The translations under genes and the position numbers were made by a program. Shown here piece by piece: positions 1 to 29,782 of a DNA stretch of 29,782 nucleotides. The notes beneath the pieces are model-generated. The model saw only the letters and a list, made by a program, of their open reading frames with translations. It made no database searches and was not told the origin of the DNA. Positions within the stretch are counted from its first letter, which is position 1. Every line of letters begins with the position of its first letter. The DNA is from a virus, in the IMG/VR virus record IMGVR_UViG_3300024262_000172, positions 1-29,782 of that record; one strand, 5' to 3'.

Positions 1-177
1 ATGTTCATCAACTTTCTGCAAAGCAAATCAGTGATAAATTTTTGGAGTAAATTAACAGTAGAAAATTACGAGTTGACTAAGCACTTAGAACATTTTCAAG
101 CATTACTTGATGATGGTCGTACACTTAAAGTTTATTACGAAGACTTAGAAGTCTTCACATTAAGGAAAATAATATGA
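1..177 (+). CDS. Small unknown protein, possibly cut at the left edge
   Basis: A frame is open from the first base of the window (which happens to be ATG) to a TGA, giving 58 residues. Because the frame is open at the edge, the true start may lie further left. I do not recognise the product. The second half is acidic and aromatic (EHFQALLDDGR, then VYYEDLE). Its stop overlaps the ATG of the next gene as ATGA, which suggests translational coupling and supports it being a real gene of the rightward operon. Confidence 0.5.
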   Translation: MFINFLQSKSVINFWSKLTVENYELTKHLEHFQALLDDGRTLKVYYEDLEVFTLRKII

Positions 178-380
178 CTGACATTAAAGCAACAGTAAAA
201 CAATTGATAAGGGTGCTGACGGTTGTTGAGACAATCCTTGAAAATTCCCGTGAGTGCTCCATGTGCCAAGGAACTGGTTTCCTAGTCTGGACTGAAGATA
301 AGTGCTATTGCAGCAGTACAGCTGACGATAGCGAATCTGAAGAATGCAGCTACTGTAAAGGAACAGGAGTAGAGCTATGA
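174..380 (+). CDS. Small DnaJ-type zinc-finger protein
   Basis: A 68-residue protein with two CxxCxGxG motifs (CSMCQGTG near residue 29 and CSYCKGTG near residue 59) and a CYC pair between them. This is the pattern of DnaJ-type zinc-binding modules, so the protein very likely binds zinc. It has no J domain, so it is not a co-chaperone of the usual kind. The ATG follows an AAGGAAA site and overlaps the previous stop (ATGA). The same motif recurs in this window inside the DNA polymerase and the SNF2-type helicase. Function is unknown; a role in binding nucleic acid or a partner protein is inference. Confidence 0.75.
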   Translation: MTDIKATVKQLIRVLTVVETILENSRECSMCQGTGFLVWTEDKCYCSSTADDSESEECSYCKGTGVEL

Positions 381-577
381 TTAATGAAGCAAATATAGAC
401 CGATTGCTGGAAGAAGGCATGAACGCCTTGACACAAGAAAGTTTTCATGATCTTGCTAGGACAGCTAGCCATCTTCATAAAATGTTAAAAGGCTATAAAA
501 AATTACTCAAAGAAAAGGGTTTGGTGAACCTTGCTGGCCAGGAGGAGAATGATGAAAGTAACAATAAAAAAGCTTAG
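377..577 (+). CDS. Small helical protein, unknown function
   Basis: A 66-residue protein rich in Lys, Glu and Leu, with predicted helices (DRLLEEGMNAL, then HLHKMLKGYKKLLKEKG) and a charged, probably disordered tail. The ATG overlaps the previous stop as ATGA and follows an AGGAG site. I do not recognise a family. It is supported mainly by the tight operon arrangement. Confidence 0.65.
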   Translation: MINEANIDRLLEEGMNALTQESFHDLARTASHLHKMLKGYKKLLKEKGLVNLAGQEENDESNNKKA

Positions 578-905
578 GAATTTACGAGCTTGTGATTCTG
601 GTATCAACTGGTTCACCGAAACCTTTGGTGATGAAGTTGATCTAGAAGTTTTGCTTAAAAAACTTATTGAGGAGAAGAATTCTGACTGGCTTGTGTGGGT
701 CTATGCCGCCTTCTATCCAACAAGTAAAAGAGCATTGAAGAAGATCATCAGGATCAAGAAAGGTTATAGAATTGTAACAAGAGGATTTTTAAGACCGAAT
801 GATTTTTACTGGTCAAGTTATCGATTTACTTTTGTTAAGCCAGTTCGAGGCTTTCTCTGCAGTAAAAAAGTTTGTAGGCACAAACTTGTAATCAGAAAGA
901 TTTAA
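552..905 (+). CDS. Unknown phage protein with basic C-terminal half
   Basis: I place the start at the second of two adjacent ATGs because it sits six bases after AGGAGG; this gives 117 residues beginning MKVTIKKLR. The N-terminal half has the pattern AC-x-x-G-x-x-WF and later DWLVWVY, a layout I associate with small phage proteins of unknown function. The C-terminal half is strongly basic (Arg/Lys with aromatic residues) with three cysteines near the end, which could bind nucleic acid. It overlaps the previous gene by 26 bases. No function is assigned. Confidence 0.7.
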   Translation: MKVTIKKLRNLRACDSGINWFTETFGDEVDLEVLLKKLIEEKNSDWLVWVYAAFYPTSKRALKKIIRIKKGYRIVTRGFLRPNDFYWSSYRFTFVKPVRGFLCSKKVCRHKLVIRKI

Positions 906-915
906 GGAGTAAATC

Positions 916-1089
916 ATGGATGTAGAAGAATTTAAAGAAAAGCTTAGGGAGCACCTCAATGCTCAAATAACCTTGCAAAAGGGTGAGATTACCTGGGAGC
1001 TAGCTAGAGCACAACCAAAACAATCTCGAGTTAATCACTTAAAAGGCATGATAACTGCTTACGAAAACCTCTTGTTTGGATTAATATAA
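916..1089 (+). CDS. Small unknown protein
   Basis: An ATG eleven bases after the previous stop, with AAGGAG at a suitable distance, opens a frame of 57 residues ending in TAA. The protein is charged and probably helical (VEEFKEKLREHLNAQ). Its stop overlaps the next ATG as TAATG. Without it there would be an unexplained 180-base gap in an otherwise gapless operon. Family not recognised. Confidence 0.65.
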   Translation: MDVEEFKEKLREHLNAQITLQKGEITWELARAQPKQSRVNHLKGMITAYENLLFGLI

Positions 1090-1553
1090 TGATTAAAGCT
1101 ATCTTGGAATCTAAAGGAATCAGTGTTAGTGACATCATACTTGTACAATCTGCTACCAACACTGGTGGTTGGAAGGATTTTAAAGAGAGTGAAATTACTA
1201 AGGTGTATGGTCATCTTTGGCAACTTGAGCACAAAGATTTGGATTATTGGGAATTTCAGGAAACTTATCCATCTAACTGGAAGAAGGATAATGTTTGGGC
1301 TTTGTTTGCAAGCTTGAAACATAACTTCATATCAGATTCACTTTATAATTGCTATGAAGGTGGTAGATATGCTCAAGGAGTCCTGGTTGGAATGGTTTCT
1401 GCATTTATGTCAAGTGGTTGCACATTCGAGGCTGCATTAACTATCCTCAAGGTTAATTTTAATCGAAAAAACAAGTTTGATCTTACTGAGCAGATGATAA
1501 TTGACTGCTTACCAGAAAATTGGAAAGCTGATTGGAGGAAAATAAAAGTATGA
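1089..1553 (+). CDS. Unknown phage protein
   Basis: A 154-residue protein rich in Trp and Tyr (for example DYWEFQETYPSNWKK), with no signal peptide or clear membrane segment. The ATG overlaps the upstream stop and no strong ribosome binding site is seen, so it is probably translated by coupling. The C-terminal half (ALTILKVNFNRKNKFDLTEQ) looks helical. I do not recognise the family. Confidence 0.7.
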   Translation: MIKAILESKGISVSDIILVQSATNTGGWKDFKESEITKVYGHLWQLEHKDLDYWEFQETYPSNWKKDNVWALFASLKHNFISDSLYNCYEGGRYAQGVLVGMVSAFMSSGCTFEAALTILKVNFNRKNKFDLTEQMIIDCLPENWKADWRKIKV

Positions 1554-1921
1554 AAAAAGCAAATGTAACCTTTGTTAAGTTGAGGGATATTAAGGATGAA
1601 GCTTTGGCTTCAATCATCAAAAAAACCAATCGTATGTATTGTATGCCGCTCATAATCAAATGGAAAGGTATGCATACCACCATCGGTGCTGGAACCAGTG
1701 ATGACTTAGACTTCTATGAGGAAGATAAAATTTTATACGTCTTATCGAGAAATTATAATCTAGATTATGTTGGACTTGAAACATTTTCAACATGCTCAAG
1801 TCAAATTGATAACATCTTTTTACAAAACCAAGAAGAAATTGAAGAGGTGCTAAGTAAAAATGGCATCAATAAATCTGCACCTTGGGTCATCAAAACATTA
1901 AGGAACTACTTATGCGATTAA
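1550..1921 (+). CDS. Unknown phage protein
   Basis: I choose the ATG giving MKKANVTF because it overlaps the upstream stop (ATGA) and follows GGAGG; the longer frame start would run well into the previous gene. The 123-residue product has acidic stretches (DDLDFYEEDK; QEEIEEVL) and a mixed alpha/beta look. No recognised motif. Confidence 0.7.
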   Translation: MKKANVTFVKLRDIKDEALASIIKKTNRMYCMPLIIKWKGMHTTIGAGTSDDLDFYEEDKILYVLSRNYNLDYVGLETFSTCSSQIDNIFLQNQEEIEEVLSKNGINKSAPWVIKTLRNYLCD

Positions 1922-2100
1922 TTGAAGTTTTCAAAAAGGGTAAAATCACATTAAGGGTGCTTTATGACAGGGAGTGGGATGAATACAGTGTAAAGTGGTA
2001 CGATGATGGTGAGCATGATGAAGATAAGACTTATTACACCAATGATAAGAAGGACGCTTTAGGAACAGCCAAGCTGTCCTTAGAAAGGATTGAAAGATGA
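1912..2100 (+). CDS. Small acidic unknown protein
   Basis: Starting at MRLIEVF, preceded by AAGGAA, the gene gives 62 residues. The middle is acidic and aromatic (YDREWDEYSVKWYDDGEHDEDK), followed by a short helical end. It overlaps the previous gene by ten bases and shares its stop region with the next start (ATGA). The composition recalls DNA-mimic-like small phage proteins, but that is only an impression; function unknown. Confidence 0.65.
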   Translation: MRLIEVFKKGKITLRVLYDREWDEYSVKWYDDGEHDEDKTYYTNDKKDALGTAKLSLERIER

Positions 2101-2261
2101 ACAATAAATATGTTGTAACTGGAGTTGATTGTGACGGTAAAAGGTTTAAGAGAACTTTTTACAGTTTCCGTCAAGCTTCTGCCATAAATGTTTGGCGAGG
2201 CAGCCTTTGGGTAAGGTATCCAGATGGAACCAGATCTTTAATAAGGAGAATCTACAATTGA
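2097..2261 (+). CDS. Small basic unknown protein
   Basis: An ATG overlapping the upstream TGA opens a 54-residue frame. The product is basic and aromatic, ending in RYPDGTRSLIRRIYN, with a probable small beta-rich fold. Ending in TTGA, it overlaps the TTG start of the following gene. The unbroken chain of start/stop overlaps is the main support; family not recognised. Confidence 0.6.
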   Translation: MNNKYVVTGVDCDGKRFKRTFYSFRQASAINVWRGSLWVRYPDGTRSLIRRIYN

Positions 2262-2449
2262 ACGCAATCTTACTAGACTTTTGGTTAGATTACAATCGAA
2301 TATTATTTACCAAGGATTACTTTATCTACACAGTTTATGCCGATGATATGGTTGTTACTTCTGCATATACTGCTGAAATTTGTTTGGAAGCCCTCGAAGA
2401 CATGGTAATCAAAAGGAAAGGATTGAAACATGAAAGCAGTAAAAAATAA
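2258..2449 (+). CDS. Small unknown protein with TTG start
   Basis: The longest frame starts inside the previous gene, but a TTG eight bases after AAGGAGA overlaps the upstream stop (TTGA) and is the likely start, giving 63 residues from LNAILLDFW (initiator read as Met). The sequence is rich in aromatic residues in the first half (NRILFTKDYFIYTVYADD). No family recognised. Confidence 0.6.
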   Translation: MNAILLDFWLDYNRILFTKDYFIYTVYADDMVVTSAYTAEICLEALEDMVIKRKGLKHESSKK

Positions 2450-3230
2450 AGAGTTAATTAAGTGGATTCAATTATGTCAAAAGTGTGGCATAGAAGTTAA
2501 TCTATCGGAAGCTTATCTTATTAGAGCCAATCTTATTAGAGCCAATCTATTGGGAGCTAATCTATTGGAAGCTAATCTATTGGGAGCTAATCTTAGGCGA
2601 GCTAATCTATTGGAAGCTAATCTATCGGGAGCTAATCTATCGGGAGCTAATCTTGGTGGAGCTAATCTCTGGGGAGCTAATCTCGAAGAAGCTAATCTCT
2701 GGGGAGCTAATCTCTGGGGAGCCAATCTATCGGGAGCTAATCTATCGGGAGCTAATCTTGGTGGAGCTAATCTCTGGGGAGCTAATCTCGAAGAAGCTAA
2801 TCTTGGTGGAGCTAATCTCTGGGGAGCTAATCTCGAAGAAGCTAATCTCTGGGGAGCTAATCTCTGGGGAGCCAATCTCAGTGGAGTAAAAGGATTATTT
2901 AACCCAAGTCACTGGTTAAAAGAAAATTTTGAAAAAACAGCTGCTGGTTATCTCGTGTATAAAAGAATTAGTTCCAAAATATTTAAAACACCTGATCATT
3001 GGGTAATAGAGCCAAATTCAATAATTGAAGAAGTTCCAAATCCTGATCCTTGGACTACTTGTGGTTCAGGTGTTAATTTCGGCACACTTGAATATTGCAA
3101 AAAGCATTGTGTTGAAAGTACTTTGTGGAAATGTCTTTTAATGTGGGAAGATTTACCAAGAGTAGTTGTACCAGTTAATAGTGATGGCAAGTGTCGTTGT
3201 GCAAGACTTAAATTATTGATGGTGGTGTAA
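2430..3230 (+). CDS. Pentapeptide-repeat protein with C-terminal cysteine domain
   Basis: A 266-residue protein in three parts. Residues 1-25 form a short head with a CQKC pair. Residues 31-150 are 24 uninterrupted pentapeptides, every one ending in ANL, which should fold as a right-handed square beta-helix. Residues 151-266 form a separate domain with VYKRI, an NPDPWTTCGSGVNFGT motif and four further cysteines; this resembles the C-terminal domain found after pentapeptide repeats in phage proteins (DUF5758-like, from memory). Some pentapeptide proteins mimic DNA and bind gyrase, but the role here is unknown. The ATG follows AAGGA. Confidence 0.85.
   Translation: MKAVKNKELIKWIQLCQKCGIEVNLSEAYLIRANLIRANLLGANLLEANLLGANLRRANLLEANLSGANLSGANLGGANLWGANLEEANLWGANLWGANLSGANLSGANLGGANLWGANLEEANLGGANLWGANLEEANLWGANLWGANLSGVKGLFNPSHWLKENFEKTAAGYLVYKRISSKIFKTPDHWVIEPNSIIEEVPNPDPWTTCGSGVNFGTLEYCKKHCVESTLWKCLLMWEDLPRVVVPVNSDGKCRCARLKLLMVV
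2520..2879 (+). repeat. 15-base coding tandem repeat encoding 24 xxANL pentapeptides
   Basis: Twenty-four consecutive 15-base units, each ending in GC(T/C)AATCT, encode the pentapeptides. The two variable residues of each unit show a larger period: the run SG,SG,GG,WG,EE,WG,WG is followed by SG,SG,GG,WG,EE and then GG,WG,EE,WG,WG. This indicates recent duplication of blocks of several units. The repeat also keeps an antisense frame open. Confidence 0.95.
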
Positions 3231-3263
3231 TGTTCTTTAAGTTCAACTTGAGGAGATTTTAAC

Positions 3264-3518
3264 ATGAAAACAATTATGACAAAGTATCTACCTGCAACCA
3301 AGCATCGAGGAGCGAGAATAAAAGCATATGATGCAGGTAAGAATAGCATCACAATACCTTATCCCCATAACTGCCCTAGTGCCCGGAAGCATCGAATAGC
3401 TGTTCAAGCCTTCTGTAAAAAGTACAAGTTAAAGGGATTATTGGTAGAGGGCTTTATTAAAGATGGCTCAGCCTTTGTCTTTGCAGATGTTCTTAATGCT
3501 TTTACAGTGGGAGATTAA
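3264..3518 (+). CDS. Small conserved phage protein, unknown function
   Basis: An 84-residue protein with a good AGGAG site before its ATG. The N-terminus (MKTIMTKYLPATKHRGARIK, then NSITIPYPH) matches a pattern I have seen in many phage hypothetical proteins, including the T-KYLPAT-RG-RI-A string. The end (SAFVFADVLNAF) suggests a compact alpha/beta fold. Function not known. Confidence 0.75.
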   Translation: MKTIMTKYLPATKHRGARIKAYDAGKNSITIPYPHNCPSARKHRIAVQAFCKKYKLKGLLVEGFIKDGSAFVFADVLNAFTVGD

Positions 3519-3519
3519 G

Positions 3520-3894
3520 ATGCTGAATAAAAGGTTGGAAGAAGGCACCATTCGTATAAAAGATGGTTACTATGTTGAATGGTGTAAGCCAGATGGCGTA
3601 ACCAGAACAAGCTATCCCCGTGAGCAAATTATTGGGACAGTTGGTAAGGAAGAGGAATTAGAAAACTGGTTAGAGGAAACCTTGATGAACAAAAATGTTG
3701 CTAGGAACCTGATGTTGTCAATGTTTAACCAATTATCTAATGAGGATATTTGGCTAGAATTGATAACCAAGGACAGTGTAAAACAACATCATCCCAAGTC
3801 TATCGAAGAAGTTGAGCAAAAACTCAATGATCCAAGTTACATACACGTAAGTTTATGTGTGAGCAATCTTTCAATAGAATTTGCAAAGGTTTGA
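3520..3894 (+). CDS. Unknown phage protein
   Basis: The start MLNKRLEEG is chosen because GGGAGATTAAG precedes this ATG immediately after the upstream stop; the longer frame overlaps the previous gene. The 124-residue product opens with a short beta-like part (RIKDGYYVEWCKPDGVTRTSYP) followed by charged helices. No recognised motif. Confidence 0.7.
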   Translation: MLNKRLEEGTIRIKDGYYVEWCKPDGVTRTSYPREQIIGTVGKEEELENWLEETLMNKNVARNLMLSMFNQLSNEDIWLELITKDSVKQHHPKSIEEVEQKLNDPSYIHVSLCVSNLSIEFAKV

Positions 3895-3918
3895 AAGTTT
3901 TACTTTAGGGAGGTTAAA

Positions 3919-4290
3919 ATGCAAGAAATTAAAGAATCATTGAAGCGATATGTTGATCATGGTATTGAAACAGGGAGTTTTTTAAGAGCTGTTTTAGAGA
4001 ATAATTTATCTGAGGCCTTCAGCCGAGCTGATTATATTAATCAAACCAGGTTACATGAAATTGTCAGGTATGTTTATAATCACCTACCTGCTAATTGTTG
4101 GGGGTCAGAGGAGAAAGTTAAAAATTGGCTTAATAAAGAAAGTTCAAAGTTTTTAGAGTGTGAAAGATGCAATCGTAAGAATGCTACAGTACAAGAACGT
4201 ATTGATCCTTATTTATTTGCCATAGAAGGGATTGAAGATTCTTGCACACTTTGTGAAGATTGTTTTGAGAAAAGAGAACTCGAAATTTAA
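3919..4290 (+). CDS. Conserved phage protein with C-terminal zinc-ribbon
   Basis: A 123-residue protein with a GGGAGG site before the ATG. Residues 3-72 (RYVDHGIETGSFLRAVLENN, later AD-x-x-NQ and ANCWGSEEKV) match a pattern common in phage hypothetical proteins. The C-terminal part has CERC near residue 80 and CTLCEDC near residue 113, a four-cysteine zinc site. Likely a small zinc-binding fusion; function unknown. Confidence 0.75.
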   Translation: MQEIKESLKRYVDHGIETGSFLRAVLENNLSEAFSRADYINQTRLHEIVRYVYNHLPANCWGSEEKVKNWLNKESSKFLECERCNRKNATVQERIDPYLFAIEGIEDSCTLCEDCFEKRELEI

Positions 4291-4305
4291 GGAAGGAACT
4301 TATTA

Positions 4306-4737
4306 ATGGATACAAATCAACTAGACTTTATATTAGAAATGTTACCAGCAGAGCCTGTTACTGTCATTAAAGCTTTGATAAAAAAGTTTTCTTTGGATTA
4401 CTTTGTAGCGAGGGAAATTTTAATAAACCTAATTGATGGCAGTATTTTAGAATATAACTCCCCTACTTTAAACATAAAGGAGGTTAAAATACGACTTAAA
4501 GTTACAGACATGTATGGAAATGAGCAATTTAAAAGTTTTAAAGAGTTTTTAATAACATTCAAAGAAAGGCTTGATTTGGAAGTCACTCAAAATGCAGTAT
4601 TCAAAACAAAGCATGATACTGGTCAAGGTACAGCGCTACTCTATTCCCCTGAGAAGTGCAAAACCCTCTTAAAAGAGGGCTTTACTGTTGAAATATTTTG
4701 GAAGAAGGTTAAAGCCTTTACTCTTGAGCCTATCTAA
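4306..4737 (+). CDS. Unknown protein, last gene of the rightward operon
   Basis: A 143-residue protein with AAGGAAGGA before its ATG. The first 55 residues look like a small helical, winged-helix-like domain (DFILEMLPAEPVTVIKAL, then DYFVAREILINLIDG), followed by a beta-rich part. A winged-helix DNA-binding role is possible but not shown. The gene runs 8 bases into the end of the converging nuclease gene, and an inverted repeat lies within its last 75 bases. Confidence 0.7.
   Translation: MDTNQLDFILEMLPAEPVTVIKALIKKFSLDYFVAREILINLIDGSILEYNSPTLNIKEVKIRLKVTDMYGNEQFKSFKEFLITFKERLDLEVTQNAVFKTKHDTGQGTALLYSPEKCKTLLKEGFTVEIFWKKVKAFTLEPI
4660..4683. terminator. Possible bidirectional terminator hairpin inside the end of the rightward operon
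   Basis: CCCTCT and AGAGGG pair around a TAAA loop. On the minus strand the stem is followed by TTTTGC, and on the plus strand by CTTTACT, so it could end transcription from both converging operons, more convincingly the leftward one. It lies within the coding part of the last rightward gene, which is unusual for a terminator. Confidence 0.4.
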
Positions 4738-5761
4738 TCCGCTGAAACCAATCCTCAGCATTAGGGCCTTGTGAAGTACCATCTTCTAAGGCCTCTTTTG
4801 CTTGATCCTCATCAAGATAAGCATTACCCTCTATTCGAAGCTTTTCATAGATGGTTCCAGGCTCAAGATTATTTTGGGCTTCTTCATCTGCGAAGATAAT
4901 CTTCTCTCCTTCAGGGTTGGTTACCATTGCCCAAACTTCCATAATCTTATCAGCAATGTCCTTTTGACTGTCACGCATAACTAGATTTCTATGGCTTGCA
5001 CATCTAAGGGGCTTCTTCACACCTTGCCCAAGAAGTTGTTCAATACCGACGAAGAAAGGTTCGCCGTATGGAACACCAAGAAGCCAACCGTATATAGTTA
5101 CTTGAAGTTCCCAGGCAGAACTAATCCTTGCACCGGCGTTATAGAGGATTCCTTCATGAGTCTGCATAATAACTTTCTTTCTTGGAGGTATCTGTTTACC
5201 TAATACATCCATCATCCTTATCCACCCACCTTTTGGTGAAGCCATTTTCGAGGCACAATAGCCATTAACCTTCCAGTCATCAATAATATAACGACCAGAC
5301 TTGTGCTTGAAACAGCAGTCAGGCTTACCTAATAGAGGAATTGCACCAAGTTGTCCGTGGAAAGTTATGTCTCCCTGAACTTCAAGCTCAAATTTAGGAT
5401 CATCTTGAGCTTCAGCTAATTCCTTCATCAAATTAGCTAAAGCACCAATTCTTTTATATTCAGAAAGTATCCAAAGACCGTGTTCTGTTGCCCAATCAAG
5501 ATTTTGTGGCTCAACTTGAGACCTCAAGACTTTTTCTAGGTTAAACTTTTCAGCATAAGGATGATTCTTCCCATATAAATTCTCTACAATATAATTCTTA
5601 ACATAAGCATCGAAAGCAGAACCTGCAGCCATCGGAGCTGTTTGACTCCACCGAGGTGGTCGATTTTTGCAGAGTCGATGCATAACGAACTCTCTTTTAC
5701 TTTTAAAATATTGATCTACTGAGGTTGGTGAGAGGTACGTTGGGACTCTTTCAAACGCCAT
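4730..5761 (-). CDS. RecB/Cas4-like PD-(D/E)XK exonuclease
   Basis: A 343-residue protein with the RecB-type nuclease pattern: an N-terminal LSPTSVDQYFKSKREF segment, AAGSAFDAYV near residues 45-54, GKPD at 145-148, DDWK at 161-164 (metal-binding Asp and catalytic Lys), and QVTIYGWLLG at 220-229, the Q-x-x-x-Y motif of this superfamily. Family members cut or resect DNA ends during recombination and replication. I do not see the four-cysteine iron-sulphur arrangement of true Cas4, so it is best called RecB-like. The ATG follows AAGGAG and lies inside the end of the upstream gene (11-base overlap). It is the last gene of the long leftward block. Confidence 0.8.
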   Translation of the reverse strand: MAFERVPTYLSPTSVDQYFKSKREFVMHRLCKNRPPRWSQTAPMAAGSAFDAYVKNYIVENLYGKNHPYAEKFNLEKVLRSQVEPQNLDWATEHGLWILSEYKRIGALANLMKELAEAQDDPKFELEVQGDITFHGQLGAIPLLGKPDCCFKHKSGRYIIDDWKVNGYCASKMASPKGGWIRMMDVLGKQIPPRKKVIMQTHEGILYNAGARISSAWELQVTIYGWLLGVPYGEPFFVGIEQLLGQGVKKPLRCASHRNLVMRDSQKDIADKIMEVWAMVTNPEGEKIIFADEEAQNNLEPGTIYEKLRIEGNAYLDEDQAKEALEDGTSQGPNAEDWFQRIR

Positions 5762-5984
5762 CTTTAATCTCCTTTATAGCAAACAAACAGTGACCAATTG
5801 CCTCTTTCACAAACAAGTCATAACATTTTAAGAATCCGCTGAAATAACCAAACTCAAAACCTTCTAAGTCATTTAATTCAAGTTCGAACTCATTAACATC
5901 CCACTGTACTTTTACGTATTTGCCAAGTGTCTCTTTGACTTTTTCAACGTGCTCAGGTTTAATTACTATCCTAACTATTCCCAT
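5751..5984 (-). CDS. Small unknown protein
   Basis: I choose the ATG of MGIVRIVIKPEHVEK because it follows GGGGAGG; the longer frame would overlap the neighbour. The 77-residue product starts with a beta strand followed by a helix (IVIKPEHVEKVKETLG) and ends GHCLFAIKEIKDGV. The last 34 bases, including the ribosome binding site of the nuclease gene, are repeated almost perfectly 590 bases upstream. No family recognised. Confidence 0.65.
   Translation of the reverse strand: MGIVRIVIKPEHVEKVKETLGKYVKVQWDVNEFELELNDLEGFEFGYFSGFLKCYDLFVKEAIGHCLFAIKEIKDGV
5759..5792 (-). repeat. 34-base direct repeat, copy 1
   Basis: Matches the segment at 6349-6382 at 33 of 34 positions. This copy encodes the end of the 77-residue protein and contains the AAGGAG site and ATG of the nuclease gene. 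Confidence 0.9.
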
Positions 5985-5985
5985 C

Positions 5986-6351
5986 TTAATTCCTCCCCTT
6001 AAAAGCAATATAGCAACATTGAAACTTCCTTTCTTCAAATCCTGCCCAAGTACGGCAATCATCAAACTTTTGGGGAATAGGGATAGGTCTCAAAAGCTCG
6101 AAGAAATAAGATTGGGCTGTTACTATTTTGTTACCAAAGCATCTCCCAGAAGTTCCTAGATTCCTTATTTTATCAGCATATACTCCTATACTTTCAAAAA
6201 TCTGCTGTGGTGCTCTGTTAGATGATTTCCTGATAACGATTTCAGGTGGATCGTCATCATCAAAGCAGATGAAGAAGTCGTCATCTTCTAAGATTGGATT
6301 CTTATACATTAGTCCATTTACAGCTTCAACCCAAGTTGATACTAGACTCAT
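5986..6351 (-). CDS. Unknown phage protein
   Basis: A 121-residue protein whose ATG follows AAGGAG within the 34-base repeated leader. It contains an acidic run (LEDDDFFICFDDDDPPEIVIRK) and a C-terminal half with several Cys and aromatic residues (CRTWAGFEERKFQCCYIAF). It ends one base before the next ATG. I do not recognise it. Confidence 0.65.
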   Translation of the reverse strand: MSLVSTWVEAVNGLMYKNPILEDDDFFICFDDDDPPEIVIRKSSNRAPQQIFESIGVYADKIRNLGTSGRCFGNKIVTAQSYFFELLRPIPIPQKFDDCRTWAGFEERKFQCCYIAFKGRN

Positions 6352-6382
6352 CTTTAATCTCCTTTATATCAAACAAACAGTG
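6349..6382 (-). repeat. 34-base direct repeat, copy 2
   Basis: Copy of 5759-5792 with one mismatch. Here the upstream part is non-coding. Read in the old frame it still spells H-C-L-F-D-I-K-E-I-K-D, the tail of the 77-residue protein, so it looks like a remnant left by duplication or recombination. Confidence 0.9.
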
Positions 6383-6392
6383 CCATTAATCT

Positions 6393-6614
6393 TTATTTAA
6401 CTGTACCGTCTAAGGTCTCCTTTAAATCATCATATAAATCATATTTTTGGATATATTTCTTTAAGTCAGCCATTCTTATTGATCGTCTTTCTGGTCGACA
6501 ATCAAAGAAAGCAAGTAAAGCATCAGCTAGACATGCGGCTGCATTATACTGATTTTCTTCAAAAAGGTTTCTAAAGAAATCTTCATCTAACCTAATTTCA
6601 GATCTAAACTTCAT
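6393..6614 (-). CDS. Small unknown protein
   Basis: Two adjacent ATGs follow AGGAG; the second has the better six-base spacing, giving 73 residues from MKFRSEIRL. The protein is acidic and probably all-helical (DEDFFRNLFEENQYNAAACL, then DLKKYIQKYDLYDDLKETL). Family not recognised. Confidence 0.65.
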   Translation of the reverse strand: MKFRSEIRLDEDFFRNLFEENQYNAAACLADALLAFFDCRPERRSIRMADLKKYIQKYDLYDDLKETLDGTVK

Positions 6615-6644
6615 CATGAACTCCTAACACAGTTTAAATTCTTC

Positions 6645-6917
6645 CTACTTTGTTAAGTAATCTCTCCAATATTCATGCAAAGCAGCCATAGCACAGGCTT
6701 CAAGTACAGCATTTGGATCAAGTTTATTAGGTATTAAAACATAACCACCATCCTCTGGCGTAATATAAATGCCATCAATTAAAGCACAGAAATGCATAAC
6801 CAATACCCTTAATTTCTTTAAGGTTTCTTTGTCTCCTTCCGCAAGTTTAAGGCATTCTTTATCAAGACTATCCAAAAGTGTCTTAACTTCAGCTTCATTA
6901 TCAAAATCTTCAAGCAT
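6645..6917 (-). CDS. Small unknown helical protein
   Basis: MLEDFDNEAEVK is preferred over an earlier in-frame start because AAGGAG lies just upstream of it and it overlaps the previous stop. The 90-residue product is acidic and helical (KTLLDSLDKECLKLAEGDKE), ending ALHEYWRDYLTK. No recognised family. Confidence 0.65.
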   Translation of the reverse strand: MLEDFDNEAEVKTLLDSLDKECLKLAEGDKETLKKLRVLVMHFCALIDGIYITPEDGGYVLIPNKLDPNAVLEACAMAALHEYWRDYLTK

Positions 6918-7119
6918 CTTGCATCTCCTTAATGACAAGATTAAAAATACTTGTGGGAAAAACACCTCTAAGCAGTTTTCTAAAGCATATTACGCAATCA
7001 TTTCTATCTGTTTCCCATTTATCTGACTTAAAGAACTTACCTAATAAAATATCCTTATATATTACCTTTAATAAAACCTCTTCTTGCTGGTGAATTGCTA
7101 CGATTACTAATTTTGTCAT
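6910..7119 (-). CDS. Small unknown protein
   Basis: Start chosen at MTKLVIVAIHQ, preceded by GGGAG. The 69-residue product begins with a beta-type segment and has two cysteines close together (CVICFRKLL), which could form part of a metal or disulphide site. It overlaps its downstream neighbour by 8 bases. Function unknown. Confidence 0.6.
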   Translation of the reverse strand: MTKLVIVAIHQQEEVLLKVIYKDILLGKFFKSDKWETDRNDCVICFRKLLRGVFPTSIFNLVIKEMQDA

Positions 7120-7120
7120 C

Positions 7121-7291
7121 TTAAGCTCCCATGAAAAGGATTTCTTCACAACCATACACCTTCATCTTATTACAAACTTCACACCTGTATTCTCTTGCAT
7201 CTGGCTCAACACCACAAGCAATGCAGATTCCTATATTGCTTAAACCTTCTTCCAAAATATCCATTGCACGGTCAAAAATTTCAGGATTCAT
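7121..7291 (-). CDS. Tiny zinc-ribbon protein
   Basis: A 56-residue protein too short for a standard length cut-off. It has a helical start (MNPEIFDRAMDILEEGL), then CIAC and CEVC pairs (residues 23-26 and 37-40), a clear four-cysteine zinc ribbon. The ATG follows AAGGA and overlaps the end of the upstream gene. Its stop lies one base before the next ATG. Zinc binding is likely; role unknown. Confidence 0.7.
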   Translation of the reverse strand: MNPEIFDRAMDILEEGLSNIGICIACGVEPDAREYRCEVCNKMKVYGCEEILFMGA

Positions 7292-7424
7292 TCTTCAATT
7301 CCTTTTGTGCTTTTAAAGCTTTTCTATAAATATTTCCCAGATAATCCTTTTTACATTCTGGTGTACAAAAGTTACCTACTTTTGTGTGTTTAGTGTAACA
7401 GTTCCAACAAATTTTAACCTTCAT
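7281..7424 (-). CDS. Tiny zinc-finger protein
   Basis: A 47-residue protein with ICWNC and FCTPEC (C6, C9, C20, C24), followed by a basic helix (KKDYLGNIYRKALKAQKELK). This is like a treble-clef or ribbon zinc finger with a nucleic-acid-binding tail. The ATG follows GGAG. It overlaps the next small zinc protein by 11 bases, so the two are probably co-translated and may act together (inference). Confidence 0.7.
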   Translation of the reverse strand: MKVKICWNCYTKHTKVGNFCTPECKKDYLGNIYRKALKAQKELKNES

Positions 7425-7444
7425 GAACTTCTCCTCTCTTTTGT

Positions 7445-7870
7445 TTACTCATCTAAATCCCCATAACCACTATAATAATTTTCTTCACTATCTAAGCATA
7501 ATTTACATCTCTCTAAAACTTGTAGCTCAGCGTTGAATTTCAAGTCTTCATCATAAAGTGTACATACATGTTTATCCCGAAAGTAACACTCTGAGCAATA
7601 GAAGTCCTTACAACTTATTGAAACTATAACTTCTCTTGTTTGAATAAAATCTTTACCCTCTAATTTAAACTTATTAGCAATCTTAAACTTTTCTTCAACA
7701 GAATCAATAAGCTCAAAGTCTTTCAAATCAAATATTTCTATAAACTTTTCTGCCTCTTTAATATTTCTGAATCTTGTGGCTTTATCAATGTCTTCAGTAA
7801 AGCTATAACCAAAATGTGGAGAATGACTTATGATCATTTTACCATCAATTCTTATTATTGGATTATTCAT
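7445..7870 (-). CDS. Unknown protein with C-terminal cysteine cluster
   Basis: A 141-residue protein. The first half resembles a small phage domain that scores field values (GKMIISHSPHFGYSFTEDID followed by ATRFRNIKEAEKF). The second half has CKDFYCSECYF and CKLC, a possible zinc site, and ends in an acidic tail. The ATG is preceded by AAGGTG. Function unknown. Confidence 0.7.
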   Translation of the reverse strand: MNNPIIRIDGKMIISHSPHFGYSFTEDIDKATRFRNIKEAEKFIEIFDLKDFELIDSVEEKFKIANKFKLEGKDFIQTREVIVSISCKDFYCSECYFRDKHVCTLYDEDLKFNAELQVLERCKLCLDSEENYYSGYGDLDE

Positions 7871-7889
7871 CAGCTCACACCTTCAAAAA

Positions 7890-8330
7890 TTATGTCTGCT
7901 TCTTTAAAAGTTCAAGTTTTTCACCATCACCCCAGCCATTTTGAAATAAAGCTATAAATTGAATTCTTAACTCATTTAAAATCTTTATAGCTTGCTTTTC
8001 AGTTTTGGCTGCAACATGCCCAACTAAAACTGTATGTCCACCATAATAATTAAAGGTTAAACATAAAGCTTTAGGTATGTCACTAATCAGTATTGTTTTA
8101 GATACATCGCCACACTTAGTCATCTCTATTCTAAAAGTTTTCTTATTACTTATTAAATCCTCCAAAGAAATAGGATTAAGATCAAACTCTTCAACCTGTG
8201 CAGAAGACCATTCATTAGTTTTATTATAATTTTTAACAAAAACTTCCGCACACTCTGAATCATCAAAAACTGCGCGAATACTGTAATCACTATACTCACC
8301 AGAAGTAACTATGTAAACTGTACTCTTCAT
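7890..8330 (-). CDS. Unknown phage protein with N-terminal SGEYSDY motif
   Basis: A 146-residue protein starting MKSTVYIVTSGEYSDYSIRA. The S-G-E-Y-S-D-Y string followed by a VF segment and an aromatic/charged helix is typical of a small phage domain of unknown function (DUF7336-like, from memory). The start overlaps the ligase stop as TAATG, so it is probably co-translated with the ligase. No enzymatic motif seen. Confidence 0.7.
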   Translation of the reverse strand: MKSTVYIVTSGEYSDYSIRAVFDDSECAEVFVKNYNKTNEWSSAQVEEFDLNPISLEDLISNKKTFRIEMTKCGDVSKTILISDIPKALCLTFNYYGGHTVLVGHVAAKTEKQAIKILNELRIQFIALFQNGWGDGEKLELLKKQT

Positions 8331-9391
8331 TATTCGCCCTCTCTAATACGGTGGTAACGTGCCTCTTGAGGTACTCCGTCACGAGTAAGGCAACGATATT
8401 TGAATGTAACTCTTGTGCCACGAGGGAAATGAATAGCTTCAATCCAATCTGGACAAAGTGTTTCAGGATTTTCACAAGCCCACTGATAACAAGTATTCAA
8501 ATTGTGTAAAACACCAGTGCCTTGAAGCTTTCTTTCTTCATCTGTAAAACCGGAAAGTTCTAGTTGTTTTCCATTATCCAAATGAAGGATCATGGCACCC
8601 ATCATACCTAACAATTTTGACCCTTTGTCAGTTTCACGACCAGTAATATAACCAATTACGGTTCCTTCCATATCTTTCAAAGGCTTATGTTTCAAAGCAT
8701 TATCATTACGAGTTGGATACCAAGGCATATTGTTACGCACAACAACACCTTCTCCACCTTTTTCAACCACTAAGTTTAAGAAATGATCGAAAGAAGTGTT
8801 TTGCAAACTAAACTGTGGAACAACTTTAATACTAGGCCCCCAATAACCCGCATTAACAAAAATTTCCAAAACCTTATTAAAGGGTAATGGTCTTAGAAAA
8901 TCTTGATTAGCACCATGATCCACTGCCCACTCAAAGCACCCAAAAAGCTTCTTTTTATAATTAGTGTTCTTGACTTCTCTGTTCTGAAGCCAATGAGCGT
9001 AGCAAGGAATATCAAAAACATTATGCGTAACACCTTTCCACTCATGATCAATAGGTTCAAGTTTCTTTATAATACTGCTTAAATCTTGTCTTTGACCTTC
9101 TTGATAAAGTTCTCCACAAAGGGGCATCTTAGGTAAAGTATCCAAGAACCAAGCTGGAGCATGTATAACATTTGCATAACTCGACCAAAGTCCCGTAGCA
9201 TGTTGAACTTTTTTAAACCGAGCATCTTTAGAAGTATTAGCCCAAGGAACTTCTGACTTTAACAAGCCCCTTGAGATACCGCCATCCCAAAGACAAAAAT
9301 GCCCATCTAACTTCTCAGATAACCATCTTCCACTTAAATCATGCTTCTTAGCATCATAATCTTTAAATTTTTGACTAAACTCAAATGCCAT
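8330..9391 (-). CDS. ATP-dependent DNA ligase
   Basis: A 353-residue phage-size ligase. The adenylated lysine is K27 in EKLDG (motif I KxDG, with His where Arg is usual). GEL at 93-95 gives motif III, FD near 126 motif IIIa, EGVVVR at 214-219 motif IV and KHKP at 234-237 motif V. The rest, including a TRDGVPQEARYHRIR end, fits the OB-fold domain. It seals nicks during phage replication and repair. The ATG follows GGGAGG and overlaps the sigma-like gene stop (TAATG). It sits among replication genes as expected. Confidence 0.92.
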   Translation of the reverse strand: MAFEFSQKFKDYDAKKHDLSGRWLSEKLDGHFCLWDGGISRGLLKSEVPWANTSKDARFKKVQHATGLWSSYANVIHAPAWFLDTLPKMPLCGELYQEGQRQDLSSIIKKLEPIDHEWKGVTHNVFDIPCYAHWLQNREVKNTNYKKKLFGCFEWAVDHGANQDFLRPLPFNKVLEIFVNAGYWGPSIKVVPQFSLQNTSFDHFLNLVVEKGGEGVVVRNNMPWYPTRNDNALKHKPLKDMEGTVIGYITGRETDKGSKLLGMMGAMILHLDNGKQLELSGFTDEERKLQGTGVLHNLNTCYQWACENPETLCPDWIEAIHFPRGTRVTFKYRCLTRDGVPQEARYHRIREGE

Positions 9392-9936
9392 TACAGTAAT
9401 TCCTCCCGCTTAAATGCTGCTTTTTCCTTAATCTTCTTAAGATAATAACCTAATAATCTAACACTCATATTTAATTCTTTTGCTATCTCCTTATTCCTGA
9501 TTCCTTTTGAAGTCATTCTTAATATTTGTCTTTCAGTTTCAGTACATCCAAGTATTCTAATAATATCTTCAACTGTTAAGTCTGATTGCTCCTCTTTTTC
9601 CGGTTCTTTGAAATCATCTTTCAAAGGTTCTGTTTGAGGATAAGGTATACCTTTCTCTCTTAAATTTGATAATGTCCTTTTCTTAATGATAACTGTATTT
9701 TCTAATAAAACTGCTGCTTCACATGTTCTCCAAATTGTTCTAGCAGCTAACTTTTTAAATTCTGCCTCATCTCTACTATAATAATGCTTCCATGCTCTAA
9801 CTAAGCCAACACTTGCTGCGCTTTCGACATCATCCTTAAGATGTCGATGCGTTGGATGCTTCATCAAGAATAAATTAGCAAGATTCTTAGCATACTTGTA
9901 AAATCTTTCTATTTCATGCTTCTGCATTATCGTCAC
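9391..9936 (-). CDS. Sigma-70-like transcription factor
   Basis: About 181 residues. The first half has a region-2-like stretch (DDVESAASVGLVRAWKHY, then EFKKLAARTIWRTCEAAV). The C-terminal half has a region-4 / LuxR-type helix-turn-helix (TETERQILRMTSKGIRNKEI, then NMSVRLLGYYLKKI). This layout matches phage or extracytoplasmic-type sigma factors. Three starts are possible (TTG, GTG, ATG); I chose GTG because it lies seven bases after AAGGAGG. It may direct host RNA polymerase to phage promoters; a candidate target is the conserved element described under findings (inference). It could also be a non-sigma DNA-binding regulator. Confidence 0.7.
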   Translation of the reverse strand: MTIMQKHEIERFYKYAKNLANLFLMKHPTHRHLKDDVESAASVGLVRAWKHYYSRDEAEFKKLAARTIWRTCEAAVLLENTVIIKKRTLSNLREKGIPYPQTEPLKDDFKEPEKEEQSDLTVEDIIRILGCTETERQILRMTSKGIRNKEIAKELNMSVRLLGYYLKKIKEKAAFKREELL

Positions 9937-10183
9937 CAACTAACCTCCTTCCTATTTCTGAAAACAAACAACCTGTACAAACATCTACCTTAAATATTTT
10001 TGCTAAAAGTATTCCAACTACTAATCTACTGTGATAAGTTTGCCAAACTGTTTTAATAGGTTCTAAATTTTTTGCTATAAGTTTATATAACCCTCCTCTA
10101 TCTTGCATTCTAATTTGAACACCAAAACTTTCAAGTACTGCATCACAAATTAATTCTAGTTTTGATTTTTTAAACATAATCAT
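9914..10183 (-). CDS. Small unknown protein
   Basis: An 89-residue basic N-terminus (MIMFKKSKLELICDAVLESF) leads into hydrophobic stretches (RLVVGILLAKIFKVDVCTG) that are too short and charged for a clear membrane segment. The ATG overlaps the upstream stop as ATGA, and the end overlaps the sigma-like gene by 23 bases, so expression of the two is linked. Not recognised. Confidence 0.65.
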   Translation of the reverse strand: MIMFKKSKLELICDAVLESFGVQIRMQDRGGLYKLIAKNLEPIKTVWQTYHSRLVVGILLAKIFKVDVCTGCLFSEIGRRLVGDDNAEA

Positions 10184-10629
10184 AATAGTATTAAGGCCTC
10201 CTCTACACTAAACTTTTTATCTTCAAGTTTATAGATTTCACCTTGAGGATCATAGATTTTTTTACCATCCCAAGCTACTGCATGTGGTAGATTATCTTTC
10301 CCGCCTAAAAGGATTCCAATATGCTCACTAATAATTGTATTAAAAATAAATTCTCTGGATGCCTTATTCCAAATATCAAATAACTCTTGATCAGCATAAT
10401 GACATTCTATGGTTGGAAATCTTTCAATAATTGCAAATAACTTACCAAACTCAAAGTACATAAAAGCCTGAAGTTCAGCTATATGAACACCTTTAAAGCA
10501 AAAAGGCTCCGGGACATCCCAAAGCCTTAAGTTAAAATCTGAAAAAGTTTGTTCAAGCAAATTGTTCTTTACGCCCGACACCATTGACAAGGATGATATT
10601 AAGCAATTCGAACCCATAATAAGCTCCAT
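10180..10629 (-). CDS. Possible papain-fold cysteine-protease-like protein
   Basis: A 149-residue protein with an early NC (C9, in GSNCLISSLSMVSG), a late HAVAWDGKKIYDPQG (H116, D127) and an aromatic hydrophobic middle. The order Cys - His - Asp with the H-A-V-A-W and Y-D-P strings is what papain-like or C39-like peptidase and transglutaminase folds show. That makes it a candidate cysteine peptidase or related hydrolase, perhaps used to modify host proteins (inference). It has its own sigma-70-like promoter and a strong GGAGG site. Confidence 0.5.
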   Translation of the reverse strand: MELIMGSNCLISSLSMVSGVKNNLLEQTFSDFNLRLWDVPEPFCFKGVHIAELQAFMYFEFGKLFAIIERFPTIECHYADQELFDIWNKASREFIFNTIISEHIGILLGGKDNLPHAVAWDGKKIYDPQGEIYKLEDKKFSVEEALILL

Positions 10630-10653
10630 GGAAAACCTCCATTTCTATAATAT

Positions 10654-10682
10654 ATTATACAGTCATTTATGGTGCTTTGCAA
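10654..10682 (-). promoter_or_regulatory. Sigma-70-type promoter for the papain-fold gene
   Basis: On the minus strand TTGCAA and TATAAT are separated by exactly 17 bases, a good match to the host consensus. The -10 lies in the palindrome TATAATATATTATA. It overlaps the end of the upstream nucleotidase gene and reads into the gene starting at 10629, which suggests a second, host-type promoter within the long leftward block. Confidence 0.65.
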
Positions 10683-11181
10683 GAAAACTTTGTAAATTTT
10701 TTAAATTATTTTTATCAGCTTCTGCATGGCTTGCATTCCAATGCCTTGGGTAGAGAAAGGCTTTGCCGCCCGCTTTTTCAAACCTTTCAACGGTTTCCGT
10801 ATGGTCGTCTATTAAGATTGTATTTGGATCGGCAAGCTGCCACTTTGAATCTACAAAAAATATGTTTTCTTCCTTTATAAATGGATAATGTTTTCTTAAC
10901 CAGTCAAACTTCCCCTTAATGCAAAGTTGAGAACTTGGCGCAGTAGCTATACGAAGTTTTCCATAACTTTGGACTATATTAACTATTTGATCTGCTTCTA
11001 TAGTCTTATCCAAGCTTGCCCACCAATCAATTGAAAGATTTTCCCATTGACTCACTGTGATAGCAAAAACATCAGTTAAACTGTATTTCCCTGGTTCCCA
11101 ATGGATTACTTGTTTAAACTCTTTAACTAGCTTACCAACTAGGTCAACAAGTACCCCATCCATGTCAACGTATATAGTCAT
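10663..11181 (-). CDS. HAD-family 5'(3')-deoxyribonucleotidase-like protein
   Basis: A 172-residue protein opening MTIYVDMDGVLVDL, with the catalytic Asp pair D6 and D8 of the haloacid dehalogenase motif I. The late motif is LIDDHTETVERFEKAGGKAF with a double Asp (motif IV). The size and the T-x-x-R/A-P-S string (RIATAPSS, motif II region) match the 5'(3')-deoxyribonucleotidase group, which removes phosphate from deoxynucleoside monophosphates. This would adjust the nucleotide pool during replication. The ATG overlaps the previous stop (ATGA). Confidence 0.82.
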   Translation of the reverse strand: MTIYVDMDGVLVDLVGKLVKEFKQVIHWEPGKYSLTDVFAITVSQWENLSIDWWASLDKTIEADQIVNIVQSYGKLRIATAPSSQLCIKGKFDWLRKHYPFIKEENIFFVDSKWQLADPNTILIDDHTETVERFEKAGGKAFLYPRHWNASHAEADKNNLKNLQSFLAKHHK

Positions 11182-11666
11182 CTAGATTTCTCCTCAAGCT
11201 GAGATTCTAAAACTTCTATGCATTGAGTAGCACACTCTTTCAACTCCTTTGATATGCCACAAGCAAAAATGACCACTTTAACACCCCTTTTCATAGCCCA
11301 TTGAACCGCTGCAGTAAGATCTGAATCAGCAGTTCCAAGTACAATAATATCAAGGTTGTCAATAGAATCAACAATATCAATTGCAATATTCACATCATGA
11401 TCAGCTTTTCTTTTTACTTTCCCATTATTAATCCATTGTTTAGGTGTTTTAAATTTGCATTTAAACCCTATCTGTTTTAGGGCACGTATAAAGTTTGTTG
11501 CTTCACCCTCCATCTGAGCACCATATGCGTTGCATATTTCAACATCGCCCAAGTCTGCAAGAAAATCAATATATGCTTGATAGTTCAACTTCCTTAAGTC
11601 AAATTTCTTACCTATGCAGTAATACAAATTACTGATATCACAAAATACACCAACTTTTTTAGGCAT
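11178..11666 (-). CDS. NYN-domain (PIN-like) ribonuclease candidate
   Basis: A 162-residue protein with the NYN/LabA-type pattern: VGVFCDISNLY (D10, N13) at the start, a K-x-x-H-D-V-NIAIDI segment in the middle, IIVLGTADSDLTAAVQWAMK and a final GVKVVIFACG strand. The spaced acidic residues form the expected metal site of PIN-like nucleases. Family members act on RNA; targets here are unknown. The ATG follows AAGGAG. Confidence 0.82.
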   Translation of the reverse strand: MPKKVGVFCDISNLYYCIGKKFDLRKLNYQAYIDFLADLGDVEICNAYGAQMEGEATNFIRALKQIGFKCKFKTPKQWINNGKVKRKADHDVNIAIDIVDSIDNLDIIVLGTADSDLTAAVQWAMKRGVKVVIFACGISKELKECATQCIEVLESQLEEKSR

Positions 11667-11678
11667 CGTAATTACTCC

Positions 11679-12053
11679 TTATTTTCCACCTTCACCCTTC
11701 ATGCGTGTCATCATCGGTAGATAAGTATGCCAGTTAGGTGGTTTAAACAACTTATCATACTCACGCTCTGAAGCTTCAACTAAAATCCAAATACCACTCC
11801 CATTTGCACTAAAAAGTGGAAAGTCTTCAAGTTGCCCTGGAGTAAAACTGTAACTCTTAGGGTTCTTCACCTCTATCCACCTTTGTCCATACCTGCGATG
11901 ACAAGCAAAGAGATCAGGTACACCGCTCTGATACATATTGCCATGAGTAGGCTTAACAAACCACTCTTTTGTACGCAACATGCAGATAATTTCCTCCTGA
12001 ATCTTGCCTTCAGGGCCTCCTTTTCTTGTCTCTTTAGGTTTAAATTTCCTCAT
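11679..12053 (-). CDS. VRR-NUC family nuclease
   Basis: Start placed at MRKFKPKE (GGGAGG upstream), giving 124 residues. It shows the VRR-NUC / endonuclease-like core: E20-E21 in the first helix, HGNMYQSGVPDLFAC with the catalytic PD (46-47), RWIEVKNP (E61, K63) and a TPGQ motif. These small PD-(D/E)XK nucleases in phages are thought to process branched or structured DNA. It lies between a NYN-domain gene and small unknown genes, downstream of the polymerase. Confidence 0.85.
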   Translation of the reverse strand: MRKFKPKETRKGGPEGKIQEEIICMLRTKEWFVKPTHGNMYQSGVPDLFACHRRYGQRWIEVKNPKSYSFTPGQLEDFPLFSANGSGIWILVEASEREYDKLFKPPNWHTYLPMMTRMKGEGGK

Positions 12054-12054
12054 G

Positions 12055-12450
12055 TTACCTCCCATCAAACCAAAATACAAATCTAACATCTTCAAAATAA
12101 TAAGTTATACCTGGTCTATCATCAAAATCACACCAAAGAATTTGACCAAAAATATCTTCAAACCGGTTAGCCCCATTATCCTTATCTACCCACTTTTTTA
12201 ATTCACATATCTCATGCCAATTAAGCCACGAAGCAGCTTGACCATTATCTTCCATCCAATCAACTTGAGTTATTACTGTTATGTCTTCAGGAATACCAAC
12301 TGGTAATTTTATTGGTTTAACACCATTAGCAGCCCGTACACCTGCCATTTTTGCAAAAAGATCATACCATCTTATAATGTACGGACAGCTATAGTGATGC
12401 CATTTCCCAAATCTTTTGACCTCAATGTGTAATGTTATATCAGTTCCCAC
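12055..12450 (-). CDS. Unknown protein with GTG start
   Basis: The GTG giving MGTDITLHIEVKRF has AGGAGG six bases upstream, whereas earlier starts would overlap that site; the product is 131 residues. It is very rich in Trp and acidic residues (DWMEDNGQAASWLNWHEICE; ITYYFEDVRFVFWFDGR). This looks like a small beta-rich phage protein, possibly related to phage families of unknown function. It stops one base before the nuclease start. Confidence 0.7.
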   Translation of the reverse strand: MGTDITLHIEVKRFGKWHHYSCPYIIRWYDLFAKMAGVRAANGVKPIKLPVGIPEDITVITQVDWMEDNGQAASWLNWHEICELKKWVDKDNGANRFEDIFGQILWCDFDDRPGITYYFEDVRFVFWFDGR

Positions 12451-12676
12451 TTTCAGCCTCCTTTTCGGCTTCAAGCATAAGAATTACCATAGTAATCATC
12501 TGTATAGATTGTTCAAGACTTCTAATTGAATGATCTTCAGTCTTGAGATGGACTATCGCCTGATTCAGGTAGTAATCTTTATTCTGGACTTCCGCCAATA
12601 TCTTCAGGATTCCTGGATTCTTTGGGTTGAAGCGGCACCTTGTCAGTACTTTCTGAATCTCCTTGGCTTTGAACAT
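12440..12676 (-). CDS. Small helical protein
   Basis: A 78-residue protein with GGGAG before its ATG. It has a basic N-terminus (MFKAKEIQKVLTRCRF) and long helices (DHSIRSLEQSIQMITMVILM). Its first 98 bases overlap the end of the upstream gene in another frame. Function unknown. Confidence 0.6.
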   Translation of the reverse strand: MFKAKEIQKVLTRCRFNPKNPGILKILAEVQNKDYYLNQAIVHLKTEDHSIRSLEQSIQMITMVILMLEAEKEAESGN

Positions 12677-12845
12677 CTTTTTGCTCCCTTTTAAGTATGT
12701 TAGTTAAAATTGCTGCATGTGCATTGACTACTTTGGATATTTGCACAATAACGTCCTCAATTTTACCTAATTCAGACTCTATGGCTAAAGTTCTTTGGTG
12801 CAAACTTGCCTTAGAATTATCTTTTCTCTTGTTATTTTGAGGCAT
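12579..12845 (-). CDS. Small protein with coiled-coil and disordered tail
   Basis: The ATG follows AAGGAGAAGA. The 88-residue product has a helical middle (RTLAIESELGKIEDVIVQIS) likely to form a coiled coil, followed by a charged, proline-containing tail. That tail is encoded by the 98 bases shared with the next gene, which may explain its low-complexity nature. No recognised family. Confidence 0.6.
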   Translation of the reverse strand: MPQNNKRKDNSKASLHQRTLAIESELGKIEDVIVQISKVVNAHAAILTNILKREQKDVQSQGDSESTDKVPLQPKESRNPEDIGGSPE

Positions 12846-13194
12846 TCTTAATCTTCTCCTTTTTAAAGAAAACGTGCTTATTAACCATCATCATATTTCT
12901 AATCTTCTTCTTGCAGGCACTTAGTAACATACACTCACGATGTTGGCCATAATCTCCCCACTCTTCGTACCTTTTCCAAATTTCTTCGCTCCTCAATTTC
13001 CTTATTTTAGAGTAATCCGAGCATAGAATCTTAATTTGATACAACCAAACAAGTCCAGATTTCATAATTGGCTTAGTCATTTTCTTGTCATCATTAATTG
13101 GAATAATAAGCTCTCTTAAGTTAATCTTTTTCAGTACTTCATTTACTTCAGGTAGAATTTTTTCCATCTCTACTTGAATTTGCGGTTTTTCCAT
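12832..13194 (-). CDS. Unknown basic protein
   Basis: MEKPQIQVEMEKILPE is preceded by AAGGAG and is the likely start; 120 residues. It is Lys-rich and helical (NDDKKMTKPIMKSGLVWLYQ), with two cysteines in CMLLSACKKKIR and a strongly basic end. It overlaps the upstream gene by 47 bases. Nucleic acid binding is plausible but not shown. Confidence 0.6.
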   Translation of the reverse strand: MEKPQIQVEMEKILPEVNEVLKKINLRELIIPINDDKKMTKPIMKSGLVWLYQIKILCSDYSKIRKLRSEEIWKRYEEWGDYGQHRECMLLSACKKKIRNMMMVNKHVFFKKEKIKNASK

Positions 13195-13519
13195 TCTCAA
13201 TCTCCTTCTCTTTTTTCTGTATGCCTCTAATTAATTCAATCCTAGAGCTTCTTGAATACTTAGGAACTTTCAATTTTTGTGCAACTTCTTTAAGTTTATT
13301 TGTTGAGAGGCCTTCTAATTCTTTCTTCTTTATCTGGTCTATTAACTTTTGTAATCCACCTTTATCATTCGTGTATAAGAATATCCAAATTTCTTGTTGC
13401 TCATCAATTGTTGAATCATTCCAGATATTTTCAAACCTTTTACCCATCAGAATGTTATCTAAAGCTCGCATGTCTAAAAACTTCTCATGAAAATGTCTCC
13501 TAATTGATTCTAAACTCAT
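13148..13519 (-). CDS. Small protein with SAP-like DNA-binding motif
   Basis: The ATG of MSLESIRRHF overlaps the polymerase stop as ATGA, giving 123 residues. Residues around 72-102 (GLSTNKLKEVAQKLKVPKYS, then RIELIRGIQ) form a SAP-type helix-turn-helix pattern, often used to bind DNA. The tail is charged and disordered. Its tight coupling to the DNA polymerase suggests a role at the replication complex (inference). Confidence 0.65.
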   Translation of the reverse strand: MSLESIRRHFHEKFLDMRALDNILMGKRFENIWNDSTIDEQQEIWIFLYTNDKGGLQKLIDQIKKKELEGLSTNKLKEVAQKLKVPKYSRSSRIELIRGIQKKEKEIENGKTANSSRDGKNST

Positions 13520-15897
13520 TTTTCTGACCAACTTTCCATATTCTCATGCCAATCTATACCAATCAATGGCACTAAAGCCCTCATCTTTTCTACAAAGTTT
13601 TTAACAATTTCCACAATCTGTTTTACAACCTCTTTTTTACAGGGTGTTTCAAGTTCATCATGAATGTTTAAAAGCTGAACTAACCAATCATGTATACCAG
13701 ATGGTTGAATATTCCAAATCTCAACCTGTAAAGCCTTTAATATTTGTGCACCGAAAGACTGAATTTCATGATTTGCCGCAGCCCGCATTGCAGCAGCTTG
13801 AATCGCAAATGCTGCTGCAAATACTGCTGATCTTAATGCCCCACCAACAAATTGCTCTCTATCTCTTCTTTTAATTTTAATCTCAATCCCCATCCACTCT
13901 TCGGGTGGGTCTTCGGCAAGATCAAACAATGCTTTACAAATTTTATTCTCAAGTGTAAAGTACCTTTTAAATCCCAATTTTGACTCTGCATACTCACAAG
14001 GATCTGCCCAAGTTACAATAGTTCCTATCCCACCATCCTGCCTCATCGAACAAAACTTATCAAATATTTTCTTGCGCTCTTGGCCCCAAACTATAAAATC
14101 TCTATTCCAAATCTTTAAAGCATTTTCAGCAGCAGTCTTTGATATTGCAACCCTTACCACAAGTGTATTAGCGTCACCACCATACAAAAGTGCAAAGACG
14201 CCTTGTTTAGCCCTTGAGTATAAATCTTGCTCTCCTGGAAGTTTCTTAGTGGCAAGTATTTGCTCATAAGTATGTCCAGGAAATAAATAAGTTCCAAATA
14301 AAGCATGGATACTTGTTTTAACCCACCCTCTACCCTTGCATTTTTCACAGTTTAAGTCTAAAGCTCCACAAACATGGCAAATTCTTTTAGAGGTTAATAT
14401 CTCTCTAAGTTTAGGGTCACCATAAACTGCATCTGCTAGGCCAACCTCAAAGGCGTCAAAGTCACCACCATTAAGCACCATATCCTCTAAAGCTAAAGTA
14501 AAACAAGACCTAATTTCTTTAGCTCTTTGAATACCTTGTGGATTAAGGTCATCATCTCCTGACATTCTAGTAGACTTGGCTCCAATAATTTTAAATGAAG
14601 CATGAAATCTACCGGCAGAAAGCAATTTATTGAACAAGTTAATATCTTTACCAGCATGACGTATGTCTAAAACTATTTTTGCTCTTTTGGCAGCGGGATG
14701 AAACTCATCAGTCTCTATAAAGCCAATTTCACTACATTTTTCACAGCCAACACCACCGCATACGTGGCAAATCTCTGTTAATCTCCAATTTGAAATTGGC
14801 TCAAGAAGTTTGCCATCAGTTGTCAGTTTTTCATCCTTAACAAGAGCAAGTTGCTCCTGATCATCCATCACTTCACAAAGCCATTCTAAAACTTTCTTTG
14901 GTGAATTAGCTTGAATAGGTGCATTTTCAATTTCTTTTAATTTAGCAGACTTTAAAGCTTGCAATTTCTCAATGTCTACCGCAAAACCTCTCCACCTATT
15001 AACAGCTACCATACAAGCTAAAACCGAATCAACATCATTCATTTCAGGTTCGCCAAAGTACTTATAAAGAAGTCGAGTGTACTTAACATCATCACTTGCA
15101 TACTGTCTATTGAGTTCATTATACCCAAAGAAGGTGATCCAAGTTTGTACTTTTTCTGGCCAAGCACCTTTCCAATCATCAGGAGTTCCAACAGCATAAG
15201 CAAATGGAGCATAGCCAATCTCTTTTGGCTTAGCTTTAACAGGTATCTCAAAATGTCTTATAATAGAACCTTTGTCAATATCTAAACAATCATGTGCTAA
15301 AGCTTTAAGAGCAGTAGAAGGTGCAAATTTTAACACTAGATTTTTAACATCTGGTCTTATAAAACCTAGCTCATCTTTAACATCTTCTATTTGCCACCTT
15401 TTACCCTTTCTTTTTTCAAAATAAATTTCTTTGAGCTTGATTCTTTTCTCTAACTCTATGATGAGAGGTTCTGCTAAAACTGTTGGAACCTTTTTAACTC
15501 TTATATCATCCCTATCCATTAAGCTTTGATATTCAGTTTTTCTAGCATGCAACATTAAATCACAGCATTTAAATGGCTTTAGCACTAATTTACAATCACG
15601 ACCAGTAAATTCATAAGCTGCCATTTCATCTATATGGTCTATTGGATAAGCATCTGGATCATGAAATTGAATTAATATAGTGTAAAGCTTGTATAGATGG
15701 AATACATCAAAGGCTAAATTGAACCCGACAATACCATCTTTATTGTTGATAATTTTTTCAAGTAAAATAATTGTCTCTGAAACTGGAGAAGTCCAAACAT
15801 TGTGAATGACAATTTCACCATCACCTTCAGCATACTGAATTGTGACTATGACTCCATAATAACCAACTGTCTCAGTATCAAAAAATATTGGAGGCAT
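13516..15897 (-). CDS. Family A DNA polymerase with 3'-5' exonuclease
   Basis: A 793-residue replicative polymerase. The exonuclease domain has FDTETVG (D7, E9), GFNLAFD (N60, D64) and YASDD (Y266, D270). The polymerase domain has the template/primer segment RMSGDDDLNPQGIQ (444-457), motif A GGDFDAFEVGLA (D479, E484), motif B K564-x7-YG and motif C IHDE (H746-D747-E748). All catalytic residues are present. Two cysteine clusters are unusual: C377/C380/C385/C388 just before the polymerase core and C507/C510/C517/C520 between motifs A and B, both with DnaJ-like CxxC spacing. It copies phage DNA together with the primase-helicase across the divergent region. It follows two ParB-domain genes in the same operon. 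Confidence 0.95.
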   Translation of the reverse strand: MPPIFFDTETVGYYGVIVTIQYAEGDGEIVIHNVWTSPVSETIILLEKIINNKDGIVGFNLAFDVFHLYKLYTILIQFHDPDAYPIDHIDEMAAYEFTGRDCKLVLKPFKCCDLMLHARKTEYQSLMDRDDIRVKKVPTVLAEPLIIELEKRIKLKEIYFEKRKGKRWQIEDVKDELGFIRPDVKNLVLKFAPSTALKALAHDCLDIDKGSIIRHFEIPVKAKPKEIGYAPFAYAVGTPDDWKGAWPEKVQTWITFFGYNELNRQYASDDVKYTRLLYKYFGEPEMNDVDSVLACMVAVNRWRGFAVDIEKLQALKSAKLKEIENAPIQANSPKKVLEWLCEVMDDQEQLALVKDEKLTTDGKLLEPISNWRLTEICHVCGGVGCEKCSEIGFIETDEFHPAAKRAKIVLDIRHAGKDINLFNKLLSAGRFHASFKIIGAKSTRMSGDDDLNPQGIQRAKEIRSCFTLALEDMVLNGGDFDAFEVGLADAVYGDPKLREILTSKRICHVCGALDLNCEKCKGRGWVKTSIHALFGTYLFPGHTYEQILATKKLPGEQDLYSRAKQGVFALLYGGDANTLVVRVAISKTAAENALKIWNRDFIVWGQERKKIFDKFCSMRQDGGIGTIVTWADPCEYAESKLGFKRYFTLENKICKALFDLAEDPPEEWMGIEIKIKRRDREQFVGGALRSAVFAAAFAIQAAAMRAAANHEIQSFGAQILKALQVEIWNIQPSGIHDWLVQLLNIHDELETPCKKEVVKQIVEIVKNFVEKMRALVPLIGIDWHENMESWSEK

Positions 15898-16814
15898 CAG
15901 CTACTTTTCCTTGACTCTTCTACTTTAGCTTCTTCTTCAGTTATCCCTCTTTCATCTACAACAGGTGGTACATACCAAATCTTATCATTGACTTCAGCAT
16001 AAAACGCACAGTCTTTATAAAACTCCTCACTTGATATATTAGCAGTACACCAAGCTAAAATCCTACTGTGCAAACCAGGGCCAATTGTCTCCATAATGTG
16101 ATCAAGCATCTTACACATTTCACCTTGAGTTCTTTTAACTTTTTGTGTGATGTTTTTCTCACGATGCCTTTCAAGTATTCTCGGTCTCTTTTTACCTTTT
16201 GCTTTAGCATCTTTAACTTCTCTTACATACCGATAAACATCATCTTTATCACCTTTGCGCTGAATAGACCAAAGATCAACCACATCAGTTTGACTTAAAA
16301 CTCCTAATGCAGCTTCCTGTTGTACATCTTCTGGAAGATCAAGCAGATAAAATCTTACTCGAAGATATCCCCAGGACTTTCCAAGTGTTTTTTCAAGTAT
16401 CTCTCTACTTATACCAGCGTTCTTAATTTTCTCAAGAGCTTTAGCTTCTTGAAGGATGTTTAAATCTTGTCTATTAAGATTCTCAGAAAGGTTCATCATT
16501 CTTGCTTCAGCAATAGTCATAGTGTCTTGAACAATAGACTTGATAGTTTCCATTTGATTAACTTTAAAAACTGCAGTATATCTACGATAACCAGCAACTA
16601 ATAAGTATTCTGCTGTACAAGTTGAATCCACTTTCAAGGCATTTTTAATGTTACCTGATAAAGGGATGACGACAACTGGTTGGATAAGATCGTGCTCTTG
16701 AATATCCTTAGCTAACTCTACAACTTCTAAAGGTGTAATCCAACCCCTACTATTAAAGTTGTTATCAGCTAAAATCTGTTCTTTCCTTAAGTGCAGAATA
16801 ACATCACCAGACAT
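15897..16814 (-). CDS. ParB-like DNA-binding protein
   Basis: A 305-residue ParB/Spo0J-type protein. The N-terminal domain has AGYRRYTAV (residues 74-82, the GxRRxxA box) and SENLNRQDLNILQEAKAL (from 110), the ENxxRxDL motif of ParB. A helix-turn-helix-like stretch (GISREILEKTLGKSWGYLRV) follows, and the C-terminal part is basic then acidic. In phages such proteins act as partition proteins, regulators or replication cofactors; which applies here is not known. The ATG follows AAGGAG. It overlaps both neighbours, including the polymerase, by one to eleven bases. Confidence 0.82.
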   Translation of the reverse strand: MSGDVILHLRKEQILADNNFNSRGWITPLEVVELAKDIQEHDLIQPVVVIPLSGNIKNALKVDSTCTAEYLLVAGYRRYTAVFKVNQMETIKSIVQDTMTIAEARMMNLSENLNRQDLNILQEAKALEKIKNAGISREILEKTLGKSWGYLRVRFYLLDLPEDVQQEAALGVLSQTDVVDLWSIQRKGDKDDVYRYVREVKDAKAKGKKRPRILERHREKNITQKVKRTQGEMCKMLDHIMETIGPGLHSRILAWCTANISSEEFYKDCAFYAEVNDKIWYVPPVVDERGITEEEAKVEESRKSS

Positions 16815-17166
16815 TTTTAATCTCCTTCAAAGTGACCTTATTTGATTCAGCTATTTTTATGCTATTTATTTCACAAAGCTTTAAATCAGGAATTATAATT
16901 GCAGAAATGGACTTTGCTTTATTGATAGCAAACACTGCTACCCACCTTAAATAACCATTTACAAGAAAATACTTTGCAGGACTATCAGTTGAATAAAACT
17001 TTTCTCGAAGTTCATCTGTAAAATCAGTAACAATAACTGAACTGATAAGCCCAATTTCTTTAACTGACTGCGCAACCTTAATAACACACTCATTATGAGC
17101 ATCAAAACGAGCGAAAGATGGTTCAAACCAAACATCATTAGGCTTTAAGCTAACCACTTGATACAT
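16804..17166 (-). CDS. Short ParB N-terminal-domain protein
   Basis: Start MYQVVSLKPNDVWFEP follows GAGAGGAGA; 120 residues. It has VNGYLRWVAVFAIN (69-82), equivalent to the GxRRxxA box of its neighbour, and similar flanking strands, but lacks the helix-turn-helix and C-terminal parts of ParB. It is therefore a single-domain ParB relative, perhaps a partner or antagonist of the full-length protein encoded next (inference). It is the first gene behind a copy of the conserved promoter-like element. Confidence 0.7.
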   Translation of the reverse strand: MYQVVSLKPNDVWFEPSFARFDAHNECVIKVAQSVKEIGLISSVIVTDFTDELREKFYSTDSPAKYFLVNGYLRWVAVFAINKAKSISAIIIPDLKLCEINSIKIAESNKVTLKEIKNVW

Positions 17167-17190
17167 TACTTCTCCTCTCAATTAAAAGAC

Positions 17191-17234
17191 GCCACTATAA
17201 TATATAACGACACTTCTTTTAACTTCGGAAAATT
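17191..17234 (-). promoter_or_regulatory. Conserved promoter-like element, copy 3
   Basis: On the minus strand TTTTCCGAAGT is followed after 14 bases (ending CG) by TTATATATTATAG, in the same arrangement as the two copies near 23655-23697 and 23834-23877. It ends about 27 bases before the ATG of the short ParB-domain gene and directly follows the helicase stop codon, so it probably starts an internal transcript for the ParB-domain and polymerase genes. Confidence 0.7.
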
Positions 17235-17237
17235 ATT

Positions 17238-20200
17238 TTACGTACTCCAATAATTTCTTTCTACCTTTTCGCCGTCTAATGCTTGTGATAACTCTCCCAT
17301 ACTCAAATTTTGCAGGTCTTTTTTCAATTGTAGGTTATCCAAAACCAATTGATCGCTTTCTAAACAAATTAAATCTACTATTAGAGCACCTCTATTAATA
17401 TCCATCCCAGGTCGATGAAAGCGATCTTCAGCTTGCATCCTCGCACCACCGTCAAAATCATTTGAATAAAACATTTCAATAGGCGAACCAGTTAAAGTAA
17501 GTGCCATACCTCCAGCCTTTGGTTGACCTATAAAACAAACCTTAGGATACTGAATTCGAAGCTCATCAAATTTAAAATGAGACTTATCCATAGCATCTAG
17601 TAAAATATCACTACTTATCACTGACCCGTCAGGATTTTTACCAACATAGCCGCGACCATCAACCTTTAAAGTTGCCCAACCAGCCTTTCTGATTAAATCG
17701 CCAAGTCTTTCAATTGTTCCAGTAAAACCACCCCAAACTATAAAACGCCCTACATCTTCATACTCATCAAGATAAGAAAGTAAGACATCATCTTTTGGTG
17801 ATTTTACCTCATTAGTTGTCCTCTCAAATTTAAGAACTTTGCCTTCTCCACCACATTTAGGGCATACATCTTCAGACTTTGTATATTTATATTTTGTAAC
17901 ATCAACTGGTTCCAATAAATTCGGTTCTTCACCTTGCCAAATTAAGGCTCTACCTTCACCTAAGCATTCCGGGCAGGTTACTTCACCGGATGGTGCTTTC
18001 CCATACTGAAAACCATCAGACAATTCTCGCAACAAATTCAAAGCTTGTACTGATCTTCTTGAATTTGCTACAATAGCTTTCGCAGCCCTTAACATACTTG
18101 GAGTAGGCTTAATATTAATAATTTTATACTGTTTCTCTGGTAAGTCTAAACAATCTTTTTTAAATTTAACTAATACCAAACCATTAAGCCTTCTATAAAG
18201 TCTTTGAACTTCATTAATTGATTTTATGTAAGGATGGTACTCTGGATTTTTAACCTTTATAACTCTTTTTTCTGGCTCTGGAACTTGTTTGCCCTCTCTA
18301 ATAGCCTTCACAATTAATTCAACATCTTGGAGAGGAACATCTTCCTCCCTTTCAAAATATTCAATATGATTCTCATGCTCCTCAAGTTCACCGCAGATTT
18401 TACATTTTAATTCATTATCAAGCCAGCTAACTAAGGCTTTATATACACCACCGGTCATCGACTCTTTCTGCTCAGTTATACAAAGTCTATCTTTGAACTT
18501 AAAAATATTTCCCTCGCGTATAAATCCTGGCATTGCCACCTCACAATTATGAACCACTATACCATTAGCAGCAAACTTTTTTATTTTATTTACACTACAA
18601 TTATAAACTTTTTGTTTACCTTTATTAACAGTACCAGTAAACGTTACAAGATTATTTGAGGGCCAATTATGTTTATTTTTTATCCTTTCTTGCAGTAAAT
18701 TTTGTTTTCTATCACTTTGAAAACCTATTCTTTCATAAAAGTGAACAGCATCTTGACTAGTTATTAAAAGAACACTTGCGTCTTTACTATAAATTATTCT
18801 ACCTTCAATTTTAGATTGTTGTGCTTTTCGTGTATACCAACTTGATTTTATACCAAAATACAAAAGAATTCTTTGAACTGCTTTAATTCTATTTTTATCA
18901 GTTTGACTAAATCCAATCCTTAATTTATCCTTATTTACTGTACCATCAGTATCAAAAAGACCACTTAATAATCCTTTTAAAAACTCAGAAGATGTTTCAC
19001 TTTCAATATATCCATTTATTTGTTTATCAGTACTTAACCTATATTGATAAATTAAATTTTGTAAATGACTATGAAAAATATTAAATCTTTTTACTTTTTC
19101 TTCAAAACAGATATTTAAATCAGAAGGAAAATAGCCTATTACTTTCTGCAATAAACTAAAATCATCTTTCCAAAAAGATAATCTACCATACAGTCTATTA
19201 CCATTTTTATAAACATTACCATCACCAATTAATAAACCAACTAAGTAACCATCTTCAAAAGTTCCAACACCCTCTTTTATAAAACTACTCTCGATATTTA
19301 AGACTAATTTATAACCAGATTTTAGTTCTTGAACAGGTATAAATGTTCTAAAACCATCAAAGTCAACCTCTAAGGGATGATTACATGTGGCCTCAAAATT
19401 ATAACCTTCTTTAGTTTGAATTTCATAGACAACCTTCTCTCCAGTTTTTATGAAACCTTTTGATTTATAATTTCTACCATCCACACGAGCATAAAATGGT
19501 ATATTTACCAAATCTTGAATCTGTCTTGGGCCGGTTGAAGTAGTCACCCAAGTATCAGAAGTAAGGCATTGATGCCACCAGTCTTCAGGTGTGCGTGGAG
19601 CAGGTGTACCAGTCATTAAAACAACGTAACCATTTTCCTTATGCTCAGCGCGCACTGCATTAGCAACTGCCATTGCACACTGACTCCTTTTGGCTGTTGG
19701 ATTTTTGATTTTTGGGGACTCATCAAATATTAGAAATTTTGGAGCTGGCCAACCATCTTCCCAAGTATTAAGTACTTTAACTAATTTTTCATAAGTCAAC
19801 ATTTTCGGGTTAACAGTGCAATTCCACTTAAGTAACTCCCTTGCAACAGCAAATACACCAGACTTTGGCCCAATATACCAAACATCACCATCTTCAAGCA
19901 TTAAACTTTCGGCTGCCTCGAGTGCAGCTAAAGTCTTGCCTGTACCCATTTCACCAGCTATAATGCAATAATTCCTAGAAAGGATATGTTGTGCCATCTC
20001 AACTTGATGTGCAAACAAGTTATCTCTTTTTGGCTTAAACTCAATCAATGGCTTATCATAATTCTCGTAAGGATTCTTGCCCATTAAAAAATTTAGTTGA
20101 AACCAGTTTCTAAAGTTATCATGAATTGACCATATTTTTGAGTCTGGGTGCCACCTTGCACCAGACATCACTTTAATTTCGGCTATCAATTTCTTATTAT

Positions 20201-20297
20201 AATTAAATTTAAGGAAGAGTAAGCCCTTCTGCTTGCTCACAGTTACTGGATACCAATAACCACCAATCTTGATTTTTATTTCGCTAACAGTTGACAT
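17238..20297 (-). CDS. SNF2-type superfamily 2 helicase interrupted by an intein
   Basis: From the ATG after GGGGAG the precursor is 1019 residues. The host protein has AGEMGTGKT (114-122, Walker A), IFDESPKIKN (D192-E193, Walker B) and LMTGTPAP (motif III). After the intein come a CKIC-x-H-x-x-H type cluster, two CxxCxGxG zinc motifs (CPECLGEG near 775 and CPKCGGEG near 812), GGMALTLTGSP and QAEDRFHRPG (955-964, motif VI of SNF2-like enzymes). Without the intein it would be about 678 residues. Such phage proteins translocate on or remodel DNA in replication or recombination. The intein must splice to restore the protein because it separates motif III from the C-terminal helicase lobe. Confidence 0.92.
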   Translation of the reverse strand: MSTVSEIKIKIGGYWYPVTVSKQKGLLFLKFNYNKKLIAEIKVMSGARWHPDSKIWSIHDNFRNWFQLNFLMGKNPYENYDKPLIEFKPKRDNLFAHQVEMAQHILSRNYCIIAGEMGTGKTLAALEAAESLMLEDGDVWYIGPKSGVFAVARELLKWNCTVNPKMLTYEKLVKVLNTWEDGWPAPKFLIFDESPKIKNPTAKRSQCAMAVANAVRAEHKENGYVVLMTGTPAPRTPEDWWHQCLTSDTWVTTSTGPRQIQDLVNIPFYARVDGRNYKSKGFIKTGEKVVYEIQTKEGYNFEATCNHPLEVDFDGFRTFIPVQELKSGYKLVLNIESSFIKEGVGTFEDGYLVGLLIGDGNVYKNGNRLYGRLSFWKDDFSLLQKVIGYFPSDLNICFEEKVKRFNIFHSHLQNLIYQYRLSTDKQINGYIESETSSEFLKGLLSGLFDTDGTVNKDKLRIGFSQTDKNRIKAVQRILLYFGIKSSWYTRKAQQSKIEGRIIYSKDASVLLITSQDAVHFYERIGFQSDRKQNLLQERIKNKHNWPSNNLVTFTGTVNKGKQKVYNCSVNKIKKFAANGIVVHNCEVAMPGFIREGNIFKFKDRLCITEQKESMTGGVYKALVSWLDNELKCKICGELEEHENHIEYFEREEDVPLQDVELIVKAIREGKQVPEPEKRVIKVKNPEYHPYIKSINEVQRLYRRLNGLVLVKFKKDCLDLPEKQYKIINIKPTPSMLRAAKAIVANSRRSVQALNLLRELSDGFQYGKAPSGEVTCPECLGEGRALIWQGEEPNLLEPVDVTKYKYTKSEDVCPKCGGEGKVLKFERTTNEVKSPKDDVLLSYLDEYEDVGRFIVWGGFTGTIERLGDLIRKAGWATLKVDGRGYVGKNPDGSVISSDILLDAMDKSHFKFDELRIQYPKVCFIGQPKAGGMALTLTGSPIEMFYSNDFDGGARMQAEDRFHRPGMDINRGALIVDLICLESDQLVLDNLQLKKDLQNLSMGELSQALDGEKVERNYWST
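18546..19568 (-). other. Intein with LAGLIDADG homing endonuclease in the helicase
   Basis: A 341-residue insertion from C244 (CLTSDTW) to N584 (GIVVHN), followed by Cys of the C-extein (HN|C), which are the expected splice-junction residues. The block B T-x-x-H motif is ATCNHPLEV. Two endonuclease motifs are present: YLVGLLIGDG and LLSGLFDTDG, each with the acidic active-site residue. It sits just after helicase motif III. It is clearly related to the intein in the primase. Confidence 0.93.
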
Positions 20298-20308
20298 CAA
20301 ACTCCCCT

Positions 20309-20497
20309 TTAAAATGGTCTATACTTATCAATCCATTCTACAAACTCAAGATAAGTCATATCATTTACGGCTATGAATCCAAATGAAAGCTTTCTATCTA
20401 TTGGTTTTTCTTCTTCAATATCTCGCTTCTTTGCAACCTTATCAAAGAAATCATCTTTAACATGACCAAAATCTGGAATTAAAAAGTTATCTACCAT
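20309..20497 (-). CDS. Small unknown protein
   Basis: A 62-residue acidic/charged protein (FDKVAKKRDIEEEKPIDRKL) ending YLEFVEWIDKYRPF. The ribosome binding site is weak. It fills the gap between the helicase and the next gene in the same direction, which is the main support. Not recognised. Confidence 0.5.
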   Translation of the reverse strand: MVDNFLIPDFGHVKDDFFDKVAKKRDIEEEKPIDRKLSFGFIAVNDMTYLEFVEWIDKYRPF

Positions 20498-20503
20498 CCA
20501 GCA

Positions 20504-20764
20504 TCACCCAAAATCATCAGAGGTTACTTCTTCAAACCACCAATTATATCTACTTTCTTTCGCTGCTAAAGACCTTGAAAGTGTTATGGCTCTTGTCTTA
20601 TTAGCTTGATTCATAAAGTCACAAAGTAAATTTAATAAAAACTTAACATTACGCCCACCAACGTGTGTATATACATCATGCTCAGTTAAAAGCTTAGTAC
20701 CATTAAGCCAAAGTTCATAGTCACCTGCTCTAAATGGGTTATCTGTGAGTTTAATTTTGTACAT
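20504..20764 (-). CDS. Small unknown protein, tandem paralogue 1
   Basis: An 86-residue protein with GGGAAG before MYKIKLTDN. It is clearly related to its upstream neighbour: both start MYKI, share an x-Y-x-(I/L)-W/Y-LNG strand turn, a DVY/DIY segment, LCD/LCN, then TLS-SL-AKESR and W-FE. A beta-hairpin start followed by helices is likely. No known family recognised; arose by local duplication. Confidence 0.7.
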   Translation of the reverse strand: MYKIKLTDNPFRAGDYELWLNGTKLLTEHDVYTHVGGRNVKFLLNLLCDFMNQANKTRAITLSRSLAAKESRYNWWFEEVTSDDFG

Positions 20765-20779
20765 CTTACTTCCCTAACA

Positions 20780-21121
20780 TTATCGAAAGCTATCTGGAAA
20801 ACCGCCAACAATATCAAGCATATTTAAGTAATCGTCATCATCATCCCATTGATGATGATCATTAGATGTAACTATATAAGCTTTTCTTGCTGTTACCGCC
20901 TCAAACCATTTAATATTTCTGCTTTCTTTTGCTACCAAAGACCCTGATAAAGTTAAAGGTTGTCTGTTATTCTCTCCATTTAAAGTGTTACAAAGAACCT
21001 CCATAAGTTGCTGCACATTAAGGTCCTCAACAGCTTTATATATATCAATTTCATTCAAAATCTGTACACCATTTAAGTAGATGTGATAATCACCATCTGG
21101 ATCAACTTCAATTTTGTACAT
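20780..21121 (-). CDS. Small unknown protein, tandem paralogue 2
   Basis: A 113-residue relative of the previous gene, with the same leader AGGAAGTAAG-ATG-TACAA. It shares the core (about residues 1-77) and carries an extra C-terminal tail with a DDDDDY acidic run. The match between the two proteins is good along their common length, which indicates tandem duplication. Function unknown. Confidence 0.7.
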   Translation of the reverse strand: MYKIEVDPDGDYHIYLNGVQILNEIDIYKAVEDLNVQQLMEVLCNTLNGENNRQPLTLSGSLVAKESRNIKWFEAVTARKAYIVTSNDHHQWDDDDDYLNMLDIVGGFPDSFR

Positions 21122-21122
21122 C

Positions 21123-21602
21123 TTACTTCCTCTTTAAAACAAAGGTACCATCACTTAATGAAGCTTTAGTAAATAAGCTAAAAATTGGCTTAAATCCGCT
21201 TTTTTGAAGTAACAAAAACAAGCAGTTTCCAATATATCTAATTGAAATCTGCTTGTTTTCATTACAAAGGATAATAACAGTTTGCCAAAAAGTATATAAA
21301 TCTCCGGTTACCAGAACCAAATCATTTTCAAAACCATCCCAACGTGAGTTTTTGCAAGTACAGTACTTAATTAACTCAGAACAAACACTTTTCGAGGCTT
21401 TAATGAAAAAGCCACAATAAACATGCCCCCAAAGGTGAGAATTTGTTAAATCAAAAGCGTTTAAAGACTCAAGAAAAGCTGAAGGTTTGTTTAAATCAAG
21501 CGGAAGTTGTGGATTTTCGTTTAAAGTTGATTTCCAAAGCTCTACATAAGACTGAAAATTAATCTGGAGAAAACTTGCTGGTTTTACAATGATACCATTC
21601 AT
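21123..21602 (-). CDS. Unknown protein
   Basis: A 159-residue protein with several Cys and hydrophobic stretches (NCLFLLLQKSGFKPIFSLFT), no signal peptide and no clear membrane span. There is no strong ribosome binding site. A terminator hairpin lies directly upstream, so it depends on read-through or an unseen promoter. Family not recognised. Confidence 0.6.
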   Translation of the reverse strand: MNGIIVKPASFLQINFQSYVELWKSTLNENPQLPLDLNKPSAFLESLNAFDLTNSHLWGHVYCGFFIKASKSVCSELIKYCTCKNSRWDGFENDLVLVTGDLYTFWQTVIILCNENKQISIRYIGNCLFLLLQKSGFKPIFSLFTKASLSDGTFVLKRK

Positions 21603-21611
21603 AATATAAAT

Positions 21612-21657
21612 CTTTAATAAAGGTGGGATTAGGAGCCGCGAGAACCTAATCCCACCT
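21612..21657 (-). terminator. Rho-independent-type terminator after the putative SSB gene
   Basis: A perfect 13-base stem, AGGTGGGATTAGG / CCTAATCCCACCT, with an 11-base loop lies 13 bases after the stop codon of the upstream gene and is followed on the minus strand by TTATTAAAG. The strong stem and short T-rich run fit an intrinsic terminator or attenuator in the middle of the leftward block. Confidence 0.75.
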
Positions 21658-21669
21658 ATTGCCCATCAA

Positions 21670-22347
21670 TTAGCGATCCCGACCAGCCTCATCGCTCTCA
21701 TCTTCATCAGACGCTTTCTCAACTGATACGGTAGGATTGAGAAAAGTGTTGACTACTTTTTCAAACTGTCCAGCCCCAGGCATAGGACTGATTGGCAAAT
21801 TGTGTGGAACACAAAGCGGTGCAAACCACTTATACTTTTTAGTCTCAATTTTCTGAGACTTCAAAGTAGCTGAATTCCTCATCAATGCCTTCAAACTCTT
21901 CGCTTCATTGCGTGAAGATATACTCCCCATAAAGAAGGTTACAAACTCTGAACATTCAGGCAACCAAAGTAAGAACTCTGGCCCATACATACAACCAGAT
22001 TCCTTTTCATTGTCTGCCCTTTCCTGAATCCTTTGAAATTCAGGGTGAGCAGGATCGTAGCAAGAAACAGTCTCCGCTCCAAGTTCCAGTGCCTTGGGCC
22101 TCCAAGAAACTACAAGACAATCAACTTCTTCACCAGCATCCACTATGTTTTTCTTACCTTTCACAATACCATAGTGGTTTGCAGAAATCAACCCATCTTC
22201 AACTGCTTCAGTACGACTTGTACAAAGTTGAAGTCTTGGAAGAAACTTAGACGATGACGCAACCATCTCAAAGTTTGTGTCATCGTACTTATCCAATTTA
22301 ACATTTTTCTCTAACTCTGCAAGTTGATTAGTTTCTTCGTCACTCAT
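21670..22347 (-). CDS. Conserved phage protein, possible single-strand DNA binding protein
   Basis: A 225-residue protein with FLPRLQLCTSRTEAVEDGLI, HYGIVKGKKNIVDAGEEVDC and VVSWRPKALELGAE, a combination I associate with a phage protein family of unknown function found near replication genes. The C-terminal end is acidic and disordered (SVEKASDEDESDEAGRDR), as in single-strand DNA binding proteins that recruit partners through such tails. Its position just behind the ParB-like gene and ahead of the helicase fits. SSB activity is inference only. Its codon use looks more G/C-rich than many neighbours, possibly a sign of high expression. Confidence 0.6.
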   Translation of the reverse strand: MSDEETNQLAELEKNVKLDKYDDTNFEMVASSSKFLPRLQLCTSRTEAVEDGLISANHYGIVKGKKNIVDAGEEVDCLVVSWRPKALELGAETVSCYDPAHPEFQRIQERADNEKESGCMYGPEFLLWLPECSEFVTFFMGSISSRNEAKSLKALMRNSATLKSQKIETKKYKWFAPLCVPHNLPISPMPGAGQFEKVVNTFLNPTVSVEKASDEDESDEAGRDR

Positions 22348-22392
22348 GTTTACAATTCCTTTTAAGTGTTTAATTTGCAGGATGTGTAATAA

Positions 22393-22461
22393 TGGTTGGT
22401 GATCTACAAAGTCGTCTGATTCGCCACTCGTAAGTCTTGAATCTAACTTCTACACCAACCA
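22393..22461 (-). other. Inverted repeat forming a structured leader of unknown role
   Basis: TGGTTGGTG and CACCAACCA can pair to enclose about 51 bases containing a smaller hairpin. It lies between the ParB terminator and the next gene, in the untranslated leader of that gene. It recalls a tRNA outline but lacks a proper T-arm and the right length, so I list it only as structure. Confidence 0.4.
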
Positions 22462-22464
22462 AAG

Positions 22465-22507
22465 ATTAAAAGGTGTATAGGACTCTCCTGCGAAAATCCT
22501 ATACCTT
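22465..22507 (-). terminator. Terminator after the ParB-like gene
   Basis: On the minus strand GTATAGGA and TCCTATAC pair around a 14-base loop, the stem extends with one bulge, and TTTTAATCTTT follows. This lies about 20 bases after the ParB-like gene stop and would separate it from the next gene at least partly. Confidence 0.65.
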
Positions 22508-22526
22508 AGATGGAGAACATCTCCAA

Positions 22527-23537
22527 CTACTTATTAGCTTTCGCGGCTTTTGCCATTTCTTCATGAGCTTTCTTGGCGAGCGCAGCAGCTTCTTCAGCTT
22601 CCTTCTGCTTCTTCTCCAACTTCGCTTCGGCGCGTTCAGCAGTCTTACGTGTCTTCGATTCAGCATTCTTCTGAACTCTGGCTTCAAAGTCAGCCTTCTG
22701 CTTGGCGATGCTTTCGTCATCCACATGCAGAAGCCACTTAATCGCAAGACCGAAACCTAGAACACCTTCCTGCTTCAAGCCAGCGGCTATACACAAACGC
22801 TTACCAATTTCACCTTTCTCCAACTCAGCTTTGACTTCGGCGGCCTTCTGCATGAAAGCAATAGGAGCAAACTTTTCAACTTCCGCTGCTTTGCCCTGTC
22901 TCTTATTTTCCTTAATCTCCTTAACACGAGCTGTAACAGCAGGGATGAATACGTCAGGCGTGGCTGTCATTGCGCGGTCAACCCAATTCTGCCTTTCTTC
23001 TTCAGGCAGCTTCGCAATTGCGTAAGCATTGCTCAACACAATTTTACCTTCGTTAATCAGCTTAACGATTTCGGGGTTAGAAATCTTGGTCAAAGACAGG
23101 CGATCATTAACCCACTGGTAAGATTTACCAATCTTGGTCGCCATCTCTTGCAGAGTCATAGCTGGATTAGCAGCGAAAATACGCCGAAGCTGCGCAGCAT
23201 ACTCAGCAGGTTTCGTTTCAATATGGTGGATATTAGCAAGCACCTGTGCTTCCAAAGTTTCCGCGTCATCAATATTCAAAACAAGAGCTGGAATCTCATC
23301 CAAGCCCAAGTCTTTCGCTGCATTCACACGATGCAAACCATCAATAATTTCATAAAACTTCGTCTGTGTTTCAGGATCATCCTTTACACGAACCGTAATC
23401 GTTGACAGCGTAAATCCTTTCTGTTTTATACTGTCAACCAAGCCCAAATACTCCTCCGATTGTTTGTTGACTGCGCGAAGCGCAACAGGATTGTCCCGAA
23501 TTTCCGCCACTTTGATACTTTTAGACTTTCCACTCAT
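22527..23537 (-). CDS. ParB-like protein, first gene of the leftward arm
   Basis: A 336-residue protein with an N-terminal ParB/Srx-like domain: EIIDGLHRVNAAKDLG (63-78), then VLANIHHIETKPAEYAAQLR, equivalent to the ENxxR region. It has a helix-turn-helix (MTLQEMATKIGKSYQWVNDR, 127-146) and a long Ala/Glu/Lys-rich coiled-coil end (MAKAAKANK). It is visibly more GC-rich than its neighbours. The ATG follows AGGAGG. It lies downstream of a conserved promoter-like element and three GTTACC-N4-GGTAAC palindromes in its leader, strongly suggesting autoregulation. It may be a partition protein or a master regulator of the divergent region; binding to these palindromes is inferred, not shown. Confidence 0.85.
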   Translation of the reverse strand: MSGKSKSIKVAEIRDNPVALRAVNKQSEEYLGLVDSIKQKGFTLSTITVRVKDDPETQTKFYEIIDGLHRVNAAKDLGLDEIPALVLNIDDAETLEAQVLANIHHIETKPAEYAAQLRRIFAANPAMTLQEMATKIGKSYQWVNDRLSLTKISNPEIVKLINEGKIVLSNAYAIAKLPEEERQNWVDRAMTATPDVFIPAVTARVKEIKENKRQGKAAEVEKFAPIAFMQKAAEVKAELEKGEIGKRLCIAAGLKQEGVLGFGLAIKWLLHVDDESIAKQKADFEARVQKNAESKTRKTAERAEAKLEKKQKEAEEAAALAKKAHEEMAKAAKANK

Positions 23538-23563
23538 TGCTAAAAACCTCCTAAAAACTTAGT

Positions 23564-23617
23564 GTTACCAAACGGTAACACTGTTACCAAACGGTAACAC
23601 TGTTACCAAACGGTAAC
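23564..23617. promoter_or_regulatory. Three palindromic operator-like sites, left array
   Basis: Three copies of GTTACCAAACGGTAAC start at 23564, 23583 and 23602, exactly 19 bases apart, in the leader of the ParB-like gene. Each has perfect six-base arms, and neighbouring copies share flanking bases. Equal spacing near two helical turns is typical of cooperative protein binding. Likely binding sites for the adjacent ParB-like protein (inference). Confidence 0.8.
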
Positions 23618-23654
23618 GCCAGCTTCCTCACTATGAGAAAATACCGGCGTGCTA

Positions 23655-23697
23655 ATGGATATAACGCTACTTATTTTAACTTCGGAAAAGAAAATTT
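23655..23697 (-). promoter_or_regulatory. Conserved promoter-like element, copy 1 (leftward)
   Basis: On the minus strand TTTTCCGAAGT, 14 bases ending CG, then TTATATCCATTAG. It points toward the ParB-like gene and stands in mirror orientation to the rightward copy. The palindromic sites lie just downstream of the expected transcription start, where a bound protein would block elongation. Confidence 0.7.
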
Positions 23698-23850
23698 CAA
23701 AAATTTATATTATTTGTAAACTATAGTTTACCAATTACTAGTATACCCCTCTTTATACCTTTGTATGAAGAAGAAGAAGAAGAAGAAGTAGTCAGTATAA
23801 AGAATATAATACCCCTATTCTAGTAATTAAATATTTTTCTTTTCCGAAGT
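23679..23850. repeat. Large imperfect inverted repeat centred on a (GAA)7 tract
   Basis: Paired arms, outside to inside: ACTTCGGAAAAGAAAA (23679-23694) with its exact complement at 23835-23850; AATTACTAG (23733) with CTAGTAATT (23820); CTTTATAC (23751) with GTATAAAG (23795). The centre holds (GAA)7 at 23767-23788. The region is AT-rich and non-coding, and the outer arms belong to the two outward promoter elements. It could be a divergent regulatory core, an origin or a partition site. Confidence 0.8.
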
Positions 23851-23877
23851 ACGTATTAGTAACGTTATATATTATAG
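23834..23877 (+). promoter_or_regulatory. Conserved promoter-like element, copy 2 (rightward)
   Basis: TTTTCCGAAGT, 14 bases ending CG, then TTATATATTATAG. It points to the structured RNA, tmRNA and primase. The 14-base gap and the final CG are the same in all three copies, and AGT occupies the same place within the gap. No other strong promoter is seen before the tmRNA. Confidence 0.7.
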
Positions 23878-23899
23878 CGGGCGGGACATTGCCGCTAAT

Positions 23900-23991
23900 A
23901 GCATTTAAAATGCTGTGACAATGTTTAAAATGTTACAACGGAAAAAGATAGCGTTGATAAATAGCGAGGCGTCAGGGCATTTTAAATGCCC
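23900..23991. promoter_or_regulatory. GCATTT-type dyads
   Basis: AGCATTTAAAATGCT (23900-23914) and GGGCATTTTAAATGCCC (23975-23991) are dyads around a single central base, with a weaker relative (ATGTTTAAAATGT) near 23921. The shared GCATTT arms suggest a second class of operator for another DNA-binding protein, located between the rightward promoter and the right palindrome array. Confidence 0.5.
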
Positions 23992-23995
23992 TACT

Positions 23996-24030
23996 GTTAC
24001 CATTCGGTAACACTGTTACCATATGGTAAC
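23996..24030. promoter_or_regulatory. Two palindromic operator-like sites, right array
   Basis: GTTACCATTCGGTAAC (23996) and GTTACCATATGGTAAC (24015) again start 19 bases apart. Arms are identical to the left array, while the central four bases differ. They are about 120 bases downstream of the rightward promoter-like element, mirroring the left side. Confidence 0.8.
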
Positions 24031-24034
24031 ACCG

Positions 24035-24047
24035 TGTCATAATGACA
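24035..24047. promoter_or_regulatory. TGTCATAATGACA dyad
   Basis: A perfect six-base-arm dyad around a central A lies four bases after the second right-hand palindrome. It may be a further operator or part of the same binding region. Nothing else distinguishes it. Confidence 0.4.
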
Positions 24048-24129
24048 TGGTATAGTTTTGGCAAAACCAATGAAAGCTTAGAAGGTATAAAGTCAATTTT
24101 ACTAATGTGGAATAAATTACAGCAAGGTT

Positions 24130-24140
24130 TGATCTTTAAT
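24130..24140 (+). promoter_or_regulatory. TTGATCTTTAA motif before the structured RNA
   Basis: Same eleven bases as at 24262-24272. The pair brackets the structured RNA, so each RNA gene has one copy in front of it. It could be an antitermination (boxA-like) or RNA-processing signal. Confidence 0.45.
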
Positions 24141-24143
24141 AGT

Positions 24144-24262
24144 AGATGCAGTCCTGGAAACAGGGGCGAGGAGCCAGACACCCTCTTTGAAAAGAGGGAT
24201 ACAGCGCAAGCGAGTACCACCAACCTCAACTAGGTGCTAGGCAAGGAGAGGTTACTGCATCT
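24144..24262 (+). ncRNA. Unidentified structured RNA just upstream of the tmRNA
   Basis: A nine-base closing stem AGATGCAGT / ACTGCATCT encloses several helices: CCTG-GAAA-CAGG (GNRA loop), CCCTCTT-TGAA-AAGAGGG, a small AGCGCAAGCG hairpin, and AACCTC / GAGGTT (24222-24227 with 24248-24253) which stacks directly on the closing stem and contains CTAG-GTG-CTAG. This multi-branched fold in a non-coding stretch, with no open frame, suggests a functional RNA. I could not match it to a riboswitch, ribozyme or phage RNA class I know. Confidence 0.6.
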
Positions 24263-24263
24263 T

Positions 24264-24275
24264 GATCTTTAACAA
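24264..24275 (+). promoter_or_regulatory. boxA-like motif directly before the tmRNA
   Basis: GATCTTTAACAA, which differs at two positions from the TGCTCTTTAACA-type boxA of ribosomal RNA leaders, and is followed by TT as in those leaders. It ends two bases before the tmRNA 5' end. It may recruit NusB/S10 or mark processing of the precursor (inference). Confidence 0.45.
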
Positions 24276-24277
24276 TT

Positions 24278-24641
24278 GGGGGCGAACTGATTTCGACGGC
24301 ATTTCGGAAGCTTGAGTTGCATGTCGTGGATGTCAATCAACCACGTTAAAAAGATTGGCAAACCTTTAAATGCCAAGAACACTGTTCTTGATGGCAACTT
24401 CGCCAAGCGCGAACTTGCCTCTGTTGCTTAACCAACAACGGACAAAGGTGCCCTAAAGATGCTTGTATTTAGGGAAGGTCAACAAGCTGACACTCTGAAA
24501 GAAGGGCGCATCCAGCCAGCGTATGACTGGTGCTTAATAGGTTTGTATCTACCTCGCCAAAGGAGCAAAAGGGTACTAAGCATGTAGAAGCTCAGGTTGA
24601 AGAATGTTCGGACGCGGGTTTGATTCCCGCCGCCTCCACCA
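24278..24641 (+). ncRNA. ssrA: tmRNA (transfer-messenger RNA)
   Basis: A complete one-piece tmRNA of 364 bases. The 5' end GGGGGCG pairs with CGCCTCC before the encoded CCA, with the G3-U pair that alanyl-tRNA synthetase needs. TGATTTCGACGG is the conserved 5' segment, and GCGGGTTTGATTCCCGC forms the T-arm. A short frame ending in TAA at 24429-24431 is the tag. The molecule rescues stalled ribosomes and tags the unfinished peptide with SmpB; no SmpB gene is seen here, so the host protein would be used. Phage-encoded tmRNAs are known but uncommon. It stands first in the rightward arm, before the primase. Confidence 0.95.
24372..24431 (+). CDS. tmRNA tag reading frame
   Basis: The likely resume codon GCC opens a tag of 19 residues, AKNTVLDGNFAKRELASVA, then TAA. 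The hydrophobic end SVA resembles protease-recognition ends such as LAA. The tag is longer than the usual 8-11 residues. A start a few codons earlier at GGC in the same frame cannot be excluded; the nearby GCA at another phase meets a stop after three codons. Confidence 0.7.
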   Translation, partial: AKNTVLDGNFAKRELASVA

Positions 24642-24646
24642 ATATT

Positions 24647-24711
24647 CCACGGTTGGTTAAAATTCGACGTTGGTGAACTTCCCCTCCCCCACGTAGAGGT
24701 TGCAACCGTGG
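24647..24711 (+). other. Inverted repeat after the tmRNA
   Basis: CCACGGTTG pairs with CAACCGTGG over nine bases, enclosing about 47 bases, and is followed by TTAATTATTT. It begins six bases after the tmRNA CCA. It may be a terminator with a large loop, a 3' processing structure or another small RNA. Confidence 0.5.
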
Positions 24712-24743
24712 TTAATTATTTGCCAGTAGAGTCAAGGTTGTCC

Positions 24744-24780
24744 GGGCTCCAATCTATAGTCTGTAGAGCCCACTAATTTA
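24744..24780 (+). terminator. Hairpin in the leader of the primase gene
   Basis: GGGCTC and GAGCCC pair around a 16-base loop, followed by ACTAATTTATTT. This may end tmRNA transcription partly, or act as an attenuator before the primase gene about 45 bases on. Confidence 0.4.
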
Positions 24781-24813
24781 TTTAGAAGGTTGTTAACTAA
24801 CTAGGAAGGCACA

Positions 24814-27800
24814 ATGGTCACAAAAACCGAAGCGATCCGTAATTTTTTGTCAGGCTCGACTCGTGAAGATTTAGCAGAACTTTATGATTATAATATGGAA
24901 GTTCAAATTAACGTAGCTCAAGATGGTGGTGAGCGCGTTGATGGCGACTTCAAAGGCAGGGCTTGGCACGGTTATACTGACCATTTAACTACTTGGAAAC
25001 CTATCAGAATACCTTGGAAAGCTGCTACCGACCCTTATTTCACAGATTCAAACATGACTTGGGACTTAGCTCAACATGCTGAAGCTATTGGGATGACTGG
25101 TTGGGATTGGGCTAATAAGTGTAGCCGGTGGATTGCCTTTGACTTTGATGCGATTGTTGGGCATTCTGAGAAAAACCCTTCCACACTTACGATCGAAGAA
25201 CTTGAAACAATAAAAGAGACAGCTTCGAGCATACCTTGGGTTACAATAAGAAAATCAACTTCTGGTCGTGGACTTCATATCTATGTTTTTGTGGATGAGG
25301 TTGAGACCAAAACTCATACAGAACATGCTGCCCTTGCTAGAGCTGTCTTAGGTAAGATGGCAGCTTTAACTGGTTATGACTTTAGATCAAAGGTTGACTG
25401 CTGTGGTGGGAATATGTGGGTTTGGCATCGTAAGATGAGTAGTACGGATGGCTTAATTTTAATAAAGTCTGGTACTGTACTTAAAGATATTCCACCGAAT
25501 TGGCGAGACCATATTGATGTTATTAATAATAGAAGAAAAAGAAATCTACCAAAGTCTATTGCTGATTTGCCTGAAGCTGACAAATTTGAGGATTTGATAA
25601 ATCAACGAGTAAAAATTCCACTTGACAGTGAACATAAAAGCTTAATAACTTACCTTGAAAACTCTGGTGCTCTTTGGTGGTGGGATAATGATCTTTGGTT
25701 ATTAGTAACCCACACCACCCATCTTAAAGATGCACATAGAGAACTTTCTCTTAAAGGAATTTTTGAGACAGTATCAACAGGTAAAGAGAAAGGTGCAGAC
25801 CATAACACCTACTTAGTCCCTTTGAGGCACGGTGCTTGGTCAGTTAGACGCTTCACTCCTGGCGTACAAGAGCATCTAAGTTGGACACAAGATGGACAAG
25901 GTTGGACGCGTTGCTACTTAAATAGAAAACCAGACCTATTAGCAGCTGCAAGTACTTTTGGTGGTATAGAAAGTCCACAAGGTGGCTTTGTATTTCGGGA
26001 AGCTGAGAATGCTATGAAAGCTGCTGAAGCAATGGGTCTTACTATAAACATTGGTACACCTATGCTTGGTCGGCAAACAATTTTGAAGAAGCATAAAGAT
26101 GGTAGATTAGTGGCTACAGTAGAACGTGATCCGATGGATAAGTCAGATGAAATGCAAAATTGGCTTGCGCTTAAGGACAAGCCTTGGACTAGAATATTTT
26201 CGCTACCTGATGATGGCCCAGATGAAGTAGATACTTATGACTGTGATGATGTTGTAAGACATATTATAACCACAGGTAATGAAAACTATGGTTGGGCAAT
26301 AAAGGCTGAAAACATGTGGAGGCTTGAACCGTTAGCGCATGTTCAAAAAGCTTTAGGTGCTTTGGGCTTTAAGTTTAAAGAGATAAATACAATTATTGGA
26401 AGTGCTGTCTTCAAAGCTTGGAGACTTGTCAATAAGCCATTTGAGCCAGAGTTTCCTGGTGATAGAGAATGGAATAGGGGTGCTGCTCAATTAAAATTTA
26501 ACCCAACGGTAGATACATCAAACCTTAATTATCCTTATTGGTTATCTGTGCTTGAACATTGTGGCTCAGGACTTGATCAGACAATTAAAAGAAATCCTTG
26601 GTGTAAGGTTAACAATATACTCAATGGCTGTGATTATCTTAAAATTTGGTTGGCATCATTATTTCAAAGACCTACTGAACCGCTTCCGTACTTATTTTTC
26701 TATGGGCCTCAAGACTCTGGCAAATCAATATTTTGGGAATCAATATCAGAACTTTTGACTGTAGGTGTTAAGAGAGCTGATGTTGCACTTCTAAGTCAAC
26801 AGGGCTTTAACAAAGAACTTGAAGGTGCAATACTTTGTGTTCTTGATGAAGTTGATTTAAGAAAAAATAAAGTTGCATATAATCGCATTAAGGACTGGAC
26901 AACTGGTAGAGAAATGGTTATACATGAAAAAGGTATGACACCTTACCATATACCAAATACTGCGCACTTCGTGCATTGTATAACAAAAGATCAATGGGTT
27001 TTAACGAACCAAGGCCCAAGACAAGTAGAAGATATTACTGATACAGAAACAGTAATTGTAACCGATAGTCAAGAGTACAAAACAAAAGGTTTCTTTAAGA
27101 CAGCAGAAAAACAAGTATTGAAAATAGAAACTTTTGATGGTTTTGAATTTAAATGCACAAATGACCATTTAGTTAAAGTTAATTATGATGGCATTGAACT
27201 TTGGCAAGAAGCTGGAAAATTAAAATCTGGTGATAAACTTTGTTTAAATAAGCACAGAAATATTAGTTGGGATGGTACTGGAACTTGGGAAGATGGTTAT
27301 ATTTTAGGTTGGTTATTTGGTGACGGTACAACTTTTATTCGTAAGTCTGGTAAATCAATTGGTAAGGTTGAAAATAGGTTATTAGTTTTTCCAGGTGATG
27401 AGTCAGTTTTAGAAACTTTAATTAATTGTTTTACTGTAAAACCGAATATTAATAGAAATAAACAAGCTAATCATCTTGTGTTAACTTCTAAACATTTGAA
27501 TCAACTTTGTAAAGATTTTGGTGTTGAAGGTAAGAAAGTAATAACAAAAACAATACAACAGGCTTCAAGTGAATTTTTGGTCGGATTTATTTCTGCTTTC
27601 TTTGATACTGATGGCACATGTGTATTCAGAAAAAGAGGTTGTTATATATCTATTACTCAATCAAATAAAGAAACTTTACAGATTTTGCAACGTTTACTTC
27701 TTTACTTTGGTATCAATTCACATATAAGACTTCAACGAAAAGGTGGTATTAGGCAAATTCTCGATAACAAACCATCTAAAGTAAAAGATGCATATGAATT

Positions 27801-28575
27801 AATTATAAGGAATAAAGAAAATCTTGAAATTTTTAGAAGTAGAATTGATCTTCAACACTACGAAAAACAAGAAAAATTAAAAGCAATAGTTAATTCTTGG
27901 ACACGAAAAGCTGTTGAAGACAAGTTTTTAACAAGAGTGGTTAAAATTGAGGAAGAAGGTGTGCAAGAAGTTTATGATATAACTGTTCCTGACGCCCACG
28001 CTTTCTCGTGTAATGGTTTAATGTTACATAATTGTGCCAATGATCACAACTTTTGTCCCGTCTTCCCAGGTGATACTAGGATCGTTGCCAGCTATGTCAA
28101 GAACTTAGATTTTGATAAGAAGATTCCAAGAAGAAAATTTCTCCCTTTGCTCATGAATGAGGCTCCAGACTTTCTAGCAGAACTTCTAAATCTTGATATA
28201 CCAGAATCTAATGATAGACTTAGTGTGCCGGTTGTAGAAACTGAGGATAAAATAGTTATTCAGAGAATGAATCAAACAGCTTTAGAAACTTTTATAGAAG
28301 AAAATTGTGTACCAGCTTCAGGATATATGATTAAATTTTCAGAATTTTATGATAAATTCAGGGAGGGTGTTGATCCTGCCGAAGCAGCAACCTGGACAAA
28401 GATTGCTATTGGGAAAGGAATTCCACCTCAATTTTTGAAAGCAAGAAGTTCAAAGGACTCACAGTATTATATTGGTAATATTGCTTGGCTTGGGACTAAA
28501 GTAGAAGATAGAAAACCATTTATCCTACTTCGGAGAGGGTCTAATGACTTTTTAGCGTTGCCGGAGGAACTTTGA
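24814..28575 (+). CDS. Primase-polymerase / SF3 helicase fusion interrupted by an intein
   Basis: A 1253-residue precursor; about 901 residues after splicing. The N-terminal part is an archaeo-eukaryotic type primase: WIAFDFDAIV (D110, D112) and STSGRGLHIYVFVD (with H155). The C-terminal part is an SF3/D5-like helicase: FYGPQDSGKS (630-638, Walker A), LCVLDEVD (Walker B), and NTAHFVHCANDHNF with DTRIV, the sensor region, restored after splicing. It makes primers and unwinds phage DNA, working with the polymerase and ligase. The ATG follows AGGAAGG. The intein splits the sensor motif, so splicing is needed for helicase function. Confidence 0.92.
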   Translation: MVTKTEAIRNFLSGSTREDLAELYDYNMEVQINVAQDGGERVDGDFKGRAWHGYTDHLTTWKPIRIPWKAATDPYFTDSNMTWDLAQHAEAIGMTGWDWANKCSRWIAFDFDAIVGHSEKNPSTLTIEELETIKETASSIPWVTIRKSTSGRGLHIYVFVDEVETKTHTEHAALARAVLGKMAALTGYDFRSKVDCCGGNMWVWHRKMSSTDGLILIKSGTVLKDIPPNWRDHIDVINNRRKRNLPKSIADLPEADKFEDLINQRVKIPLDSEHKSLITYLENSGALWWWDNDLWLLVTHTTHLKDAHRELSLKGIFETVSTGKEKGADHNTYLVPLRHGAWSVRRFTPGVQEHLSWTQDGQGWTRCYLNRKPDLLAAASTFGGIESPQGGFVFREAENAMKAAEAMGLTINIGTPMLGRQTILKKHKDGRLVATVERDPMDKSDEMQNWLALKDKPWTRIFSLPDDGPDEVDTYDCDDVVRHIITTGNENYGWAIKAENMWRLEPLAHVQKALGALGFKFKEINTIIGSAVFKAWRLVNKPFEPEFPGDREWNRGAAQLKFNPTVDTSNLNYPYWLSVLEHCGSGLDQTIKRNPWCKVNNILNGCDYLKIWLASLFQRPTEPLPYLFFYGPQDSGKSIFWESISELLTVGVKRADVALLSQQGFNKELEGAILCVLDEVDLRKNKVAYNRIKDWTTGREMVIHEKGMTPYHIPNTAHFVHCITKDQWVLTNQGPRQVEDITDTETVIVTDSQEYKTKGFFKTAEKQVLKIETFDGFEFKCTNDHLVKVNYDGIELWQEAGKLKSGDKLCLNKHRNISWDGTGTWEDGYILGWLFGDGTTFIRKSGKSIGKVENRLLVFPGDESVLETLINCFTVKPNINRNKQANHLVLTSKHLNQLCKDFGVEGKKVITKTIQQASSEFLVGFISAFFDTDGTCVFRKRGCYISITQSNKETLQILQRLLLYFGINSHIRLQRKGGIRQILDNKPSKVKDAYELIIRNKENLEIFRSRIDLQHYEKQEKLKAIVNSWTRKAVEDKFLTRVVKIEEEGVQEVYDITVPDAHAFSCNGLMLHNCANDHNFCPVFPGDTRIVASYVKNLDFDKKIPRRKFLPLLMNEAPDFLAELLNLDIPESNDRLSVPVVETEDKIVIQRMNQTALETFIEENCVPASGYMIKFSEFYDKFREGVDPAEAATWTKIAIGKGIPPQFLKARSSKDSQYYIGNIAWLGTKVEDRKPFILLRRGSNDFLALPEEL
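26977..28032 (+). other. Intein with LAGLIDADG homing endonuclease in the primase-helicase
   Basis: A 352-residue insertion from C722 (CITKDQW) to N1073 (GLMLHN), followed by Cys 1074. Block B is CTNDHLVKV with the T-x-x-H pattern, and the end VYDITVPDAHAFSCNG is block F. Endonuclease motifs are YILGWLFGDG and FISAFFDTDG. It shares sequence along its whole length with the helicase intein (GPRQ, TKGFF/SKGFI, LKSG, WEDGY/FEDGY), so the two are relatives in different host genes. Confidence 0.93.
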
Positions 28576-28781
28576 TGACCATTAAAGAGGTTTTAGACAA
28601 TCTTTCTGATAGTCAAAAACGTCAACTTTACTATGCTTTTGAGTCAGAAGTTTCTCAATACATTGAGTTGCCTGATAGCAAGTTCATTGGTGTAAATATT
28701 GGGCATCTCAAGCATCTTAATGTAGAGTTAGCGACCGGAGTTTGGGCAGTAGGTCAGATAAAGGGGAAAGAAGATGAGTGA
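28575..28781 (+). CDS. Small unknown protein
   Basis: The ATG overlaps the primase stop (TGATG) and follows GGAGG, giving 68 residues from MTIKEVLDNLSDSQKRQLYY. It is mostly helical and acidic at its end (GKEDE). No family recognised. Position between primase and methylase suggests a replication-related role (inference). Confidence 0.7.
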   Translation: MTIKEVLDNLSDSQKRQLYYAFESEVSQYIELPDSKFIGVNIGHLKHLNVELATGVWAVGQIKGKEDE

Positions 28782-29646
28782 CCTTTTAGACGCAATCAAT
28801 GATCTTGAGCGCGAAGAAAAGCCTGAAACTATTGTAAGGGCACCATTCGCATATCCTGGAAGTAAAGGACGATCTGTACAATTTTTGTTGGAGCATGTTC
28901 CCTATGGAAAAGTCTATGTCGAACCTTTTGGAGGATCAGCTGCACTTCTCCTTGCCAGAAAGAAGTCAAAACTTGAGGTCTACAATGACAGGTTTGGGGG
29001 AGTGGTATGCTTCTACCGTTGCATCAGAGACAGAAAGAAGCTTGAGAGTCTTATTGAAAGACTCGAATTTACAATTCATGCAAGAGAAGAGTTTATCTGG
29101 TCTTGGAAAACTTGGCAAGCAGTTGAAGATGAAGTTGAACGAGCAGCAAGATGGTACTACTCTGTCATCTACTCCTTCGGCAGCATTGGCAGATCTTGGG
29201 GAAGAGCAACTAAAGCTACTGCAGGACTTGCAGGTAGAATACATGCCAAACTTCCAGAGTTCTTTTCCTTGCATGAAAGACTGCGAAATGTTCAAATCGA
29301 TAACCGAGACTGGAGAGAATGTATTGCAGACTATGACTCTGAGGATACGATATACTACCTTGACCCTCCATATGTTGACGCTTTTGTTGGTACGTACAAA
29401 CATGAACTCTCTCAAGATGACCACCGTCAGATGTTGGAATTCGTGTTTGGACTTAAAGGAACAGCTTGTGTGTCCGGCTATTCAAACCCCCTTTACGAGG
29501 AACAAAACTGGGATGAACGATTTGAAGTTCAAGTCATGCAATCCATCAGAGGGATGGGTGAAACTGATGGCAAAAATCCGAACCCAAGAAAAGACCTCAA
29601 AGGACAGAGAGGGATGGTAACAGAAGTTTTGTGGATAAAAAAATGA
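28774..29646 (+). CDS. Dam-type DNA adenine methyltransferase
   Basis: A 290-residue D12-class enzyme. It has FAYPGSKGRS (25-34) and YVEPFGGSAALLLA (48-61), the S-adenosylmethionine site, and DTIYYLDPPYVD (DPPY at 197-200, catalytic motif) as in Dam/T4-type N6-adenine methylases. The target sequence is not evident. Phage adenine methylation may protect DNA from host restriction or mark replicated DNA. AAAGGGG precedes the ATG, which overlaps the upstream gene by eight bases. Confidence 0.93.
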   Translation: MSDLLDAINDLEREEKPETIVRAPFAYPGSKGRSVQFLLEHVPYGKVYVEPFGGSAALLLARKKSKLEVYNDRFGGVVCFYRCIRDRKKLESLIERLEFTIHAREEFIWSWKTWQAVEDEVERAARWYYSVIYSFGSIGRSWGRATKATAGLAGRIHAKLPEFFSLHERLRNVQIDNRDWRECIADYDSEDTIYYLDPPYVDAFVGTYKHELSQDDHRQMLEFVFGLKGTACVSGYSNPLYEEQNWDERFEVQVMQSIRGMGETDGKNPNPRKDLKGQRGMVTEVLWIKK

Positions 29647-29782
29647 TAAAACCCCATTTTTTTGAATTGCATGTTCGTTTCACACTTTTATATGCAAAAG
29701 AAGGTTCAGCGAACTTATTGGCAGACTATTGGTGGTTAAATGGTTATATAAATGCTTTACTAATATCTAATGATATAACAAC
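29643..29782 (+). CDS. Unknown protein, cut by the right edge
   Basis: The ATG overlaps the methylase stop (ATGA) and opens a frame, MIKPHFFELHVRFTLLYAKE onward, that stays open for 46 codons to the edge. Tyr/Trp-rich (DYWWLNGYINALL). The product cannot be identified from this fragment. Confidence 0.55.
   Translation, partial: MIKPHFFELHVRFTLLYAKEGSANLLADYWWLNGYINALLISNDIT

Follow-up and report, generated by a model that had tools for sequence, protein, structure and literature searches.

Analysis of a 29.8-kb fragment of a tailed-phage contig, referred to in full as the window, revealed a control region, the hub (23538-24060), that appears to activate the phage's DNA-copying genes to its left and right simultaneously. 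We consider it likely that the hub is made of divergent twin promoters with shared operators, co-regulating the replication operons. Two promoter-like arms point outward from a short core, palindrome arrays lie outside the arms, the parB2 operon has a third arm copy ahead of it, and the layout is conserved among relatives. The hub lies exactly where the direction of the genes diverges: between about 5 and 23.5 kb the ORFs run mostly leftward, and past 24 kb they run rightward. The leftward set encodes ParB1, an intein-containing SNF2-like helicase, ParB2 (another member of the ParB family), DNA polymerase A, a sigma-like protein and a ligase. Rightward genes specify a tmRNA, an intein-containing DUF5906 primase and a D12 methyltransferase. 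LAGLIDADG domains were seen in both inteins. The hub belongs to a known kind of element, the divergent early control region, here in an uncharted phage group.

Re-inspection of the window located every part that an earlier note had named in this region (Table 1). The perfect 16-bp palindrome and the third arm copy are additions to that note. The two arms, each 51 nt long, are 75% complementary to each other. The third copy stands 10-20 bases ahead of gene 16804, itself overlapping the parB2 start. On the right of the core, the mirror partner of CTTTATAC reads GTATAAAG.

Table 1. Coordinates of the hub parts and of associated features in the window
Feature	Position	Strand	Remark
Sigma70-ECF-like protein	9391..9939	-	Candidate phage transcription factor; below NCBIfam cut-off
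ParB2, second ParB-family protein	15897..16814	-	
Third copy of promoter-like arm	17192..17232	-	Ahead of gene 16804 and parB2
SNF2-type helicase with intein	17238..20300	-	Leftward operon
ParB1, ParB_N and ParB HTH	22527..23537	-	First gene of leftward operon; Pfam, NCBIfam and PDB profile matches
Left outer array, three 18-bp palindromes TGTTACCAAACGGTAACR	23563..23618	.	19-bp period
Left arm, promoter-like element	23644..23694	-	Leftward (outward)
Perfect 16-bp palindrome GTAAACTATAGTTTAC	23716..23731	.	Single copy in window
AATTACTAG	23733..23741	.	Mirror at 23820-23828; weak, core within chance
CTTTATAC	23751..23758	.	Mirror at 23795-23802; weak
(GAA)7 simple repeat	23767..23787	+	In core
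AGTCAGT inner box	23790..23796	+	Outward-pointing; family element
CTAGTAATT	23820..23828	.	Mirror of AATTACTAG at 23733-23741
Right arm, promoter-like element	23835..23885	+	Rightward (outward)
GCATTTAAAATGC GCATTT dyad	23901..23913	.	Right side only
GCATTTTAAATGC GCATTT dyad	23977..23989	.	Right side only
Right outer array, two TGTTACCNNNNGGTAACA GTTACC palindromes	23995..24031	.	
Structured RNA	24143..24262	+	Between hub and tmRNA; without annotation; fold z -3.35
tmRNA, tag AKNTVLDGNFAKRELASVA	24278..24641	+	
Primase (DUF5906) with intein	24814..28575	+	Main target of presumed rightward promoter

The symmetry of the outer parts was far above chance. Comparison of the left half with the reversed right half gave a score of 51, which none of 2000 shuffles reached (maximum 46). 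The arms without the palindrome arrays scored 43, again unmatched in 2000 shuffles (maximum 34). The palindrome TGTTACCNNNNGGTAACA occurred five times in the hub and nowhere else in the window, even when three mismatches were allowed. Chance is thus a very poor account of the outward arms (51 nt each) and of the five GTTACCNNNNGGTAAC palindromes. The earlier description of the region as a near mirror image was confirmed, with some caveats. The inner pairs AATTACTAG and CTTTATAC are real, but the core between the arms that contains them was within chance when taken alone (equalled by 144 of 2000 shuffles), its parts were unevenly spaced from the arms (39 versus 7 nt), the gaps between array and arm were also unequal (27 versus 111 nt), and the GCATTT dyads were confined to one side.

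Approximately 90 relatives were recovered in total. The helicase C-extein as query yielded 20 related contigs. A primase alignment gave 264 matches, of which 80 loci were retained, and bacterial genome bins contributed another nine. As single-sequence queries, ParB1, ParB2 and the polymerase found no distant relatives, whereas the helicase C-extein did find some. Neither the N-terminal part of the primase nor the polymerase had a match among 50,697 named phage records, and a DNA similarity search against named phages returned a single match, to the 3' end of the tmRNA. This opens a phage group that, in the searched collection, includes no close member with a name. In a 97-kb relative, PHROGs assigned terminase, portal and tape-measure genes, so the group consists of tailed phages; a search with Terminase_6N was negative. 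A second contig of the same species (L007) is 99.6% identical to the window and runs 5.7 kb beyond its right end. Clustered substitutions and deleted bases distinguish the two at 20729-20764, near the end of L007.

The right flank of the hub differs from that of other group members in that the tmRNA is an insertion between hub and primase. The left GTTACC array occupies the place of the outer site of relatives, and the right array precedes the inserted structured RNA and tmRNA. Another relative, L016, also has a tmRNA, at a different place. The structured RNA is closed by GATGCAG/CTGCATC, with a minimum free energy of -47.1 kcal/mol, and a comparison with Rfam gave no match. A direct repeat, TTGATCTTTAA, stands ahead of the structured RNA (24129-24139, +) and ahead of the tmRNA (24262-24272, +). 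Its second copy reads TTGATCTTTAACAATT, which we take to be close to the E. coli rrn boxA. From their letters, the two repeats are possible antitermination signals.

The arrangement around the hub was preserved throughout the group. Primase and parB1 were divergent in all 73 loci that hold both genes. For each of these 73 loci, the parB1-primase region was scored for long-range inverted repeats against dinucleotide shuffles. The z score exceeded 4 in 61 of them, with a median of 12.3. For one relative (L040), the region delimited by the true gene start scored 14.6. After removal of near-duplicates, about 51 of 62 kept z>4 (counted from the score table). In some very long regions, such as those of L088 and L109, the best repeat lay away from the centre and may represent a different feature. 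A control set of 200 other intergenic regions was scored; nine high scorers at the primase proved to be target regions and were set aside, leaving 191. Among these, z exceeded 4 in about four and exceeded 8 in one. The symmetric layout is therefore kept at this gene boundary and nearly absent from other intergenic regions, which gives good support to the view of the earlier note that the region is one integrated switch and not ordinary intergenic DNA. Relatives that keep the gene order and lose the symmetry, which that note had set as evidence against its view, were mostly absent; about 10 of the 62 non-redundant relatives were without detectable symmetry. The expectation of the same order of parts in related phages was borne out for the layout, while the sequences themselves differed between phages. 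Because the layout recurs with different letters in dozens of relatives, it represents a conserved design and not chance. Such conservation in a large phage group, despite the turnover of letters, is unusual.

From the centre outward, the layout common to the group is an inner box, AGTCAGT, then the promoter-like arm, and then outer operator-like sites before each first gene. AGTCAGT was found 24 times pointing outward and three times inward, usually no more than 60 nt from the centre, and its density of 0.67 per kb was 6-fold that outside (0.107). Within the arms, all 11 occurrences of GTATAGT point outward. In the L014, L016 and L030 regions, a 28-bp palindrome of the type CGTAAGTCACCTAATTAGGTGACTTACG was observed on the core-facing side of the promoter-like arms. 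The left and right arms of one phage were more alike than any arm of another phage in 25 of 25 phages compared, a figure biased upward by the choice of phages with strong arms. In five moderately related pairs from one subgroup, the arms had changed together at 7-12 sites and singly at 1-3. This concerted change was not seen in the closest pair, L035/L037, nor in L101/L107.

The outer sites and the third arm copies underlie the promoter reading. Operator-like repeats accompany both promoter-like arms, as GTTACC palindromes in the window (three and two) and as GATTTGATT on both flanks in relatives. GATTTGATT was the outer site in 36 of 62 phages, with 95 copies, and was absent from the window's phage. 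Per kb, it occurred 4.33 times in the hub, against 0.16 in noncoding DNA elsewhere and 0.005 in coding sequence. Whole contigs of several relatives contained further ATCAAATC/GATTTGAT pairs, about 90-150 bp apart, that bracket sigma70-like promoters, with 4-16 ATCAAATC sites per contig. The bracketed promoters repeatedly precede sigma-factor genes, and also parB2 genes. In eight contigs (L118, L119, L121, L122, L123, L127, L131 and L132), GATTTGATT was seen to flank promoter-like sequences, several of them ahead of sigma-70-family genes. Third arm copies outside the hub read into a nearby ORF, namely the parB2 operon in the window and L073 and a sigma-70-family gene in L014. Those of L073 and L014 are again flanked by GATTTGATT, and GTTACC palindromes are missing from the third copy in the window. 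Since the outer-flank element recurs at other promoters in relatives, it looks like an operator. Judged by its letters and placement, the distribution of GATTTGATT suggests a phage-wide regulon with one putative binder. If the outer element acts as the operator of such a regulon, the hub would be two of its members placed back to back.

These features are consistent with the following arrangement. Two near-identical phage promoter modules would lie back to back around the short core, the left copy driving parB1, the helicase and probably the genes behind, and the right copy driving the tmRNA, the primase and the methyltransferase. The dyads downstream of each putative promoter and before its first gene, here the three and two GTTACC palindromes, would be operators. 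A sequence-specific phage protein on these palindromes might repress both promoters together, or block elongation from them, and the replication operons would thus be switched on and off in step. A first guess for the binder is ParB1 itself, in the manner of KorB; the outer site and the ParB1 recognition helix did not covary cleanly. When half-regions were scanned with a generic sigma70 model, outward scores did not exceed inward ones (7.18 versus 7.25), so we infer promoter activity, as we do repression and the binder. The arms in the window match sigma70 poorly, and the sigma-like protein of the window may be needed for the presumed hub promoters.

The hub could instead be first of all a bidirectional origin, in which the core melts, outward AGTCAGT boxes serve as sites for the initiator or for primer start, and replication is primed or activated by transcripts running outward. 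We regard this as a serious possibility, at somewhat less than even chance. The genes for primase and helicase lie on either side of the hub. Exact DnaA boxes, TTATCCACA, are present in three, two and three copies in the parB1-primase regions of L053, L056 and L059 and nowhere else in those loci. AGTCAGT, besides its enrichment, outward bias and position near the centre, is missing from the third promoter copies inspected. On the other hand, the DnaA boxes are limited to these three related phages of one subclade, and the region in the window has none. AT content was flat from the centre outward, at 0.61-0.67 (group average), with no central peak. The minimum of the cumulative GC skew tracked gene direction, and the skew flipped again near 4-5 kb where the genes flip. 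GC skew was therefore rejected as origin evidence, as it follows the coding strand. The earlier suggestion of an origin is thus still plausible, with indirect support from the DnaA clusters, the enriched inner box and the primase next door, and gains nothing from AT content or skew. A replication origin co-located in the core would be plausible, although this is weaker than the promoter reading.

A more ambitious combination is a mirror-built bidirectional origin and master switch of a new class. Its halves would be kept alike by joint evolution, its twin promoters would launch the helicase operon one way and the primase operon the other, and the ParB-family protein would be a regulator or loader rather than a partition protein. 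We consider this rather unlikely in its entirety.

ParB1 is a true member of the ParB/Spo0J/KorB superfamily. It matched Pfam ParB_N (PF02195, 5.7e-12) and HTH_ParB (PF17762, 7e-7), both above cut-off, as well as NCBIfam TIGR00180, also above cut-off. Its PDB profile matches included Spo0J (E 5.8e-22), ParB, Noc and KorB (E 4e-13), and its structure model also matched KorB and the ParB fold. The GTTACC arrays might accordingly be read as a parS-type centromere for ParB1, making the region the partition site that the earlier note had also offered. The five 18-bp palindromes have TGTT/AACA ends, adjoin a ParB-family gene and are unique in the window, and the ParB fold is seen by sequence and by model. 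However, box II of ParB1 has departed from the CTP-binding GERRxRA type, reading DGLHRF (DGLHRFxAA) in place of GERRxR, and only its first G and second R are invariant among 62 sequences. No ParA-family ATPase (PF13614) was found above cut-off in 14 large relatives, whose records may be incomplete, whereas 14 of 14 control genomes were positive. The same 14 relatives yielded no tyrosine integrase, and so give no sign of a stably inherited state. Furthermore, the commonest outer-flank element of relatives recurs at other promoters. The missing ParA and integrase make partition improbable, and the earlier proposal is unsupported. The group offers a direct test case for whether ParA-less ParB proteins of phages act as transcription regulators or replication factors and not in partition.

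It is very improbable that the inverted arms serve recombination or inversion, or form a structural hairpin, with the promoters incidental. As inverted repeats the arms are indeed long, reaching about 95 nt, and their likeness within each phage, in the 25 phages selected for it, would fit this reading. However, they are imperfect and usually 60-250 nt apart, and third arm copies stand singly ahead of genes. No flipped core was found in near-identical pairs or between the window and L007, and the inversion switch was rejected on this ground. That the symmetry is a chance product of AT-rich intergenic DNA can be dismissed for arms and arrays, given the shuffles and the conserved layout, and would suit the short inner pairs alone.

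We therefore retain divergent twin promoters with shared operators as the likely reading of the hub. Counting against it are the sigma70 scan and the poor sigma70 match of the window's arms, the lack of clean covariation with the ParB1 helix, the third arm copy without GTTACC palindromes, the two pairs without concerted change and the roughly 10 relatives without detectable symmetry. The group supplies about 60 naturally rewired versions of the hub, from which the factor, its site and the code of the promoters could be solved jointly.

Among known systems, the immunity region of lambda, with oL/pL and oR/pR, has outward early promoters with operator arrays that serve opposite operons, with replication genes in one of them. 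The hub resembles it in its two presumed outward promoters, operator-like arrays and opposite operons. Unlike lambda, the hub has no repressor gene between the presumed promoters, its arms are near-identical around a short core, and tyrosine integrase was not found in its large relatives. In mycobacteriophage L5, copies of a short asymmetric site are spread over the genome, at promoters and in short gaps between genes, with more than 20 operator/stoperator sites predicted (PMC9283540). The repeated short site recalls GATTTGATT in relatives. In contrast to L5, GATTTGATT forms inverted or direct pairs that bracket presumed promoters, only 4-16 ATCAAATC sites occur per contig, and the phage of the window does without GATTTGATT. 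KorB of RK2 is a ParB-family global repressor with palindromic operators near promoters (PMC11790492). The operator sequence differs from that of the hub, and repression, CTP binding and clamp sliding are features of KorB that would be hypothetical in ParB1. We know of no mirror twin-promoter layout for KorB. By analogy, KorB is nevertheless the best functional counterpart of ParB1, as both are ParB-fold proteins, the parB1 gene adjoins operator-like palindromes near presumed promoters, and KorB is itself among the PDB matches of ParB1.
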